Origin: Maribacter flavus
GTDB taxonomy: Bacteria > Bacteroidota > Bacteroidia > Flavobacteriales > Flavobacteriaceae
Length of the DNA stretch: 64,000 bases
Assembly (NCBI RefSeq): GCF_008386635.1
Contig: NZ_VUOE01000004.1
Coordinates: 1 to 64,000, forward strand
Reading direction: 5' to 3'
This document shows positions 1 through 64,000 of the stretch, one piece after another. Every line of letters starts with the position of its first letter. The first letter of the stretch is position 1. Position numbers and translations under genes: made by a program. The notes beneath the pieces were generated by a model, which was not told where the DNA came from, did not search any database, and saw only the letters and a program-made list of their open reading frames with translations.

Positions 1-367
1 CCTCCAATTGTGTCAACCATTCATCCGGAGAGGGGAAAAATCCTTCGCTGCCGGAATTTTGGGCCAGTTCCGTTTGGAATTTCTCCGCGCCAGGAAACGC
101 CCATGGATTGTTTCTGGACGAATTTGGCCTGAACCCGGGGGTGTTTCCACCATCGCACATGTTCCGTATCCGCAGGGAGTCCTTTGGGAACCTCAATTGC
201 ATTTCGGTCTCAAAAAAACCGTAATTCAGCATTCTGGAACCTAGGTTGTTGCCAATAAGAACGATACTGCTTTTAGGATTTATTTCGACTAAAGGCTCTT
301 TCTGGTTTTTACAGGCGGCAAGGAAAATCAATAAAAAAACTAACGGGTAGGTAAACTGGCGTTTCAT
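1..367 (-). CDS. Partial lipoprotein, SGNH-hydrolase-like N-terminus (3' part off the window)
   Basis: The reading frame opens at 367 and runs leftward off the window edge without a stop, giving 122 visible residues. Residues 1-19 form a lipoprotein signal ending in LAAC (Cys19), so the protein is probably anchored in a membrane. Residues 34-46 (SIVLIGNNLGSRM) sit where SGNH/GDSL hydrolases carry the GDS nucleophile block, but here the block reads GNN. From memory this N-terminus resembles the large Bacteroidota/Planctomycetes proteins that join an SGNH-like domain to heme-binding CxxCH and HEAT modules, but those parts would lie outside the window. It follows two sugar-oxidation genes on the same strand, which suggests a shared role in carbohydrate use. 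Function is inferred, not shown. Confidence 0.6.
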   Translation of the reverse strand, partial: MKRQFTYPLVFLLIFLAACKNQKEPLVEINPKSSIVLIGNNLGSRMLNYGFFETEMQLRFPKDSLRIRNMCDGGNTPGFRPNSSRNNPWAFPGAEKFQTELAQNSGSEGFFPSPDEWLTQLE

Positions 368-456
368 TCGTTGAATATAAGTGCAATTAAATATAGTCAT
401 TATGTTGAACTACCTCAAAAAGAACAACAACTAACAGTTGCGTCTAGAAACAAATA

Positions 457-487
457 GACCTGACAGGTTTTTAAAACCTATCAGGTC
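457..487. repeat. REP-like palindrome / possible terminator
   Basis: A 15-base arm starting GACCTGACAGG pairs with its complement across a one-base loop, with one mismatch. It lies between two minus-strand genes and is followed by a T-rich stretch on either side. The same arm sequence recurs at 26968-27000, so it is a repeated element rather than a one-off hairpin. It may end transcription of the oxidoreductase gene. Confidence 0.55.
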
Positions 488-533
488 CAGTTTTTTAATT
501 TTTAGTCTTGTTTCAAGGTCGGCACTGGATGAA

Positions 534-1994
534 TTAAAAATCCCGGTAATCCCCTGCCAAATATTGATTGGCCTCCTCTTCCGCGAATTTTGCGTTTTGG
601 GCATCCCAATGTAGGGTTTGGTTGGGAAACCTTCCGGCAATCACGCCCAATAGTATGGTTTCCGTAAGCCTTGAGGCATAGGAAAATGGAGCGCTACATT
701 CCGCATCGCCCAAACAGGCATCCACGAATTGGTGGTAATGTTTTGGCCCCTCCGAAGCATAATCCCTAATGGGTTTCCCCATGTTGTTCGCTTGCTCCAC
801 TTGCGCAATTTCCTCGGAAATATCCACATATTCCCCATCTACTATTTTTTGTGGAAGCTGCATGAAGTGCGGCAATAGGAGTCGGCCCTTATCGCCAACG
901 AACATAGCCCCCTGCTCAGGGAGTTGTCCCGCTTCGGCAATTCCGGCATCCAAGGAAATTTTATTTTCTTCGGATTCTTCTTGGTTCGCATTGGAACTTT
1001 CTCCCGTATTCGCAACGCTATTCGGTAGTTTTAGGTCCTCGTGCATTTCCGGTGCTCCAGGTCCGTCATACCATATCCATTTTAAGGATTCCGCCGTATG
1101 TTTGGTGCCGGGGAATTCGTAGGTAACGATATTTTTTTCAGGAAACCCAAAACCGTTCGGTTCCCTACATTCATTTCTGATGGTTCTGGGAACGCCCAAT
1201 TCCAGTGCGTTATATGGGGTATCAAAAATGTGAACACCCATATCGCCCAAGGTTCCACACCCATAGTCTACCAACTTTCTCCAGTTTCCGGGGTGATAGA
1301 CTCCTTCCTTATAAGGCCTTTCTGCCGATGTTCCCAGCCAAAGGTTCCAGTTGAGCCTTTCGGGTACCGGGTCAGAACCTTCGGGTTCCGGTCCGTCATA
1401 TCCCCAGTTTTTGGGCGACCAGGCATGTACCGTATGAACCTTTCCAATGATGCCCGACTGTATCAAAAGCGTAGCCAGTTTATAATCGTAAAAGGTATGT
1501 ACCTGTATTCCCATTTGAGTGACAAGGCCTTTTTCGGCTGCCAATTTATTCATCGCCCTGGCTTCGGAAACATAATGGGTCAAGGGTTTTTGGCAATATA
1601 CGGCCTTATCCATGTTCATGGCCATCATGGATGCGGGTGCATGGGTATGGTCTGGCGTACTTACGATTACGGCATCTATCTCATCACCAATTTCTTCCAG
1701 CATGACCCTATAATCCGTATAGGTCTTTGCATTGGGATGCAGTTTTTTGGCTGCTTCCAGATTGTTGGCATCCACATCGCAGAGCGCGGTAACATCCACT
1801 TTGGGGTGCGAGGAAATATCCCTCAAATCCTCTCCTCCCATATTGCCGACACCTATATGCGCGGTTCTGAGTCGGGTTAATGGAGTTTTTACCACCTCTT
1901 TTTGTTCTTCCTTGCAGGCGATTAAAATTGATGGCATGATAGCCGTGGAGGAGGCCAGTATAGCCGATTTTTTTAAAAATTCCCTTTTTTTCAT
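534..1994 (-). CDS. Exported Gfo/Idh/MocA family oxidoreductase
   Basis: This 486-residue protein belongs to the NAD(P)-dependent Gfo/Idh/MocA family, which oxidises or reduces hydroxyl groups on sugars. The Rossmann nucleotide-binding turn GVGNMG is at residues 48-53, and the usual EKP motif appears as QKP in VYCQKPLTH. Residues 1-27 form an export signal: a Tat-like KREFLKKS start, a hydrophobic stretch and LIAC, so it probably works outside the cytoplasm. A C-terminal substrate-binding domain follows (HPGNWRKLVDYGCGTLGDMG). It ends 9 bases from the DUF1080 gene upstream, and the two are very likely co-transcribed. The context suggests 3-keto-sugar chemistry; the true substrate is unknown. 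Confidence 0.88.
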   Translation of the reverse strand: MKKREFLKKSAILASSTAIMPSILIACKEEQKEVVKTPLTRLRTAHIGVGNMGGEDLRDISSHPKVDVTALCDVDANNLEAAKKLHPNAKTYTDYRVMLEEIGDEIDAVIVSTPDHTHAPASMMAMNMDKAVYCQKPLTHYVSEARAMNKLAAEKGLVTQMGIQVHTFYDYKLATLLIQSGIIGKVHTVHAWSPKNWGYDGPEPEGSDPVPERLNWNLWLGTSAERPYKEGVYHPGNWRKLVDYGCGTLGDMGVHIFDTPYNALELGVPRTIRNECREPNGFGFPEKNIVTYEFPGTKHTAESLKWIWYDGPGAPEMHEDLKLPNSVANTGESSNANQEESEENKISLDAGIAEAGQLPEQGAMFVGDKGRLLLPHFMQLPQKIVDGEYVDISEEIAQVEQANNMGKPIRDYASEGPKHYHQFVDACLGDAECSAPFSYASRLTETILLGVIAGRFPNQTLHWDAQNAKFAEEEANQYLAGDYRDF

Positions 1995-2003
1995 TTTGTT
2001 GGT

Positions 2004-2792
2004 CTATAATTTTTTGATTTTGATATTTCGAAACCAGATCGGACTGGAATGGTCTTGAAGACCGATATATCCCGTTTTGTATTTTCCGTAGTCCTTGCTA
2101 TTTTTCCATTTGTCCGAATTCTTGCGTTCGTACCAATCTTCGGACCATGGAACGAAGGACAATACCATTTGGCCGTTCAGCCAGTGCTCCACTTTTTCCG
2201 GGGTGAAGACAATTTTGGTAGCGTTCCATTCCCCTACCGGATGCAGTATTTTTTTGCTAGCATCTGCGGCGTGCATGGCATAGTCCGAAGCTGTTTGTTG
2301 TAGCGGCTTTAGTTCTTCCGGTTTTTCCGTGTAGCCCAGGCTCTTGTTGTATTCGGTAAGGTCGTGGATTTTGGCGTAGTTTTCATCATCGATCAATTGA
2401 TATTCCGGAGCAACTTCCGGGGGACCGCCATAGCCTTCCTTTAGGTGGTAAAAAATTCCGCTATTACCGCCTTCCGGTAACTTCCATTCTAGATACAGTT
2501 CAAAATTTTCGAACTCTTCCGCACCATAAATTATATCCTTTCCCCCAGTGTAATCCTGTTCCAATCCCAATTCCGTATCAAAAGTGAGTGCGCCATCCTT
2601 CGCGATCCAGCCTGGTGGGAGTTCCTCCCCGTTATAGGCCCGCCATCCTTCGGTACTTTCACCATCGAACAGTACAATCCATTCGTCCGATGTTTCCTTT
2701 TCAACGGTTTCCTTGGGGCTGTCATCTTTTTTATCGGTTTTACAGGAGATGATTAAAATAAAAAGCAGTGGGAGAAACTTGAGCTTAGTCAT
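2004..2792 (-). CDS. DUF1080 lipoprotein (3-keto-disaccharide hydrolase family)
   Basis: This 262-residue lipoprotein has a lipobox ending at Cys17 (LIISC) and one DUF1080 domain, a concanavalin-like beta-sandwich family now named 3-keto-disaccharide hydrolase. Recognisable family blocks are GWRAYNGEELPPGW, EWKLPEGGNSGIFYHL and the C-terminal GYIGLQDHSSPIWFRNIKI. It lies just upstream of a Gfo/Idh/MocA oxidoreductase on the same strand. That pairing is common in Bacteroidota and fits a scheme in which the oxidoreductase makes a 3-keto sugar and DUF1080 cleaves the glycosidic bond. The assignment to the family is firm; the substrate is not known. Confidence 0.85.
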   Translation of the reverse strand: MTKLKFLPLLFILIISCKTDKKDDSPKETVEKETSDEWIVLFDGESTEGWRAYNGEELPPGWIAKDGALTFDTELGLEQDYTGGKDIIYGAEEFENFELYLEWKLPEGGNSGIFYHLKEGYGGPPEVAPEYQLIDDENYAKIHDLTEYNKSLGYTEKPEELKPLQQTASDYAMHAADASKKILHPVGEWNATKIVFTPEKVEHWLNGQMVLSFVPWSEDWYERKNSDKWKNSKDYGKYKTGYIGLQDHSSPIWFRNIKIKKL

Positions 2793-2833
2793 TTTTGGTT
2801 TTGTAAGTTATTTGGTTTGATTGGTAATTTAAT

Positions 2834-2876
2834 AAAAAAAGGATAGCGATACTGACTTTTGTCAATATCGCTATCC
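2834..2876 (-). terminator. Rho-independent terminator after purA
   Basis: Two 16-base arms (2841-2856 and 2861-2876) pair with a single mismatch around a TTTT loop. Read on the minus strand the stem is followed by seven T residues (2840-2834). It sits directly downstream of purA and separates the rel-fur-purA unit from the DUF1080 unit. Confidence 0.9.
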
Positions 2877-2899
2877 TAAAATTTATGAATTCTATGTTC

Positions 2900-4171
2900 T
2901 TACCTATGTATCGTTTGGGTCCTGTCCGGTCCCACTGAAACGATCTTAATTGGTACTTCCAATTCTTTTTCCAAAAATGAGATGTATTCTTTTAATGCTT
3001 TAGGGAATTGCTCTTCTGTTTCCATTTTGGTTAAATCCTCTGCCCAACCGTCCATTTCAGTGTAAATAGGCTTCACGTTTTCGGCTTCAATATTGAATGG
3101 AAGATGCTCGATTTTTTTTCCTTTGTAATTGTAGGCGGTGCATACCTTTAGTTTTTCGAATCCGCTAAGGACATCCCCCTTCATCATCATCAACTCCGTA
3201 ACACCGTTAATTCGAACGGCATATTTAAGGGCCACCAAATCCAACCATCCACACCTTCTAGGCCTTCCCGTAGTTGCCCCAAATTCATTACCGACCCGTC
3301 CCATGGTTTCACCAACTTCATCGAACAGTTCCGTTGGGAAGGGGCCACTGCCTACCCTTGTGGTATAGGCCTTGAAAATTCCCTTTACCTCCTGGATTTG
3401 GTTTGGCGCTATTCCCAATCCTGTACAGGCTCCTGCCGCCGTGGTGTTGGAAGAAGTTACAAAGGGATAGGTTCCAAAGTCAATGTCCAGCAAGGACCCT
3501 TGAGCGCCTTCGGCCAATATTTTTTTACCCGCTATTTGAGCTTGGTACAGATATTCCTCACTATCAATGAAGGTCAGTTCCTTAAGTTCCTTGACCGCCA
3601 TAAAAAATTCTGCTTCCAACTCTGCCAGGTCATATTGAATGTCCACATCGTAGAAATTGATCATGGCCTCGTGTTTGTTGGCCAAGCTACGGTATTTTTC
3701 CTTCCAATCGTCCAGTTCCAAATCGCCAACGCGCATACCGTTCCTGCCCGTTTTGTCCATATACGTAGGACCGATTCCCTTCAAGGTAGAGCCAATTTTG
3801 GCCTTGCCTTTGGCCGCTTCGGACGCGGCGTCCAACAAGCGGTGCGTAGGTAATATTAAATGGGCCTTTCTGGAAATCAACAGGATGGTCCTTATGTCCA
3901 GGTTGAACTTTTTTAGGTTGTCCAATTCCTTTTTAAAGATGACAGGGTCAATGACGACGCCGTTTCCAACCACATTTATGGCATTTTCATGGAAAATTCC
4001 GGAAGGGATGGTATGTAGAACGTGCTTGATACCGTCGAATTCCAAGGTGTGTCCGGCATTGGGACCTCCTTGAAATCGGGCGATTATGTCATAATTTTTT
4101 GTGAGTACATCAACGATTTTTCCTTTTCCTTCGTCCCCCCATTGTAGGCCCAACAATAAATCTACTGCCAT
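2900..4171 (-). CDS. purA: Adenylosuccinate synthase
   Basis: PurA joins IMP and aspartate using GTP to form adenylosuccinate, the first committed step from IMP to AMP, in the cytoplasm. The 423-residue length is normal for the family. The hallmark N-terminal phosphate loop GLQWGDEGKGKIVD and the GGPNAGHT block are both present, as is the KGIGPTYMDK segment. It lies 19 bases downstream of fur and is the last gene of the rel-fur-purA run, ended by the hairpin at 2834-2876. Grouping a GTP-using purine enzyme with the ppGpp enzyme gene is notable because ppGpp is known to inhibit PurA in other bacteria. Confidence 0.97.
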   Translation of the reverse strand: MAVDLLLGLQWGDEGKGKIVDVLTKNYDIIARFQGGPNAGHTLEFDGIKHVLHTIPSGIFHENAINVVGNGVVIDPVIFKKELDNLKKFNLDIRTILLISRKAHLILPTHRLLDAASEAAKGKAKIGSTLKGIGPTYMDKTGRNGMRVGDLELDDWKEKYRSLANKHEAMINFYDVDIQYDLAELEAEFFMAVKELKELTFIDSEEYLYQAQIAGKKILAEGAQGSLLDIDFGTYPFVTSSNTTAAGACTGLGIAPNQIQEVKGIFKAYTTRVGSGPFPTELFDEVGETMGRVGNEFGATTGRPRRCGWLDLVALKYAVRINGVTELMMMKGDVLSGFEKLKVCTAYNYKGKKIEHLPFNIEAENVKPIYTEMDGWAEDLTKMETEEQFPKALKEYISFLEKELEVPIKIVSVGPDRTQTIHR

Positions 4172-4190
4172 TTAAATTAAACTTGCTTGG

Positions 4191-4646
4191 TTAGTTATTT
4201 GTGTTTTCTGAATTATTTTTTACTCCGTAAAAATAGAGCGAATGTGTATTTATCTTGATGTCGAATACTTCCTCTATCGTTTTTTTGATGGACTGGATCC
4301 GGGGATCGCAAAACTCCATGACTTCGCCCGTATCCGTTAGTATTACGTGATCGTGCTGCCGGTCAAAATAGGACTTTTCGTATTGTGCCTGGTTTTTTCC
4401 AAATTGGTGTTTGCGCACCAATTTACAGTCCAATAAAAGCTCGATGGTATTGTATAAAGTGGCCCTACTAACACGATAGTTTTTGTTCTTCATTTTTATA
4501 TAGAGCGATTCAATGTCAAAATGATCATCGCTATCATAAATTTCTTGAAGGATCGCGTAGCGTTCAGGCGTTTTTCTATGTCCGTTTTCCTCCAAAAAAG
4601 TGGTAAAGACGTTTTTCACTATTTCCTGATTCTTCTCGGAAGCCAT
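4191..4646 (-). CDS. fur: Fur family transcriptional regulator
   Basis: This 151-residue protein has the Fur layout: an N-terminal winged helix ([27 protein letters not shown] and the recognition segment [15 protein letters not shown], given here as positions about 19-70) and a C-terminal dimer domain with [21 protein letters not shown] longer frame opens at 4709, but the TAnnTTTG promoter box at 4665-4672 lies between the two starts, so the start at 4646 (MASEKNQE) is preferred. The two cysteines that normally hold structural zinc in this block are replaced by Leu and Thr. It may sense iron or another metal; which one cannot be told from sequence. Confidence 0.9.
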
Positions 4647-4664
4647 ACAAATTGTGTTAATGTA

Positions 4665-4672
4665 CAAAGGTA
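4665..4672 (-). promoter_or_regulatory. Bacteroidota -7 box of fur
   Basis: The minus strand reads TACCTTTG, a match to TAnnTTTG, 18 bases before the fur start codon at 4646. No clear -33 TTG lies at the ideal distance. The box rules out the upstream start at 4709 for any transcript made here. Confidence 0.6.
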
Positions 4673-4834
4673 CAGTTAAATTTTTATTCCTTTCTAAGGG
4701 CCTGTTCAAGAATTTATCAAATGTTATCCATGCCCTTGTAAGCGGTCAAAATCGAAATCCAATGGGCTAAAATGCTCTTTTCCGACTATGCAAAATAGGG
4801 TGTCAAATTCCAAATTTAGAATGACTGTAAAACA

Positions 4835-7039
4835 CTATAGTCTGGTTACTTTATCTATACCATTTATTTGCTGGAGGTTCTCGGTAAGCTTGTTCAGGAT
4901 ACCCTTGTTTTTTACGACTACGGTAATTCTTCCGGTGAAGGTGCCGCCGTCTGTGCTAAAGTTGAGGTTGCGCATGTTTACGTGCATGTTGTCCGATATT
5001 ACTTCGGTAATCTCACTGACCAGTCCAAGATTGTCGATGCCGGTTAGCTGAATATCGGCCTTGAATTCTTCCTGCGTGGAATCTACCCATTTCGCGCTGA
5101 TGATGCGGTAGGCATAATTCGACTGTAAGGAAATGGCATTGGGGCAATTCTTTTTATGCACTTTGATGCCTTCGGATACGCTCACAAACCCAAAAACGTC
5201 GTCACCGGGAATGGGGTTGCAGCATTGTGACAGCTTGTAATCCAATTTTTCCTCTTCCTTGCCAAAGACCAAAAGATCGTATTTGGAGGTGATCTCCTCC
5301 TTGTCGATATCCTCCGGTGCCGGCGTCCTTCTAATCCTGTTTTTGAAGAAACTGATAAAGGCATTGCTGTAGGAAGATGCAAAATCACGAATCATTTTAT
5401 TGTCTATGGAACCGATACCCACCCTGTAGAACAGGTCCAAACTCGTCTTCAGCTTGAAAAAAGTCACCATCTTATTGATGGAATCCTCGTTCAAGGTAAT
5501 TTTTTGCGACTTTAATTTTCTTCGGAGTATCTCCTTTCCTTCCTCCGCAACTGATTTTTTCTCTTCCCGTAAAACCGATTTGATCTTTGCCCTGGCCCTC
5601 GCAGTGGTGGCGTAATCCAACCAGTTCTGGTTGGGTTTCGCTTGTTCCGATGTAATGATTTCTACTTGGTCTCCACTATGCAGCGTCGTATTTAGCGGTA
5701 CCAATTTACCATTGACTTTGGCACCACGGGTGCGCATGCCCACTTCTGTGTGGATGTTGAAAGAAAAGTCCAGCGGTGTCGCTCCTTTTGGGAGCGATTT
5801 TAATTCGCCTTTTGGGGTAAATACAAAGATTTCTTTGGAGTAAAGGTTCAGTTTGAACTCCTCCACAAAATCGACCGCGTTTGAATTGGAATTTTCCAAG
5901 GCCTCCTGAAGTTTGTTCAGCCAGACCTCGATTCCCTGTTCCTTTTGGTCGCCGTGCTTGTACTTGAAATGTGCGGCATACCCTTTTTCGGCAATCTCGT
6001 GCATGCGCTCGCTTCGTATCTGTACTTCTACCCATTTTCCTTTAGGCCCCATCACGGTGATGTGCAAAGCTTCATAACCTGTTGATTTTGGAGAGGATAT
6101 CCAATCCCGCAAGCGAACCGGGTTGGGTGTAAAATGATCGGTTACGATGGAGTATATCTTCCAGGCCAAAAACTTTTCGTTCTTGGCATCGGATTTATAA
6201 ATGATACGGATGGCGAACTTGTCATAGATTTCATCAAAACCTACATTTTGGGTCTTCATTTTACGCCGCATGGAGAAAATGGATTTCATACGGCCTTTGA
6301 TGTAATAATTGAGCCCTTCCTGTTTCAGGGAATTGTCTATGATATCAGAAAAGGCATTTATGTACGCTTGTTGCTCCTCTTTGCTTTCCTCTATTTTACT
6401 TTTGATATCATAATAAACCTCAGGTTCCGTATACTTTAGACTCAGGTCCTCCAGTTCCGTTTTGATGTTGTAAAGCCCAATTCTATGCGCCAAAGGGGCA
6501 TAGATGTACAAGGTTTCGGAAGCTATCTTCACCTGTTTATGCTCCGGCATGGAATCCATGGTGAGCATGTTATGGTAGCGATCGGCGATCTTTATGATGA
6601 TGACCCTAACGTCGTCGTTCAAGGTCAATAACATTTTTCTAAAATTCTCCGCTTGTTGGGAGATATTCATATCCTTTTTAAGATGGGATATTTTTGTAAG
6701 TCCGTCCACAATACGTGCCACCGTTTCCCCGAACATCCTGTCAATATCGTCCAGTGTGTACGGTGTGTCCTCCACAACGTCGTGCAACAGGGCTGAGGCA
6801 ATACTTACCGCATCCAAACCAATTTCCGAAGCAACGATTTTGGCCACGGCAATGGGGTGAAACACATAAGCTTCCCCGGATTTTCTCCGCTGCTCTTTAT
6901 GCGCATCTACCGCAACTTCAAAGGCGCTCCGTATTAGTTTCTTATCGTCATCCGTTAAGGTTTGGTAACTGATACGAAGAAGTTCCTTGTACTCCTGTGC
7001 GATTAATTTGTTCTCTTGTTCTAATGCAGCCTGTGTCAT
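4835..7039 (-). CDS. Bifunctional (p)ppGpp synthetase/hydrolase, RelA/SpoT family
   Basis: This 734-residue protein has the full long-RSH layout. An HD hydrolase domain carries HDVVED at residues 86-91, with the metal ligands intact. A synthetase domain follows with FDEIYDKFAIRII and TGYEALHITV. Next come a TGS domain (IFVFTPKGELKSLPKGATPLDF), a zinc-type CC motif block (SQCCNPIPGDDVFGF ... HKKNCP) and a C-terminal ACT domain. Both catalytic halves look intact, so it should make and break (p)ppGpp and set the stringent response. It heads a minus-strand run with fur and purA, an arrangement I recall from other Flavobacteriaceae. Confidence 0.95.
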   Translation of the reverse strand: MTQAALEQENKLIAQEYKELLRISYQTLTDDDKKLIRSAFEVAVDAHKEQRRKSGEAYVFHPIAVAKIVASEIGLDAVSIASALLHDVVEDTPYTLDDIDRMFGETVARIVDGLTKISHLKKDMNISQQAENFRKMLLTLNDDVRVIIIKIADRYHNMLTMDSMPEHKQVKIASETLYIYAPLAHRIGLYNIKTELEDLSLKYTEPEVYYDIKSKIEESKEEQQAYINAFSDIIDNSLKQEGLNYYIKGRMKSIFSMRRKMKTQNVGFDEIYDKFAIRIIYKSDAKNEKFLAWKIYSIVTDHFTPNPVRLRDWISSPKSTGYEALHITVMGPKGKWVEVQIRSERMHEIAEKGYAAHFKYKHGDQKEQGIEVWLNKLQEALENSNSNAVDFVEEFKLNLYSKEIFVFTPKGELKSLPKGATPLDFSFNIHTEVGMRTRGAKVNGKLVPLNTTLHSGDQVEIITSEQAKPNQNWLDYATTARARAKIKSVLREEKKSVAEEGKEILRRKLKSQKITLNEDSINKMVTFFKLKTSLDLFYRVGIGSIDNKMIRDFASSYSNAFISFFKNRIRRTPAPEDIDKEEITSKYDLLVFGKEEEKLDYKLSQCCNPIPGDDVFGFVSVSEGIKVHKKNCPNAISLQSNYAYRIISAKWVDSTQEEFKADIQLTGIDNLGLVSEITEVISDNMHVNMRNLNFSTDGGTFTGRITVVVKNKGILNKLTENLQQINGIDKVTRL

Positions 7040-7083
7040 ACTTGATTAAAATTAGCACAATCCTAGCTGTTAGACAACAAAAA

Positions 7084-8316
7084 TTATGCCTTTAAATTTC
7101 GGATTCTTTCTACCAAGGGAGGATGTGAATAGTGGACAAAAACATAGGTAGGATGGGGGGTAAGGTTGCTCAAGCTATTTTTTGAAAGTTTCTTTAGGGA
7201 CGTTATCAAGGGAGGTGCGGCGAAGGTGTTTTTTGCAAAATCGTCCGCCTGATATTCGAATTTCCGAGAAAAATAATTCATCAAAAGACCGGTAAGTTCA
7301 GATATAGGGCTGTACAGGATTCCAAAACCGATAAGCGCCGCGTGAAAACTGGGTCGGTCAACCCCAACGGCCAAGGAAATACTAGGGTTGTTTATGAATA
7401 ATGAAAGGATAAAGAGCATAAAGCCCGTAAGTAAAACCGATGTTATCAAATTAAAGATGATGTGGTTCTTTTTGTAATGCCCAATTTCATGTGCCAAAAC
7501 GGCCACAATCTCGTCCTCTTCCAAATCATTGATGAGGGTGTCGTAGAGTGTTACCCTTTTTTCCTTTCCAAACCCGGAAAAATAGGCGTTCGCCTTGGTC
7601 GACCTTTTTGATCCATTGATCACGAAAATATTTTTAAGCTCGAAGCCCACCTTGCTAGCATATGCCTCTATTTTTTCCTTTAACGAACCGGTCTCCAGGG
7701 GTTCCTGTTTGTTGAACAATGGAACGATCAATTTGCTGTAAAACAAATTCATGAATAGGGTAAAGACCGCGATCAATGCCCAGGTGTAAAGCCAAAAGCC
7801 TTTGCCGGCGAACTGAAAAAACCAAATGACCAGGGATAAAAGAATGCCGCCAATGACAATTGTCATTAACCAACTTTTAAGCTTGTCCAAAAGAAAGGTT
7901 TTCACCGTTGTTTTGTTAAAACCGAACTTCTCCTCGATCACGAAAGTTTGGTAATAATATAGGGGCGTAGCCAGAAAATCACTGCCGATCATAATGAATC
8001 CAAAGAACAGCAGGGCCTGTAGGATTTGATTGTTGGTAAGATCCCTAACGATGGTATCCACAAAACCGAAACCTCCAAAAACCAAAAAGCCTACGATCAA
8101 TACGAGTGAAAAAACTGAGGTTACGATGCCAAACCTGTAATTGGCCAATTTATATTCCTGTGATTTTTTGTACTCTTCCGGATTGTAGACATCATGTACA
8201 TCCGCCGGTATGGGATCCCTAAATTTCTTGGCATTGAGGTAGTTTAATATTGTGGTAAGGACAAATTCCCCTAAGAGAATTCCCAGAATACAATAAAAAA
8301 CAACGGTGTGGTCCAT
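7084..8316 (-). CDS. M48 family metallopeptidase (Ste24/CAAX-protease-like)
   Basis: This multi-pass membrane zinc protease has HEIGH at residues 276-280 of the 410-residue product, the M48 zinc motif, with a third ligand Glu expected in the later FEYQADDFA block. Six or seven hydrophobic segments and the N-terminal peptidase_M48_N-like region match Ste24. A start at 8412 would overlap the upstream methyltransferase by about 60 bases and add a polar stretch. I therefore chose 8316 (MDHTVVFYCI), which begins at the first membrane helix. Its likely task is membrane-protein quality control, since prenyl substrates are not expected in bacteria. Confidence 0.88.
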   Translation of the reverse strand: MDHTVVFYCILGILLGEFVLTTILNYLNAKKFRDPIPADVHDVYNPEEYKKSQEYKLANYRFGIVTSVFSLVLIVGFLVFGGFGFVDTIVRDLTNNQILQALLFFGFIMIGSDFLATPLYYYQTFVIEEKFGFNKTTVKTFLLDKLKSWLMTIVIGGILLSLVIWFFQFAGKGFWLYTWALIAVFTLFMNLFYSKLIVPLFNKQEPLETGSLKEKIEAYASKVGFELKNIFVINGSKRSTKANAYFSGFGKEKRVTLYDTLINDLEEDEIVAVLAHEIGHYKKNHIIFNLITSVLLTGFMLFILSLFINNPSISLAVGVDRPSFHAALIGFGILYSPISELTGLLMNYFSRKFEYQADDFAKNTFAAPPLITSLKKLSKNSLSNLTPHPTYVFVHYSHPPLVERIRNLKA

Positions 8317-8353
8317 AAAGACTTTTGAGATTAACGAACGAATTTCGGTTTTG

Positions 8354-9157
8354 TTATTCCAATCGCTGACGTTTCGCCTCAAAGATAAGTATTGCCGCGG
8401 ATACCGAAACATTCATGGAATCGATGGCGCCTTCCATGGGAATGATAATGTTTTGAGTGGAATTTGAAAGCCATTCATCACTGAGTCCGCTATGCTCCGT
8501 ACCTACAACAATGGCTGTGGGCCCTTTGTAGTCAATCCCCGTGTAAGGTTTGGAAGCGGAAAGTGCGGCACAATATAGGGCAATGCCATTTTCCTTTAAA
8601 ATAGAAATAATCGAGGAAGTATCAGCCATAAAAATCTTTCTTGAAAAAACACATCCTACACTTGACCGAATGATATTCGGATTGTAAAGATCCGTTTTAG
8701 GATTAGCGATAAAGACGGCATCCAGGTTTGCGGCGTCGGCCGTTCTTAAGAGAGCCCCAATATTCCCTGGTTTTTCTGGGGCCTCGGCTACAAGGATCAA
8801 GGGGTTTTTGGTTTGAAACGAAACCCCTTCCATGTTGTGGTTCTTGGCTTCGGCTATGGCGATAACGCCTTCCGTCGTATTTCTATGCGCCAATTTTCCA
8901 TAAACATCGGGACTAACCGAAATCAAAGCGGTATTCGCATTTTCTATGAATGCATCCATATCCTCTTTTGAGATTAGTTCCGTACAGAACAATAAGGTGT
9001 CAATGGTATAGTTTCCATGGATTGCGAGTTCAATTTCCTTTCTTCCTTCCAGAACGAAAAGTCCGGATTTCTTGCGTTCCCTGGATTTTTCCTTTAGTAA
9101 AAGGGCCTTTTTTATCAGAGGGTTTTGTAGGCTGCTAATGTGTTTTATGTCCTTCAT
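8354..9157 (-). CDS. TrmH/SpoU family RNA 2'-O-methyltransferase
   Basis: The protein is a SPOUT-fold RNA methyltransferase of about 267 residues. An N-terminal RNA-substrate-binding domain (KKSGLFVLEGRKEIELA) precedes the knotted SAM-binding domain. Motif 1 reads PGNIGALLRTADA, motif 2 IVVGTEHSGL, and motif 3 IPMEGAIDSMNVSVSAAILIFEA. The likely substrate is a ribose in rRNA or tRNA, which one cannot be told. The start at 9157 (MKDIKHI) is preferred over 9166, which falls inside the promoter box at 9164-9171. It is followed on the same strand, 37 bases on, by the M48 protease gene. Confidence 0.9.
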   Translation of the reverse strand: MKDIKHISSLQNPLIKKALLLKEKSRERKKSGLFVLEGRKEIELAIHGNYTIDTLLFCTELISKEDMDAFIENANTALISVSPDVYGKLAHRNTTEGVIAIAEAKNHNMEGVSFQTKNPLILVAEAPEKPGNIGALLRTADAANLDAVFIANPKTDLYNPNIIRSSVGCVFSRKIFMADTSSIISILKENGIALYCAALSASKPYTGIDYKGPTAIVVGTEHSGLSDEWLSNSTQNIIIPMEGAIDSMNVSVSAAILIFEAKRQRLE

Positions 9158-9163
9158 TGGCAA

Positions 9164-9171
9164 CAAAAATA
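9164..9171 (-). promoter_or_regulatory. -7 box of the TrmH-family gene
   Basis: The minus strand reads TATTTTTG (TAnnTTTG) with only six bases before the ATG at 9157. Transcription would start at or next to the start codon, so the mRNA is possibly leaderless. Confidence 0.5.
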
Positions 9172-9230
9172 ATTTAATCTGTTAACTAAACATGGTATGA
9201 CCGACCAACTTAAAAACTAATTCCTGAAAA

Positions 9231-10046
9231 ATGATAAAACAGTTATTACCAATCTGTATGCTTCTTTTGCTGATGGGCTGTAAAGAGGCTGCCAAAGAGA
9301 AGAATACCAATGAAACCATAGGTAAAACTACCGAGACAAGTAACGTAGTAAGCAGGTATCCGGAAGCGCAAAGGCGCATATTTGATGCCCATGGGACGTA
9401 CGGGGCATGGAAGGAATACAAAACGCTTTCCTATGAAATAGGGAAAGAAAAAACCAATGAAATCCATGTTGTGGATCTACCTAAAAGAATGGATTTGGTT
9501 ACCATGGGTACTGTTCAAATGGGATTCGATGGTACCAGGGTTTGGCTGGCTGACCCGGAAAGAAACTATCAAGGAGATCCCGTATTTTACCACAACCTTA
9601 TGTTCTATTTTTATGCAATGCCCTTTGTTTTGGGCGATGAAGGTATAAACTATGGGGATACGGCGGATTTACTAGTGGATGGCAAATCCTTTCCCGGGAT
9701 AAGCGTCACCTATGATTCAGGTGTAGGTACGTCACCCAAGGACGAGTATTACCTTCATTACGACCCGGAGACTTTTCAAATGGCTTGGTTGGGCTATACG
9801 GTGACCTATAGAACGGGTGAGGATTCGGATACTATAAAATGGATTCGGTATGATGACTGGCAGAAAGTGGGCGACCTTGTTTTGCCTAAATCGATTTCTT
9901 GGGTTGCCTATGAAGGCAGGGAGATGGGCGAAATACGAAATACCGTGCAGTTTGAAAATGTGGAATTAAGTAAGGAATCCAAGCCCAATGAATATTATGC
10001 AAAGCCCGAAGCCGGGGTTTTTGTCGAAGGAAAATCCCAAGATTGA
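9231..10046 (+). CDS. Lipoprotein of unknown function (resembles DUF6503)
   Basis: The 271-residue product starts with a lipoprotein signal (MIKQLLPICMLLLLMGC, Cys17) and a charged linker rich in Lys, Glu and Thr. The remaining 220 residues have a beta-rich, aromatic-rich pattern (FDAHGTYGAWKEYKTLSYE, FYHNLMFYFYAMPFVLG) like the outer-membrane lipoprotein families that bind lipids or lipoproteins. From memory it resembles DUF6503, a Bacteroidota family, but I cannot check this. It stands alone between the minus-strand methyltransferase and the molybdenum-cofactor cluster, so context gives no clue to its job. Confidence 0.75.
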   Translation: MIKQLLPICMLLLLMGCKEAAKEKNTNETIGKTTETSNVVSRYPEAQRRIFDAHGTYGAWKEYKTLSYEIGKEKTNEIHVVDLPKRMDLVTMGTVQMGFDGTRVWLADPERNYQGDPVFYHNLMFYFYAMPFVLGDEGINYGDTADLLVDGKSFPGISVTYDSGVGTSPKDEYYLHYDPETFQMAWLGYTVTYRTGEDSDTIKWIRYDDWQKVGDLVLPKSISWVAYEGREMGEIRNTVQFENVELSKESKPNEYYAKPEAGVFVEGKSQD

Positions 10047-10138
10047 TTTTGTATTTTTCAAACTTAATGAAAGGTTAAATAGGTCTTTGATTCGTTAGGT
10101 TCTTCCAGAATAATAAGTAATTTAGAGGTTCAGGTAAA

Positions 10139-10152
10139 ATGGGCATGCCCAT
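10139..10152. promoter_or_regulatory. Perfect 14-base palindrome upstream of moaD
   Basis: ATGGGCATGCCCAT is a perfect palindrome 17 bases before the moaD start at 10170. Its place at the head of the cofactor cluster fits a regulator site, but no regulator is known for it here and it could be chance. Confidence 0.3.
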
Positions 10153-10169
10153 TGCACAAATTGGGTCAA

Positions 10170-10412
10170 ATGGATTTACTTTTTTTTGGAATTGCAAAGG
10201 ATATTGTTGGTACATCCCAACTGGATATGTTTTTTGGGGAAGACTCCCCTAATTCGGTGGCGGAGCTAAAACAAGCCTTAAAAAAAAGATATCCCGAATT
10301 TTCAAAGTTGACCTCCTTGGCAATTGCCGTGAACAGCGAATATGCATCCGATGATGTTCAGCTTAAAGCAAATGATGAGGTGGCGATAATTCCGCCCGTA
10401 AGTGGAGGCTAA
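10170..10412 (+). CDS. moaD: Molybdopterin synthase small subunit MoaD
   Basis: MoaD is the ubiquitin-like sulfur carrier of molybdopterin synthase. This 80-residue protein has the beta-grasp pattern (MDLLFFGIAKDIVG ... LAIAVNSEYASDDVQLKANDEVAIIPPVSGG) and ends in the Gly-Gly tail that is adenylated and then thiocarboxylated. I chose the start at 10170 because it matches the family length and an upstream ATG at 10152 overlaps the palindrome. The stop overlaps the moaE start by one base (TAATG), so the two subunits are translationally coupled. It heads the plus-strand Moco cluster. Confidence 0.92.
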   Translation: MDLLFFGIAKDIVGTSQLDMFFGEDSPNSVAELKQALKKRYPEFSKLTSLAIAVNSEYASDDVQLKANDEVAIIPPVSGG

Positions 10413-10828
10413 TGAATAAGATCATAGAAATAGTACAAGATCTGGATACCAACAAAGTGTATCAGGAATTATCCCATCCAAGCAGTGGTGGCATCTGCGT
10501 CTTTGTAGGTTCAGTCAGGGAGTTTACCAATAACGAGCAAGTGATGGCCCTAGAGTTTGAGACCTATGAGACCATGGCTTTGAAAGAGATGGACAAATTG
10601 GCGGATACCGCCTTGGAAAAATGGAAGTTGAACAAAGTGGTCATAAAACATGCGGTCGGCAAGAAGGAGGTCCAAGATGCGGTGGTCATTGTGGGAGCCT
10701 CATCGGCACACAGGTCGGAATGCTTTGAAGCATGTCGGTTCTTAATAGACACCTTGAAGGAAACGGTACCCATTTGGAAAAAGGAACTGTTCAAAAATAA
10801 ATCGGTCTGGGTTTCTGCCCACCCATGA
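10412..10828 (+). CDS. moaE: Molybdopterin synthase large subunit MoaE
   Basis: MoaE forms the heterotetramer with MoaD and transfers two sulfurs to cyclic pyranopterin monophosphate. The 138-residue size is normal. Family blocks are GGICVFVGSVREFTNN near the N-terminus, the VGASSAHRSECFEACRFLID block, and the C-terminal VPIWKKELFKNKSVWV with the active-site lysines. It overlaps moaD by one base and lies 69 bases before moaA, all on the plus strand. Confidence 0.95.
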   Translation: MNKIIEIVQDLDTNKVYQELSHPSSGGICVFVGSVREFTNNEQVMALEFETYETMALKEMDKLADTALEKWKLNKVVIKHAVGKKEVQDAVVIVGASSAHRSECFEACRFLIDTLKETVPIWKKELFKNKSVWVSAHP

Positions 10829-10897
10829 AAAGGAAGAGAAACCAACCCACTGGCGGCTATTTTGCATTGGCAACGCTAAAGCGTATATTGAAAGAAT

Positions 10898-11881
10898 ATG
10901 TTGATAGACAATCATAATAGAACAATAAATTACCTAAGATTGGCGGTTACGGACCGTTGTAATCTAAGGTGTAACTATTGCATGCCCGCGGAAGGCATCA
11001 ATTTTGCCAAAAACGATAAACTGCTCACCATTGAAGAATTGAAAACCCTAAGCGGTATTTTGGTAGGTCAGGGAATCGATAAAATCAGGATAACCGGGGG
11101 CGAACCCTTTGTACGAAAGGATTTGATGGAATTGCTAAGATACTTGGCAAAGTTGGATGGTTTGAAGGATATTTCGGCAACCACGAACGCAACCTTGATA
11201 GGGCCGTATATCGATGAGCTAAAATCCTTGGGCATCAAAAATATCAATGTGAGCCTAGATGCCATCAATAAAGCAACTTTTGAGAGAATCACTCGCAGGG
11301 ACCAATACGATACGGTCCATAACAACCTGATTCGTTTGATCAGTGAAGGATTCAATGTGCGTATAAATTTTATCGCCCTTGACGGACAAAATACCCAGGA
11401 CATTCTGCCCATTTTGGAGCTGGCGAAGCACTATCCGGTATCGGTTCGGTTTTTGGAGGAAATGCCCTTTAACGGTGGTTCAAAAACCTTCCAAAAAATT
11501 GCTTGGGATTATAAAAAAATCTTGGAGCACATTAGGGAAGCACATCCCGATTTCTACAAACTGGAATCACCAAGCACTTCCACTTCCATAAATTATAAGA
11601 TACCCGGTCATATGGGAACTTTTGGGGTGATACCTTCGTTTAGCAGGACTTTCTGCGGTACCTGTAACCGACTTAGGGTTTCGGCCACGGGCGATGTTAT
11701 TACCTGTTTGTATGCAAAACCCAGCGCAAACCTAAGGGACATTATGAGGAGTGAAAATGCGAAATCCAAAGTGGAAGAACAAATTTTGATAGCTGTTGGC
11801 AGTAGGGCAAAAACCGGTTTCGAGGCCCAAGAAAAATATCGGGATGTCTTTTCCAATTCCATGACATCGATTGGAGGGTAG
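10898..11881 (+). CDS. moaA: GTP 3',8-cyclase MoaA
   Basis: MoaA is the radical-SAM enzyme that, with MoaC, turns GTP into cyclic pyranopterin monophosphate. The N-terminal [4Fe-4S] cluster triad is at Cys21, Cys25 and Cys28 (TDRCNLRCNYCMP). The second, GTP-binding cluster cysteines are in SRTFCGTCNRLRVS and TCLYA near the C-terminus. The 327-residue protein ends in Gly-Gly, the tail needed for activity in this family. It is followed three bases later by moaC. Confidence 0.96.
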   Translation: MLIDNHNRTINYLRLAVTDRCNLRCNYCMPAEGINFAKNDKLLTIEELKTLSGILVGQGIDKIRITGGEPFVRKDLMELLRYLAKLDGLKDISATTNATLIGPYIDELKSLGIKNINVSLDAINKATFERITRRDQYDTVHNNLIRLISEGFNVRINFIALDGQNTQDILPILELAKHYPVSVRFLEEMPFNGGSKTFQKIAWDYKKILEHIREAHPDFYKLESPSTSTSINYKIPGHMGTFGVIPSFSRTFCGTCNRLRVSATGDVITCLYAKPSANLRDIMRSENAKSKVEEQILIAVGSRAKTGFEAQEKYRDVFSNSMTSIGG

Positions 11882-11884
11882 GCC

Positions 11885-12358
11885 ATGGAGAAAAAATTAT
11901 CACATATCAATGCATCCGGAAATGCCGAAATGGTGGATGTTTCGGAAAAACAGAATAGTTCAAGGGTCGCCATTGCTTCCGGTAGGGTTCTATTTCCTAC
12001 GGAAGTTTTTAAAGAATTGCAGCAGCAGGACTTTTTGGGAAAAAAGGGAAGCATTGTCCAGACTGCAGTCATTGCGGGGATACAGGGTGTCAAGAAAACA
12101 TCGGAATTGATTCCGTTGTGCCATCAGATCAACCTGACAAAAATAGATGTGGATATCGTTCCAGGCGATAATCAATTTCTGATCACCTGTACCGTAAAGT
12201 GCGATGGAAAAACAGGGGTGGAGATGGAGGCACTTACCGGCGTTTCCGTGGCCGCCTTGACCTTATATGATATGTGCAAGGCATTGTCCCAGGATATTGT
12301 GATTTATACGATACAGTTAGAAAGAAAATCAGGAGGAAAAAATGACTACGAACGATAA
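11885..12358 (+). CDS. moaC: Cyclic pyranopterin monophosphate synthase MoaC
   Basis: MoaC completes the first Moco step, rearranging the MoaA product to cPMP. The 157-residue protein has the family blocks MVDVSEK, GSIVQTAVIAGIQGVKKTSELIPLCHQI and GVEMEALTGVSVAALTLYDMCKA. It is a stand-alone MoaC: there is no C-terminal MoaB/MogA domain, although fused MoaC-MoaB proteins occur in related bacteria. Its 3' end overlaps mobA by 17 bases. The C-terminal segment ends ERKSGGKNDYER, shorter than some relatives but with the KSGGK loop kept. Confidence 0.95.
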   Translation: MEKKLSHINASGNAEMVDVSEKQNSSRVAIASGRVLFPTEVFKELQQQDFLGKKGSIVQTAVIAGIQGVKKTSELIPLCHQINLTKIDVDIVPGDNQFLITCTVKCDGKTGVEMEALTGVSVAALTLYDMCKALSQDIVIYTIQLERKSGGKNDYER

Positions 12359-12935
12359 GATTTATGGATTGGTGCTTTCCGGAGGGAAAAGCACCCGGAT
12401 GGGTCAGGACAAAGGATTGATTTCCTATCACGGCGTGCCACAAAGGGAACATTTATTTCGCCTTTTGGAGGATGTTTGCGACAAAACCTTTATGAGTGTT
12501 CGGCACGATCAGCAAGCAGACATTCCGCCCACGCTCAATACCATTTTGGATAAAGACGAATTTCGAGGTCCCTACAATGGATTGTTATCGGCACATAAGG
12601 AATACCCAGGTGTTGCATGGTTGGTTTTGGCATGTGACCTTCCTTTGATAGACAAGGAATCCCTAAAGGAATTGATACACCATAGGGATTCAAAAAAAAT
12701 TGCCACGGCCTTTGCACAAAGGGAAAATCCGCTACCCGAACCTTTGTGCGCCATTTGGGAGCCGGAAGCCTTACGAACTTCGATTGCCTATTTGGAAGCG
12801 GGCAATGGTACCTGTCCCCGAAAGTTTTTGATCAATAATGATGTACTGCTCGTATTTCCTAAAAGACCGGAAGTGTTGTTGAATGCCAACTCCCAAGAGG
12901 AGTATAAGGAAGCGGTACAAAAACTGGAAGCCTAA
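12342..12935 (+). CDS. mobA: Molybdenum cofactor guanylyltransferase MobA
   Basis: MobA adds GMP from GTP to Moco, giving the dinucleotide form used by DMSO-reductase-family enzymes. The 197-residue protein has the nucleotidyltransferase signature LSGGKSTRMGQDKG at residues 12-25 and the metal-binding block VLACDLPLI. The start overlaps moaC by 17 bases, and the stop overlaps moeB by one base (TAATG). Some relatives act instead as CMP transferases, but MobA fits this context best. Confidence 0.88.
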   Translation: MTTNDKIYGLVLSGGKSTRMGQDKGLISYHGVPQREHLFRLLEDVCDKTFMSVRHDQQADIPPTLNTILDKDEFRGPYNGLLSAHKEYPGVAWLVLACDLPLIDKESLKELIHHRDSKKIATAFAQRENPLPEPLCAIWEPEALRTSIAYLEAGNGTCPRKFLINNDVLLVFPKRPEVLLNANSQEEYKEAVQKLEA

Positions 12936-14005
12936 TGGAAGGTAGGTACCATAGACAGACCATTTTGCCCGGTTTCGGGGAAAGGGGGCAAGCGGCTTTG
13001 GCAAAGGCCAGGATTCTTGTGGTAGGAGCCGGAGGCCTAGGCGTGCCCGTAATGACCTATCTGAATGCCATGGGAGTGGGCACCTTGGGAATAGTGGATG
13101 CCGATCTGGTTTCCAAGTCCAATTTACACAGACAAGTACTCTACACGGAGGCCATGATAGGTAAGTCAAAAGTGGAAATGGCAAAAGAACTATTATCGGC
13201 ACAGAATACAACCACTTCAATCCATATCTATAAAACCTTTTTGGCACCGGATAATGCCGAAAAAATTATTGAAAATTATGATGTGGTAGTTGATGCTACC
13301 GATAATTTCCCTACCCGATATCTAATAAACGACGTTTGCTTACTTCAAAAAAAGCCTTTTGTATATGGAGCTTTGCACGGTTTTGAGGGACAGGTAAGTG
13401 TTTTTAACTACGAGAACGGACCTACATATCGATGTTTGTTTCCAAATATGCCGAAAGCCGATGAGGTTCCCAATTGCAACGAACATGGTATCTTGGGAAT
13501 TCTTCCCGGGATTATTGGTAATTTGCAGGCCTTGGAAGTTGTAAAGATTGTCTGTGGATTGGACGGTGTACTAGCAGGGGTTTTGTTACTCTATGATGCG
13601 CTGTCGCAACGTATGCAGCGCATGAAATTCGGACTAAATCCTGACAATCTAAAAATAAACGGGGTCCAGGATTCTTATAATCTTGATTGCGAAGTAGTAT
13701 TGGAGTCCGTTGAGGCAGTTGGAATCCAAAACCTTATAACGGATAAAAAAGTGTTGCTTTTGGATGTTAGGACGGAGCGGGAATTCCAAAGGAAGCATAT
13801 TGACGGTGCTAAAAATATACCTTTAAACGAATTGGAAAAAAGAGCAGAGGAGGTGGCCATTGAAAAACCGGTGTATGTTATTTGTCAGTCGGGTATACGT
13901 AGTAGGAAGGCTGTTTTAATGTTGCAGGAATTGTCTCCTGAAGGAAAATATATCAACGTGGCCGGAGGTATGAACCAATTGAACTCCTATGCAACTACCT
14001 ATTGA
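12935..14005 (+). CDS. moeB: MoeB/ThiF-type adenylyltransferase fused to a rhodanese domain
   Basis: The 356-residue protein joins an E1-like adenylating domain (residues 1-230, GAGGLGVPVMTYLNAMGVG ATP loop, DATDNFPTRY) to a C-terminal rhodanese domain (about 255-356, LLLDVRTEREFQ and the CQSGIRSR active-site loop). This layout is like human MOCS3: one protein could adenylate the MoaD tail and supply its sulfur. MoeB normally binds zinc with two CxxC pairs. Only one Cys is seen at YRCLFP, and the second pair is absent before the linker, so the zinc site appears lost. It overlaps mobA by one base and the TauE gene by 17. Confidence 0.9.
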   Translation: MEGRYHRQTILPGFGERGQAALAKARILVVGAGGLGVPVMTYLNAMGVGTLGIVDADLVSKSNLHRQVLYTEAMIGKSKVEMAKELLSAQNTTTSIHIYKTFLAPDNAEKIIENYDVVVDATDNFPTRYLINDVCLLQKKPFVYGALHGFEGQVSVFNYENGPTYRCLFPNMPKADEVPNCNEHGILGILPGIIGNLQALEVVKIVCGLDGVLAGVLLLYDALSQRMQRMKFGLNPDNLKINGVQDSYNLDCEVVLESVEAVGIQNLITDKKVLLLDVRTEREFQRKHIDGAKNIPLNELEKRAEEVAIEKPVYVICQSGIRSRKAVLMLQELSPEGKYINVAGGMNQLNSYATTY

Positions 14006-14765
14006 GCAATTCGCACTCTTATGTTGCGGTTTTTTTGTGGTGGCAACCTTATACTCTTCCGTGGGATTTGGAGGTGGTTCCAGCTACTTGGCCCTTTTAA
14101 CGCTTTTTCTAGGGAGTTTTTTTGCCATACGATCTATTGCTCTTATTTGTAATCTGGTGGTGGTTTCTGGGAGCACCTATCTTTATTTTAAGAACGGACA
14201 CGCCAAGTTGAAGGATTTTCTCCCTTTTATAATTACTAGTATTCCTTTGGCCTTTCTTGGAGCGTCGTTCCGCTTAAAGGAAAATATATTCTTTATTATT
14301 CTGGGTATCTCCTTGATTCTTTCGGCAACCTTTTTGGCATTACAAACCTTTAATTGGGCAAAGTCGGTACCGGAGACCAAAAAATATCCGGGTTACCTGA
14401 GCTATTTTTTAGGGGCCGGAATAGGTTTTCTATCGGGTTTGGTAGGAATTGGCGGGGGTATATTCCTGGCACCGATCTTAAACCATTTACGTTGGGACAA
14501 GGCCATTAAAATAGCGGCCTTGGCCAGTTTCTTTATTTTGGTCAATTCGGTATCGGGACTCATGGGATTGGTAACAAGTGATTCCTTGTTCCTCCCTTGG
14601 TTGGAAACCCTATGTCTTGGAATTGCCGTGCTATTGGGAGGTCAGTTGGGAATTCGTATCAGTTTGAAGCGACTTTCCGCGAATGGTATCAAACGGGTAA
14701 CGGCACTATTGGTCCTGATTGTGGGAATTAGGGTGCTTTTGGTAAATGGATTCGGTGTCCTTTAA
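13989..14765 (+). CDS. TauE/SafE family sulfite/sulfonate exporter-like membrane protein
   Basis: The 258-residue protein is a TauE/SafE transporter with two repeats of about four membrane helices. Typical glycine blocks are YSSVGFGGGSSYLALLTLF at the N-terminus and GIGFLSGLVGIGGGIFLAP in the middle. These proteins move small anions such as sulfite or sulfoacetate. It starts inside moeB (17-base overlap) and is the last gene of the contiguous Moco run. Its membership suggests an oxyanion task tied to Moco enzymes, for example sulfite handling or molybdate entry, but this is inference. Confidence 0.87.
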   Translation: MQLPIEQFALLCCGFFVVATLYSSVGFGGGSSYLALLTLFLGSFFAIRSIALICNLVVVSGSTYLYFKNGHAKLKDFLPFIITSIPLAFLGASFRLKENIFFIILGISLILSATFLALQTFNWAKSVPETKKYPGYLSYFLGAGIGFLSGLVGIGGGIFLAPILNHLRWDKAIKIAALASFFILVNSVSGLMGLVTSDSLFLPWLETLCLGIAVLLGGQLGIRISLKRLSANGIKRVTALLVLIVGIRVLLVNGFGVL

Positions 14766-14978
14766 AATGAAAAGTGAAAAGTGAAAAATGGAAATTTAGA
14801 AGTAAGAATATAGATTTTAGAATGAAGTTAAACCTCAAATCTGAACCTTGAATTTTAGTGAAATAGTTGGATAGTGAAATAGTGAAATACCACTTGAACT
14901 AAAAGCGAACAACCACCAACGAACAACCACCAACGAACAACGAAAAGTGAAAAATTGAAATGAAAAATGATTTTTTTT

Positions 14979-15034
14979 GCTAAAGGCTAAAGGCTAAAGG
15001 CTAAAGGCTAAAGGCTAAAGGCTAAAGGCTAAAG
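14979..15034. repeat. Tandem array, eight GCTAAAG units
   Basis: Eight exact head-to-tail 7-base units, followed by a truncated ninth (GCTAA). Copy number is expected to vary between strains through slippage. Confidence 0.95.
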
Positions 15035-15082
15035 GCTAACAGCGAAGAATGCAGAGTTAAGAGGTAAAAATTATTTCATTAG

Positions 15083-15145
15083 CCAACAACCAACAACCAA
15101 CAACCAACAACCAACAACCAACAACCAACAACCAACAACCAACAA
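15083..15145. repeat. Tandem array, nine CCAACAA units
   Basis: Nine exact 7-base units, ending 23 bases before the GTG start of moeA. It lies in the moeA leader region, so copy number could change promoter or leader length. Confidence 0.95.
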
Positions 15146-15168
15146 CCAAAAGCCAAAAATAAACAACA

Positions 15169-16359
15169 GTGATTACATTTAAGGAAGCATTGCAAAAGGT
15201 ATTGGAACATCCCCTGAATTTAGGGAGTGAACACGTACCGTTGATGGATAGTATGGGTCGGTATTTAGACGAACCCATTTATGCTGACAGGAATTTCCCT
15301 CCTTTCGACCGCGTAACCAAGGATGGAATTGCTATCCAATTTGATGCTGTTATAGGCAAAGTTGAAACACTGCGTATTGAAAACATTGCCAGTGCTGGTA
15401 TGGCACAATGTACCCTTCAAGATGAAACGGCCTGTATCGAAGTCATGACGGGTGCCGTATTGCCCAAGCACACGGACACGGTCATAATGTACGAGCATCT
15501 AACCATTGAGAATAATCGTGTAACCATCAATGAAACGGTTACCAAGGGTCAGAATATTCACTATGAAGGGAGCGACGAAAGCAAGGGAACCCAAATATTG
15601 TCGAAAGGAACCAAAATAACCCCTGCCGAAATTGGGGTGATGGCCTCAGTGGGAAAATCGAATGTCTTGGTGAAAAAGGTCCCACGCGTATGCAGCATCG
15701 CTACAGGGAATGAATTGGTGGATGTTGATGTACTACCGGAACCCCATCAGATTAGAAAATCGAATAGTTTTACCATGGTATCGGCCCTATCCGATTTGCG
15801 AATCGAGGGAAGTTCCTTGCATCTTTTGGACGAAAAAAAAAGTATTGAAGATGGTCTTTCATCCGCCTTGCGTGAAAATGATGTCCTGTTGTTGAGTGGT
15901 GGCGTATCAAAAGGTAAGTTCGACTTTATACCGGAAGTGATGGAAACTCTAGGTGTGGAGCAGCTATTTCACCGGGTGGCGCAGCGCCCTGGAAAGCCCT
16001 TTTGGTTCGGTGTCCATAAGGAATTCAATACCGTTATATTCTCCTTCCCCGGGAATCCGGTATCGACCTTTGCCAATTATCATTTATATTTTTTGCCGTG
16101 GCTGTTTCGTTCCTGGGGAATCAAAATAGAAAATCAATATGCTCAAATGACTGTTGAACTTGATATTAAACCTCCCTTGACCCGGTTTATTCAGGTACGT
16201 ACGCATTGGCTGGACAGCTGCCTCCAGGTTACACCGGTGGTGGAGAATGGCTCGGGTGATTTAACGAGTTTGTCCCGTGCCGATGGCTTTATTTGCCTAG
16301 AACCAAGAGATTTAAAATATACAAAAGGTGAGCTGGTATCTTTTATTTCCACAAGGTAA
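15169..16359 (+). CDS. moeA: Molybdopterin molybdotransferase MoeA
   Basis: MoeA inserts molybdate into adenylated molybdopterin. The 396-residue protein has the family blocks FPPFDRVTKDGIA, TGAVLPKHTDTVI, LLSGGVSKGKFDFIPEV and FPGNPVSTFANY. The frame begins with GTG at 15169; a downstream start would remove conserved N-terminal residues. It is separated from the other Moco genes by the 7-base repeat tract, so it may be transcribed from its own promoter. No MogA/MoaB, which makes the adenylated substrate, is in the window. Confidence 0.94.
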   Translation: MITFKEALQKVLEHPLNLGSEHVPLMDSMGRYLDEPIYADRNFPPFDRVTKDGIAIQFDAVIGKVETLRIENIASAGMAQCTLQDETACIEVMTGAVLPKHTDTVIMYEHLTIENNRVTINETVTKGQNIHYEGSDESKGTQILSKGTKITPAEIGVMASVGKSNVLVKKVPRVCSIATGNELVDVDVLPEPHQIRKSNSFTMVSALSDLRIEGSSLHLLDEKKSIEDGLSSALRENDVLLLSGGVSKGKFDFIPEVMETLGVEQLFHRVAQRPGKPFWFGVHKEFNTVIFSFPGNPVSTFANYHLYFLPWLFRSWGIKIENQYAQMTVELDIKPPLTRFIQVRTHWLDSCLQVTPVVENGSGDLTSLSRADGFICLEPRDLKYTKGELVSFISTR

Positions 16360-16483
16360 ACTTTGTAATTGCTTTTTGCAAAAGATTACTATTTAATCTC
16401 TTATTATTGGAATGAACATAAAATGCTATCTTGGTTTTGCTATAAAGTAAACGATTATCATTCATATCTAAATAAAAGTAAAA

Positions 16484-16891
16484 ATGAACCCCATTATTAA
16501 AAATATATTAGCAGTAATTACCGGAGTTTTAGTAGGAAGCATCGTAAATATGGGTATTGTCATGATTAGCGGTTCTATAATACCGCCGCCGGAGGGAGGA
16601 GATATTACAACCATGGAAGGATTGAAAGCGACAATACACTTGTTTCAACCAAAACACTTTATATTTCCTTTTCTCGCTCACGCATTAGGAACTTTGGTCG
16701 GTGCATTTGTAGCCGCCAAAATCGCAGCAGCACGTCCTTTATCCATAGGTTTGATAATTGGGGTTTTCTTTTTGATTGGAGGGATAATTAATATCACAAT
16801 GTTGAACGGGCCAGTATGGTTTACTATTTTGGATTTGGTTGGAGCCTATTTGCCAATGGCGTATTTAGGTACAAGATGGGCAACTAGATAA
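16484..16891 (+). CDS. Small integral membrane protein of unknown function
   Basis: The 135-residue protein shows four predicted membrane helices: residues about 7-30, 62-82, 86-106 and 112-130. There are few charges, and a loop with PPPEGGD between helices 1 and 2. I recognise no family with certainty; related proteins occur in many Bacteroidota as uncharacterised membrane proteins. It stands alone, 124 bases after moeA on the same strand and convergent to the acylase gene. The product is probably real because the start has a long hydrophobic helix and the frame is full length. Confidence 0.7.
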   Translation: MNPIIKNILAVITGVLVGSIVNMGIVMISGSIIPPPEGGDITTMEGLKATIHLFQPKHFIFPFLAHALGTLVGAFVAAKIAAARPLSIGLIIGVFFLIGGIINITMLNGPVWFTILDLVGAYLPMAYLGTRWATR

Positions 16892-16999
16892 TGGAAACCA
16901 TTTATTTTTAAAAAAAGTTATTTTCTTTCAGGCGAATTTTCCCCTACCTCATTGAAAGTTGCGCAAATACGACATTAAATAATTTGTGAACGTTTCTGA

Positions 17000-19396
17000 C
17001 TAATTATCAAAGGGTAGAAACCTCTTACGCTCAACCGCTATGGAATCAACCTTTTGCTTAGTGTAATAGACAGGAAAATACTGGTCCTTGGCCCAAGGTT
17101 CAAACAGATTGCTATAAAAAGGACTTTCAGGATTGCCGGATTGCCCCGGGCCATTGGTAGCTTGTGCAGTATCCCAATCCCCGGTATTTACGATCATCCG
17201 GAAGGAGGCACCGCTCGACTGGTTGAGATTACCGCCTGTTGATCCCGGTGTCGTACCACTGCCGCCCCTAGGCAAAGGGCCTAGATTGAAAAGGGTGTCA
17301 CGCATTGCTTTGTTGACAACTTTCCCCAAGGCATGCTCTATATATACGTGTTTGTTTTTTGCCTGACCGTACTGCCATTTTTCCATATCTGGACCCAATC
17401 TGTTTTCCAGGTTATCGATGGCTTGTTGAAAGGACTTTTTTAACAACTCGTTTCTATTTCCCTCTGTATCGCTCCCAAAAACTATTTTAGGATGTGAAAC
17501 AAAGTCAATGATTGTTTTAAGTTGCAAGGAGGTCACAATATGTTTTGCTTCTTTGGGAATGACCAAATCTTCCATCATTTCTGCCAACGAATCCTCCCAA
17601 GTTACATAGATGGCCGCGGGAATGGAATTCGGGTTCAATGTAAAATTCCAATCCTCCAATTTCGTTTTGGCCTCTTGGTAGGTACCGTCCAACGTAATTT
17701 TATTTAGCAAGGGAACAAGTTCCTTTGCCGGAAGGGAAACATAATCGGTTTGTAAGGCTTTAAAATCCTCCATGGTAAAGTCCGATTTACTACTTAAAAC
17801 CTCTTCGATCCTGTTGCCCCTGTAAGGATCCGACCATGAAAAGCCAATGGCATCCCAATGTTCATAATCGGGTGGGGTTACATTTTGGTTGGCGGTGGCA
17901 ATAAAGCCTTTGTCGGGATTATGGTCGTTCGGTTTTTCAATAATGGGGAGATAGCCATCCCACTCATAGGTTCCATCCCCGGGAACCGGGACCAAACCGC
18001 TAAAATTTCTTCGGATAGGGGCAATGCCTACAGCTTGCCAGCCAATATTCCCTTCTTTGTCCGCCCAGACCATATTTTCCCCGGGAATATGGCTGTAGTT
18101 GCAGGCTTCCCGAAATTCTTCCCAATTTTTGGCCTGGTCCATTCGTAGGGATGCCAAGTACGGGGAGCCTCCAGGCTCCAACCAGGCACAACGAACGGCA
18201 TAGGCAACGTTGTTTTCTGTATCGATCAGGGTTACAGGTCCATGTTGGGTGTAGTGTAGATTGACAATGGTGTCTTTTTGCCCTTTTATCTTAATGGTTT
18301 CCTGAATGGTTTTCATATCCACCCATGCTCCTTGGTATTTATACTGATTCTGATTTTCAGGATTGAGTTCATACACATAAAGGTCTTCACCATCGGTTTC
18401 AAAAACAGTCAATCCCCAAGCTCCATATTCATTATGTCCGATTGATATACCCGGGATTTCGGGTTCCCCTCCGCCAATAACATTCCAACCCGGAGCGACC
18501 AAGTGGGCCATATAGCGCAGGGAAGGTACCGCAATGGTTCTGTGGGGGTCATTGGCCATAAAGGTGTTGCCATCCTTGGTGCGGCTACCGTTAACTACCC
18601 AATTATTACTCCCAATAGACAGGGAATCCCTGTTTTTTTCCTGATTTTCGATAAGAAGGTTGGCCACTTCTTGGCCTCTGTATTCGGGTTGGATATCCTC
18701 CGGGGCGAACTTTACCGATTTTCTATAGGCATTGTAAAGCTCCAAAATATCCTGGGACAGAAGTTCCTTGTTAATTTTTTTGTCAATGGTCAAGTCAGGA
18801 TCTTTGGGGTGTAACCAAAATAATTTCTTAGTCATTTGCGGTCCCATTTTTGCGACCGCCCTACCAATTTGTAACTCATCATTGATATTTCCCAACAAGC
18901 CTTGATGTCTGGATATCACCACCTCTGGCGTCCATTTTTGGGGAAGTATGTCCAATATCTTGAATTCTATGGGAAGGCTATCAGGATTTTGCAACACTTT
19001 GTCAATATAGGCATTCACTCCATCCGTATAAGCGGTTATGATTTCCACCCCATCTTCGTGATAGTGGTTCATTTCGGTTTCCATATCTCCTCGAAACTGG
19101 AAGAGTCGGGTGCCAATATCCCGCTTCAATTCACGTTCCCCAAGAATTTCCGCCACGGTACCCGTTGCCTGTCTACGCCATATTTCGAATTGGAAAAGTC
19201 GGTCCGCTGCCGCAGCGTACCCTTGGGCGAAGAAAAGATCATGTTGGTTATTGGCGTAAATATGGTTGATGCCCCATTGGTCCCTCACTATCTCTACGGG
19301 TTCTTTAAGACCGGCCAATTCCAAAGCATTTTCCGATGTTTTGTTTTTCTTACAGGAAAACAAAACCAATAGACCTAGGAAGAATATTTTTTTCAT
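17000..19396 (-). CDS. Penicillin acylase family lipoprotein (Ntn hydrolase)
   Basis: The 798-residue protein belongs to the penicillin/acyl-homoserine-lactone acylase family. It hydrolyses amide bonds after autocleavage into two chains. A lipoprotein signal ends at Cys15 (LVLFSC), so it acts in the periplasm or at the outer membrane. The chain-start Ser263 lies in IGSNNWVV, where self-cleavage before Ser creates the nucleophile. Other family blocks are WGINHIYANNQHDLFFAQGY, TFMANDPHR and HIPGENMVWADKEGNIGWQ. Substrates may be amide antibiotics, signal lactones or N-acyl amino acids; none is shown. It is flanked upstream by an unusual repeat region. Confidence 0.92.
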   Translation of the reverse strand: MKKIFFLGLLVLFSCKKNKTSENALELAGLKEPVEIVRDQWGINHIYANNQHDLFFAQGYAAAADRLFQFEIWRRQATGTVAEILGERELKRDIGTRLFQFRGDMETEMNHYHEDGVEIITAYTDGVNAYIDKVLQNPDSLPIEFKILDILPQKWTPEVVISRHQGLLGNINDELQIGRAVAKMGPQMTKKLFWLHPKDPDLTIDKKINKELLSQDILELYNAYRKSVKFAPEDIQPEYRGQEVANLLIENQEKNRDSLSIGSNNWVVNGSRTKDGNTFMANDPHRTIAVPSLRYMAHLVAPGWNVIGGGEPEIPGISIGHNEYGAWGLTVFETDGEDLYVYELNPENQNQYKYQGAWVDMKTIQETIKIKGQKDTIVNLHYTQHGPVTLIDTENNVAYAVRCAWLEPGGSPYLASLRMDQAKNWEEFREACNYSHIPGENMVWADKEGNIGWQAVGIAPIRRNFSGLVPVPGDGTYEWDGYLPIIEKPNDHNPDKGFIATANQNVTPPDYEHWDAIGFSWSDPYRGNRIEEVLSSKSDFTMEDFKALQTDYVSLPAKELVPLLNKITLDGTYQEAKTKLEDWNFTLNPNSIPAAIYVTWEDSLAEMMEDLVIPKEAKHIVTSLQLKTIIDFVSHPKIVFGSDTEGNRNELLKKSFQQAIDNLENRLGPDMEKWQYGQAKNKHVYIEHALGKVVNKAMRDTLFNLGPLPRGGSGTTPGSTGGNLNQSSGASFRMIVNTGDWDTAQATNGPGQSGNPESPFYSNLFEPWAKDQYFPVYYTKQKVDSIAVERKRFLPFDN

Positions 19397-19421
19397 ACGG
19401 AAAGATGTTATTTACACAAAC

Positions 19422-19449
19422 AAAAAAGCCCGATAGCAGACCGAGCTTT
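19422..19449 (-). terminator. Terminator-like hairpin before the acylase gene
   Basis: On the minus strand an 8-base stem (AAAGCTCG with CGGGCTTT, one G-U pair) with a 9-base loop is followed by six Ts. It probably ends transcription coming from the amidohydrolase genes before the acylase gene. Confidence 0.55.
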
Positions 19450-19476
19450 TGTTGATTCTTAATTCGCTAACTATAA

Positions 19477-19511
19477 AGTCGATACCTACCGACTTAAATG
19501 TACACTTTTAT
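19477..19511. repeat. Direct repeat, copy 1 of a 35-base unit
   Basis: Copy 1 of a 28-base exact repeat (35 bases with one mismatch) whose second copy is at 19674-19708. The unit contains a short dyad (AAGTCG and CGACTT) and starts with AGTCGATACC. Confidence 0.9.
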
Positions 19512-19546
19512 AATCAGATTCCTAATCTGTGATTAGATTGATTATA

Positions 19547-19602
19547 GTTTCTGTCCCCTTGAGCGCAGTAGAAAGGTCGACAGAAACATCTCGACTGCGC
19601 TC
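19547..19602. repeat. Interleaved inverted repeats, REP-like
   Basis: Four perfect 9-base arms occur in the order A B A' B': GTTTCTGTC at 19547-19555, GAGCGCAGT at 19561-19569, GACAGAAAC at 19579-19587 and ACTGCGCTC at 19594-19602. A-A' and B-B' are exact complements, so the RNA could form a pseudoknot or either hairpin alone. From memory the GAGCGCAGT / ACTGCGCTC pair is a recurring intergenic element of Flavobacteriaceae. Confidence 0.8.
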
Positions 19603-19673
19603 GATGTGACACATAAATAGAGTCGCGACTTTTTAGACGGCCTCTTTGTTATTGTTTGGTTCAATGCCAATTC

Positions 19674-19708
19674 AGTCGATACCTACCGACTTAAATGTAC
19701 AGTTTTAT
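19674..19708. repeat. Direct repeat, copy 2 of a 35-base unit
   Basis: Copy 2 of the repeat at 19477-19511, starting 197 bases later and immediately after the interleaved-repeat region. It lies just downstream of the amidohydrolase gene. Between the copies is a 162-base insert without a gene. Confidence 0.9.
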
Positions 19709-19723
19709 CTTTTTGGAAACGAT

Positions 19724-21016
19724 TTATTCCCCCTCATATTTGCCCATGTATCGTTTCCACAATTCGGTTTGGTGAGTTTCAAGGGAAATATTCCTGCCAT
19801 CAATAAACGCATGGGTCAATTGATTGGTGCTCATGTCCAAGGCATCTCCTTCCGAAATAAAAAGAGTGGCACTTTTACCTACTTCCAAGGTGCCGTAACT
19901 ATCATCAATCCCTAATATCTTTGCGGAATTCCCGGTTATGAGCTGTAAGGCCTTTTCCTTATCCAATCCCTGTTGCCCTACTTGGCCAGCATAGAAAGGC
20001 AAGTTCCTAGTTTGGAAATTGGACGCTTCGTTGTTTTGTAGACCAACCAGCAGGCCGCTGTCCACCAAGAGTTTGGGAAGTTTGTAAGGAAGGTCATAAT
20101 CGTCGTCATCAAAAACGGGAAGATTGTGGGTAAACTGAACCAAAACGGGAATATTGTTCTTTTTAAGGAAGTCGGTTATTTTGTAGGCTTCATATCCTCC
20201 TACCAATACAACTTCCTTGACTCCGTTGGTTTTTAGTGTGTTTACGGCATCGATGATTTCCTTTTCCCCATCGGCATATACATACATTTTTTGAGTTCCA
20301 TCCAGAACACCCTGCATTGCCGCAAAGGCGGGGTTCATCTCCGTAGGTTTTCCTTTGCCATAGGCCACGGAATTTTTGAGGAACGTAACTACCGTTTCAA
20401 CATCTTTGCTATAGTCCTTATTGGGTTGGTATCCTCTTTCCTCGCCCATCCACCAACGTCCCTGGCGGAAACTTCTTGGCCAGTTTAAATGTACGCCATC
20501 ATCTACCTTGATGGCTGCGTCCTCCCAATTCCAAGCATCGAACTGCACTATAGAGGAGGTACCGGAAATTCTTCCGCCAGATGGCGCTATTTGTCCAAGC
20601 AGAACACCATTGGGCCGCATGCTTTCCACCACCTGGGATTCCGCATTGTAGGCGATGAGACTCCGCACGTGGGGAATTAGTTCCCCAATCTCGTCTTGGT
20701 CGTCCGTAGCGCGAACGGAATTGATTTCGATGAGCCCCAAGGTTTTTGCCGGGGCAATGAATCCAGGATAGACATGTTTTCCTGAGGCATCTATGATGTT
20801 GCCTTTACGGGCAATCTTCATTTTGGAATCCCCCACAAAGGTGAGTTTGCCATCTTCGAACATGATCAATGAACTTTCAATGACCTCGCCATTTCCCAAA
20901 TGGGCCGTAGCTCCCTCTATGGTAATAGCTTCTGTCTGCTTAGCGGCAGGTGTCTGTTGCGCCGATACTGGCAAATACGTTGCAATTGCCAGTAGTAGTG
21001 TTAATATATTTTTCAC
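19724..21016 (-). CDS. Secreted amidohydrolase-like protein, degenerate metal site
   Basis: The 430-residue protein has a signal peptide (MKNILTLLLAIATYLPVSA) and the two-part amidohydrolase shell: an N-terminal beta-sandwich piece, GKHVYPGFIAPAKTLGL at the start of the barrel, and the closing segment ILGIDDSYGTLEVGKSATLFI. The diagnostic HxH metal motif after PGFI is replaced by APAK, so the usual catalytic metals are probably not bound. It is the downstream partner of a larger amidohydrolase gene on the same strand, 176 bases away. It may be a non-catalytic subunit or act on an unknown substrate. Confidence 0.83.
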   Translation of the reverse strand: MKNILTLLLAIATYLPVSAQQTPAAKQTEAITIEGATAHLGNGEVIESSLIMFEDGKLTFVGDSKMKIARKGNIIDASGKHVYPGFIAPAKTLGLIEINSVRATDDQDEIGELIPHVRSLIAYNAESQVVESMRPNGVLLGQIAPSGGRISGTSSIVQFDAWNWEDAAIKVDDGVHLNWPRSFRQGRWWMGEERGYQPNKDYSKDVETVVTFLKNSVAYGKGKPTEMNPAFAAMQGVLDGTQKMYVYADGEKEIIDAVNTLKTNGVKEVVLVGGYEAYKITDFLKKNNIPVLVQFTHNLPVFDDDDYDLPYKLPKLLVDSGLLVGLQNNEASNFQTRNLPFYAGQVGQQGLDKEKALQLITGNSAKILGIDDSYGTLEVGKSATLFISEGDALDMSTNQLTHAFIDGRNISLETHQTELWKRYMGKYEGE

Positions 21017-21192
21017 ACGTTTAAATTTTAGTAATTAGTTGATAATAAATAAATTATAAAATTAAGAACGTGTGCAACCACTCGCTGTACTCGTTCTCTC
21101 ATTAAAAATTTTAAACATTCCCATTTATGAAGAAATTTTTAAAATTTTTTAATGCTCGTTTCATCTTATTAGGTATTTTCGATTTTAGAATT

Positions 21193-24147
21193 TTAAAGCG
21201 TTTCACAAGTGAACGTTTGTTTTACACTTTGTTTTGGACCTTGGGTCTTTTTGCCTCCGGCTTTCTCCTCCAACATCATTTTTACCAACTCGTTGCGTTC
21301 TTTTTTTATGGCTTCCCGCTGGGCTTTGTCCTTTTGCAAATCAAAGTAAGTGGTACCTTCAATGATGGTTTTTTCGGCTTTCGTATACACTGATAATGGA
21401 TTGCCGGACCATAAAACAAGGTCAGCATCCTTTCCTTCCTTGATACTACCCACACGATCATCCAGATGAAGGAGCTTCGCCGGGTTGATGGTAACCATTT
21501 TCCAAGCTTCGAGTTCCGTCATACCTCCGTATTTGATGGTTTTAGCCGCTTCCTGATTCAAACGCCTCATCATTTCGCGATCGTCACTATTTATGGCGAC
21601 CGTGACACCTTGTGAATGCATGATGGCGGCATTATAGGGAATGGCATCCTTTACTTCGTATTTGTAGGCCCACCAATCGCTAAAGCTTCCTGCCCCAACA
21701 CCGTGCTCGGCCATTTTATCGGCTACCTTATATCCTTCCAAGATATGTGTGAAGGTATTGACCCTAAACCCAAAGTGCTCCGCAACTTTCATCATCATAT
21801 TAATTTCGCTCTGTACATAGGAATGGCATGAAATAAACCGTTCACCATTGATAATTTCTGCCAATACTTCCATTTCTTCATCATAACGATAAGTCTGTCC
21901 GCTTTTTTTCTTTTCGTCGTACTCTTTGGCACGTTGAAAATAGTTCATGAACACCTGCTCCACGCCCATTCTCGTCTGCGGGAAACGGGAGTAGCTATCC
22001 CAATTGGACTGTTTTACGTTTTCGCCCAAGGCAAATTTTATAAACTTGGGGGAGTTATCGTAGATAAGACCATCCGCTTCCTCACCCCATTTTAATTTTA
22101 GGATGGCCGAACGACCCCCAATAGGGTTTGCGGAACCGTGCAATAACTGAATCGAAGTAACCCCACCCGCCAGACTATGGTAAATTCCCATATGTTCAGG
22201 ATCTACAACATCTTCCATTTTCACTTCTGCCGAGCTATTATGACCTGCTTCATTGACGGCAAGTGCCGCAATATGGCTGTGTTCGTCAATGATTCCGGCA
22301 GTTAGGTGTTTGCCTGTGGCATCGATGACCTTGGCGCCGCTGGCTCCCAAATTGGTGCCTATTTTAGCGATTTTTCCATTTTTGACCAACACGTCCGTAT
22401 TTTCCAAAATTCCCGCTTCCTCACTGGTCCAGACCGTGGCATTTTTGAACAACAAATTTTCCTGCTTGGGTTTGGAGGTATAGCCGTAGCCCACATTTGG
22501 AAAGGTAACCGGCATTACCTTGGGAGCATCGGAAGCATCGCTGTCATCTTTGGATTTTTCCTCAAAACCTGATTTTTTGTTGGCCATAAAGGAGGTTTCC
22601 GTTCCGTCCGGCAATATCAACCTGCCGGAAAGATTGTCGGTATCCGGAAGCACCGCTCCTATCATCCGGTAGGTTTTGGCACCTTTATCGGCGGAAAAAG
22701 AAAAGGTCAGCCAATCATTTTCATAGGATATTTTTGAATCCAGTTTTACGGTATCCAGCTTTACCTCCATTTTGGGCTTTGCGAGTTCGCCAGTTATGGA
22801 AATATCATAGGTTTTACCTTCGGTAGTCAGGGTATAGTCACCCCGTATGTCCGTGATGTCCTTATTGTTGATGCTATTTTTATTCCCTTGTACCCAGTTT
22901 TCATAAAGGGTCGTGGACTTGTCAAAAATATCTCCCGATGTAATCAGGAAGTTTGCATGCGCCCCTTTTTTTAGGGTTCCAAGTACATTTGATTTTCCCA
23001 ATATTTCGGCAGGAACCGTAGTTAGCGCCTCTAGGGCCTTAGTTTTGGGTAGGCCATATTCTATAGCCTTCATCAGGTTATCCTTGAATTTTGACATGGA
23101 TTTTAGTTCGTAGGGTGTCAGGGAAAAAGTGACCCCATTTTCGGCCAGCACTTTCGGATTGGTGGGGGCCTGGTTCCAGTAGCGCATATCCTCCAAGGAT
23201 ACATACCCTGCCTGATAAGGGTCGGAAACATCATAGGCATCCGGAAAATTCAAGGGGATTATGAACTTGGCGTTGGTGGCCTTTATTTCATCAATGCGCT
23301 CAAACTCATTTCCACCGCCTAGAATGGTATATTGAATACCATAGGCGTCCCCAATTTTATCGGCACGTAGGTCGTTGCCCTTATCCTTGGCCTCAAAGAT
23401 TTGGACCAGTCCCTTGTTTTTTATTAATGCCTCCAAGGATCGATCCGTTGTGGATGCATTTCCGTTTGCATACCAATTTGCGTCACTATACATCTGGCGC
23501 AACAAGGCTAGCGCACCCATTAGGGAGGTGGGGTAGGACTGTTGTTTGGTAACACTCTTTTCCAACGAAAAATATTGGGCGGATCTATCATCCAGTACCC
23601 TGTTGGCATCTGTACCCGCATTGTTCAGGGCGATGAGTACACCCGTACCCCGAGCGATTCCATCGTGGGTATGCGAATTCACCGCACCAAAACCCGCTTC
23701 AATCAATTCCTTCGCTTCTTTTTCGTCATACTTGAAACTGCCAATGGCATCGTTTTCGGGCATGATATGGTCGTTCCAGTAAAACCCTTCCCGAGTGGGC
23801 TCAAATTGCGGGGAACGTCTTCCACCACTGCTCCGTTTTGGTTGTTCTATCCCAAACTTGGAATAAATATCTATAAAGGAAGGGTATATCGATTTTCCGT
23901 TTAAATCCACCACGATTGTATTTTGTGGTAGTGTTACGGATGCGCCAACATTGACCACTTTGCCGTTTTGGATGAGCAGCGTTCCTTTTTGAATGACTTC
24001 AGTAGGGGTCACAAAAATCTTGGCGTTCGTAAAGGCCGTAAAATTATTGTTGTTCGCTTTCACGCCTTCACTTTCAGGGAAGTAATCCTGAGAAAAGAGG
24101 AGGGCACCACACCAAAATAGGCATAGTGAAAAAATAAGTTTTTTCAT
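21193..24147 (-). CDS. Large secreted protein with two amidohydrolase domains
   Basis: The 984-residue product has a signal peptide (MKKLIFSLCLFWCGALLFS) and two amidohydrolase-like halves. The first half reads SIYPSFIDIYSKFG, so its HxH is lost; it ends VLGTLKKGAHANFLI. The second half keeps HxH in LTAGIIDEHSHIAAL, with further His in FISCHSYVQS and NTFTHILEG, Asp in INSDDREM, and ends GSIKEGKDADLVLWSG. Only the C-terminal half should be catalytic. It is probably exported, acting on cyclic amides or peptides of unknown kind, and is transcribed together with the 430-residue relative downstream. Confidence 0.9.
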   Translation of the reverse strand: MKKLIFSLCLFWCGALLFSQDYFPESEGVKANNNNFTAFTNAKIFVTPTEVIQKGTLLIQNGKVVNVGASVTLPQNTIVVDLNGKSIYPSFIDIYSKFGIEQPKRSSGGRRSPQFEPTREGFYWNDHIMPENDAIGSFKYDEKEAKELIEAGFGAVNSHTHDGIARGTGVLIALNNAGTDANRVLDDRSAQYFSLEKSVTKQQSYPTSLMGALALLRQMYSDANWYANGNASTTDRSLEALIKNKGLVQIFEAKDKGNDLRADKIGDAYGIQYTILGGGNEFERIDEIKATNAKFIIPLNFPDAYDVSDPYQAGYVSLEDMRYWNQAPTNPKVLAENGVTFSLTPYELKSMSKFKDNLMKAIEYGLPKTKALEALTTVPAEILGKSNVLGTLKKGAHANFLITSGDIFDKSTTLYENWVQGNKNSINNKDITDIRGDYTLTTEGKTYDISITGELAKPKMEVKLDTVKLDSKISYENDWLTFSFSADKGAKTYRMIGAVLPDTDNLSGRLILPDGTETSFMANKKSGFEEKSKDDSDASDAPKVMPVTFPNVGYGYTSKPKQENLLFKNATVWTSEEAGILENTDVLVKNGKIAKIGTNLGASGAKVIDATGKHLTAGIIDEHSHIAALAVNEAGHNSSAEVKMEDVVDPEHMGIYHSLAGGVTSIQLLHGSANPIGGRSAILKLKWGEEADGLIYDNSPKFIKFALGENVKQSNWDSYSRFPQTRMGVEQVFMNYFQRAKEYDEKKKSGQTYRYDEEMEVLAEIINGERFISCHSYVQSEINMMMKVAEHFGFRVNTFTHILEGYKVADKMAEHGVGAGSFSDWWAYKYEVKDAIPYNAAIMHSQGVTVAINSDDREMMRRLNQEAAKTIKYGGMTELEAWKMVTINPAKLLHLDDRVGSIKEGKDADLVLWSGNPLSVYTKAEKTIIEGTTYFDLQKDKAQREAIKKERNELVKMMLEEKAGGKKTQGPKQSVKQTFTCETL

Positions 24148-24279
24148 TTTGAGTTCGTTTGATTAGTCTTTTTAAAATTAAGGTTTAATCCCTGCTATCC
24201 GATGATTTTAGTTTTTTTTAACACTTAAAACGGCCAAATTGTGTGACTTTGAACCCAGCTATTAAAATTTGGAAAATTT

Positions 24280-24311
24280 TATATCAAATTGATATAAATA
24301 GTATCAAATTG
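24280..24311. promoter_or_regulatory. Operator-like palindrome with a direct half-repeat
   Basis: TATATCAA-A-TTGATATA at 24280-24296 is a perfect palindrome, and its core ATCAAATTG recurs at 24303-24311, 20 bases (about two DNA turns) on. It lies upstream of the large amidohydrolase gene and might bind a regulator. No regulator is encoded nearby and AT-rich chance matches are possible. Confidence 0.3.
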
Positions 24312-24360
24312 CTAAAGGTTTTACTCGTTTTGGTAAGCTAATTTTAAAATTGCCGGTCTT

Positions 24361-25428
24361 CTAAAGCGGATATTTTTTGTGATAGGCTATCACAAGGGAA
24401 ACCACCCCGTTGTAACTTCTAATACCCTGTTCTTGATTGTTCGCCTTTAAAAAGGAATTGAAGATCGATTTGAATACGGGTTCCAAGGGGTTTTCATATT
24501 GTTCCCAAAACAGGGCCATTTCCTCAAAATTGGCCCGGACACCTGGATGGAGTTTTTGGAACATTCGGTCGAAAGTTTCTCTATTTCCACGCCGTACATC
24601 GCTGAGACAATATCCCATGACATAAGCATATGCTGCATATTGAAAATAGGGGTCCTTGTTTTTTGATGTTACCAAGTATCCAATGAAATTGGTCTCATTT
24701 TCGGCTGAATAGCCCAATTGATGGCCAATTTCGTGTCCGGTGACAATGGGAAACCTAAAATTGGGCAAGATGCCGTTTACCTGGGCTTCATTGGTAAATG
24801 GGTTCAAGTAACCCGCGTAGCCCATATAGGTGAGTCCGGTGCTAAAAAGTGAGGTTTTCACGCTTGGATGTTCGTATCCCAAAAAACCGAATTCCTTGGC
24901 AAGCTCTTGATAACCTTCAATGCTCATTTGAAACATTTCATTTTGGGAATAGGGAATGTTCACTTTTTCAAGGGTATCGCCAACCACATATTCTTGTATG
25001 GAATTTGTTTTTTGGATAAGCCTTTCCGTAAAGTCCAATAATTCTTGATAATCCTTGGTTTCGGTCAAACCCAATTTCTCCGATAGCGGTCTGCGATAAT
25101 AATTAAATCCCCATGCCAGATGGAATGTCAGGTAGGCAATGGAGAGCACCATTATTACATTCCTTAGAAACTTCAGTTTTTGTGTTTTGATAAATGTCCA
25201 TCGTCGGTATAGGTAAAAAATGGCTGTACATATTAGAAGGAAATAGAGTAGGTCGCCCACGGAAAAAGGAATCCAACCAAAGAGCCATCTGAAAAATCCG
25301 GATATATGGGGATAGAGCCCCATGCTGTAATAGGATTCAATGAAATCTGTGTTTTGGCCCAACCATTTTACAAGGATAATTTGGGGAATCAAGGAAACCG
25401 CGATTACGGTTTTTAAGGACATCTTCAT
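24361..25428 (-). CDS. DUF3810 membrane protein with HExxH motif
   Basis: The 355-residue protein has three N-terminal membrane helices (within residues 8-110) followed by a soluble domain with HEIGHQLGYSAENETNFIGYL, the HExxH zinc motif with a downstream Glu typical of zincins. This matches DUF3810, a Bacteroidota family with no known substrate. A protease role in the periplasm is plausible. The start at 25428 is set by the promoter box at 25434-25441, only five bases upstream. It is divergent from pepD. Confidence 0.85.
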   Translation of the reverse strand: MKMSLKTVIAVSLIPQIILVKWLGQNTDFIESYYSMGLYPHISGFFRWLFGWIPFSVGDLLYFLLICTAIFYLYRRWTFIKTQKLKFLRNVIMVLSIAYLTFHLAWGFNYYRRPLSEKLGLTETKDYQELLDFTERLIQKTNSIQEYVVGDTLEKVNIPYSQNEMFQMSIEGYQELAKEFGFLGYEHPSVKTSLFSTGLTYMGYAGYLNPFTNEAQVNGILPNFRFPIVTGHEIGHQLGYSAENETNFIGYLVTSKNKDPYFQYAAYAYVMGYCLSDVRRGNRETFDRMFQKLHPGVRANFEEMALFWEQYENPLEPVFKSIFNSFLKANNQEQGIRSYNGVVSLVIAYHKKYPL

Positions 25429-25433
25429 GATTT

Positions 25434-25441
25434 CAAAAATA
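25434..25441 (-). promoter_or_regulatory. -7 box of the DUF3810 gene
   Basis: The minus strand reads TATTTTTG (TAnnTTTG) five bases before the ATG at 25428. A leaderless or near-leaderless mRNA is expected. Confidence 0.5.
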
Positions 25442-25488
25442 GGGATTTGATTTTATGGTATGTATTTTTACTGAAAAATTTCAATCTT

Positions 25489-26952
25489 ATGGAAAACCAA
25501 ATACTCGAATTAGCACCTAAAACCGTTTGGAAGAACTTTTCAAGATTGAATGCGGTTCCCAGACCTTCCAAAAAAGAGGAAAAGGTGATCCAGTTTATGG
25601 TCGATTTTGGAAATGCATTGGGTCTGGAAACCTTAACGGATGCCGTAGGAAATGTCATTATCCGGAAGCCAGCAACAGCTGGTATGGAACAAATAAAAAC
25701 CGTCACCCTTCAGTCCCATTTGGATATGGTACACCAGAAAAACGCGGAAACCGACTTCGATTTCGAGAATACCGGGATTCAAATGTTTGTTGCCGGCGAT
25801 TGGGTAAAAGCTAAGGGAACCACTTTGGGAGCTGACAATGGTATGGGGGTCGCTGCCATTATGAGCTTGTTGGAATCCACGGAAATTGCGCATCCGCCCC
25901 TGGAAGCCTTGTTTACCATAGACGAGGAAACCGGAATGACGGGAGCTTTTGGATTAAAGGGTGGTCAGTTACAAGGGGAAATTCTGTTGAATTTGGATAC
26001 CGAAGAGGACGATGAAATCGATATTGGTTGTGCGGGGGGCATTGATGTCACAGCAACCAAATCTTATGATCAGACTCCTAGAATATCGGGGGAAGTCGGC
26101 CTGAAAATTACCTTAAAAGGACTTGCCGGGGGCCATAGCGGTATGGATATCCACAAGGGTCTGGGCAATGCCAATAAAATAATGAATCGGTTGTTGTTCC
26201 ATGGAAATGAATACGATTTTAGAATTTCTGAAATACATGGTGGGGGCCTTAGAAATGCCATACCCAGGGAAAGCGAATGTCTGTTAAATGTGGACGAAAA
26301 CCAGCTGCCCGCATTTTTGGAAAAATTGAAGACCGAAGCACAAGCTATCAAAACCGAATTGGCGGTGGTGGAACCGAAACTGGATATTCACTTTGAGACA
26401 GTCAATCATCCTTTTGAAAAATTGATGGAATTGGAACAGCAGGAGCAGCTATTAAAAACTATTTACGGGCTTCATAACGGGGTTTACCGAATGAGTGCCA
26501 ACATGGAAGATTTGGTGGAGACGTCCAACAATGTGGCAAAGGTGACCGTTGCCAATGGCACGATAGAAATTGGTTGTTTGACACGTTCTTCGATTGAATC
26601 CGGAAAAATGGATTTGGCCAATGCTTTAAAATCGGTATTTGAACTTGGGGGCTTTTCTGTTACATATTCTGGGTCCTATCCCGGATGGAATCCCAATATG
26701 GATTCTGAAATACTCAAGATTGTCACATCGGTGTATACAAAACTTTTTGATGCCAAACCCCGTGTGGTTGCCTGTCACGCCGGATTGGAATGTGGGATAT
26801 TAGGACAAAATTATCCGAGGATGGATATGGTCAGTTTTGGACCCACCATCAAAGGGGCCCATTCTCCCGATGAACGCGTAAGCATCTCCTCCGTACAGAA
26901 ATTCTGGAAGTTTTTACTGGAGGTACTAAGTCAGATACCTTTAAGGACGTGA
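25489..26952 (+). CDS. pepD: Aminoacyl-histidine dipeptidase PepD (M20 family)
   Basis: PepD hydrolyses dipeptides such as Xaa-His in the cytoplasm with two zinc ions. The 487-residue protein has the M20 blocks SHLDMVHQK (first zinc ligands), GADNGMGVAA, the catalytic Glu pair in DEETGMTGAFGL, and GAHSPDERVS at the C-terminus. The N-terminus LAPKTVWKNFSRLNAVPRPS is characteristic of PepD. The start at 25489 is preferred because an earlier frame start at 25447 adds a hydrophobic tail absent from relatives. It is convergent with the prolyl isomerase gene, with a palindrome between them. Confidence 0.93.
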   Translation: MENQILELAPKTVWKNFSRLNAVPRPSKKEEKVIQFMVDFGNALGLETLTDAVGNVIIRKPATAGMEQIKTVTLQSHLDMVHQKNAETDFDFENTGIQMFVAGDWVKAKGTTLGADNGMGVAAIMSLLESTEIAHPPLEALFTIDEETGMTGAFGLKGGQLQGEILLNLDTEEDDEIDIGCAGGIDVTATKSYDQTPRISGEVGLKITLKGLAGGHSGMDIHKGLGNANKIMNRLLFHGNEYDFRISEIHGGGLRNAIPRESECLLNVDENQLPAFLEKLKTEAQAIKTELAVVEPKLDIHFETVNHPFEKLMELEQQEQLLKTIYGLHNGVYRMSANMEDLVETSNNVAKVTVANGTIEIGCLTRSSIESGKMDLANALKSVFELGGFSVTYSGSYPGWNPNMDSEILKIVTSVYTKLFDAKPRVVACHAGLECGILGQNYPRMDMVSFGPTIKGAHSPDERVSISSVQKFWKFLLEVLSQIPLRT

Positions 26953-26967
26953 CGGGTTTGTTTTTTT

Positions 26968-27000
26968 AGACCTGACAGGCTTCCAAAACCTGTCAGGTCT
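26968..27000. repeat. REP-like palindrome, second copy
   Basis: Two 12-base arms (AGACCTGACAGG and its exact complement) with a 9-base loop lie between convergent pepD and a prolyl isomerase gene. The arm matches the palindrome at 457-487. The T run lies on the 5' side of the plus strand, so it is not a canonical terminator in either direction. Confidence 0.75.
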
Positions 27001-27009
27001 TTACATGTA

Positions 27010-28152
27010 CTATTCCTGTATTCCCGTAATCTCCAAATCAAACACCAAATCTGAATTGGGAGGTATGGGTCCGGACCCCTGCGCTCCGTATCCAAGATGT
27101 GGAGGTATGAAAAGACGTACCTTGTCCCCAACGTTCATGCTTAATAGACCTTCCCTGAAACCGGCTATTAAAGGTGATTCTGGACTGTAGTCCATAGGTA
27201 TCGGCATGTAGCCGCCTCCCTGTAAACGTCGCTCATCGAACATGTCATATTTTCTGGCAACTTCTTCATAATTACTGTCAAACAAAGTACCATCCTCCAG
27301 ATAACCGGCATACATTACGCCAACTTTTTGGCCTACTGTGGGTTTTTCGCCAGCGCCTTCGTTCAAAACAAGAATTTTTAGACCGGATTCCAAGGTTTTT
27401 GCCTCTTGCTTTTGAGTTTCCAAAGTGGATGAGAACTCCGATTTCATTTTTTCGATTTCGGCCCTTTTTGCGGCTTTTTCCTTTTCAATGGTAGCAAGAC
27501 GTTCTTCCTCCCCGTCAAAATACTCTGTCATTATTTTTACGGCATCGAATTTTTTCGCTTCCTTTCCATTACGAATGATTTCAATGGTATTCATTTTTAC
27601 GGGTTCCAAGGGCTTATTATTTCCGGGGGATACCTGTACGCCTGCGATGGAATCCACCACTTCCAGACCCTCTACAACTTCACCAAAAACACTGTGCCTG
27701 TTATCCAACCATGGGGTAGGAGCATGGGTGATGAAGAACTGGCTTCCGTTGGTCGCAGGCCCTGAATTGGCCATGGAAAGTATCCCCTTTTTATCATGGA
27801 TGAGAGAGTCGTTGAACTCGTCCATAAATTTATAGCCCGGATTCCCGGTACCCGTAGCCAATGGATCTCCACCCTGTATCATAAAGTCCTTCATCACACG
27901 GTGGAAGGTAAGTCCGTCATAATACTTTTTCCCTTTGAACTGTTCACTAACAAAAGGGTTGTTGCCTTCGGCCAAGGATACAAAATTGGCCACCGTAACT
28001 GGTGTTTTTTCATGCTCCAGTTTCACGATAATATCGCCATGGGTGGTTTTGATATCGGCGAAAAGGCCATCGCCCAAATCCGCTCTCTGACTGGTTTTAC
28101 AGCTTGCCATAAGCAAGACAAGGGCCGCCCATAGGTATGTTTTCTTTATCAT
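27010..28152 (-). CDS. Lipoprotein with fused cyclophilin and FKBP prolyl isomerase domains
   Basis: The 380-residue lipoprotein (signal ending MASC, Cys18) carries two unrelated prolyl isomerase folds. Cyclophilin occupies about residues 30-195 (YDGLTFHRVMKDFMIQGGDP, NGSQFFIT). After a charged, probably helical linker, an FKBP domain spans about 270-380 (GVMYAGYLEDGTLFDSN, VGDKVRLFIPPHLGYGAQG, VFDLEITGI). Both act on X-Pro bonds, here probably at the outer membrane or in the periplasm. It is 5 bases after gldI on the same strand, so it may be a folding factor for secreted gliding or surface proteins. Confidence 0.93.
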   Translation of the reverse strand: MIKKTYLWAALVLLMASCKTSQRADLGDGLFADIKTTHGDIIVKLEHEKTPVTVANFVSLAEGNNPFVSEQFKGKKYYDGLTFHRVMKDFMIQGGDPLATGTGNPGYKFMDEFNDSLIHDKKGILSMANSGPATNGSQFFITHAPTPWLDNRHSVFGEVVEGLEVVDSIAGVQVSPGNNKPLEPVKMNTIEIIRNGKEAKKFDAVKIMTEYFDGEEERLATIEKEKAAKRAEIEKMKSEFSSTLETQKQEAKTLESGLKILVLNEGAGEKPTVGQKVGVMYAGYLEDGTLFDSNYEEVARKYDMFDERRLQGGGYMPIPMDYSPESPLIAGFREGLLSMNVGDKVRLFIPPHLGYGAQGSGPIPPNSDLVFDLEITGIQE

Positions 28153-28157
28153 AATAT

Positions 28158-28709
28158 TTATTCTTCTAAATTATCCTGTTGTTTTTCTATGTTTAAAATT
28201 GTAATCGTCGATTTAAGGGGCACATTGGTGCCTATTTTATTATTGTCGCCATGATATCCGTAAGCTATGGACGAGGGGAAAAGGAAAGTGGCCTTTTCGT
28301 TTTCCTTTAACAACTTTACCGCCGCTCTAAGGCCCAGAAACAATTCCTGTTTGTCCACCTTATAAGTAAATGTTCCTATCTCATCTTCGGAATACAAGGT
28401 GTCGTTATCCAAGGTCAGAAGATTATATTTCATGGTAACAATATCATCCGTTTGGGGGGTATACTCCGTTGAGTCGTTCACCCTAAGGTAATGATACCAG
28501 GAACCGGAAGCACTATGGGTGTAATGCTTTAAAGAATCAATCTTTATGATTTCATGGATTTTTTTTTCTTCGGCCTCCAACAATTTTCTACTCCTTTCAA
28601 TGGATTCCTTGAAATAACTGCCGCTTTTTCGCTGGACCGGTTTGCGAGGTTCAGGACCCTGACATCCATAAAGTAAAATGAAAACGAGAAGTACTCCAAG
28701 GGTTCTCAT
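28158..28709 (-). CDS. gldI: Gliding motility lipoprotein GldI (FKBP-type)
   Basis: GldI is a prolyl-isomerase-like lipoprotein needed for gliding in Flavobacterium. The 183-residue protein has a lipobox (LLYGC, Cys16), a charged helical stretch (about 28-60) and an FKBP-like C-terminal domain (TDDIVTMKYNLLTLDNDTLYS, AVKLLKENEKATFLFPSSIAYGY). The start codon overlaps the nrnA stop by four bases (ATGA), so translation is coupled. The next gene is another, larger prolyl isomerase, 5 bases on. It supports a gliding or T9SS-bearing organism. Confidence 0.9.
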   Translation of the reverse strand: MRTLGVLLVFILLYGCQGPEPRKPVQRKSGSYFKESIERSRKLLEAEEKKIHEIIKIDSLKHYTHSASGSWYHYLRVNDSTEYTPQTDDIVTMKYNLLTLDNDTLYSEDEIGTFTYKVDKQELFLGLRAAVKLLKENEKATFLFPSSIAYGYHGDNNKIGTNVPLKSTITILNIEKQQDNLEE

Positions 28710-29722
28710 GCTGTCAACTCTTTTTTATAGTTGGGTAATAGGGATATAAAGTAATCGATGGTCTCTTGCAAGGATTTTTCGCTTTTGCCGCCAGCGGCAT
28801 TGGTATGTCCGCCTCCCTCAAAGTGGTTCCGTGCAAATTCGTTCACTGAAAAATCGCCTACGGACCTAAAGGAAATTTTAAAGATCCCTTCATCCTTATT
28901 CTCGATAAAAATAACCGCAAAACGAATATTGTTCAAGGTAAGGCCATAATTCACGAAGCCCTCCGTATCCCCTTTTTCATAGTCGTACCTATCAAGTTCT
29001 TCTTGGGTCAACGTAATATAGGCCGTGTTGAATTCTTCAAGAATGACCATGTTCTTTAGGGCACAGCCCAAAAGGTGCAATCGGCTAGGCGAGTTGGTAT
29101 CGTAGACTTTCTCGTGGATGGCCGTATTATCGGCCCCTTTGTCCATAAGTTCCGCAACGATGCGATGTGTCTTACTGGTAGTAGCCTTAAACTTGAAGGA
29201 GCCGGTATCCGTCATAATACCCGTATATAAGCAGTTTGCTATATCGCTGTCGATGAGATCACGGTCACCCATGGCATCGATGAGGGTGTAGACCATTTCG
29301 CAAGTAGAGCTCATGGTTACATCGGAATAAGTGATGTCCGCATAGTCCGAAGGTTGCTGGTGATGGTCCACCATGATGAATTGTGCCGATGCATTTTCCA
29401 AACATTCCGCCATTTGGCCTACACGTCCAAAGTCGTTAAAATCCAACGTGAAAATCAAATCGGCATTTTCGATATACTTTTTTACTTCCGTATTATGCCT
29501 TTCAAAGTTCAAGATTTCAGTGGCCCCGGGCATCCATTTCAGGAACTTTGGAAAATCATTTGGAGCGAGAACTTGGGTTTCATGACCTTTTTTTGACAGA
29601 TAATGGGAAAGTGCCAGGGTGGAACCAATGGCGTCCCCATCCGGATTTTTATGCGGTACAATGGCAATCCTTTTTGAAGAGGAAAGCAATTTCTTCAACG
29701 CCGTTACTTGCTCAAAATTCAT
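28706..29722 (-). CDS. nrnA: DHH/DHHA1 phosphoesterase (NrnA-like nanoRNase)
   Basis: The 338-residue protein has the DHH domain motifs: HKNPDGDAIGS (start), FTLDFNDFGR, the DHH block VDHHQQP, and a DHHA1 C-terminal domain with the GGGHTNAAGG signature. NrnA-type enzymes degrade short RNA oligonucleotides and dephosphorylate pAp. A start at 29722 (MNFEQVTAL) is fixed by the promoter box at 29728-29735, though the frame is open further up. The 3' end overlaps gldI in an ATGA arrangement, an operon-like link seen in relatives. Confidence 0.9.
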   Translation of the reverse strand: MNFEQVTALKKLLSSSKRIAIVPHKNPDGDAIGSTLALSHYLSKKGHETQVLAPNDFPKFLKWMPGATEILNFERHNTEVKKYIENADLIFTLDFNDFGRVGQMAECLENASAQFIMVDHHQQPSDYADITYSDVTMSSTCEMVYTLIDAMGDRDLIDSDIANCLYTGIMTDTGSFKFKATTSKTHRIVAELMDKGADNTAIHEKVYDTNSPSRLHLLGCALKNMVILEEFNTAYITLTQEELDRYDYEKGDTEGFVNYGLTLNNIRFAVIFIENKDEGIFKISFRSVGDFSVNEFARNHFEGGGHTNAAGGKSEKSLQETIDYFISLLPNYKKELTA

Positions 29723-29727
29723 GGGCG

Positions 29728-29735
29728 CAAAGATA
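29728..29735 (-). promoter_or_regulatory. -7 box of nrnA
   Basis: The minus strand reads TATCTTTG (TAnnTTTG) five bases before the ATG at 29722, on the same DNA that separates nrnA from divergent ndk. The mRNA may be leaderless. Confidence 0.55.
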
Positions 29736-29810
29736 CAATTTAAAAGGAAAGCGAATACAGGACCCCCGTTCTTTTCAAAAGGCATATTCTTTGAGTATAC
29801 CACTATAAAG

Positions 29811-29840
29811 TTGTGGTTCTATGGGAAAAGCGTATTTTTG
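29811..29840 (+). promoter_or_regulatory. Promoter of ndk (-33 and -7 boxes)
   Basis: TTG at 29811-29813 and TATTTTTG at 29833-29840 are separated by 19 bases, close to the Bacteroidota consensus. The start codon is 18 bases downstream, a normal leader length. Confidence 0.65.
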
Positions 29841-29858
29841 CGCAAAATTTTAGAATAA

Positions 29859-30278
29859 ATGACTACAAATAGAACATTTACCATGATTAAGCCCGATGCT
29901 GTTGAAAATGGACACATTGGAGCTATTTTGGAAAAAATCACGGCGGCCGGATTTAAGATCATCGCCATGAAATATACCCAGTTAAGCGTACGGGACGCAC
30001 AGGAATTTTATGCCATACACAAAGAAAGGCCTTTCTTTGGGGAGTTGGTGGAATTTATGACACGCGGCCCCATCGTTTCCGCCATATTGGAGAAGGAGAA
30101 CGCCGTGGAGGATTTTAGGGCCTTGATCGGTGCTACCAATCCTGCCGAAGCTGCGGAAGGTACCATCCGAAAGATGTTCGCTACGGATATTGCGGAAAAC
30201 GCCATACATGGTTCTGATAGTGATGCCAATGCCGCTATCGAGGGCGCGTTTCATTTTTCCGGTAGGGAAATATATTGA
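29859..30278 (+). CDS. ndk: Nucleoside diphosphate kinase
   Basis: Ndk transfers the gamma phosphate between nucleoside triphosphates and diphosphates through a phospho-histidine. The 139-residue protein has the family pattern [30 protein letters not shown], and the active-site His117 in NAIHGSDS. It lies divergently from nrnA and has its own promoter at 29811-29840 and a strong terminator at 30303-30338, so it looks monocistronic. Confidence 0.96.
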
Positions 30279-30302
30279 TAGGAAAATTTAATTTAAGAAA
30301 GT

Positions 30303-30338
30303 AAGGCTGTTCAAATAATGATTTGGACGGCCTTTTTT
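30303..30338 (+). terminator. Rho-independent terminator of ndk
   Basis: Two 14-base arms (30303-30316 and 30321-30334, with two G-U or mismatched pairs) pair around AATG, followed by a six-T run reaching 30338. It closes ndk. Confidence 0.85.
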
Positions 30339-30380
30339 GTGGCCTTCGCTTTGCTCCGGGAGACCGTATTGGCTTTTTGG

Positions 30381-30637
30381 TTGTTCGTTATTTATTATTC
30401 GTTGCTCGTTGCTCGTTGTAGGTAGTAGCTAGACGCCTTGTGATGAACGCTTTACGCTGAGCTTTTCGCTTAAGGCTTATAGCTTTTGCACAAAATTGTA
30501 CATTGTAAACTTTTTACTGTAAACTCCTACTGTTTACTGCCAACTGTTAACTTATAACTGGTAATTGTTCATTGCCAAATGCACACTTAATACTGGCAAC
30601 TGAAACATGCTAACGGCAAACTGCTACTGATTTCTGT
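30381..30637. repeat. Degenerate 7-base-phased repeat tract after ndk
   Basis: After the ndk terminator and a short spacer, this 257-base tract reads as successive heptamers that drift in sequence: ttgttcg, ttattta, ttattcg, ttgctcg, ttgctcg, then tgaacgc, tttacgc, then aaggctt, atagctt. From about 30493 it becomes nnACTGn-like units repeating every seven bases with two slips of six. It ends at the stop codon of the DUF721 gene. It contains no gene, and no motif I can tie to a regulator. Confidence 0.75.
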
Positions 30638-30940
30638 TCAACGCAGCACCAATTTTTTTATGAGCTCTTTGCCCAACTCTTCGTTCAGCATGGTGATAAT
30701 CTTGGTCTTTCCATGGCTTAGTTCTTCCCGTAGCACGGAAGAAGATAGGGAAACGAACAGCGTGTCCCTTTTAAGTTCCACATCCGTCGTATAATTTAAT
30801 ACCCCATTGCCCATAAGATTGGCCCACGCCGTACGAACATCCACCTTGTCCATTCCTTCCTGCAGGTTGTTCTTTTTTATGAAGGCCGATAAGGCATCCT
30901 GCATGCTCAAATGGTCGTTTTCTCTTCGGGGCATGGTCAA
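30638..30940 (-). CDS. DUF721 protein (DciA-like)
   Basis: The 100-residue protein belongs to DUF721, related to DciA, a replicative-helicase loader factor, and to the C-terminal small domain found in nucleic-acid-associated proteins. Conserved features are the VRTAWANLMGNGVLNYTT block and LFVSLSSSVLREELSHGKTKIITMLNEEL. It is the last gene of recF - lipoprotein - DUF721, and its start overlaps the lipoprotein stop by four bases (ATGA). That context links it to DNA replication or repair, in line with DciA. The exact role is not shown. Confidence 0.83.
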   Translation of the reverse strand: MTMPRRENDHLSMQDALSAFIKKNNLQEGMDKVDVRTAWANLMGNGVLNYTTDVELKRDTLFVSLSSSVLREELSHGKTKIITMLNEELGKELIKKLVLR

Positions 30941-31350
30941 TCCAGTTTTATAGGTTCAAAGCGTTTGAAACGATATAGGATTCCTTCCGGATTTTCAACG
31001 GAAAATGAATCTTCTGATAAAGATAACAACCTTTCCTGCCATTCGCTCAATGGATTTTCATAGCGCAAATAAAAAACACCGTTTTCTTCAAAAATATTAA
31101 AGGGTTCCGCATCATCCGAAGTTTCAAACGTACCATCGAACCGGGGCACCATTTTTTTTCGAAACCCGTTATTCTCGTTGAGCTCGATATAGTCAACCAC
31201 GGTATTCATGGGGTATTCCTTTTTGTTGCCATTAGGGAATTCCACTTCCTGGATTTCCCAGTATCCGTTCAAATGATGTAAATCCTCCATGGCAATCCTG
31301 TCATTGCAGGAAACTCCTAATAGCATTAGTAGAAACAGCAACCTGTACAT
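30937..31350 (-). CDS. Small lipoprotein, lipocalin-like, unknown function
   Basis: The 137-residue lipoprotein has a signal ending at Cys15 (LGVSC) and a beta-rich body with NGYWEIQEVEFPNGNKKEYP, GVFYLRYENPLSEWQE and a C-terminal RFKRFEPIKL, which suggests a lipocalin-like barrel. I do not recognise a named family. It sits between recF, whose stop is three bases before its start, and DUF721, with an ATGA overlap. It is therefore co-transcribed with DNA-maintenance genes although it is a membrane lipoprotein, as seen around recF in other flavobacteria. Confidence 0.78.
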   Translation of the reverse strand: MYRLLFLLMLLGVSCNDRIAMEDLHHLNGYWEIQEVEFPNGNKKEYPMNTVVDYIELNENNGFRKKMVPRFDGTFETSDDAEPFNIFEENGVFYLRYENPLSEWQERLLSLSEDSFSVENPEGILYRFKRFEPIKLD

Positions 31351-31353
31351 GGT

Positions 31354-32433
31354 TCAAAGTTTAAAAATTTTATACGACTGGTGTATTTTTTTTACAACGG
31401 CTTCGGTACGGTCGGCATGGGTGTCACTCACAAAAATCTGCCCAAAGTTTTCCTTGTTCACCAAGGAAATGATGTGGGAGACCCTGTTTTCATCCAGCTT
31501 GTCAAAAATATCGTCCAAGAGTAAAATGGGATTGGTCTTCGACAAATTGCGCATAAAATGGAACTGGGCAAATTTTAAGGCGATCAAAAAGGACTTTTGT
31601 TGGCCTTGGCTTCCAAATTTCTTGATGGGATACTCCCTAATGGAGAAATTTAAATCGTCCTTGTGAATACCCACGCTTGTATACTGCAAGGCTCTGTCCT
31701 TTTCCAAATGTTCCTGCAAAAGCGTGCCCAGGTTTTGGGAGAACAGTTTGCTGTCGTAGGTAAGGTTTACATCTTCGATATTGTTTGTGATGGCCTTGTA
31801 CTGCTCCTTGAAAATGGGTATGAAGTCCTCCAAAAATTTCACCCGCTTTTTGAATAGTTCCGTACCGTAATTTTCCAATTGTCCGTTGTAAACGGATAAC
31901 GTGGTCTTGTCAAAAGTATGGTTGGCGGCAAAGTACTTTAAAAGCGCGTTTCTTTGCGAGAGGACTTTGTTGTAATTTATCAGGTGTTGTAGGTACTCCT
32001 TGTCCGACTGGGCAATGACCCCATCCATAAATTTTCGGCGGACATCGCTCCCTTCCAAAATCAGGTCCCTGTCGGCCGGGGAAATGATCACCAATGGCAA
32101 TACCCCAATATGGTCCGCAAATTTCTCGTACGGTTTTCCGTTTCGTTTGATGATTTTTTTATTTCCTTTTTTTAAGCTACATACGATTTTTTCTTCTTTG
32201 TCCTCCTTTTGAAAATGCCCTTCTATTACAAAGAAATCGGCATCATGCTTTATGTTTTGGGAGGAAACGGGGTTAAAGTAGCTCTTGCCAAAGGACAGAT
32301 GGTAAATGGAATCCAGGATATTGGTTTTTCCAACGCCATTGTCCCCCACAAAACAGTTGATCTTGGAATCAAACTCCAGATTTTTGGATTCAAAGTTTTT
32401 GTAGTTCAGAAGGGAAAGGCTCTTTAAATACAT
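31354..32433 (-). CDS. recF: DNA replication/repair protein RecF
   Basis: RecF is an SMC-like ATPase that loads recombination proteins at single-strand gaps. The 359-residue protein has Walker A GDNGVGKT near residue 30, the ABC signature region in [15 protein letters not shown], and Walker [14 protein letters not shown] start at 32433 (MYLKSLSL) gives the normal N-terminus; the frame is open further up but would reach across the divergent promoter. It heads a short run with the lipoprotein and DUF721 genes, and is divergent from the TPR gene. Confidence 0.94.
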
Positions 32434-32507
32434 TAAAAGATTCGAGTTTTTATTGCGCAAAGGGCATCCATTGCTTGGACTTCCAAAAATAACGAATAAA
32501 TACACTA

Positions 32508-32535
32508 TTGGATTTCAATAAAAACTTTATTTTTG
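32508..32535 (+). promoter_or_regulatory. Promoter of the TPR-ribH unit
   Basis: TTG at 32508-32510 and TATTTTTG at 32528-32535 are 17 bases apart, a good Bacteroidota promoter. The start codon at 32556 is 20 bases downstream. It lies in the divergent region with recF. Confidence 0.65.
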
Positions 32536-32555
32536 CGCGACCAATAAAAATAGAG

Positions 32556-33323
32556 ATGGCAACATACAAGAAAAGAGGATTTAAGCCCAAAACAAAGGTT
32601 GAGGCTCAGGAGTTTGAAGAGCAGGAAAGTACTACCGCGGAAGTTTTTAGTTCCTTGGATGAAGGTGCTTCCAGGACCGAAGAATGGGTTTCCAAGAATC
32701 AGAATTACATCTTAGGAATCATTGGTGTGGTCGCCGTAGCCGTATTGGGGTATTTGGCCTATAATCAATTTGTATTGAAGCCAAAGGAAGCCAACGCCGC
32801 CAACGAAATGTATTATCCGCAGCAGTATTTTGACCAGGCCTTGAACAGCACCACGGCAAAGGATTCCCTGTTCACGCTTGCCTTGGAAGGTGCGGAAGGT
32901 AAATACGGTTTCTTGGACATCATTGAGGAATACAGTGGTACCAAGGCAGCCAATTTGGCCAATTATTCCGCAGGCATGTCCTACTTGAACATGAATAAGT
33001 ACCAGGAAGCCATTGATTATTTAGAGGATTTTAAATCCGATGATGCCATTTTAGGGGCTCTGGCAAAAGGAGGTCTTGGAGATGCCTTTATGCAATTGGA
33101 CCAACCCTCCGATGCTTTGGGCTATTATGAGGCCGCTTTCAAGCACAGCGATAACGAATATACAACGCCCAAATTCCTGTACAAGGCCGGGGTCACTGCC
33201 TTGGAAATGGGAAATAAGACAAAAGCTTTGGAGTACTTTCAAAGAATCAAGGACGAATTTTCGGGTTCCCAAGCGGCCACTTCCATCGATGCTTTTATCG
33301 GCATAGCCAAAACTGGCGCATAA
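32556..33323 (+). CDS. Membrane-anchored tetratricopeptide-repeat protein
   Basis: The 255-residue protein has a charged N-terminal tail, one membrane helix (about residues 52-72, ILGIIGVVAVAVLGYLAY) and about four TPR-like helical repeats after it (YSAGMSYLNMNKYQEAIDYLEDF, FLYKAGVTALEMGNKTKALEYFQRI). The layout matches YfgM-like ancillary factors of secretion and outer-membrane assembly. The start at 32556 follows the promoter at 32508-32535. Its stop overlaps the ribH start by one base (TAATG), so the two are co-translated; a functional link with riboflavin synthesis is not evident. Confidence 0.87.
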   Translation: MATYKKRGFKPKTKVEAQEFEEQESTTAEVFSSLDEGASRTEEWVSKNQNYILGIIGVVAVAVLGYLAYNQFVLKPKEANAANEMYYPQQYFDQALNSTTAKDSLFTLALEGAEGKYGFLDIIEEYSGTKAANLANYSAGMSYLNMNKYQEAIDYLEDFKSDDAILGALAKGGLGDAFMQLDQPSDALGYYEAAFKHSDNEYTTPKFLYKAGVTALEMGNKTKALEYFQRIKDEFSGSQAATSIDAFIGIAKTGA

Positions 33324-33805
33324 TGGCCACGGAGAACAAAAATCTATCGGAATACGATAAGGATACCATCCCAAACGCGAAGCATCTTCGGTTTGGGATT
33401 GTTGTTTCTGAGTGGAATTCCAACATCACGGAAGGGCTGTACCAAGGGGCCGAAACGGCCTTGTTGGATTGCGGTGCGCAGGCGTCCAATATCATACGGT
33501 GGAACGTTCCGGGAAGTTTCGAGCTTACCTATGGCTGTAAAAAACTGATACAACAGGAAAAACCGGACGCGGTCATTGCCATAGGGAGTGTCATACAGGG
33601 CGAGACCAAACATTTTGATTTTGTCTGTAGTGCTACCGCCCAGGGTATCAAGGACCTCAATGTACAATTGAATGTTCCCGTCATTTTTTGTGTCCTAACG
33701 GACAATACCATGCAACAGGCCATTGACCGAAGTGGTGGAAAACACGGTAATAAAGGTGCCGAAGCTGCCATCGCGGCAATAAAAATGGCCGTATTGGGCA
33801 AGTAG
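33323..33805 (+). CDS. ribH: 6,7-dimethyl-8-ribityllumazine synthase
   Basis: RibH condenses a pyrimidine with dihydroxybutanone phosphate to form lumazine, the step before riboflavin. The 160-residue protein has FGIVVSEWNSNITEGL at the N-terminus, the VPGSFELTYGCKKL block, and GSVIQGETKHFDFVCS, where a His lies in the active site. The C-terminal NKGAEAAIAAIKM helix is typical. It overlaps the TPR gene by one base and precedes a small membrane protein annotated in relatives as riboflavin-synthase beta-like. Confidence 0.95.
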   Translation: MATENKNLSEYDKDTIPNAKHLRFGIVVSEWNSNITEGLYQGAETALLDCGAQASNIIRWNVPGSFELTYGCKKLIQQEKPDAVIAIGSVIQGETKHFDFVCSATAQGIKDLNVQLNVPVIFCVLTDNTMQQAIDRSGGKHGNKGAEAAIAAIKMAVLGK

Positions 33806-33926
33806 CCGTTTCCTTTTCTTTCAAGCCCGTTTTTCCCATAACATAGTAAGAAATCCAGATTGCCAGGTAATGTGGCGTGTTAACAAATTTTGGGGATTCT
33901 TGTAAGGGGCTTTTTGCTATTTTGAG

Positions 33927-33934
33927 TAACTTTG
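33927..33934 (+). promoter_or_regulatory. -7 box before the small membrane protein and mutL
   Basis: TAACTTTG (TAnnTTTG) ends five bases before the ATG at 33940. No good -33 box is seen. It implies a leaderless or nearly leaderless transcript for the small protein and mutL. Confidence 0.5.
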
Positions 33935-33939
33935 AAGCT

Positions 33940-34236
33940 ATGGGATTTCTGAGTAAAATAACGCGTTTACGAAAAAACAGAAGGTTCGAGTACAATCCTA
34001 GATTTTATGACGATAAGGGCAAAGGAAGCCCCTACCGGATAGAGCCCAAGTTTGATCAGTTTCGAAGTACCCTCAACAATCAACGGGGTTTGAAGAACAA
34101 GATCAGCAATGCCCTGGAAGATTCCCGAAGACAGGGCGATAGAAACGTAAAAATCCGATTCGTGATTATCTTGGCCATTCTCATTTTGATTTTCCTATAT
34201 ATAATTGATTTCGATCTCTCCATATTTTTTTCCTGA
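33940..34236 (+). CDS. Small basic protein with C-terminal membrane helix (riboflavin-synthase-beta-like by annotation habit)
   Basis: The 98-residue protein has a basic N-terminal half (MGFLSKITRLRKNRRFEYNPRF), a helix-prone middle and one C-terminal membrane helix (about 72-96, FVIILAILILIFLYIIDF). Relatives are often named riboflavin synthase beta because they sit beside ribH, but nothing in the sequence shows an enzyme. The start at 33940 follows the promoter box at 33927-33934; an upstream frame start would need that box inside the gene. It ends 3 bases before mutL. Confidence 0.8.
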   Translation: MGFLSKITRLRKNRRFEYNPRFYDDKGKGSPYRIEPKFDQFRSTLNNQRGLKNKISNALEDSRRQGDRNVKIRFVIILAILILIFLYIIDFDLSIFFS

Positions 34237-34238
34237 TA

Positions 34239-36083
34239 ATGGCGGATATTATTAGACTTTTACCCGATCACGTTGCCAACCAAATCGCAGCGGGAGAAGT
34301 AGTGCAACGACCGGCCTCCGTGGTAAAGGAGTTGCTGGAAAACGCCATTGACGCCCAATCGACCGACATAAAATTGATCGTAAAGGATGGGGGGAAAACC
34401 TTGATTCAAGTGGTGGACAATGGCATTGGCATGAGCGATACGGATGCCCGTTTGAGTTTTGAACGGCACGCTACCTCCAAAATCCAAAAGGCCGAAGACC
34501 TTTTTAACTTGCATACCAAAGGTTTTAGGGGCGAGGCATTGGCGTCCATAGCGGCCATTGCACACGTGGAAATGATGACACGTATCGCTGAGGATGAGGT
34601 AGGTACCCATATAAAAATTGAGGGCAGTAGGGTTATAAGTCAGGAAGTTGCCGTAGTGCCCAAAGGGACTTCCATGATGGTAAAAAATCTCTTTTTCAAT
34701 ATTCCGGCACGGCGTAATTTTTTGAAGTCGGATCAAGTGGAATTCAGGCATATTACGGATGAATTTCACAGGGTGGCTCTGGCGCATCCGCAGGTTTCGT
34801 TCAGTTTTTATAATAATGGCAGTGAGGTCTTTAATCTTCCTGCCAATGATTTTAGAAAGCGCATCGTTCAGATTTTTGGGCGAAAGACCAACGAGAAATT
34901 AGTACCTGTAAACGAGGAAACCCAGGTGGTGAAAATTACAGGATACGTCCAAAAGCCGGAATTTGCCAAAAAGAGTAGGGGGGAGCAGTTCTTTTTTGCC
35001 AATGATAGATTCATCAAGAGTCCATATTTGCACCACGCCGTTTTGGGCGCCTTTGAGGGATTGATAAAACCGGGAATGCATCCGGGTTATTTTATTTGTC
35101 TGGAAGTGGATCCGGCAACCATAGACATCAATATACACCCCACAAAGACCGAAGTTAAGTTCGATGACGAGCATACCCTGTACGCGTATTTAAAATCGAC
35201 CATAAAGCATAGTTTGGGCCAGTTCAATGTGGCCCCGTCCTTGGATTTTGAAAAGGACCAAAATTTGGAGACCCCATACGATTTTAGGGACAAAGCGGTA
35301 TCGCTGCCCAGTATAACGGTCGACTCCAGTTTTAATCCCTTTGAGAAATCGGGAACCAATAACGCATCCGGGTATTCCCGACAACCGAGTGCCAAGGGAT
35401 GGGAAAGCATTTACCACGGCTTGGAACGAAAATTGCCCCAGCGGGACATAGGTATCCTGGAAATGGAATCCGAAGGTATCAATAACACTATTTTTGATAC
35501 TTCGGTGGAAACCCAGGAATCTGTAACGACTACCTTTCAGCTACGAAAGAAATACATTGTTTCCACCATAAAGTCCGGGATGTTGATCATCAACCAGAGC
35601 AGGGCACACCAAAGGGTGCTTTACGAAAGGTTTTTAAAGAATATAACCATCAAGGAGGCGGTGAGCCAACAATTATTGTTCCCGCTGAATCTAAATTTTA
35701 CCCGGGGCGAAATATCCATACTGAAGGAAATAAAAGAAAGTCTTTGTGCGGTGGGATTTGTCTTTGGCGATATTACCCCCGAAACGGTGGAAGTGAAAGG
35801 CGTGCCCGTAGTGGTTACGGAAAGTGAGGTGCAAATGGTTATGGAACAGCTCATCTCAGATTTCCAAATGGAAGTTGCCGAAGATAGTTTTTCACAGGTG
35901 GATATGTTGGCAAAGACCTTGGCCAAGACCCTATCCGTTAAGACCGGGGAGGTGTTGGACGACCGTTCGCAGGTAGGTTTGGTAAACGACCTCTTTGCCT
36001 GCAAGGAAAGTGCCCTGAGCCCATTTAACAAACGTACCTATACCACGATTACAGAAACCGATATTGATAGAAAATTTATATAA
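34239..36083 (+). CDS. mutL: DNA mismatch repair protein MutL
   Basis: MutL links mismatch recognition by MutS to repair. The 614-residue protein has the N-terminal GHKL ATPase domain (VKELLENAIDAQST, DNGIGMSDTD, TSKIQKAEDLFNLHTKGFRGEALASI), a long linker and a C-terminal dimer domain. The endonuclease motif DQHAxxE of other MutL proteins is replaced by NQSRAHQ at about residue 455, and the C-terminal CPHGRP motif reads LSPFNK. It probably lacks nuclease activity, like E. coli MutL. It is followed on the same strand by two rhomboid protease genes without gaps. Confidence 0.95.
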   Translation: MADIIRLLPDHVANQIAAGEVVQRPASVVKELLENAIDAQSTDIKLIVKDGGKTLIQVVDNGIGMSDTDARLSFERHATSKIQKAEDLFNLHTKGFRGEALASIAAIAHVEMMTRIAEDEVGTHIKIEGSRVISQEVAVVPKGTSMMVKNLFFNIPARRNFLKSDQVEFRHITDEFHRVALAHPQVSFSFYNNGSEVFNLPANDFRKRIVQIFGRKTNEKLVPVNEETQVVKITGYVQKPEFAKKSRGEQFFFANDRFIKSPYLHHAVLGAFEGLIKPGMHPGYFICLEVDPATIDINIHPTKTEVKFDDEHTLYAYLKSTIKHSLGQFNVAPSLDFEKDQNLETPYDFRDKAVSLPSITVDSSFNPFEKSGTNNASGYSRQPSAKGWESIYHGLERKLPQRDIGILEMESEGINNTIFDTSVETQESVTTTFQLRKKYIVSTIKSGMLIINQSRAHQRVLYERFLKNITIKEAVSQQLLFPLNLNFTRGEISILKEIKESLCAVGFVFGDITPETVEVKGVPVVVTESEVQMVMEQLISDFQMEVAEDSFSQVDMLAKTLAKTLSVKTGEVLDDRSQVGLVNDLFACKESALSPFNKRTYTTITETDIDRKFI

Positions 36084-36830
36084 ATGAGCAGACTAACCGA
36101 GGCGATAAAGCACTTATTGATCATCAATATTTTATTTTTTGTTGCCACACAGATTTATGGGGACCAAATGTATCAATGGTTCTCGCTTTGGTTTCCAAAA
36201 AACGAGAATTTCGCAATCTGGCAAATTTTGACCCATATGTTCATGCATGGTGGGTTTATGCATATCCTCTTCAATATGTACGCCCTTTACGCATTTGGAA
36301 CACCCTTGGAGCGTATGTGGGGTCGAAATAAGTTTCTGTTCTTTTATTTTTCCGCGGGATTAGGGGCAGCCTTGCTCCATACCGGGGTCAACTATTATTA
36401 CTTTCAGGAAGGACTCAATGCCATCGTTAGTTCCGGAGTATCGGAAAGTTCTGTTATGGACATTGTTACTAGGGGGCAGTACAATACGGAGTGGTATAAC
36501 ATAGCTGGAAAATCAACTGTCGACAATTTTTTAAGCGCCTATCACACACCGGCCGTTGGTGCTTCCGGGGCCATTTATGGTGTATTGGTGGCCTTTGGGA
36601 TGTCCTACCCCAACAGTGAACTTTTCCTAATTTTTCTTCCGGTTCCCATCAAGGCAAAGTATTTCATTCCCGTATTGATCGGTTTGGATTTGTTTTCAGG
36701 GATTACGGGCTATGGAATTTTCGGACAGGGAATTGCACATTTTGCCCATGTTGGAGGTGCGCTTGTAGGTTTTATAATGATGTGGTATTGGAAAAAGAAT
36801 CAGTTTAACAATAATCGCTGGGACAGATAA
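36084..36830 (+). CDS. Rhomboid family intramembrane serine protease
   Basis: The 248-residue membrane protein has the rhomboid fold: about six membrane helices, WQILTHMFMHGGFMHILFNMYAL (N-terminal His-containing helix), a serine in VGASGAIYGVL, and the catalytic His in GIAHFAHVGGALVG. It cleaves membrane helices of substrates, which are unknown here. It starts one base after the mutL stop and overlaps the next rhomboid by one base. Two rhomboids after mutL recur in other flavobacteria. Confidence 0.92.
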   Translation: MSRLTEAIKHLLIINILFFVATQIYGDQMYQWFSLWFPKNENFAIWQILTHMFMHGGFMHILFNMYALYAFGTPLERMWGRNKFLFFYFSAGLGAALLHTGVNYYYFQEGLNAIVSSGVSESSVMDIVTRGQYNTEWYNIAGKSTVDNFLSAYHTPAVGASGAIYGVLVAFGMSYPNSELFLIFLPVPIKAKYFIPVLIGLDLFSGITGYGIFGQGIAHFAHVGGALVGFIMMWYWKKNQFNNNRWDR

Positions 36831-37705
36831 TGGCAGGATTCGATTTAAAATATCAATATGCACGCTTAAGTGTGGCCGAGAAGCTTATCGCGATCAACGT
36901 GGTGGTATATATTGTCAACGCACTTATTCCATTTCTATTTGGCTTCTCCAAAAATGCGATTGTCCAATGGTTTGAGCTGCCCAATGATTTCTTCGGGTTT
37001 TTGATGCAGCCCTGGTCCATTATTACGTATTCCTTTTTTCATGGCGGACTGGGACACTTGTTCTGGAACATGCTGCTTATTTTTTTTGTAGGCCGAATTT
37101 TTTTGAACCTTTTTGATGGTAGACGGTTTTTAAACGTATACTTTTTGGGCGTTATCCTTGGGGGCTTATTTTTTATGCTGGGCTATAACATATTTCCGGC
37201 ATTCTTCAACGTGAACGCCGCATTGATTGGCGCCTCGGCCGGTGCGAGTGCCATTCTTATCTTTATTTGCACCTATATTCCCAACCAGGAAGTACGGGTC
37301 ATTTTCTTCAATGTAAAGCTCTGGTATATTGGGGTATTCGTTATTTTGATGGATTTGATCCAACTGCCCACCAGCGGGAATGCAGGGGGGCATTTGGCCC
37401 ATTTGGGAGGTGCTTTGCTGGGATATCTGTACGCCAGTCAATTGTTCAAGGGCAATGATATAGGGGCCGGGTTTTCAAATTTTTTTGACAGTATTGCCAA
37501 TCTATTCAAGCACACCGAAAAAAAGGCTCCCTTAAAAACGGTATACAGGAACCAAAGTGCCCCTTCCAATAGAAGTACAACCGATTATGATGCCCAGAGC
37601 AAGCAGAAAAAAATTGATGCCATTTTGGACAAAATCAGCAAGTCCGGTTATGAAAGTCTTTCTAAAGCGGAAAAGGACTTTCTTTTTAAGGCAGGTAAGG
37701 AATAG
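36830..37705 (+). CDS. Rhomboid family protease with C-terminal cytosolic extension
   Basis: The 291-residue protein has six membrane helices with FFHGGLGHLFWNMLLIFFVG, the Ser in LIGASAGASAIL and the His in AGGHLAHLGGALLGY. A basic tail of about 75 residues (after residue 215) with KKIDAILDKISKSGYESLSKAEKDFLF is the C-terminal helix-turn-helix-like module of this subfamily. It overlaps the previous rhomboid by one base, so the two are translationally coupled. Substrate unknown. Confidence 0.9.
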   Translation: MAGFDLKYQYARLSVAEKLIAINVVVYIVNALIPFLFGFSKNAIVQWFELPNDFFGFLMQPWSIITYSFFHGGLGHLFWNMLLIFFVGRIFLNLFDGRRFLNVYFLGVILGGLFFMLGYNIFPAFFNVNAALIGASAGASAILIFICTYIPNQEVRVIFFNVKLWYIGVFVILMDLIQLPTSGNAGGHLAHLGGALLGYLYASQLFKGNDIGAGFSNFFDSIANLFKHTEKKAPLKTVYRNQSAPSNRSTTDYDAQSKQKKIDAILDKISKSGYESLSKAEKDFLFKAGKE

Positions 37706-37719
37706 ATTCAAATTGGCGT

Positions 37720-38736
37720 ATGACTCTCTGGGGTAAAACCGTTTACGGGTTAAATATTGTTTTTTCGTTGGCATTGCTATTGGCCTGTGTTGCACAATAC
37801 ATGAAATCGGCCACCCTTTCCTTCTTAAGCCTCCCTGTTCCCGTGTTGGTGATTTCAAACTTTTTATTTCTTTTATATTGGCTCATGGTCAAGCCAAAAA
37901 ATATATGGCTGTCCTTTGTCGTTTTGTTGGTTGGCTATTTTAGCTTGGGCTCTTTTGTTCAGTTCAATACCGGGGAGGCGTATGACGATAATGCCCTAAA
38001 AGTCATGAGTTTCAATATACAGGGGTTTGAAGGGTTTCCGCGGAATTATGACCGACCCATTGTTCCCGAAATTGCCGAGTTCATCCAAAAGGAAAATCCG
38101 GACATTCTATGTTTGCAGGAGTTTGGGTATTACGGTTTGCGGAATGAGGTTTTTACCAAGTATCCGTACAGTTTTACGAATTACGAGGTCGGTTCACATG
38201 AAAAGGGGGTCTTAATGGCCATCTACTCCAAATACCCGATTATCAATAAAGGTGATATTGAGTTTCAGAACTCCTTGAACGGGGCCAGTTTTGTGGATGT
38301 AGTGTACCAAAAGGATACCCTTCGCGTATACAATCTGCATTTGGAATCCTTAAAGGTGCGTCCCAGAAGCCTGAAAAGGGAGCGATCGGATAGATTATTG
38401 GGAAGATTGCGGAATTCCTTTGCGAAACAACAGGAACAGTCAGATTTGATCAGGCAACACATGAACGGGGTGGGGCATAGCAAAATTGTTTGTGCCGATA
38501 TGAACAATACCCAATATTCCTATGCCTATCAGGAGCTTAAACAGGATATGGCCGATACCTTCGTGGAAAAGGGAAACGGCTATGGTAGGACCATCAACTT
38601 TTGGAAATTCCCATTGCGAATCGATTTTATCTTGACCGACCCAAATATCGAGGTGTTGGGACATAAAAATTATAAGGTAAGTCTGTCCGATCACGAGCCC
38701 ATCATGGCCGTCCTACAGGTTGTTTCGGATAAATAG
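37720..38736 (+). CDS. Endonuclease/exonuclease/phosphatase family protein, membrane-anchored
   Basis: The 338-residue protein has two or three N-terminal membrane helices (residues about 10-75) and then an EEP domain. The domain carries VMSFNIQGFEG (metal-binding Asn), LQEFGYYG (Glu), VVYQ/LHLES, CADMNNTQYSYAY and SDHEPI with the catalytic His. The catalytic set looks complete. It probably acts on a phosphoester in the periplasm, for example lipid or sugar phosphate, but the target is unknown. Its 3' end overlaps the convergent DUF6122 gene by 24 bases. Confidence 0.87.
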   Translation: MTLWGKTVYGLNIVFSLALLLACVAQYMKSATLSFLSLPVPVLVISNFLFLLYWLMVKPKNIWLSFVVLLVGYFSLGSFVQFNTGEAYDDNALKVMSFNIQGFEGFPRNYDRPIVPEIAEFIQKENPDILCLQEFGYYGLRNEVFTKYPYSFTNYEVGSHEKGVLMAIYSKYPIINKGDIEFQNSLNGASFVDVVYQKDTLRVYNLHLESLKVRPRSLKRERSDRLLGRLRNSFAKQQEQSDLIRQHMNGVGHSKIVCADMNNTQYSYAYQELKQDMADTFVEKGNGYGRTINFWKFPLRIDFILTDPNIEVLGHKNYKVSLSDHEPIMAVLQVVSDK

Positions 38737-39033
38737 GCAGTCGGCCAGATCCGCCACCATGTGGATTAAAAAGGCGATACCCCAGATTCGGGTGGTTTTC
38801 CAAAAAAGCATCAAACAATACATAGCGATCGCCCAATAAGTGTGCAATGGGTGGAAGTTGATACTACATCTATCGGCATCAAAAATGGGCGAAGCCAAAA
38901 GATGATCTACATCCAGAACAATTCCCGCTAAAAGTATCAAAGCCACTTTCAACCGATGTTCCTTAAAAAAAAATAAGGCAACAAGTATGGGGACTATAAA
39001 ATGAATCCCGTAGTGTACCAAGAACCTAAGCAT
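38713..39033 (-). CDS. DUF6122 membrane protein
   Basis: The 106-residue protein has about three membrane helices and the motifs DVDHLLASPIFDADRCSINFHPLH and HMVADLADCLF, which match the Bacteroidota family DUF6122 (metal-binding-like His and Asp residues near helices; no function known). It overlaps the wbqC start by eight bases on the same strand and the EEP gene end by 24 bases in convergent orientation. Confidence 0.83.
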   Translation of the reverse strand: MLRFLVHYGIHFIVPILVALFFFKEHRLKVALILLAGIVLDVDHLLASPIFDADRCSINFHPLHTYWAIAMYCLMLFWKTTRIWGIAFLIHMVADLADCLFIRNNL

Positions 39034-39652
39034 CGGGCATGGATATTTCTATATCGGAAATATACCCGGCGGTGTTGGGACCTAAATTGAAAAGTACGTC
39101 TAGAATGCTCAGGTTGGGGATAAACCCATGTCGGTCTCCAAAAACCTGCACATATTCGGGAAATTCGTACGGCAACTCTTTTTTTGCATTTACCAAATAC
39201 CGATAATCTTTTTCATACTCAAGGGAATAGATATCCGTGAATTCATCCACAAAGTCCAATTGTAGGCAATCACAGATGGTTTGGATGGAAGCCAAATTGA
39301 AATCCAAGAGGAGCTCGAATTCCTTTTCGTACAAAGGTTTGATTTCATCTTCGTAAAACTCGAAAAACGGCGAAGTTCTGTAAGCAGTTTCCAAGGTTCT
39401 CCAATGCTGGCGTTGCCATGGATAGGAATTGTCCAGTTTCACATCCTTGTAGTACTGCCTGCCTGTGGCACCTTTGGTGTGCACGATGGGAATGCTTAAC
39501 AAATGTTTGCCCCTGTCCGTGCAGATATACGCCCGGTTCCTGTAGGTCTGTTTTTGATAGTTGTCCTGCATTTCCAGCACCACATTTTTAGCCTTTGTAT
39601 ACACACTTAAAAAAGCCACATTGGGAAAATAAGCAGGATGTAGTACGGTCAT
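39026..39652 (-). CDS. WbqC-like family protein
   Basis: The 208-residue protein opens with LHPAYFPNVAFLSVYTKA, the start of the WbqC family, and holds NRAYICTDRGKHLLSIPIVHT and YPWQRQHWRTLETAYRTSPFFEFYEDEIKPLY. In other bacteria WbqC homologues are linked to O-antigen or sugar-modification gene clusters, without a proven reaction. Its stop overlaps DUF6122 and its start is 12 bases from lepB. The position is conserved after lepB in flavobacteria. Confidence 0.85.
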   Translation of the reverse strand: MTVLHPAYFPNVAFLSVYTKAKNVVLEMQDNYQKQTYRNRAYICTDRGKHLLSIPIVHTKGATGRQYYKDVKLDNSYPWQRQHWRTLETAYRTSPFFEFYEDEIKPLYEKEFELLLDFNLASIQTICDCLQLDFVDEFTDIYSLEYEKDYRYLVNAKKELPYEFPEYVQVFGDRHGFIPNLSILDVLFNLGPNTAGYISDIEISMPDA

Positions 39653-39664
39653 GGGTGCCTGTGG

Positions 39665-41365
39665 TTATTTTTGGGCCTTTTTGCGTTTCCAAAACCAGTT
39701 GCCCACGAAATAGGCCGCCAAGAGAATCAGGAAGTACTTAAAATAGGATTGTGGTTCGCCATCCCCGTTTACGGTCGTAAAGATGCGGTCCCATCTGGGG
39801 CGCCATTTGGACATGGGTTCCGTAAAGTTGTCAAAACTCATCCATATGAAAATAGGCGTTCCTACGATATGGTTCTCTGGTACATAGCCCCACGCCCTGC
39901 TGTCTTCTGAATGGTCCCGGTTATCCCCCATCATCCAATAATAGTCCTGTTGAAAGGTATACGTGTCAGCAACTTCGCCATTGATCACTATTTGGTTGCC
40001 GTTCACGTCCAAGGTGTTGCCTTCGTACTCGCGGATAATCTTTTTGTACAGTGGCAGTGTTTTTAGATTCAGCGAAACTGTCGCTCCTTCCTTGGGTATA
40101 TAAATGGGACCCATTTGGCTGTAGTTCCAAGGGTAGTCCGGACTTTGGGGGAAAAGGTTAATGCCCCTTCTGCCTTTGGGGACTATTTGCCGAACTACGG
40201 AATCGATACCCGAGTCCTTACGCAAGGACGTTGCCATTTCATCCGTAAGGGGAACCAAGCGTTCCCGATCTGTTACCTCTTTAAGTGAAAGCCGATTGTT
40301 TCTTATGACATCCGCAGGGAAGCCTGAACTGCCCGTATAGAGTTCCAAACCGCCATCGGCCAGTTGGTTAAATCCTTTTAAATAGGGATTTATAGCTTGG
40401 GCCTGTTGTTGGTTGACGGGTCCTGAAATGTATTTTCTGGTGAAATCCGTAATTCCTAATTGGTCCAACAGTCTTGAGGATACTCCTTTTTGGGCGTAAA
40501 TGATATAATCATACTGAGGTTTGGCACTTCCGGGCAGTTCCAGCTGCTTGCCGTTTATGAATACATATCCATCGCGCACTTCCAGGGAATCCCCAGGAAT
40601 GCCCACGCAACGTTTTACGTAGTTGGATTTTTTGTCGATGGGTTTTTTCACCCCGGCTTCGGCCCTGAAGAATTGGCGAACGGTATCCGCCGGCCAACTA
40701 AAAACTACAATATCGTTCCGTTCAACCTTTGTAAATCCGGGCAATCGAAAATAGGGAAGCTGCGGTTTGTTCAAATAGGACTTTGTTCCTATGAGGGGAA
40801 GGGTGTCATGCACCATGGGTGCCGCCACCGTAGTCATGGGTGTCCGGGCTCCATAATGGAATTTGCTCACAAATAAAAAGTCGCCCACACGCAAGGTTCT
40901 TTCCAGAGATCCGGTGGGTATCACATACGGTTGAATAAAATACGTGTGCACCAAAGTGGCCGCCACTACGGCAAAAACAATGGAACTTACCCATTCGCCC
41001 AAGGCCGTGCCTGGATGGAGGCTCCTATTTTCGATATATTTTACGTCCAATGCATAGTTCACATAGAAGATATAAAAGCCTAGGGTCAATACGACCAACC
41101 AAGATTCCACGAGGCTGTTCCTGCCATAGCTCCGTATGGTCTCAACCCAGATTACAGGGAACATCAAGAGATTGATTATGGGAATGAACAACAAAATGAC
41201 CCACCATTTGGGCCTGTTGATAATCTGCATCAAAACGATGGCATTGTAGATGGGAACGATGGCCTCCCAGGGCTTGCGACCGGCCTTAACGTATAATTTC
41301 CAAGTTCCTAGAAAATGAATTACCTGTATTGCTAAGATGAAAATGATCCACTGTGTGCCATTCAT
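39665..41365 (-). CDS. lepB: Signal peptidase I, long Bacteroidota form
   Basis: LepB cleaves signal peptides at the inner membrane. The 566-residue form is longer than most. An N-terminal membrane region (residues about 5-105, DUF5684-like) precedes the anchoring helix. Catalytic Ser153 lies in PTGSLERT and Lys251 in NYVKRCVGIPGDSLEV; the box MMGDNRDHSEDSRAWG closes the domain. A long insertion between the two catalytic blocks is typical of the phylum. It lies in the parA-parB-DUF5683-dapB-lepB-wbqC run. A 15-base sequence found upstream of acs also occurs just upstream of this gene. Confidence 0.93.
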   Translation of the reverse strand: MNGTQWIIFILAIQVIHFLGTWKLYVKAGRKPWEAIVPIYNAIVLMQIINRPKWWVILLFIPIINLLMFPVIWVETIRSYGRNSLVESWLVVLTLGFYIFYVNYALDVKYIENRSLHPGTALGEWVSSIVFAVVAATLVHTYFIQPYVIPTGSLERTLRVGDFLFVSKFHYGARTPMTTVAAPMVHDTLPLIGTKSYLNKPQLPYFRLPGFTKVERNDIVVFSWPADTVRQFFRAEAGVKKPIDKKSNYVKRCVGIPGDSLEVRDGYVFINGKQLELPGSAKPQYDYIIYAQKGVSSRLLDQLGITDFTRKYISGPVNQQQAQAINPYLKGFNQLADGGLELYTGSSGFPADVIRNNRLSLKEVTDRERLVPLTDEMATSLRKDSGIDSVVRQIVPKGRRGINLFPQSPDYPWNYSQMGPIYIPKEGATVSLNLKTLPLYKKIIREYEGNTLDVNGNQIVINGEVADTYTFQQDYYWMMGDNRDHSEDSRAWGYVPENHIVGTPIFIWMSFDNFTEPMSKWRPRWDRIFTTVNGDGEPQSYFKYFLILLAAYFVGNWFWKRKKAQK

Positions 41366-41374
41366 GATGTATAC

Positions 41375-41390
41375 TTTTTACGCGATAATC
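41375..41390. promoter_or_regulatory. Shared upstream motif, copy 1 (lepB)
   Basis: TTTTACGCGATAATC lies nine bases before the lepB start codon and recurs exactly at 49277-49291 before acs. It may be a shared operator or a repeated element; the chance of a 15-base match is low but not zero. Confidence 0.35.
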
Positions 41391-41461
41391 GATATTTAAT
41401 GCTCCCGCTAGGAACGTAATTTGATTGTATCTGTCTATTGAATATTCGTTTGTTACTTATT

Positions 41462-42163
41462 TTAACCCAGGTTTAACACGTCCTTCATTGTGAAAACCCC
41501 TGTCTTTCCAAGAATCCATTCCGCAGCAATGACGGCTCCCAAAGCAAATCCCTCGCGGTTGTGTGCGGTATGTTTTATCTCAATACTATCTACAGCGCTA
41601 GCGTATTCCACGGTGTGGGTACCCGGCGTATCCCCGATTCTCTTGGCCGTAATCGCTATTTGATGATTCCCGGGTTCGTCCAGCTTCCAATTTTTGTAAT
41701 CGGTATGGGCAATGATTCCTTCCGCCAAGGTAATGGCCGTGCCACTGGGTGCGTCCAATTTTTGGGTATGGTGAATTTCCTCCAACGAAACGGAATACTG
41801 GGCAAGGTTTTTCATCATTTTGGCCAAATATTCGTTTAGTTCAAAAAAGATGTTTACCCCTAAACTGAAGTTGGAGGCATAGATAAAGGCTCCTTTTTGC
41901 TCCTTACAATGTTGGACAACCGACCCGAATTTGTCAAGCCAACCTGTGGTTCCAGAGATGACGGGAATCTTATTGTCAATACAATTTAGTATGTTTTCGT
42001 AAGCGGCATCCGGAGTACTAAAATCGATGGCTACATCGATCTTTGAGAAATCTACCTCTGTGGTTCCCACATCGATTTTGGCTACGATTTCATGTCCTCT
42101 CTCAACGGCCAACCGCTCTATCATTTTTCCCATTTTTCCGTAACCGAAAAGTGCAATCTTCAT
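41462..42163 (-). CDS. dapB: 4-hydroxy-tetrahydrodipicolinate reductase
   Basis: DapB reduces the lysine and diaminopimelate precursor in the cytoplasm. The 233-residue protein has the N-terminal Rossmann motif GYGKMGKMIERL, the EIHHTQKLDAPSGTA catalytic block and the AHNREGFALGAV segment. It has the compact size seen in Bacteroidota. It lies two bases after DUF5683 and 96 bases before lepB, all on the minus strand. Diaminopimelate synthesis fits the cell-wall theme of the window, though the position is shared with many relatives. Confidence 0.95.
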   Translation of the reverse strand: MKIALFGYGKMGKMIERLAVERGHEIVAKIDVGTTEVDFSKIDVAIDFSTPDAAYENILNCIDNKIPVISGTTGWLDKFGSVVQHCKEQKGAFIYASNFSLGVNIFFELNEYLAKMMKNLAQYSVSLEEIHHTQKLDAPSGTAITLAEGIIAHTDYKNWKLDEPGNHQIAITAKRIGDTPGTHTVEYASAVDSIEIKHTAHNREGFALGAVIAAEWILGKTGVFTMKDVLNLG

Positions 42164-42165
42164 AC

Positions 42166-42801
42166 TTAAAATTTTATGGTTAGGGCCATCCCGTAGGTGG
42201 GGTTGTTGGAAACGGCGTTCAGGTCAAGATACGGTTCAAAATCCAGGGCCAGATTGTTATCGATATTGAATTGCTTTAAGTGCGCATCCACATTGGCATC
42301 GATAATGTTCAAGCTATAGGCCACGATTGATAAAACCAACCAAAGGTCCCGGTCGCGCTGAAAACGTTCCTGTTGGTTTTCCAAATCACCATCGTCCAAA
42401 AAGGGAAAAACACCTTCGCCATTAAATTCATCGTCCGTAAACCCGGCCTGCCTTCTTTTAAAGGCCGTCCTGAAACGTTTGTAGTTATCGTTGTTCCAAG
42501 TATAGGCATAAACGCTTCCACCAATAGCTCCCCAAACAAGCGGAACCTTCCAATAGCGCTTGTTGTAGATTTGGCCCAGACCGGGCAGCACCGCAGAATA
42601 AAATGCGGCCTTGCTAGGAGCCAACGGATTTATATTCCTTGTTTTCTTGACGGTTAGGGAGTCGTCCATGATTAAGACATCCGTACTAAGTGCGTTGGAA
42701 ATGGAGTCCGTTGCTTTTTCCTCCGGTTGCTCTTCCTCTTGGGAATAGGACGTTACGGTCAAAAAAAACAACAGGGAGAGTATTGAAAAGTGTTTATGCA
42801 C
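42166..42801 (-). CDS. DUF5683 membrane-associated protein
   Basis: The 211-residue protein has a signal peptide (MHKHFSILSLLFFLTVTSYS), an acidic low-complexity stretch (about 20-30) and the DUF5683 core AFYSAVLPGLGQIYNKRYWKVPLVWGAIGGSVYAYTWNN with two membrane helices. The function of the family is unknown. It overlaps parB by eight bases and is two bases from dapB. Its place inside the par-dap-lep run is conserved. Confidence 0.88.
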   Translation of the reverse strand: MHKHFSILSLLFFLTVTSYSQEEEQPEEKATDSISNALSTDVLIMDDSLTVKKTRNINPLAPSKAAFYSAVLPGLGQIYNKRYWKVPLVWGAIGGSVYAYTWNNDNYKRFRTAFKRRQAGFTDDEFNGEGVFPFLDDGDLENQQERFQRDRDLWLVLSIVAYSLNIIDANVDAHLKQFNIDNNLALDFEPYLDLNAVSNNPTYGMALTIKF

Positions 42802-43693
42802 CCGTAATCAACTTTTTTATTCGCTCGAATTCCTCTTTGGAATGAAAGGGGATGGTAATGCTTCCTTTGGAATTTCCGCTGGTCTTTACTTTGATTCCTG
42901 CGGATAGATGTTTGGAGATTTCCTCGATTCCCGATGCCACATAGGTTGGGGTCTCCACCTTTGGTTTTACCGGTTTTGGTTCCTCTTTTTTGTGATAGTT
43001 CTTTACGGCATTCTCCGTATCCCGTACCGATAAATTTTGCCCTACGATTTTCTCGTAGAGGGCTATCTGGTCCTGCCTGTTTTCGATATTTACCAAGGCC
43101 CTCCCGTGTCCCATGCTCAAAAAGCCGTCGCGCATCCCGGTCTGTATAATGGGGTCTAGCTTTAATAACCTTAGGTAATTCGCGATCGTAGAGCGTTTTT
43201 TTCCTACCCGATCACTTAATTTTTCCTGGGTAAGATTAATTTCATCGATAAGACGTTGGTAGGAGAGTGCAATTTCAATGGGGTCCAAATCTTGTCGCTG
43301 GATGTTCTCCACCAACGCCATCTCCAAGGATTCTTGGTCGTTAGCGATGCGAATATAGGCCGGGATGGTATCCAGTCCTACCAATTTGGAGGCGCGATAC
43401 CTTCTTTCCCCAGAAACGAGTTGGTATTTGTTGAAACCAAGCTTTCTTACCGTAATGGGCTGGATAACACCCAATTCCCGTATGGAAGAAGCCAGTTCTT
43501 GTAAAGTTTCATCGTTAAAATTGGACCGGGGCTGAAAAGGATTGACCTCAATATGCTCTAAATCCAGTTCAATGATATTACCAACGACCTTGTCGGCGTT
43601 TTTATCCGATGCAGATTGTATGTCATTATCAGGGTCCTTCAACAATGCCGATAATCCTCTTCCCAAAGCCTGTTTCTTTACTGCTTTTGCCAT
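42794..43693 (-). CDS. parB: Chromosome partitioning protein ParB
   Basis: ParB binds parS sites near the origin and moves them with ParA. The 299-residue protein has the CTP-binding and clamp region (NPFQPRSNFNDETLQELASSI, VSGERRYRASKLVG), the helix-turn-helix (LSDRVGKKRSTIANYLRLLKL) and a basic C-terminal dimer domain. I saw no parS-like TGTTTCACGTGGAACA palindrome in this window. It overlaps DUF5683 and lies one base from parA. Confidence 0.95.
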   Translation of the reverse strand: MAKAVKKQALGRGLSALLKDPDNDIQSASDKNADKVVGNIIELDLEHIEVNPFQPRSNFNDETLQELASSIRELGVIQPITVRKLGFNKYQLVSGERRYRASKLVGLDTIPAYIRIANDQESLEMALVENIQRQDLDPIEIALSYQRLIDEINLTQEKLSDRVGKKRSTIANYLRLLKLDPIIQTGMRDGFLSMGHGRALVNIENRQDQIALYEKIVGQNLSVRDTENAVKNYHKKEEPKPVKPKVETPTYVASGIEEISKHLSAGIKVKTSGNSKGSITIPFHSKEEFERIKKLITGA

Positions 43694-43694
43694 G

Positions 43695-44468
43695 TTATGC
43701 TGTCTGCTTGTTTTTCTTCACCACCTCGTCCGCCAGGTTCAGGTAGTTCGTAGCCCCTTTGCTGGCCGCATCATACTTTATGATACTTTCGCCGTAGCTG
43801 GGCGCTTCGCTCAATCGAACGTTCCGTTGGATGATGGTCTCAAAGACCATATCGCCAAAATGTTTTTTGACCTCTTCTACCACTTGGTTTGAGAGCCGTA
43901 ATCTGGAATCGTACATGGTCAATAACATTCCTTCAATGTCCAATTGCGGATTGTGTATTCTCTGTACGCTTTTTATGGTATTTAATAACTTACCCAAACC
44001 TTCCAAGGCAAAGTATTCACATTGAATGGGGATAATTACGGAGTCTGCGGCGGTCAGTGCATTTAATGTCAAGAGCCCCAAGGAAGGGGCGCAATCGATA
44101 AGGATATAATCATACGCATCCTTTATGTCCATGACGGCCTTTTTCATCATATATTCTCGTTCGTCCTTGTCCACCAATTCTATTTCGATCGCCACCAAAT
44201 CTATATGGGCGGGAATCAAATCCACATTGGGTGAGGTGGTTGGGATGACGGCCTCTTTGGCAGTCTTTGTATGTTCCAAAAGCTGATAGGTGCCCAACTC
44301 GATACTGTCCACGTCAATACCCAATCCAGAGGTGGCATTGGCCTGGGGGTCGGCATCGATCAACAGTACCTTCTTTTCCAGAACACCTAGGGAGGCAGCG
44401 AGGTTTACGGTCGTAGTCGTTTTACCAACGCCGCCTTTCTGATTCGCTATAGCAATTATCTTGCCCAT
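43695..44468 (-). CDS. parA: Chromosome partitioning ATPase ParA (Soj)
   Basis: ParA is a Walker-type ATPase acting with ParB in DNA segregation. The 257-residue protein has the deviant Walker A KGGVGKTTTTVNLAASL, switch I DADPQANATSGLG and a Walker B region LIDCAPSLGLLTLNAL. It is the first gene of the minus-strand run parA-parB-DUF5683-dapB-lepB. A possible -7-like box TATTTTTA lies about 20 bases upstream on the minus strand, weaker than the other promoters in this window because the last G is missing. Confidence 0.95.
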   Translation of the reverse strand: MGKIIAIANQKGGVGKTTTTVNLAASLGVLEKKVLLIDADPQANATSGLGIDVDSIELGTYQLLEHTKTAKEAVIPTTSPNVDLIPAHIDLVAIEIELVDKDEREYMMKKAVMDIKDAYDYILIDCAPSLGLLTLNALTAADSVIIPIQCEYFALEGLGKLLNTIKSVQRIHNPQLDIEGMLLTMYDSRLRLSNQVVEEVKKHFGDMVFETIIQRNVRLSEAPSYGESIIKYDAASKGATNYLNLADEVVKKNKQTA

Positions 44469-44640
44469 ATACTAAGTAAGTTAGGGTGTAAAAATACGAT
44501 TATTTGTGGGGCTGATAAAAGGATTTTGTTAACACAAGGTGAATAACCAAACCCTTTTGATTAAAAAAGCGTTAAAGTTTTAGATATCAAAGCTTTAGAT
44601 GTGATACTTGAAATGTACGTACCGCTTAGCCGGATGGGCC

Positions 44641-44976
44641 TTATTCCTTTTTTTCCTTGAGCTTGAGGCTGTCCTCGTACTCAATCAAATAGATTTCCTC
44701 GTTTTTTTTCTTCAGGTAGTATTCCTCTCTGGCAAATTTTTCCAACTCGTCCTCATTGGACAGTTTTTCGATGACTTTTTTATCCTTGGCGATTTCCTTT
44801 TTTAAGAATTCCTGGGTCTTTTCCAACTTGTTTATTTCACGTTTTAGCTCCATGTGAATGAGTAGGGAGTTGGTGTCAAAGAAGACCATCCATATAACGA
44901 ATACGGTTAGTACCAAAACATAGATATTGGTCATGACCTTGAACCATTTTTTCTCCCTTAATTCCTTTAGTCCCAC
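44641..44976 (-). CDS. Septum formation initiator family protein (FtsB/DivIC-like)
   Basis: The 111-residue protein has one N-terminal membrane helix (residues about 14-35) and a long coiled coil (about 40-75, LKREINKLEKTQEFLKKEIAKDKKVIEKLS) before ELEKFAREEYYLKKKNEE. This is the FtsB/DivIC layout of the divisome complex with FtsL and FtsQ. The frame begins with GTG at 44976, and the start overlaps the udk stop (TAGTG), so translation is coupled. The C-terminal acidic and basic tail is longer than in E. coli FtsB. Confidence 0.85.
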   Translation of the reverse strand: MGLKELREKKWFKVMTNIYVLVLTVFVIWMVFFDTNSLLIHMELKREINKLEKTQEFLKKEIAKDKKVIEKLSNEDELEKFAREEYYLKKKNEEIYLIEYEDSLKLKEKKE

Positions 44977-45590
44977 TAGGCTTCGGCTAATTTTTCGTTA
45001 ATAATGCTCCTTACAATTTCAACGGCAACCGTATTGTATTTATTATTGGGAATAATGATATCAGCATATTCCTTGGTGGGCTCTATAAACTGGTCATGCA
45101 TCGGTTTTATGACATTCTGGTAATTGTCCAGGGTTTCGTTCAAGTTCCATCCACGTTCGTTCACGTCCCTTTTTAATCTACGGATGAGGCGCTCATCGGT
45201 ATCGGCGTGCACAAAAATCTTTATATCGCACATATTTCTGATTTCGGCATTGGTCAAGATGAGGATGCCTTCTACGATCATCACCTTTCTTGGATGGGTG
45301 GGTATGGTTTTTTCCGTCCTATTACATTCCAAAAACGAATACACCGGTTGTTCTACAGATTCCCCCGCTTTTAGCGCCTTCAGATGATTTTCCAATAATT
45401 TGAAATCGATGGCACTGGGATGGTCAAAATTGGTCTTTCGGCGTTCTTCCAAAGTCAGGTGCGAAAGATCATTGTAATAGGAATCCTGTGAAATGACCCC
45501 CACCTCGTTTTTGGGCAGTTCATTGATAATCTGATTTACCACGGTAGTCTTTCCACATCCCGTTCCTCCCGCTATTCCTATAATGAGCAT
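44976..45590 (-). CDS. udk: Uridine kinase
   Basis: Udk phosphorylates uridine and cytidine in the pyrimidine salvage route. The 204-residue protein has the P-loop GGTGCGKTTVVNQI, the SQDSYYNDLSHL loop and NFDHPSAIDFKLL, and the lid region RRLKRDVNERGWN. I use the start at 45590 (MLIIGIAGG); a frame start at 45641 would add 17 residues and overlap the promoter box at 45608-45615. It is followed by the FtsB-like gene, overlapping by one base. Confidence 0.93.
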   Translation of the reverse strand: MLIIGIAGGTGCGKTTVVNQIINELPKNEVGVISQDSYYNDLSHLTLEERRKTNFDHPSAIDFKLLENHLKALKAGESVEQPVYSFLECNRTEKTIPTHPRKVMIVEGILILTNAEIRNMCDIKIFVHADTDERLIRRLKRDVNERGWNLNETLDNYQNVIKPMHDQFIEPTKEYADIIIPNNKYNTVAVEIVRSIINEKLAEA

Positions 45591-45607
45591 CCATCTAATA
45601 TTTGGTC

Positions 45608-45615
45608 CAAAAATA
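45608..45615 (-). promoter_or_regulatory. -7 box of udk
   Basis: The minus strand reads TATTTTTG (TAnnTTTG) 17 bases before the start at 45590. It supports that start over the one at 45641. Confidence 0.55.
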
Positions 45616-45687
45616 CATATTTGAACATCAAAATGGTACAAAACTTAAAATTGACGATCGGGTAACGGTCATTCTGGTATTAAGGGT

Positions 45688-45695
45688 TACTTTTG
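45688..45695 (+). promoter_or_regulatory. -7 box of the MFS efflux gene
   Basis: TACTTTTG (TAnnTTTG) is followed by four bases and the ATG at 45700. No -33 box at a usual distance is seen. It points to a leaderless transcript. Confidence 0.5.
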
Positions 45696-45699
45696 CGCC

Positions 45700-46920
45700 A
45701 TGCAAAACGAACAGGTAAAACCTAATTTTGAATTTGTAGCGTTAATGGCCTCATTAATGTCCATCGTAGCCTTAACGATTGATGCCTTGATACCTGCCAT
45801 TTCCGATATTGGCATGGCCATCCATAGCCTGGACCCGACCCAGAATCAGCTATTGATCATCATGATATTTTTGGGACTGGGCGTGGGGCAGCTCTTTTTT
45901 GGTCCCATTTCCGATAGTTTGGGCAGAAAGCCCGTGGTATACATTGGTTTCGGAGTTTTCGCCATCGCCAGTGTTATCTGTCTTTTGGCGCCAAACCTAG
46001 AAATCATGATTGTTGGTAGGATTTTACAGGGTGTCGGGCTTTCGGCACCAAGAACCATAAGTATTTCCATTATCCGGGACACCTATCGCGGCGATTATAT
46101 GGCTAAGATCATGTCCTTCGTAACCGCTTTCTTTATATTGGTGCCGGTCATCGCTCCCGCTTTTGGGAAATTTATCATGAGTTTTTCCAGTTGGGAGGGT
46201 ATTTTTTATGCGCAGCTGTTTTTTGGTCTAGTGGTATGTTTTTGGTTTTACAAACGACAGGAAGAAACCCTAAAACCCGAATATAAGGTACCTTTTAAAA
46301 CATCGGTATTTATAAACGGAACCAAGGAAATTTTCAAGTATCGGGAGACGGTTTCCTGTACGATAATCTCCGGATTGATTACAGGTTCTTTTTTGGTGTA
46401 TCTGAGCTCCGCCCAGCACGTTTTTGAGGAATTATATGGCATGGCCGATAGCTTTCCGTTAATCTTCGCCGGACTGGCCATTTCCATCGGTTTTTCAACG
46501 TTGACGAACGGTACGCTAGTGTTACGTTTTGGCATGCGAAACCTATCTTTCGTGGCCTTGTTTGCCTTCACGGCCATCGCCCTTCTCTATAGCGTTCTAT
46601 TTTGGAACAAGCCCGACCCAAGCGTGCCCGTATTGATCGGTTTTCTTTCGATATTATTTTTATGTTTGGGTTTTATCTGGGGAAATTTACGGTCCATCGC
46701 CATGGAACCTATTGGTCACATAGCTGGCATTGGGGCAGCGATTACGGGTTTTGTCTCCACGGTATTATCGATTCCGATATCCATCTACATAGGAAAATTC
46801 ATAACCGACTCCGTGTGGGCCTTGTTCGCAGGGCTGGGAGTATGTGGATTACTTTCAGTGGTCCTGTTCGTTGCGTTTAAGACAAGACCACTGTTTGCAA
46901 GTAACCGGGCATATCAATAG
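45700..46920 (+). CDS. MFS drug-efflux transporter, Bcr/CflA type
   Basis: The 406-residue protein has about 12 membrane helices and the drug-H+ antiporter (DHA1) signs: LGLGVGQLFFGPISDSLGRKPV in the loop between helices 2 and 3, and RILQGVGLSAPRTISISIIRDTY in helix 5. Bcr/CflA relatives export bicyclomycin or other drugs. The start at 45700 is kept because residues 1-16 match the usual N-terminus. The stop is three bases from the acs-tail relic at 46923-46952. Substrate unknown. Confidence 0.9.
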   Translation: MQNEQVKPNFEFVALMASLMSIVALTIDALIPAISDIGMAIHSLDPTQNQLLIIMIFLGLGVGQLFFGPISDSLGRKPVVYIGFGVFAIASVICLLAPNLEIMIVGRILQGVGLSAPRTISISIIRDTYRGDYMAKIMSFVTAFFILVPVIAPAFGKFIMSFSSWEGIFYAQLFFGLVVCFWFYKRQEETLKPEYKVPFKTSVFINGTKEIFKYRETVSCTIISGLITGSFLVYLSSAQHVFEELYGMADSFPLIFAGLAISIGFSTLTNGTLVLRFGMRNLSFVALFAFTAIALLYSVLFWNKPDPSVPVLIGFLSILFLCLGFIWGNLRSIAMEPIGHIAGIGAAITGFVSTVLSIPISIYIGKFITDSVWALFAGLGVCGLLSVVLFVAFKTRPLFASNRAYQ

Positions 46921-46922
46921 AA

Positions 46923-46952
46923 TTACAGTGCCTCGTCCATGATTTCCTGAAC
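46923..46952 (-). pseudogene. Relic of the acs 3' end (10 codons including stop)
   Basis: Read on the minus strand these bases encode Val-Gln-Glu-Ile-Met-Asp-Glu-Ala-Leu-stop, identical in protein to the last nine residues of acs, whose own end is at 47356-47385. Five of 30 bases differ, all silent or within the stop codon. Upstream of this the similarity ends. It indicates that acs once ended here, three bases from the MFS stop, and was given a new 3' end together with the DNA in between. Confidence 0.85.
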
Positions 46953-46982
46953 TCAATAAATGGTAGATTAAAATTCAATTTA

Positions 46983-47300
46983 TTATCCAGAATTGGTAAA
47001 ATAGGTTCTGTTTTTATAAAGGAAAGACATTGATTGATAGTGAACTGCTGAAACTACTACAGGGTCTCCTATTAAATTCAAGGCATCTATTTCATAATGA
47101 TGTTTTCTGAAGTATAGCCAAGTTAAAAGGTTTTCTCCTATTTCAAAATTGGCGTTGTATGGTTTAACAACTTTCCTATGGTTGACATATTCCAGTTGCT
47201 CACTTTCAAGATAAGATTTGATTTTTTCCAATTTCAATTCCTCATTTGAAAAAACATGAAATACATAAACAAGAGCCAAAATAATAATGATAAAACCCAT
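46983..47300 (-). CDS. Hypothetical protein with an N-terminal membrane helix
   Basis: The 105-residue product begins with a hydrophobic helix (residues 1-17, GFIIIILALVYVFHVF) and then a charged, mixed domain (LEYVNHRKVVKPYNANFEIGENLLTWLYFRKHHYEIDAL). I recognise no family. Its base composition is visibly more AT-rich than its neighbours, and it sits between the acs-tail relic (46923-46952) and the current acs end (47356). It may therefore have been brought in with a fragment carrying an acs 3' end. Probably real, function unknown. Confidence 0.65.
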   Translation of the reverse strand: MGFIIIILALVYVFHVFSNEELKLEKIKSYLESEQLEYVNHRKVVKPYNANFEIGENLLTWLYFRKHHYEIDALNLIGDPVVVSAVHYQSMSFLYKNRTYFTNSG

Positions 47301-47355
47301 TAAATAAGATATTCCAGCACACTCAATTCTGATAAGCTAAAGCATTAAAATTATC

Positions 47356-49263
47356 TCAGAGCGCCTCATCCATAATTTCCTGAACGATTTCAGGATTTAA
47401 CAGCGTACTCGTGTCGCCTAGATTTGAGGTGTCTCCACTGGCGATCTTGCGGAGGATCCGTCGCATGATCTTACCACTTCGGGTCTTGGGCAATCCGGAA
47501 ACGAATTGGATTTTATCCAGTTTGGCAATAGGGCCAATTTGCTCCGTAATCTGTTGGTTGATTTCCTTTCTGAGATTGTTTTTGTCCCTGCTTTCCCCGG
47601 TTTCCTTCAAAATTATATATCCATAGAGTGCATTTCCCTTTACATCGTGCGGGAAGCCAACGATGGCGGATTCTGCCACGGCCGGATGTTCGTTGATGGA
47701 ATCCTCAATAGGTGCCGTACCCAAATTGTGACCGGAAACGATGATGACATCGTCCACGCGACCCGTAATCCGGTAATAGCCAACGGCATCGCGCAATGCA
47801 CCATCGCCCGTAAAATACATGTCCTTATAGGCCGAAAAATACGTATCCCTGTATCGTTCATGGTCGCCCCATATGGTTCTTGCCATGGAAGGCCACGGGA
47901 ATTTAATGCAGAGCCTGCCATCGACTTGATTCCCTTTAATCTCCTGTCCGTTTTCGTCCATCAGGGCGGGTTGGATTCCAATAAAAGGTAACGTGGCATA
48001 AGTTGGGGTCGTTGGGGTCACGTACGGAATAGGGCTTATCATGATGCCGCCCGTTTCCGTTTGCCACCAAGTATCTACAATGGGGCTTCTTTTTTTGCCA
48101 ACATTGTTATTGTACCAATGCCAGGCCTCTTCATTGATGGGTTCGCCTACAGAGCCCAAAACCTTTAGGCTGGATAGGTCGTATTTTTCAACATAATCGA
48201 GATTTTCCTTTGCCAAGGCGCGTATTGCGGTGGGAGCCGTATAGAACTGGGTTACTTTGTGTTTTTGGACCACTTCCCAAAACCGACCAAAATCGGGGTA
48301 GGAGGGGATTCCTTCGAACATCACGGTGGTGGCACCGTTGGCCAAAGGCCCATAGACGATATAGGAGTGTCCGGTAATCCAACCGATATCGGCAGTACAC
48401 CAATACACGTCCTCTTCCCTGTATTGAAAGACATTTTTGAAGGTGTATGCGGTATAGACCATGTATCCGGCGGTGGTATGGACCATTCCTTTTGGCCTTC
48501 CTGTGGATCCCGAAGTGTATAAAATGAAAAGTGGGTCTTCGGCATTCATGATTTCGGCCACATTGTCGCCATAGGCATCGTCCAATAAAGGTTGCAACCA
48601 ATGGTCCCTTTGGGGCATCATATCGATATTGCTATGGATGCGTTTCGCCACTAAAACCGTTTCTACACCGGGGCAGCCTTCCAAGGCTTTGTCCACAATT
48701 CCCTTTAAATCGATGGTCTTGGCACCTCTATAGGAACCATCCGAAGTTATGACCAACTTACAATCGGAATCATTAATCCGTGTAGCGAGGGCATTGGAGG
48801 AAAATCCGGCAAAAACGACCGAATGTATGGCGCCAATTCTGGCGCATGCCAATACGGAAACCGCCAATTCAGGTATCATGGGCAAGTAGATACACACCCG
48901 GTCCCCTTTTTTGATGCCTTTTTCCAACAGCACATTGGCCATTTTGCATACGCGCTGGTGCAATTGCCTGTAGGTAATATGTTCCGCTTCTTCCTTGGGG
49001 TCGTTGGGCTCAAAAAGAATGGCTGTTTTATCGCCACGGGTAGGAAGGTGTCGGTCAATACAATTCTCGGTAATGTTCAACTGTGCACCATCGAACCACT
49101 TTACTTCCGGTTTTTTAAAATCCCAGCTCAGGACATTGTTCCATCGCTTGCGCCAAACAAAGTGCTCCTCTGCGATTTCTTCCCAAAAGGCCTCTGGATT
49201 ACGAACCGATTTTCTATATACTTGATAATATTCCTCTAGATGTTTAATGTGATAGTTACTCAT
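47356..49263 (-). CDS. acs: Acetate-CoA ligase
   Basis: Acs turns acetate, ATP and CoA into acetyl-CoA through acetyl-AMP. The 635-residue length is typical. Key blocks are YTSGSTGRPKGMVHTTAGYMVY (ATP-binding), DIGWITGHSYIVYGPLANGATTVMF, WWQTETGGIMISP and the C-terminal SGKIMRRILRKIA, where the Lys is normally acetylated. It follows a DUF4212-type small subunit gene and an acetate symporter gene on the same strand, so the three may form an acetate-uptake unit. Its last nine codons are duplicated at 46923-46952. Confidence 0.97.
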   Translation of the reverse strand: MSNYHIKHLEEYYQVYRKSVRNPEAFWEEIAEEHFVWRKRWNNVLSWDFKKPEVKWFDGAQLNITENCIDRHLPTRGDKTAILFEPNDPKEEAEHITYRQLHQRVCKMANVLLEKGIKKGDRVCIYLPMIPELAVSVLACARIGAIHSVVFAGFSSNALATRINDSDCKLVITSDGSYRGAKTIDLKGIVDKALEGCPGVETVLVAKRIHSNIDMMPQRDHWLQPLLDDAYGDNVAEIMNAEDPLFILYTSGSTGRPKGMVHTTAGYMVYTAYTFKNVFQYREEDVYWCTADIGWITGHSYIVYGPLANGATTVMFEGIPSYPDFGRFWEVVQKHKVTQFYTAPTAIRALAKENLDYVEKYDLSSLKVLGSVGEPINEEAWHWYNNNVGKKRSPIVDTWWQTETGGIMISPIPYVTPTTPTYATLPFIGIQPALMDENGQEIKGNQVDGRLCIKFPWPSMARTIWGDHERYRDTYFSAYKDMYFTGDGALRDAVGYYRITGRVDDVIIVSGHNLGTAPIEDSINEHPAVAESAIVGFPHDVKGNALYGYIILKETGESRDKNNLRKEINQQITEQIGPIAKLDKIQFVSGLPKTRSGKIMRRILRKIASGDTSNLGDTSTLLNPEIVQEIMDEAL

Positions 49264-49276
49264 TTTTGAATGCTGA

Positions 49277-49291
49277 TTTTACGCGATAATC
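49277..49291. promoter_or_regulatory. Shared upstream motif, copy 2 (acs)
   Basis: TTTTACGCGATAATC, identical to the sequence at 41376-41390 upstream of lepB, 13 bases before the acs start. Its role is unknown. Confidence 0.35.
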
Positions 49292-49347
49292 TAAATTGAA
49301 AATATTCCAAAACTGGTCCGTCCCGGTTTATAAAAATACGAATTTAT

Positions 49348-51042
49348 TTAATGGTCTATGGCCTCTCCCGCACCGCTTGGAATCCGAATATCCTCCACAA
49401 TCTCCTGAACATTATAGGGAGGGGGCGGGGTGAGTTTCATGACACTAATGGATACCAAAAAATTGGCGAGCATGGCAATGCTTCCAAAACCTTCTGGGGA
49501 TATGCCAAACCACCAATCTTCTGAAGTTCCACCGCCAAACCAGTCGAACTTAAACTTGGTCATATAGAATAGCATCAAAAGGGTTCCCGTGACCATGCCG
49601 GCAATGGCCCCTTCCTTGTTCATCTTTTTGTAAAAAATTCCAAGCACAATGGCCGGAAAAAAAGAAGCTGCGGCTAATCCAAAGGCGAGGGCGACCACGG
49701 CGGCAACAAAACCGGGCGGGTTGATTCCAAAATAACCAGCGATTACAACGGCAACCGTTGCCGATAAACGTGCCGCCCAAAGTTCCCCTTTATCTGAAAT
49801 AGTGGGTTTGAATACTTTTTTTATGAGGTCGTGGGATACTGAAGCCGAAATCACCAATAGTAGGCCTGCCGCGGTAGATAACGCGGCCGCAAGGCCACCG
49901 GCCGCCACCAGGGCAATTACCCATGCAGGAAGGTTGGCTATTTCCGGATTTGCCAGTACCATGCTATCTGGATCTACGTAAAGTTCGTTTCGATTTTTAT
50001 CCGCTACATACTGTATTTTACCATCCTTGTTCTTATCGTCAAATTGAAAGAGCCCCGTAGTTTCCCATTTTGTAAACCATTCTGGCATGGAACCGTATTC
50101 CTTGTTGTTAACCGTATTTATCATATTTGTTCTGGCGAATACGGCCACGGCGGGTGCTGTGGTATAGAGGATAGCAATAAGAAGTAGTGCCAATCCGGCC
50201 GATTTTCTTGCGTCCTTGACCCTTTTGACGGTAAAGAATCGGACAATAACGTGGGGCAGTCCGGCGGTGCCTACCATCAACGCCAAGGTAATGGCCAACA
50301 CATCTATCATGGATTTTGAGCCGTTGGTATAGGCGTTAAAACCCAATTCCGTGGATAATCCGTCCAACTTGTCCAAAAGGTAGGTTCCCGAACCATCGGC
50401 CAATTTGGAACCCATTCCCAGTTGCGGAACGGGATTTCCGGTCATCTGGATGGAAATGAAAATAGCTGGCACCATAAAGGCGAAAATCAAAACACAGTAT
50501 TGGGCTACCTGCGTATAGGTGATTCCTTTCATTCCGCCAAGCACGGCATAAAAAAGAACGATGATCATTCCGATGATGACACCGGTGTTGATGTCGACCT
50601 CTAAAAATCGGGAAAAAACTACGCCAACCCCGCGCATTTGCCCAGCTACATACGTAAAGGAAACGATAAGGGCACAGATAACGGCTACGATTCGGGCGGT
50701 TTTGGAATAGTAACGGTCCCCTATGAAATCCGGCACGGTAAACTTTCCAAATTTCCGAAGGTATGGCGCCAATAAAAGCGCTAAAAGCACATAGCCCCCT
50801 GTCCAGCCCATAAGGTAGACGGAACCGTCATAGCCCGCAAAGGCGATGATGCCGGCCATGGAAATAAATGATGCGGCGGACATCCAATCGGCTGCAGTGG
50901 CCATACCGTTTGCCAACGGGGAAACCCCGCCCCCGGCAACGTAAAAATCCTTGGTGGAGCCGGCGCGCGACCAAATGGCAATACCGATATACAGGGCAAA
51001 AGTAATTCCGACGAGAAGGTAGGTCCAGATTTGAACGCTCAT
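49348..51042 (-). CDS. Sodium/solute symporter, acetate-permease-like (ActP type)
   Basis: The 564-residue protein is a solute:sodium symporter with about 13 membrane helices. Family blocks are AIWSRAGSTKDFYVAGGGVSPLANGMATAADWMSAASFISMAG and MGWTGGYVLLALLLAPYLRKFGKFTVPDFIGDR. Its neighbours, acs downstream and DUF4212 upstream, point to acetate or another short carboxylate. The pair DUF4212 plus symporter is known to belong together in many bacteria. The order on the minus strand is DUF4212 - symporter - acs. Confidence 0.92.
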   Translation of the reverse strand: MSVQIWTYLLVGITFALYIGIAIWSRAGSTKDFYVAGGGVSPLANGMATAADWMSAASFISMAGIIAFAGYDGSVYLMGWTGGYVLLALLLAPYLRKFGKFTVPDFIGDRYYSKTARIVAVICALIVSFTYVAGQMRGVGVVFSRFLEVDINTGVIIGMIIVLFYAVLGGMKGITYTQVAQYCVLIFAFMVPAIFISIQMTGNPVPQLGMGSKLADGSGTYLLDKLDGLSTELGFNAYTNGSKSMIDVLAITLALMVGTAGLPHVIVRFFTVKRVKDARKSAGLALLLIAILYTTAPAVAVFARTNMINTVNNKEYGSMPEWFTKWETTGLFQFDDKNKDGKIQYVADKNRNELYVDPDSMVLANPEIANLPAWVIALVAAGGLAAALSTAAGLLLVISASVSHDLIKKVFKPTISDKGELWAARLSATVAVVIAGYFGINPPGFVAAVVALAFGLAAASFFPAIVLGIFYKKMNKEGAIAGMVTGTLLMLFYMTKFKFDWFGGGTSEDWWFGISPEGFGSIAMLANFLVSISVMKLTPPPPYNVQEIVEDIRIPSGAGEAIDH

Positions 51043-51108
51043 AATTTTTTTGTTTGGTGGTCTTTTGTTTTAGGCGGTCTTGGTGTTGTTTGAAAGCATT
51101 TTTAGAGG

Positions 51109-51369
51109 CTATTCATTATAGCCATATTTTTTGTCCAGTTTGTTCATGAGTCGGACATACACGAAAATAAGGATTACGAAGACGTAGATGGATCCTTGTT
51201 GCGCAAACCAGAACCCGAGTTTAAAACCGCCAATTATTATCGTGTCCAAGGCATCTTTAAAGAGGATACCCGCTCCATAGGACACCAAGAACCAAATTAT
51301 TAAGAGAATGAAGAGATATTTTACGTTTTCCTTCCAGTATGCGGAGGCTCGTTTTTGTTTGTCGGACAT
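51109..51369 (-). CDS. DUF4212 small membrane subunit of the symporter
   Basis: The 86-residue protein has two membrane helices (residues about 19-38 and 54-74) and the family block RASAYWKENVKYLFILLIIWFLVSYGAGILF, with LNDTI/DTIIIGGFKLGFWFAQQGSIYVFVILIFVY. DUF4212 proteins are found next to sodium/solute symporters and are thought to be accessory subunits. The gene lies 66 bases upstream of the symporter and 44 bases from anmK. Confidence 0.93.
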   Translation of the reverse strand: MSDKQKRASAYWKENVKYLFILLIIWFLVSYGAGILFKDALDTIIIGGFKLGFWFAQQGSIYVFVILIFVYVRLMNKLDKKYGYNE

Positions 51370-51413
51370 TTTTTGGAATTATCTAATTAAGATAGAAATT
51401 TAATGAAAATACT

Positions 51414-52490
51414 TCAATTGGGTAAAAAAATGACTCCGCTCGAGGAATCCCGTTTGGCACCGGTCACCGTTTTGAGGACATTGATTTCCCTTTCCCACCT
51501 TAATACCCCCATGAACGCGAAAACCAGCGCTTCCTTGAATTCAATTATTTTTTTTTCCGGCACAACGACTTCTATATTTTTATTTAGTTTTTGCTTCAGT
51601 GTTTCAATGAGAAAGGTGTTCAGGGCACCTCCTCCGGTGATGAATAATTTTTGGGCTTGCTTTCCCGAATTCAAGGAAACTTGCTGGGCAATTTTTTCGC
51701 AAATGTGATGAACGGCGGTGTGTAAAAGGTTCTCTGTACTGTCCTTAGTGGCTTCTACAATAGGAACGACCTCCTCCAAAAACCATTCATATCCAATCGA
51801 TTTGGGGTGTGGCAATAAATAGTAATTAAGGTCATTGAGCTTTTTCAACATCTCTGGGTTGATGTTGCCCGATTTTGCCATGGTCCCGTTTTCATCATAA
51901 TTCAGTCCGATTTTTCTGGTGATGTGATTCAAGATCATATTCGCCAGGCCGATATCATAGGCAATCCTGCTACCTTTGGATTCAAAGGAGATGTTGCTGA
52001 TACCCCCAAGGTTGAGGCAAAAATCATATGCACTGAAAAGCAATCGGTCACCAATGGGAACCAGAGGCGCACCTTGTCCGCCCAAGGCGAGGTCGCTAAT
52101 TCTAAAGTCGCAGATTACTTGATGTCCGGAAGCATTGGCCAAATGCTGCCCCGATCCCAACTGGAAGGTGAGTCCAAGTTCCGGCCTATGATGCGAGGTA
52201 TGGCCGTGGCTTGCAATAAAATCGGTCTCCAGATTATTTTCAGCGATGAATTCCTTGGCCCTTGCCCCAAGCCAACTTCCGTACTCGTTGTGCAGTTGCA
52301 GCAATTTTTCGGCCGAAAGGTGAATGGCATCCTTGAGCTCGTTCTGCATTTCCGGTGTATAGGATATGCTTTTTGTTGCCTTGATCTCGAACTCCCATCG
52401 GTCCTTATGTTTCCAAAAATGGCAAAAGGCCAGGTCCAGACCGTCCAATGAGGTGCCGGACATCATACCGATGACTTTGTATTTATTCAT
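51414..52490 (-). CDS. anmK: Anhydro-N-acetylmuramic acid kinase
   Basis: AnmK phosphorylates and hydrolyses 1,6-anhydro-MurNAc released from cell-wall turnover to MurNAc-6-phosphate. The 358-residue protein has the N-terminal GMMSGTSLDGLDLA phosphate loop, the LNLGGISNIS block, YDIGLANMILNHITRK, and the ITGGGALNTFLIETL segment. It sits 7 bases after the NagZ-like gene on the minus strand, and belongs to the recycling group with AmpG, NagZ, NagB and MurQ. Its product is the substrate of MurQ, encoded at 59772-60581. Confidence 0.95.
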   Translation of the reverse strand: MNKYKVIGMMSGTSLDGLDLAFCHFWKHKDRWEFEIKATKSISYTPEMQNELKDAIHLSAEKLLQLHNEYGSWLGARAKEFIAENNLETDFIASHGHTSHHRPELGLTFQLGSGQHLANASGHQVICDFRISDLALGGQGAPLVPIGDRLLFSAYDFCLNLGGISNISFESKGSRIAYDIGLANMILNHITRKIGLNYDENGTMAKSGNINPEMLKKLNDLNYYLLPHPKSIGYEWFLEEVVPIVEATKDSTENLLHTAVHHICEKIAQQVSLNSGKQAQKLFITGGGALNTFLIETLKQKLNKNIEVVVPEKKIIEFKEALVFAFMGVLRWEREINVLKTVTGAKRDSSSGVIFLPN

Positions 52491-52497
52491 AGTTACG

Positions 52498-54060
52498 TTA
52501 CGTTAATGAAACAGGTAATTTTCCATGCGCCTTTATTTTTCCCAAGAAATGTTCCGTGGCCACATCCTGAAACTCGGTAAAATCTTGATAGACCAATACG
52601 GTTGCAACGGATTTTTTTACATCAAAAAGCTTTAGGGAATATGGATTTCCAAAATGGTACAGTACCACGTTCTTTTCCTCTAGCATTGCATTGATGAAAT
52701 CAATTTCTTCTTGAAAGAAACCAAATTGGTTCGCGGGCTTCACTTTGGGCGGGGTTACCAGTAAAAGAATATTTTTCTCTTGTTTGGTTTCCTGTTTGGC
52801 TTCCTCCAAAAAAGAAAGGATATCCTCCTTTGAAGCGTTTTCTTGGGAACGTTTTAGGGTAAGGGTACAAAAGTCTTTTTTCCTGAAAGATTTGATATCG
52901 GTTTCGGTGCCATGGTATAGCGTGATGCTTTCCGTTGCGATTTCCTTGTTTAACTTACTGCTATCCGAAAGTTCGCCGAATCCCTTCCAAAATGGATTTC
53001 CCATCGCCTTTACCTTGAGCTTCCATACGCGTTCAAAGGTTTCTTCAAGCTGTTTTGCAGTACTATTTATTGCGATGGTCTCAATGCCTTCCTTTACGTG
53101 TTCGGCAAAGCAAAGGATATCGTTTCCTGCATTGAAGGCGAGCCATTCCAGCTCACCGGGCACGGGATAGATTTTTGAAACGGCATGCATGTTCAGGGCA
53201 TCGGAGATGACAACGCCCTTAAAATGTAGTTCGCCCCGTAAAAAATCGGTACAGATTTCCCTCGAAATACTTGCGGGAGTATCCGAGCCATTTGCCAAAG
53301 CCGGCAAGGACAAATGGCCCACCATTACGGCATCCACGCCTTCTGATATTATTTTTTGAAACGGATATAGTTCATTTTCCAAAAGCTCCTTCTTCGATTT
53401 ATCAATGACCGGAATCCCCAAATGTGAATCTACGGAGGTATCCCCGTGTCCCGGAAAATGTTTGATGCTTGTCAATACGCCAACACTTTCCGTTCCTTTT
53501 ATGTAGGCCAATGCTTTTTGCGTTACTTGTTCCCGGTCATCTCCAAAAGACCGATACCCGATCACAGGGTTGTTGGGGTTGTTATTGATATCCACTACCG
53601 GGGAAAGGTTCCAATGGATTCCGGCCGCCAAACAGTCCTGGGCAATCTTTTTCCCTACTTCATAAATAAGTTCCTCGTTTCCGGTAAACGCCCCCAAAGT
53701 GATGGCGTAGGGATATTGAGGGGTATTTTCAACGCGCATCGCCAAGCCCCATTCCGCATCGATTGCAATAAAAAGGGGATATTTTGATGCTGACTGATAT
53801 CTTTTTATGAGGGATTTTAAGGTATCAAAACTTTGCTCGTTTCGTAAGACCTCCTTTTTACCCTCAAAATTGGTAGCTGCGCTGGCCCTTGAATGAAAAA
53901 AGCAGATTCCACCGACACCCTGATTCCTGATCAAATCTTCCAAGGCACGGATTTCTTCTTCCGTATCGTTGATAAACGCTGCGGGCATGAAAAATTGACC
54001 AATTTTTTCCACAGTACTTAAGGTGTTTTTGGCTTCGGTATAGTTAGGTAGCGACTTCAT
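52498..54060 (-). CDS. Glycoside hydrolase family 3, NagZ-like beta-N-acetylglucosaminidase
   Basis: The 520-residue protein has a GH3 (NagZ-like) barrel with RVENTPQYPYAIT, the KHFPGHGDTSVDSHLGIPV loop holding the catalytic His and Asp, and GVVISDALNM, where the Asp is the nucleophile. NagZ removes GlcNAc from muropeptides. It is longer than E. coli NagZ (about 340 residues), with a C-terminal extra domain of about 170 residues, as in other Bacteroidota. There is no signal peptide, fitting a cytoplasmic place. It lies one base from the AmpG-like gene and 7 from anmK. Confidence 0.9.
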   Translation of the reverse strand: MKSLPNYTEAKNTLSTVEKIGQFFMPAAFINDTEEEIRALEDLIRNQGVGGICFFHSRASAATNFEGKKEVLRNEQSFDTLKSLIKRYQSASKYPLFIAIDAEWGLAMRVENTPQYPYAITLGAFTGNEELIYEVGKKIAQDCLAAGIHWNLSPVVDINNNPNNPVIGYRSFGDDREQVTQKALAYIKGTESVGVLTSIKHFPGHGDTSVDSHLGIPVIDKSKKELLENELYPFQKIISEGVDAVMVGHLSLPALANGSDTPASISREICTDFLRGELHFKGVVISDALNMHAVSKIYPVPGELEWLAFNAGNDILCFAEHVKEGIETIAINSTAKQLEETFERVWKLKVKAMGNPFWKGFGELSDSSKLNKEIATESITLYHGTETDIKSFRKKDFCTLTLKRSQENASKEDILSFLEEAKQETKQEKNILLLVTPPKVKPANQFGFFQEEIDFINAMLEEKNVVLYHFGNPYSLKLFDVKKSVATVLVYQDFTEFQDVATEHFLGKIKAHGKLPVSLT

Positions 54061-54061
54061 A

Positions 54062-55327
54062 CTAGTTATCGGTTTTCTTACCGAATTCAGGTGGGTAGGT
54101 GATGTATTTTAATAATATCAAAGCAGGCAAGGCCGCGATAACGACCCAAATAAAGAATCCGTCGTACCCCAACCACTGTTGCATATATCCGCTGATCATC
54201 CCAGGAAGCATCATGCCGAGTGCCATAAATCCTGTGGCAATGGCATAGTGGCTTGTCTTGGACCTGCCTTCGGCTATATAAATAAGATACATGAGAAAAG
54301 CCGCAAAGCCGAAACCATACCCAAATTTCTCGAACATAACGGTGGCGGTTACTGGTATGACATGCGTGGTTTTGGTAATCGCCAAAAGGGCGTACAAAAT
54401 ATTCGGCAAGTTTAGGGAAAGCACCATGGGAAGCATCCATTTTTTGAGTCCGTCGCGGGAAATCAGGATACCGCCCAGAATACCCCCAATAGAAAGCATG
54501 ATAACACCTGCCGTACCAAAAATGGTCCCTATAAGTTCCGTGGAATAGCCCAGCCCTCCTTTTTCCTGACTGTCCAGCATGAACGGTGCCGCCATTTTTA
54601 CCAATTGCGATTCCCCTAGTCGGTACGTCAAAATGAACGCCAACGCGATTCCAATATTTTTCTTCTGAAAAAAGGATTTAAAAACTTCCAGGAAGCTTTT
54701 GGGTTTTTCGGTAACATTCGATGCTTCGGATTCATATTTTGGGGTCACAAAGAAATTGGAAATGGTGAGCAACAGCATGAGAACGGCCGCGGCGATCATG
54801 GTCATGCTCCAGGCCTTGGAATTGTCCCCGTATTTGTTTTCCAGAAATCCGGCCATAATAACGATCAGCCCTTCTCCTGTGACCATCGCCAATCGATAAA
54901 AGGTACTTCGCATACCCACGAAGAAGGATTGCTTTTTTTCCGTTAGTCCCAGCATATAATACCCATCCGAAGCGATGTCGTTTGTGGCCGATGCAAAGGC
55001 CGCCATCCAAAAACAGGCGAGGGTTGTTATAAAAAACATATTGGTGGGGATGCTCAATCCTACGCCCAATAAGGCAATTGCGATGAGCAGCTGCATGGCC
55101 AAAAACCACTTTCGCTTGGTACTTTTGAGGTCTACCAAGGGACTCCAAAGGGGTTTTATTACCCAAGGTAAGTACAGCCAACTGGTATACAGTCCAATGT
55201 CCGAATTGCTGACGCCCAACTGCTTGTACATGATGACCGAAACGGTCACCACCAACACATAGGGCAGGCCTTGCGTGAAATATAAAATGGGCACCCAGCC
55301 CCATGCGCCCTTATCTTTTTCTGCCAT
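54062..55327 (-). CDS. AmpG-like muropeptide permease (MFS)
   Basis: The 421-residue protein has about 12 membrane helices and an AmpG-like N-terminus (WVPILYFTQGLPYVLVVTVSVIMYKQLGVSNSDIGLYTSWLYLPWVIKPLWSPLVDL). AmpG proteins import GlcNAc-anhydroMurNAc peptides. The start overlaps digH by 17 bases, and its stop is one base before the GH3 gene. The tight packing with NagZ and AnmK homologues supports anhydro-muropeptides as substrate. The specificity itself cannot be read from sequence. Confidence 0.87.
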   Translation of the reverse strand: MAEKDKGAWGWVPILYFTQGLPYVLVVTVSVIMYKQLGVSNSDIGLYTSWLYLPWVIKPLWSPLVDLKSTKRKWFLAMQLLIAIALLGVGLSIPTNMFFITTLACFWMAAFASATNDIASDGYYMLGLTEKKQSFFVGMRSTFYRLAMVTGEGLIVIMAGFLENKYGDNSKAWSMTMIAAAVLMLLLTISNFFVTPKYESEASNVTEKPKSFLEVFKSFFQKKNIGIALAFILTYRLGESQLVKMAAPFMLDSQEKGGLGYSTELIGTIFGTAGVIMLSIGGILGGILISRDGLKKWMLPMVLSLNLPNILYALLAITKTTHVIPVTATVMFEKFGYGFGFAAFLMYLIYIAEGRSKTSHYAIATGFMALGMMLPGMISGYMQQWLGYDGFFIWVVIAALPALILLKYITYPPEFGKKTDN

Positions 55328-56843
55328 ACCCTGATATTTGTTTTAAATGTATGATTGTTGGTTGGGATTCCCGCCCATATCGGTCCAAAAAAGTAACCGC
55401 AATTCGCTTTCCTTTGAGAACCGACTTTGGTATTTGGACCTGATTTGATTCCGCCTCAATAAAAATCTTGTCAAGAAGTTTCTTGGCTTTTAATTCCGAT
55501 GCCGTTCTTTTTCCCGATTTATATACAAGTGCATATTGAATTGCATCATTGTGCGCTATGGTCAATGTCAAAAAATCATCCGATTGTACCTTGCCGATAA
55601 TGTCAATGTTTTCCGAAGGTTGTTTTTGCCCACCACTAATTTCTGGTGTAAGGGCCGGCCATTTGTAATACTTTTTTTTCAAATAGGAAACCACGTCCGG
55701 GTTATTATCCATTAGGGATTTTGCACTGAACAAAATATTGCCTGATATCTCCGGGGTCTGCCTCGCCAATTTGAACTGGTTGGGCAATTCCTTTTTTTTC
55801 TCCCAGGCTTGGTCACTATTATTTCGGACTTTATAAGCCCCATTCCCAATATATACTTGAGTATTCGCACTGTTCTTGGCCCACCAATCAACCAAGGTTT
55901 TATGGGAGGCCACAGAAAGGTCCAAACTCCAATAGATTTGCGGGGCTATGTAATCCAACCAGCCATTTTCCATCCATAGGAGCGGGTCGGCATAGAGGTT
56001 TTCATAGGTGGTCTGGCCCGCTTGTGTTTCGGAACCCCGTGGGTCTGTAGACTTATTTTTCCATACCCCAAACGGACTCACCCCAAAGGAAACCCATGGT
56101 TTTATTTCCTTGATCGTTGTGTAGCTTTTTTTAATAAGGCTGTCCACATTGCTTCTTCGCCAGTCTTCCAAAGACTGATTGGGTAAAGAGCAGTTGTAAT
56201 ACGTGATGCTATCGTTGAACACTTCGTCCTTGATGGTGTAGGGGTAAAAATAGTCGTCAAAATGTACCCCGTCAATAGCATACGAACTGGTCAATTCTTT
56301 TATTATAGAGACAAATTTTTCCTGTACTTGGGGCAATCCGGGATTGTAGTAATATTTGGTTCCGTATTTGACCATCCAATCAGGATTCGTATTATAATCG
56401 TGTTCAGGGCTTAGGATATCGGTATTCAAATCGAAGGTAGCCCGATACGGATTCAACCAAGCGTGGAATTCCAATCCACGGACATGCGCCTGTTCGATCA
56501 TCCAAGGTAAGGGGTCTTCTTTCCACTTGAGGTTTTCCCCTTCCGTTCCGGTCAGAAATCTGGACCAAGGAGCATATTCCGAAGCGTAGAAAGCATCCCC
56601 GGCGGCACGGACTTGCACTATAACGGCATTGTAGTTGAGGTTTTGATAAAAATCCAGAATTTTTAGAAAATCCTCCTTTTGTTTTTCGAGCGTATCCAAG
56701 CCATTTTTAGGCCAGTCAATGTTCACCACCGTGGCTACCCAAACCCCTCTAAATTCCTTTTTTGGTTGTGGGATATTGGAGGTGAGGACACCGCATGAGC
56801 TGGTAAGTGTCAGAAGGAAAACAACAAATAGCTTTTTGGGCAT
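55311..56843 (-). CDS. Glycosyl hydrolase-like lipoprotein, DigH/YngK family
   Basis: The 510-residue lipoprotein (lipobox TSSC, Cys17) has the GHL10-type barrel: EFRGVWVATVVNIDWPKNGLDT, NLNYNAVIVQVRAAGDAFYAS, GLEFHAWLNPYRA and DGVHFDDYFYPYT, where the Asp/Asp pair is a good candidate active site. The family includes E. coli DigH, which cleaves denuded glycan strands of peptidoglycan. A C-terminal domain of about 110 residues follows. Its 3' end overlaps the AmpG-like gene by 17 bases, so the two are co-expressed. It likely feeds muropeptides to the importer. Confidence 0.9.
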   Translation of the reverse strand: MPKKLFVVFLLTLTSSCGVLTSNIPQPKKEFRGVWVATVVNIDWPKNGLDTLEKQKEDFLKILDFYQNLNYNAVIVQVRAAGDAFYASEYAPWSRFLTGTEGENLKWKEDPLPWMIEQAHVRGLEFHAWLNPYRATFDLNTDILSPEHDYNTNPDWMVKYGTKYYYNPGLPQVQEKFVSIIKELTSSYAIDGVHFDDYFYPYTIKDEVFNDSITYYNCSLPNQSLEDWRRSNVDSLIKKSYTTIKEIKPWVSFGVSPFGVWKNKSTDPRGSETQAGQTTYENLYADPLLWMENGWLDYIAPQIYWSLDLSVASHKTLVDWWAKNSANTQVYIGNGAYKVRNNSDQAWEKKKELPNQFKLARQTPEISGNILFSAKSLMDNNPDVVSYLKKKYYKWPALTPEISGGQKQPSENIDIIGKVQSDDFLTLTIAHNDAIQYALVYKSGKRTASELKAKKLLDKIFIEAESNQVQIPKSVLKGKRIAVTFLDRYGRESQPTIIHLKQISGYGRKR

Positions 56844-56852
56844 GGGAAAATT

Positions 56853-56883
56853 AAAAAGGGCCTATCGAAAATAGGCCCTTTTT
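56853..56883 (-). terminator. Strong terminator after nagB
   Basis: A 13-base perfect stem (AAAAAGGGCCTAT with its complement, 56853-56865 and 56871-56883) surrounds a 5-base loop, with A and T runs on each side. Read on the minus strand it follows nagB directly, so nagB transcription ends before the digH operon. It could also act in the other direction. Confidence 0.9.
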
Positions 56884-56891
56884 TAAGAGTA

Positions 56892-58817
56892 TTAAAATTT
56901 ATGTCTCACAAAAGCTTCCATGGCTGCATAGGAGGACATGCCCAAAGCCTTGTACTTGTTGGCGGTATCTCTATTTCGTTCTTCGGCACGCATCCAGAAT
57001 TCGCGGGAGTCGTCCCCTTGGAACATCACCCCATCCTTTTGGGACTGGTGGCAAAATATCGCATTTCGTTTTTTGAGGACCTGTCCCGGACTCATAGGAA
57101 CGCACATTTCTATTTCGTTGATGTCCCATTCGTGCCAAGCGCCCCTGTACAGCCACAACCAACAGTCTTTTATGAAAGGTTCCGGTTTTAGTCGTTTTAA
57201 GGCTTCTAAAACGGCGTCCAGACAGACTTTGTGGGTGCCATGAGGGTCTGCCAAGTCCCCGGCAGCATATATTTGATGCGGTTTAATCTGGCTTATGATA
57301 TCTACCATTAAGTCTATATCCTCTTTAGAAAGATTGTTCTTTTTAATCGTTCCGGTTTCGTAGAAAGGCAGGTCCAAGAAATGGACGTTGGCATCCTTTA
57401 GGCCCATGTATCGGGTGGCGGCATAGGATTCGGACCGCCTGATATCTCCTTTCAACCTACGTAATTCCGGGGAATCGATTTGGCTATCCCGTTTGTTGTT
57501 GATTGAGTTGATGATTTTCTGAACTTTTTCAGAGGGGTTCAAGTTCATGGCGATTTCCGCGAATTTGCGGGCATCTGTATCGGATACGGCAATGTTTCCG
57601 GATGTTTGGTAGACTACATGCACTTCGTGGCCTTGTTCCACCAATCTATCGAAAGTTCCCCCCATGGAAATGACGTCATCGTCTGGATGCGGGCTAAAAA
57701 TAATGACCCGTTTTTTGGCAGGTTCCGCCCGTTCCGGTCTGTAAGTGTCGTCCGCATTCGGTTTTCCGCCGGGCCATCCCGTGATGGTATGTTGTAGTTT
57801 GTTGAAGATCTGTATGTTGAGGTCATACGAATCCTCAATGGCGAGTAGATCGGCCATGCCGTTGTCGTTGTAATCCTTATCGGTGAGACTCAGAACGGTC
57901 TTGCCTGTCTCTTCGCAAAGCCAGATGATGGCCTTGGCCTTGAGTTCTTCCGTCCACTCGCAGGCATCTACCAGCCACGGGGTTTTGTTTTTTGTCAATT
58001 CCGAGGCTGCACCGGTATCCAGGATAAAGGTGCAGTTGGGATGGTTTTGTAGGTAGGTTGCCGGCACCTGCGAGGAAATTTCCCCTTCAATGGTTTTTTT
58101 GATGATTTCAGCCTTGTTTTCGCCCCAGCCCAAAAGCACGATCCGTTTGGCCTTGCGAACTGTGGCGATACCCATGGTGATGGCCTTCCTGGGAACGTTG
58201 GTTATTCCAAGAAACGCTGGTGCGGCGTCCACACGCGTGATGTGGTCCAAGGTGATCACCCTTGTCCCGGAATTATAATGGGAACCGGGTTCGTTGAAAC
58301 CAATGTGTCCCGTTCTACCGATACCCAATAACTGAAAATCGAGTCCGCCGTAGTCCTTTATTTTCCGTTCGTAACCCAAACAATAGGCTACCGTATTCTC
58401 AGGGGCTACGGTACCGTCCGGAATGTGCACGTTTTCTGGGTCAATGTCGATATGGTTGAAGAGATGTTCGTGCATGAAGTAGTGATAGCTCTGAATATTG
58501 CTTTTTTCCATGGGCAAATATTCGTCCAAATTGAAGGTGACTACATTTTGGAAGCTAAGACCTTCCTCTTTGTGCATTCGTACCAGTTCAGAATACACAC
58601 GAATAGGAGAGGAGCCAGTGGCCAGCCCCAAAACACATGTTCTTCCCTGATTTTGTTTTTTTCGGATGAGTTCCGCAATCTCTTCCGCTACGCGAATGGA
58701 CGCTTCATTGGAATCCGAAAAAATTACGTTGTGGATTTTTTCAAATCGGGTTTCCTCAAATTGTCCAATGGGTTGGTGGCTTATGTCCCTCTTTTTTTTG
58801 ACCATGGTGGTTTTCAT
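56892..58817 (-). CDS. nagB: Glucosamine-6-phosphate deaminase fused to a PIG-L deacetylase domain
   Basis: The 641-residue protein joins NagB to a PIG-L/LmbE metal-dependent deacetylase. Residues about 25-290 are NagB, with NLDEY (Asp98) and the GRTGHIGFNEPG loop (His171, Glu176). The PIG-L domain spans about 370-600, with its zinc block HPDDD at 377-381 and the third ligand motif PHGTH. NagB turns GlcN6P into F6P and ammonia. A PIG-L enzyme would remove an acetyl group from GlcNAc-type sugars. No nagA is in the window, so the fusion may deacetylate GlcNAc-6P; this is inference. It has its own promoter and terminator. Confidence 0.92.
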   Translation of the reverse strand: MKTTMVKKKRDISHQPIGQFEETRFEKIHNVIFSDSNEASIRVAEEIAELIRKKQNQGRTCVLGLATGSSPIRVYSELVRMHKEEGLSFQNVVTFNLDEYLPMEKSNIQSYHYFMHEHLFNHIDIDPENVHIPDGTVAPENTVAYCLGYERKIKDYGGLDFQLLGIGRTGHIGFNEPGSHYNSGTRVITLDHITRVDAAPAFLGITNVPRKAITMGIATVRKAKRIVLLGWGENKAEIIKKTIEGEISSQVPATYLQNHPNCTFILDTGAASELTKNKTPWLVDACEWTEELKAKAIIWLCEETGKTVLSLTDKDYNDNGMADLLAIEDSYDLNIQIFNKLQHTITGWPGGKPNADDTYRPERAEPAKKRVIIFSPHPDDDVISMGGTFDRLVEQGHEVHVVYQTSGNIAVSDTDARKFAEIAMNLNPSEKVQKIINSINNKRDSQIDSPELRRLKGDIRRSESYAATRYMGLKDANVHFLDLPFYETGTIKKNNLSKEDIDLMVDIISQIKPHQIYAAGDLADPHGTHKVCLDAVLEALKRLKPEPFIKDCWLWLYRGAWHEWDINEIEMCVPMSPGQVLKKRNAIFCHQSQKDGVMFQGDDSREFWMRAEERNRDTANKYKALGMSSYAAMEAFVRHKF

Positions 58818-58849
58818 AGAAAATTGGAATTATACTTTTTAAATTCATG

Positions 58850-58857
58850 CAAATATA
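58850..58857 (-). promoter_or_regulatory. -7 box of nagB
   Basis: The minus strand reads TATATTTG (TAnnTTTG), 32 bases before the nagB start. The paired repeats at 58875-58914 lie just upstream of it. Confidence 0.55.
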
Positions 58858-58874
58858 GGCAATAAAAATATATT

Positions 58875-58914
58875 TTGCTGTTTTTTGCAATTTTAAATTG
58901 CTGTTTTTTGCAAT
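58875..58914. promoter_or_regulatory. Paired operator-like repeats between nagB and deoR
   Basis: TTGCTGTTTTTTGCAAT occurs exactly at 58875-58891 and 58898-58914, a period of 23 bases (about two DNA turns). Each copy contains the dyad TTGC...GCAA. The pair lies 18-57 bases upstream of the nagB -7 box and about 65 bases upstream of the deoR -7 box. It is the best candidate binding site for the adjacent DeoR-type regulator. Confidence 0.6.
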
Positions 58915-58978
58915 AATTAAGATTAAATTAATATTTTAGATACTATAACGGAATAAAACGGCATGTTTAAATTTTAGT

Positions 58979-58986
58979 TATCTTTG
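58979..58986 (+). promoter_or_regulatory. -7 box of the deoR-murQ unit
   Basis: TATCTTTG (TAnnTTTG) lies 27 bases before the regulator start at 59014. A matching -33 box is not clear. Confidence 0.55.
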
Positions 58987-59013
58987 CCCCAATTTCTATT
59001 TATTTGAATACCT

Positions 59014-59763
59014 ATGTTAAAGGAAGAACGCCAACAAATCCTATTGAACGAAGTAGAATTGCACAATAGGATTCTATTGACGGATATAGCAGAAAGCTTG
59101 GATGTTTCCATTGATACCATCCGTAGGGACGTTAAGGAACTGGATGCCGAGAACAAATTGAAGAAGGTTCATGGTGGTGCCATTTCCTTGGGTTTTACCA
59201 ATAGTAATAGCAGGAATACAAACATCTATGCTCTGGAGGAAAAAGTAATCATCGCCCAAAAAGCCGTTACTTTGTTAAAGGACGGTGCTGTCATTTTTAT
59301 CGATGGGGGTACCACTTGTATGGAGTTGGTACGGCTCATTCCGGATAATTTGAATTTGACCTGTTTTACCATCAGTCTACCGGTAGCCATGGAACTGTCC
59401 CACAAACCAAATGTAACGGTCATTTCCATTGGGGGACAGATTTCCAAGGAGGCCCAAATATCCATCGGTGCGAACGCCATTCATAATCTTTCTGAAATTA
59501 GGGTCGACTATAGCTTTATAGGTACTGGATATGTGGATGCCGTGTATGGGCTTACGGAGTTTGATTGGGATATCGTACAAGTAAAAAAGGCGGTCATAAA
59601 GGCGGCAAAAAAAACGGTTTTATTGTCCATTTCGGAAAAGCTAAATTCGCAGCATCGGTATAAAACCTGTGATATCAATACCATTAATACCATGATAACG
59701 GAGTTGGAACCGTCCGACCGAATGTTGGAGGTCTTCCGCAACTGTGACATACGCATCTTATAA
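59014..59763 (+). CDS. DeoR/GlpR family transcriptional regulator
   Basis: The 249-residue protein has an N-terminal DeoR helix-turn-helix (LKEERQQILLNEVELHNRILLTDIAESLDVSIDTIRRDVKELDAENKLKKVHGGAI) and a C-terminal sugar-phosphate-sensing domain (GAVIFIDGGTTCMELVRLI, FIGTGYVDAVYGLTEFDWDIVQVKKAVIKAAKKTVLL). These regulators usually repress sugar genes until a phosphorylated sugar binds. It is 8 bases from murQ and divergent from nagB. Its effector is probably an amino-sugar phosphate such as MurNAc-6P, GlcNAc-6P or GlcN6P; this is inference from context. Confidence 0.9.
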   Translation: MLKEERQQILLNEVELHNRILLTDIAESLDVSIDTIRRDVKELDAENKLKKVHGGAISLGFTNSNSRNTNIYALEEKVIIAQKAVTLLKDGAVIFIDGGTTCMELVRLIPDNLNLTCFTISLPVAMELSHKPNVTVISIGGQISKEAQISIGANAIHNLSEIRVDYSFIGTGYVDAVYGLTEFDWDIVQVKKAVIKAAKKTVLLSISEKLNSQHRYKTCDINTINTMITELEPSDRMLEVFRNCDIRIL

Positions 59764-59771
59764 GAAACTTT

Positions 59772-60581
59772 ATGGAATACAAAAAAATTACGGAGTCCCC
59801 CTCCAATCATGATCATTTGGAACAATTGGATACGGTTTCCATCCTCCAAAAAATGAATGAAGAAGATAAGAAGGTTGCCGATGCGGTCGCCTTGGTAATC
59901 CCCCAGATTACTCAGTTGGTGGATGCCCTTGCCGAACGTTTCATACAAGGGGGACGTTTATTTTATATTGGTGCGGGAACCAGTGGCCGCTTGGGGATTT
60001 TGGATGCTTCCGAAATTCCTCCCACTTTTGGTATGCCCCATGAACGTGTTATTGGACTTATTGCAGGAGGTGATACGGCTATTCGAAAGGCGGTCGAGAA
60101 TGCAGAGGATGATACCCAACAAGCTTGGCTGGACCTAAATGAACATACAATAAATGAAACCGACGTTGTAGTTGGTATTGCAGCTTCGGGCACTACACCT
60201 TACGTAATCGGTGGTCTTGAATCGGCACAAAAAAATAATATCCTCACGGCTTGTATCACTAACAATCCGGGTTCGCCTATTACAAAGGTTTCCGATATTC
60301 CTATTGCTGTGAACGTGGGTCCTGAATTCGTTACGGGAAGCACGCGCATGAAAAGTGGTACCTCCCAAAAGCTGGTGCTCAATATGATCTCCACGGCACT
60401 GATGATAAAGATCGGACGTGTAAAGGGAAACAAAATGGTCAACATGCAACTCACTAATAACAAATTGGTGGATCGAGGAACGAGATATATTGTAGAGGGT
60501 CTTGGTGTAAGTTATGACGAGGCCGAGGCTTTGTTAAAAAAACACGGCTCCGTAAAAAAGGCCTTGGAGGCCGGTAAATAG
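59772..60581 (+). CDS. murQ: N-acetylmuramic acid 6-phosphate etherase
   Basis: MurQ removes lactate from MurNAc-6-phosphate, the AnmK product, to give GlcNAc-6-phosphate. The 269-residue protein has the SIS-domain sugar-phosphate site FYIGAGTSGRLGILDASEIPPTFG and GSTRMKSGTSQKL, where the Ser/Thr-rich loops bind phosphate. It lacks the extra C-terminal residues of the E. coli enzyme (about 300 residues) but the domain looks complete. It follows the DeoR regulator by 8 bases, so the regulator probably controls it. GlcNAc-6P then enters the route via the nagB fusion. Confidence 0.93.
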   Translation: MEYKKITESPSNHDHLEQLDTVSILQKMNEEDKKVADAVALVIPQITQLVDALAERFIQGGRLFYIGAGTSGRLGILDASEIPPTFGMPHERVIGLIAGGDTAIRKAVENAEDDTQQAWLDLNEHTINETDVVVGIAASGTTPYVIGGLESAQKNNILTACITNNPGSPITKVSDIPIAVNVGPEFVTGSTRMKSGTSQKLVLNMISTALMIKIGRVKGNKMVNMQLTNNKLVDRGTRYIVEGLGVSYDEAEALLKKHGSVKKALEAGK

Positions 60582-60688
60582 TAAAAGTGTTTGCTTTCCT
60601 GGATTTGAGAATTAAAAAATTCAAAACACTAAAACCAAAATGCCCAATGTCAAAATCCCAGTGAATAAATGGCTTACCCTAAAGGTTT

Positions 60689-61810
60689 TTATTTTTTGGG
60701 GTTTAGCCGATAAATCCCTTTTCCTTCCACTCCCACGTAAATTAGTCCGTCAGGTCCTTCTTCAATGGAACGAACACGTCCTATGCCGTCCATTAATTTT
60801 TCCCTTCTGGTAACTTTGGTTCCATTTAGTTCCAAGCGTTCCAGATACTGAAATGCCAGGGAACCTACAAGGACACTGCCTTTCCATCCGTTGTATTTGT
60901 CCGTAGTTATAAAGACCATGCCACTTGGGGCGATTGATGGTACCCAGTAATGAATGGGTTGTTCCATGCCTTCCATCTTGTTCTTATCCGTAATGGGCGT
61001 ACCGCTATAGTTGATTCCATAGGTTATCACCGGCCACCCGTAATTGGCTCCCTTTTTGACGATGTTGATTTCATCACCGCCTCGAGGACCATGTTCGTTG
61101 TCCCAAATTTTACCGGTTATAGGGTGTACGGCAAGCCCTTGCGGATTTCTATGTCCGTAGCTATAAATGGCGGTTTTTGCTCCATTTTTTCCAATGAAAG
61201 GATTATCCTTTGGTATACTACCATCATCGTTTAACCTATAAATTTTGCCACCGTCCCTAGTGATATCCTGCGGATTGACGTCCCGTTCCCCGCGTTCCCC
61301 TATTGAAAAATAAAGAAACCCTTTATCGTCAAATACTATTCTTGATCCAAAATGTTGCCCTTTTGTGGTGTTGGGAACTGCTTTGTAGAGCACTTGGTTT
61401 TGGACCAGTTTATCACCCTCCAGTTTGGCCCTCATGATGGCCGTATTTCCACCTTTGCTATCTCCTTCCGGGGAGGCATAGGATATATAGATCCATCCAT
61501 TTTTTTCATAATCGGGATGCAGTTCAATATCCAAAAGACCACCTTGTCCCCGCTGATAAATTTTGGGTGCGTTATCGATTTTTGTCTTTTTTCCATTTAA
61601 AAATCGGATTAAATCACCGTTTTTTTCGGTAATCAGCAAACTTCCATCCGGAAGAAACGTAAAGCCCCATGGAACCTGTAGGTCATCGACGAATAGCTCT
61701 GCATCGAACGGAACGGTTTCTGGCGTAGAAACCTTGTTTTCAGTGTTTTGTGCGCAAGAAAAATTGAGCAATACAACGAAAAAACAGAAAAATAATACAC
61801 TTTTTTTCAT
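60689..61810 (-). CDS. PQQ-dependent sugar dehydrogenase-like lipoprotein
   Basis: The 373-residue protein has a lipoprotein signal (NFSC, Cys19) and a six-bladed propeller pattern of the glucose/sorbosone dehydrogenase family: PWGFTFLPDGSLLITEKNGDLI, GQGGLLDIELHPDYEKNGWIYISYA, YGHRNPQGLAVHPITGKIWDNEHGPRGGDEIN, and VGSLAFQYLERL. Enzymes of the family use PQQ in the periplasm to oxidise aldoses. The His and Arg-rich blocks of the family are present. It is convergent with murQ. The electron carrier and substrate are unknown. Confidence 0.88.
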   Translation of the reverse strand: MKKSVLFFCFFVVLLNFSCAQNTENKVSTPETVPFDAELFVDDLQVPWGFTFLPDGSLLITEKNGDLIRFLNGKKTKIDNAPKIYQRGQGGLLDIELHPDYEKNGWIYISYASPEGDSKGGNTAIMRAKLEGDKLVQNQVLYKAVPNTTKGQHFGSRIVFDDKGFLYFSIGERGERDVNPQDITRDGGKIYRLNDDGSIPKDNPFIGKNGAKTAIYSYGHRNPQGLAVHPITGKIWDNEHGPRGGDEINIVKKGANYGWPVITYGINYSGTPITDKNKMEGMEQPIHYWVPSIAPSGMVFITTDKYNGWKGSVLVGSLAFQYLERLELNGTKVTRREKLMDGIGRVRSIEEGPDGLIYVGVEGKGIYRLNPKK

Positions 61811-61948
61811 CTTGGAACGTTAGAAGAATATTAATGAGTGAAGATAGATTTTTTATCCTAATACCGAGAATATAAGCAAAAAATTTTACACCAAGGAGGG
61901 ATATTGACACCCAAATCATTGTCCTTCTTACCAAACACTACTTAACCT

Positions 61949-64000
61949 ATGCACCCATCACAACAGCGAAGATCGCTGTATGTACTCCTGCTGATACTGC
62001 TATCGGTGGTTGGCTCTACGGCACTTGCGGATTCAAGCATTACCAAGATTTTTAGTGAGGTAACCCTTGCAGTGGAAAGGGTGGTCGAAAATACGGTTTC
62101 CAAGAAGAAAGTCGAAACCTCTTCGGATTTTGATATTTCAAAGACCAAAGACTCCAACACTAAGTCGGCCACTGCCATGGCTCCAATGTTCATGACCATC
62201 ATCCAAGGCGCGGACGAGGAGGTAGGTTGTAGCAGTAACGGATTCACGGTAGCCCGGTTTAACCTTTGTGGGAACAGCGATGATCGGATTATTAGTCTAT
62301 CCGGTGGACCATACGGTTTTGTCTCGTGGCAGACGTTGGGCGGTTCCTGTTCTCCGGATATCAACAACGACTGTCCCAATACGGGTTCCTGCTACACACA
62401 AGTGGCCACGGGGCAAACCTTCAGTTTGGATGCGAGTTCCATCCCATCGACCATTGGTGCCGAATATAGGGTGGTCGCAGACGGACAAATATATTATTTC
62501 AAGGTCAAAAAGAGTACCATCAACCAAACCTTCGTTAAGGAGGATTATATCTGTGATGTACCTGGACGGATACAAATAACCAACTTGTCCAGCGCCTACG
62601 AATTTAGTATTGATAGTGGAAGCGGTTTTGGGCCATGGCAAGGCGCCATTTTCTCAAATTTGACTCCAGGTACCTATATTGTAAAGGCCAGGCTGAGAAA
62701 TATCCCAAATACCTGTGAGTATCCTTACGAGCCTATTGAAATATTGGAAAGAAATTTGGATTTGTCCGTAAACTTTACGGATATCAACTGTCCCGGGGAA
62801 ACGGGCACCATCACCGTAACGCCCACACCCGGCCTTGGACCGTATAAGTACACCCTTCTTAATAATATGGGCGTGGCGCAGGAATTTACCGCCTTTATAC
62901 CGGATGAGACCTATACCTTTTCCGCCGTGGGTTCCGGTACCTATATCGCCCAAGTTGAGACCCAGCAATGTACGGGTGATCCATTGAACGGAATCAATCC
63001 GCCAAGAATTGCGGTTGATACTTTTGGAAACCCCATAACCATTGGATCCGGAATAAGTCCCCTAGATGCCTCCACGGAGGTAAATTCCAGTTTTGGATGT
63101 GCGACCATTTCCAGTGTGGATATCACGGTGAATACATCTGGTGGTTCCGCGCCGTATACATTTACGGTTAATGGTGGGCCTGTACAGCCTTCTTATGGGA
63201 ATGCGGCGACCGATACCGGAACTACGACCTATACCGTAAATTCACCAGGAACCTATGACTTCGTTATTACCGATAGCAACGGTTGTATCATAACGGCCTC
63301 GTCCAATGTGGAAGACTTGCTGCCGCCGGATGTTACCGCATCGGGAATTGACGGAACCTGTAGCAATGGGGGAGCCAGAATTAATTTCACTATAAACGAT
63401 GCCCGGGGATATAACCTTTCCTATAGGGTGAATTCTGGAGATCCTTGGGTGACGGCACCACAGATTTCTGTTCCCGCAGGAACTTATAACAATATTGAAG
63501 TACGATATCAGCAAGGTGGTTTTGAATGTACCATTACCCTACCTTCGGTAACGGTGACCACGGTTGGGAACATAAATGGTTCCGCGACCAAAATTTCCGA
63601 TGTTACCTGTGATGGTAGTGGAGGTACCAATGGTGGTAGGATTGACTTTGTCGGTCCCTTTACCGGTGGTTCGGGTAGCGGATATCAATTCAGTATTGAC
63701 GGGGTGAATTTTACGGGCATCACTTCGTACACCAACTTATCGGCTGGAACATATATCCCGATTATCCGTGATGGTGGTGGATGCCGATTGGAACTTACTC
63801 CGATCGTTATTTTGGATGTAGATCCGCCCACAAATCTGGATTTCGCACAAAGCAATATTAGTTGTGCCGCCGGTACATCGGATGTTACCCTTACACCAAC
63901 ATCCAATGCGGCCATCGTTAACTACTCGGTCGTTAGCCCTGTGACCATCAATAATGGAAGCAACCCAACCTTTGTTGGGTTAAGCACTTCCACATCCTAT
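61949..64000 (+). CDS. Large secreted surface protein with SprB-like repeats (3' end off the window)
   Basis: The frame opens at 61949 and stays open to the end of the window, giving 684 residues so far. It has a signal peptide (LYVLLLILLSVVGSTALA) and then repeated beta-rich units with the pattern G-G-x-P-Y-x-F/Y-T ... F/Y ... P-G-T-Y ... V-T-D-x-x-G-C. Examples are near 62860-62960, 63120-63300 and 63640-63800. This is the SprB-type repeat of flavobacterial gliding adhesins, normally ending in a T9SS type B sorting domain, which would lie beyond 64000. It is probably surface-exposed. Confidence 0.8.
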   Translation, partial: MHPSQQRRSLYVLLLILLSVVGSTALADSSITKIFSEVTLAVERVVENTVSKKKVETSSDFDISKTKDSNTKSATAMAPMFMTIIQGADEEVGCSSNGFTVARFNLCGNSDDRIISLSGGPYGFVSWQTLGGSCSPDINNDCPNTGSCYTQVATGQTFSLDASSIPSTIGAEYRVVADGQIYYFKVKKSTINQTFVKEDYICDVPGRIQITNLSSAYEFSIDSGSGFGPWQGAIFSNLTPGTYIVKARLRNIPNTCEYPYEPIEILERNLDLSVNFTDINCPGETGTITVTPTPGLGPYKYTLLNNMGVAQEFTAFIPDETYTFSAVGSGTYIAQVETQQCTGDPLNGINPPRIAVDTFGNPITIGSGISPLDASTEVNSSFGCATISSVDITVNTSGGSAPYTFTVNGGPVQPSYGNAATDTGTTTYTVNSPGTYDFVITDSNGCIITASSNVEDLLPPDVTASGIDGTCSNGGARINFTINDARGYNLSYRVNSGDPWVTAPQISVPAGTYNNIEVRYQQGGFECTITLPSVTVTTVGNINGSATKISDVTCDGSGGTNGGRIDFVGPFTGGSGSGYQFSIDGVNFTGITSYTNLSAGTYIPIIRDGGGCRLELTPIVILDVDPPTNLDFAQSNISCAAGTSDVTLTPTSNAAIVNYSVVSPVTINNGSNPTFVGLSTSTSY

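Follow-up and report, generated by a model that had tools for sequence, protein, structure and literature searches.

Gene Organisation at the 3′ End of acs

The window analysed here, a stretch of 64,000 nucleotides of Maribacter flavus, contains acs on its minus strand (47356..49263), encoding an acetyl-CoA synthetase of 635 amino acids (Pfam AMP-binding, 8e-88, and ACAS_N, 6.4e-19), and, convergent with it on the plus strand, a gene for an MFS transporter (45700..46920; Pfam MFS_1, 2.1e-37). Between the body of acs and the MFS gene lies an inserted unit of 433 bp (46953..47385, minus strand), composed of the present acs tail, a 55-bp spacer, the gene p105, and a 30-bp spacer, the edges of which may slide by up to 11 bp inside a repeated core. 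The gene p105 (46983..47300, minus strand) is the sole open reading frame in the insert and encodes 105 residues with a hydrophobic N-terminus. It is preceded by the spacer that follows the new acs stop codon (47301..47355, minus strand; 49/55 identical in Maribacter litopenaei, the second carrier described below) and followed by the shorter spacer (46953..46982, minus strand; 24/30 identical). No terminal inverted repeats stood out around the joints.

The end of acs is present twice on the minus strand. The acs tail in use (47385-47356) is GTTCAGGAAATTATGGATGAGGCGCTCTGA, read as GTTCAGGAAATTATGGATGAGGCGCTC-TGA, and the relic tail (46952-46923) is GTTCAGGAAATCATGGACGAGGCACTGTAA, read as GTTCAGGAAATCATGGACGAGGCACTG-TAA; the two start 433 bp apart, are identical at 25 of 30 bases, and both encode VQEIMDEAL followed by a stop codon, four of the five differences being silent and the fifth falling in the stop codon. 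Each contains the core GTTCAGGAAAT, at 47375..47385 on the acs side and 46942..46952 on the relic side (both minus strand), as located by repeat comparison and by the informative sites that delimit the junctions. The initial annotation of the window had described this recurrence exactly as seen here, with the same protein and five differences that are silent or in the stop codon, and its intervening gene of 105 residues is present. Its estimate of an insert of about 430 bases lacking an integrase also agrees with the 433 bp measured, in which p105 stands alone and matches no integrase family, and only the spacing of the relic from the MFS stop codon needs correction, being two bases (stop codon at 46918-46920) and not three.

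That the match of the tails might be due to chance had been named in advance as a finding that would overturn the reading, and controls place the duplication beyond chance. Sequence from the window genome and its relatives, 359,898 bases with overlaps and some frames counted twice, was scanned for frames of at least 100 codons with an in-phase tail copy and a stop codon within 3 kb, at a threshold of at least 18/27 bases and at least 6/9 residues; of 586 frames, the acs genes of the window genome and M. litopenaei alone possessed such a copy, and no other duplicated gene tail of this kind was found in the roughly 360 kb scanned. In 26 genus members without the insert, the best match to the genome's own tail within the 20 kb that follow acs reached 19/27 bases with no stop codon behind it, against 23/27 plus the stop for the window copy. 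Upstream of acs, the gene for a sodium:solute symporter codes for NVQEIVEDI close to its end (window 49348-49410), a chance look-alike, and an apparent tail copy upstream of M. litopenaei acs was rejected as the symporter gene's own end (PENVQEIVEDI), again a chance likeness.

Empty Sites and the Native Tail

An acs-like match was found in 93 of 100 relatives, and the acs end with 1.4-2.5 kb beyond it was compared in 49 genomes (52 loci, including three repeats). The window genome and M. litopenaei alone combine p105 at acs with a clear tail copy; in the remaining 47 genomes the highest match was 19/27 bases. The insert is absent at acs in G030, G029, G006, and G013, the first two of which are the nearest genomes compared. 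In G030 and G029, acs ends in GTTCAGGAAAT(C/T)ATGGACGAGGCACT(T/G)TAA and runs straight into TTCTATTG and the end of the MFS gene, just as the relic of the window does. The copy at 46923-46952 differs from the working acs tails of G030 and G029 at one of 30 bases each, at different positions, and the present acs end of the window differs from them at five and four, respectively. Since the acs ends of these relatives match the relic and adjoin the MFS gene, the relic (46923..46952, minus strand; VQEIMDEAL-TAA) is, judged by these empty sites, the displaced native tail, and the present, functional end of acs (47356..47385, minus strand; VQEIMDEAL-TGA) is foreign and borne by the element. A TGA codon immediately following the nine-codon tail is found in 2 of the 49 genomes, which are the two carriers. 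It had been predicted from the window alone that in relatives free of the insert acs would stop next to the MFS gene and its tail would be nearer to that of 46923-46952, and G030 and G029 have precisely this arrangement.

A Second Carrier and Horizontal Origin

M. litopenaei HL-LV01 (G009, NZ_CP104205.1), a member of the same genus group as the window genome, harbours the same insert in the same place, with p105 located 55 bp after acs, its protein 88% identical and its gene identical at 287/318 nt (90%). The acs-side tail is the same as that of the window, with TGA, and M. litopenaei has its own relic, ending GATAAAGCGTTTTAA and identical at 24/30 bases to its present acs tail. The right insert edge meets GTTCAGG at the identical point in both carriers, and the inserts align without gaps. 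The search for the 105-residue gene behind acs in other genomes, proposed in the initial annotation, is thereby answered by a carrier with a relic of its own, and the opposing case, in which the gene always follows acs with no relic, does not hold in view of this relic and the insert-free relatives. Its presence in a second lineage gives the 433 bp the look of a mobile unit rather than the product of a single joining event. The acs of M. litopenaei (G009:C1:1260044-1261949) matches in two pieces (residues 1-193 and 194-635), and several further genes there match only partly; sequencing error is possible.

A species tree of eight genomes, built from 31 syntenic genes (26,238 nt), placed the window genome as sister to the insert-free G030 (100/100), with G029 next, and rejected its union with M. 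litopenaei in one clade (AU p = 0.00013). A tree of acs only, comprising 30 genomes (without G036), grouped the two carriers weakly (84/88, not starred). At fourfold sites, the carriers differ at 7/29 in p105 versus 1738/3023 (0.57) in the 31 genes (Fisher p = 0.0004), which range from 0.43 to 0.71 gene by gene, and versus 180/300 in acs and the MFS gene together (p = 0.0003), a contrast limited by the 29 sites of p105. The sisterhood with G030, taken with the low fourfold divergence of p105, shows that the 433-bp unit arrived horizontally and was not inherited by descent. The divergence of p105 is also below that between the window genome and G030 (1448/3284, 0.44), which suggests, on only 29 sites, that the p105 copies parted after the window lineage had left that of G030. 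Empty sites, tree, and fourfold sites together support the original proposal that a donor fragment carrying a foreign acs end plus the gene joined the 3′ end of acs and stranded the old tail. Three other genes of the window, w44, w49, and w50 (51417-52490 and 59014-60578), show fourfold differences from G030 of 0.21, 0.12, and 0.26, against 0.44 overall, a similarity that likely reflects recent interspecies recombination.

Position of the Joints

The joints were delimited by two kinds of informative sites, namely those at which the window agrees with G030 and not M. litopenaei, and those at which it agrees with M. litopenaei and with neither G030 nor G029. In the 60 nt of acs that immediately precede the core, where the window and M. 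litopenaei differ at 15 positions, 12 sites are of the former kind and none of the latter, and the first 46 nt on the relic side contain eight versus none, six of the eight being inside the relic. These counts put the left joint inside the 17 bp of GTTCAGGAAAT(N)ATGGA and the right joint inside its first 11 bp, or 17 bp if a base discordant between G030 and G029 is set aside. The insertion is thus precise, with both joints within a core of 11-17 bp, a precision that refers to the window genome only. Over 300 nt on the MFS side, the window differs from G030 at 58 positions and from M. litopenaei at 57, and it sides with M. litopenaei, contrary to G030 and G029, at 24 sites, none of which lies in the first 46 nt; these near-equal distances confine the joint argument to the near flank. 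A hairpin in acs at the joint, TCCTGAA-ATCG-TTCAGGA (z -1.99; 7/200 shuffles as good), consists of conserved codons and is altered in M. litopenaei, and was not relied on.

The p105 Gene and Its Distribution

Between the carriers, p105 has a dN of 0.056 and a dS of 0.28 (NG86), values by which it looks to be under purifying selection and is probably a real gene. An N-terminal helix is predicted from the sequence and from a low-confidence AlphaFold2 model (mean pLDDT 56.5). The statement in the initial annotation that the protein matches no family agrees with the searches, in which Pfam, PHROGs, and PADLOC gave no match at E 1, NCBIfam gave one far below its cut-off (an MFS cation transporter, 16.4 of 450 bits), and the PDB gave a single match at E 0.44. 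No promoter-like site was found between acs and p105 by a sigma-70-type scan, the model of which does not cover Bacteroidota promoters.

No carriers of p105 were found in IMG/VR, plasmids, or phages, and a search of genome contigs returned M. litopenaei only. Within the genus, 3 of 36 genomes matched at E 0.01: the window genome and M. litopenaei, both at acs, and G007, in which a homologue of 41% identity (L063 2525-3012) contains an in-frame TGA and lies away from acs. In a family sample of 397 genomes, the only strong match was in the window genome, 11 others ranging from E 9e-5 to 0.01; one of these, in G291, yielded no p105-like frame on translation. The window genome was the sole match at E 0.001 in an order sample of 395 genomes. 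Among the 100 relatives, 30 genomes matched at E 1, of which 27 did so only weakly (0.0025 or worse) and are taken as chance.

Recombinases and an Integron-Like Array

Phage_integrase matches (E 0.001) are present in all six genomes searched, including 16 in the window genome and 12 in M. litopenaei, and 5 of the 16 were compared with 17 loci of other genomes. A recombinase of 375 residues in the window genome (L194 8529-9656), scoring 243.6 bits for XerA_Arch/'integron integrase' (NCBIfam cut-off 220) and 212.6 bits for the TIGR02249 integron integrase, under its cut-off of 265, stands at the head of an array whose attC-like repeats measure 121-129 nt. M. litopenaei has a gene 94.8% identical to that of this recombinase (fourfold 18/121) in a different setting, and the integrase with its neighbour of 129 residues forms a module 91% identical over about 1960 bp (L194 8096-10052 vs L195 10230-12185). 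An integrase gene shared at this identity in different settings implies that the two lineages seem to exchange mobile DNA, and the shared module is best read as a recent exchange.

The array (G000:C2:996.5-1007 kb; L194 8529-19021) comprises eight attC-like repeats, all on one strand and about 116-129 nt long, with varied genes between them and no Rfam match. Behind the integrase, three tandem copies of 451 bp (98% alike) and a fourth (about 96%) occupy L194 9697-12137, with no clear gene. Repeats of this attC-like kind occur in all seven genus genomes searched (3 to 32 matches each), and integrons are known in Bacteroidota, as outlined in PMC8618304. The p105 homologue of G007 directly follows an attC-like repeat (L063 2525-2647), suggesting that members of the p105 family move as cassettes in that genome.

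Proposed Mechanism and Competing Explanations

The explanation favoured here, and considered somewhat probable, is that the 433 bp constitute a non-autonomous, tail-restoring integrative element at the 3′ end of acs, served by a recombinase in trans. In this view the element would attach at the 3′ end of acs, bringing in p105 together with a version of the final acs codons, closed by TGA, that lies at one of its edges. An exchange within the shared core of 11-17 bp, presumably between acs and a circular form of the element, would swap the native tail for that of the element; the acs protein would stay the same, and the native tail would be left beyond the insert. The enzyme envisaged is a tyrosine recombinase supplied in trans, as the unit encodes none, and p105, lying 55 bp behind acs on the same strand, would probably depend on acs transcription. 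As expected of such an element, its copy of the acs 3′ end restores the reading frame, and a displaced native fragment at the far end is accompanied by an empty site in G030 and G029. The integrase that usually completes the picture is missing, p105 being alone in the unit and without a match to an integrase family, and no autonomous relative was apparent, there being no tail copy within 20 kb of acs in the 26 other genus members.

For a unit without a recombinase gene, either the recombinase acted in trans or homologous recombination moved the unit. The main rival is that one ancient insertion, of unspecified mechanism, in some Maribacter lineage was later spread by homologous recombination through the acs and MFS flanks, for example by natural transformation, a course of events that is possible but well short of likely. 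Gene exchange looks active here, the fourfold difference between the window and G030 varying from 0.12 to 0.57 per gene (w44, w49, and w50 included), and the MFS side lies about as far from G030 as from M. litopenaei and has its 24 M. litopenaei-linked sites. However, both crossovers in the window genome would need to land in the 11-17 bp beside the insert, and the origin of the first tail duplication would go unexplained. Homologous recombination tracts usually run further than 11-17 bp. Decay offers another route, by which the 433 bp would be a cis-mobilisable remnant of the CIME type, left by a larger integrative element that had lost its integrase and was mobilised by that of a related element. 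CIMEs are defined, in the outline given in PMC5704250, as lacking integration and transfer genes while keeping attL/attR-like repeats, and the anatomy of the acs unit fits, for it has no such genes and retains att-like repeats (25/30 in the window, 24/30 in M. litopenaei). No parent ICE or IME was found for the acs unit: a larger element with this tail was absent from the 26 downstream regions of 20 kb, and the 30-nt tail pattern had no matches in IMG/VR. To our knowledge, it is also far smaller than the CIMEs described. Both copies are equally minimal, so that any decay would predate their split, and this explanation is considered improbable.

Insertion of an integron-type cassette at the GTT in acs by the integron-like integrase of these genomes would account for the GTT with which both joints start, a weak indication of three bases, and accords with the G007 homologue placed behind an attC-like site and with the slightly diverged integrase module common to the carriers in different surroundings. 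Like a cassette, the acs unit has one small gene and a length of a few hundred bases; unlike one, it stands at acs outside any array, carries an acs tail that cassette insertion leaves unexplained, and lacks an attC-like site, the sequence-only model R1 giving no match in the window. Its spacers of 55 and 30 bp are shorter than the site of 121-129 nt, and spacer similarity is not above that of shuffles in three of four tests. Without an attC-like repeat, the insert is not classed as an integron cassette, and such an origin is very unlikely. In M. litopenaei, a partial attC considered at the insert's left edge (2/200 shuffles as good) is not shared with the window copy (138/200) and was dropped. 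Transposition that duplicated a target site of about 30 bp would explain the direct repeat flanking the insert, but it would make both copies native, whereas GAT-GAG and TGA are common to the acs-side copies of the window and M. litopenaei, and the relic-side copies differ (GAC-GAG..TAA vs GAT-AAA..TAA), that of the window matching its own relatives. As there is moreover no frame but p105, no terminal inverted repeat, and no transposase, target-site duplication was ruled out and transposition is hardly credible.

Known Parallels and Implications

The tail-restoring element favoured above has a close parallel in e14 of E. coli, for which the pertinent part of PMC4759930 describes recombination between direct repeats of 11 bp present in icdA and icdC, 10 of the 12 differences being silent; like icd, acs is a core metabolic target with mostly silent differences and a second partial copy left behind. 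Unlike e14, which is a prophage, the acs unit is 433 bp long, has one gene and no integrase, and resides in Maribacter. The e14 prophage carries its own integrase. A regenerated target gene and a displaced fragment also mark the ends of the tDNA islands detected by Islander, as sketched in PMC4383910, and acs is likewise regenerated with a displaced fragment at the far end; these islands have tRNA or tmRNA targets and an obligatory integrase, neither of which applies to the acs unit. Neither acs as an integration site nor the present insert was reported in the titles and abstract openings of the mainly open-access papers covered.

What is new here is the assignment of native and foreign tails, the second carrier, the horizontal origin, and the placing of the joints at the 11-17 bp core. 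Integration that restores its target is usually spotted through the integrase. The 433-bp unit with its single gene, found at one site in two lineages, shows that a duplicated gene tail can by itself expose mobile DNA overlooked by annotation, from which follows a rule for searches: a silent copy of a gene tail a few hundred bases downstream, together with a small gene. A broader proposition, that a class of single-gene units of less than 500 bp spreads from species to species by imitating a core gene's end and borrowing a recombinase from elsewhere in the cell, is doubtful at present. If true, such units would restore the gene silently and ride on its transcription, with p105 at acs as the first example, and they would be easily missed, since nothing is broken and no mobility gene is carried. 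With the attachment site now defined, the missing recombinase can be sought directly.

Among viral sequences, a 20-nt core pattern matched 13 stretches, and one viral locus contained a 53% match to acs.
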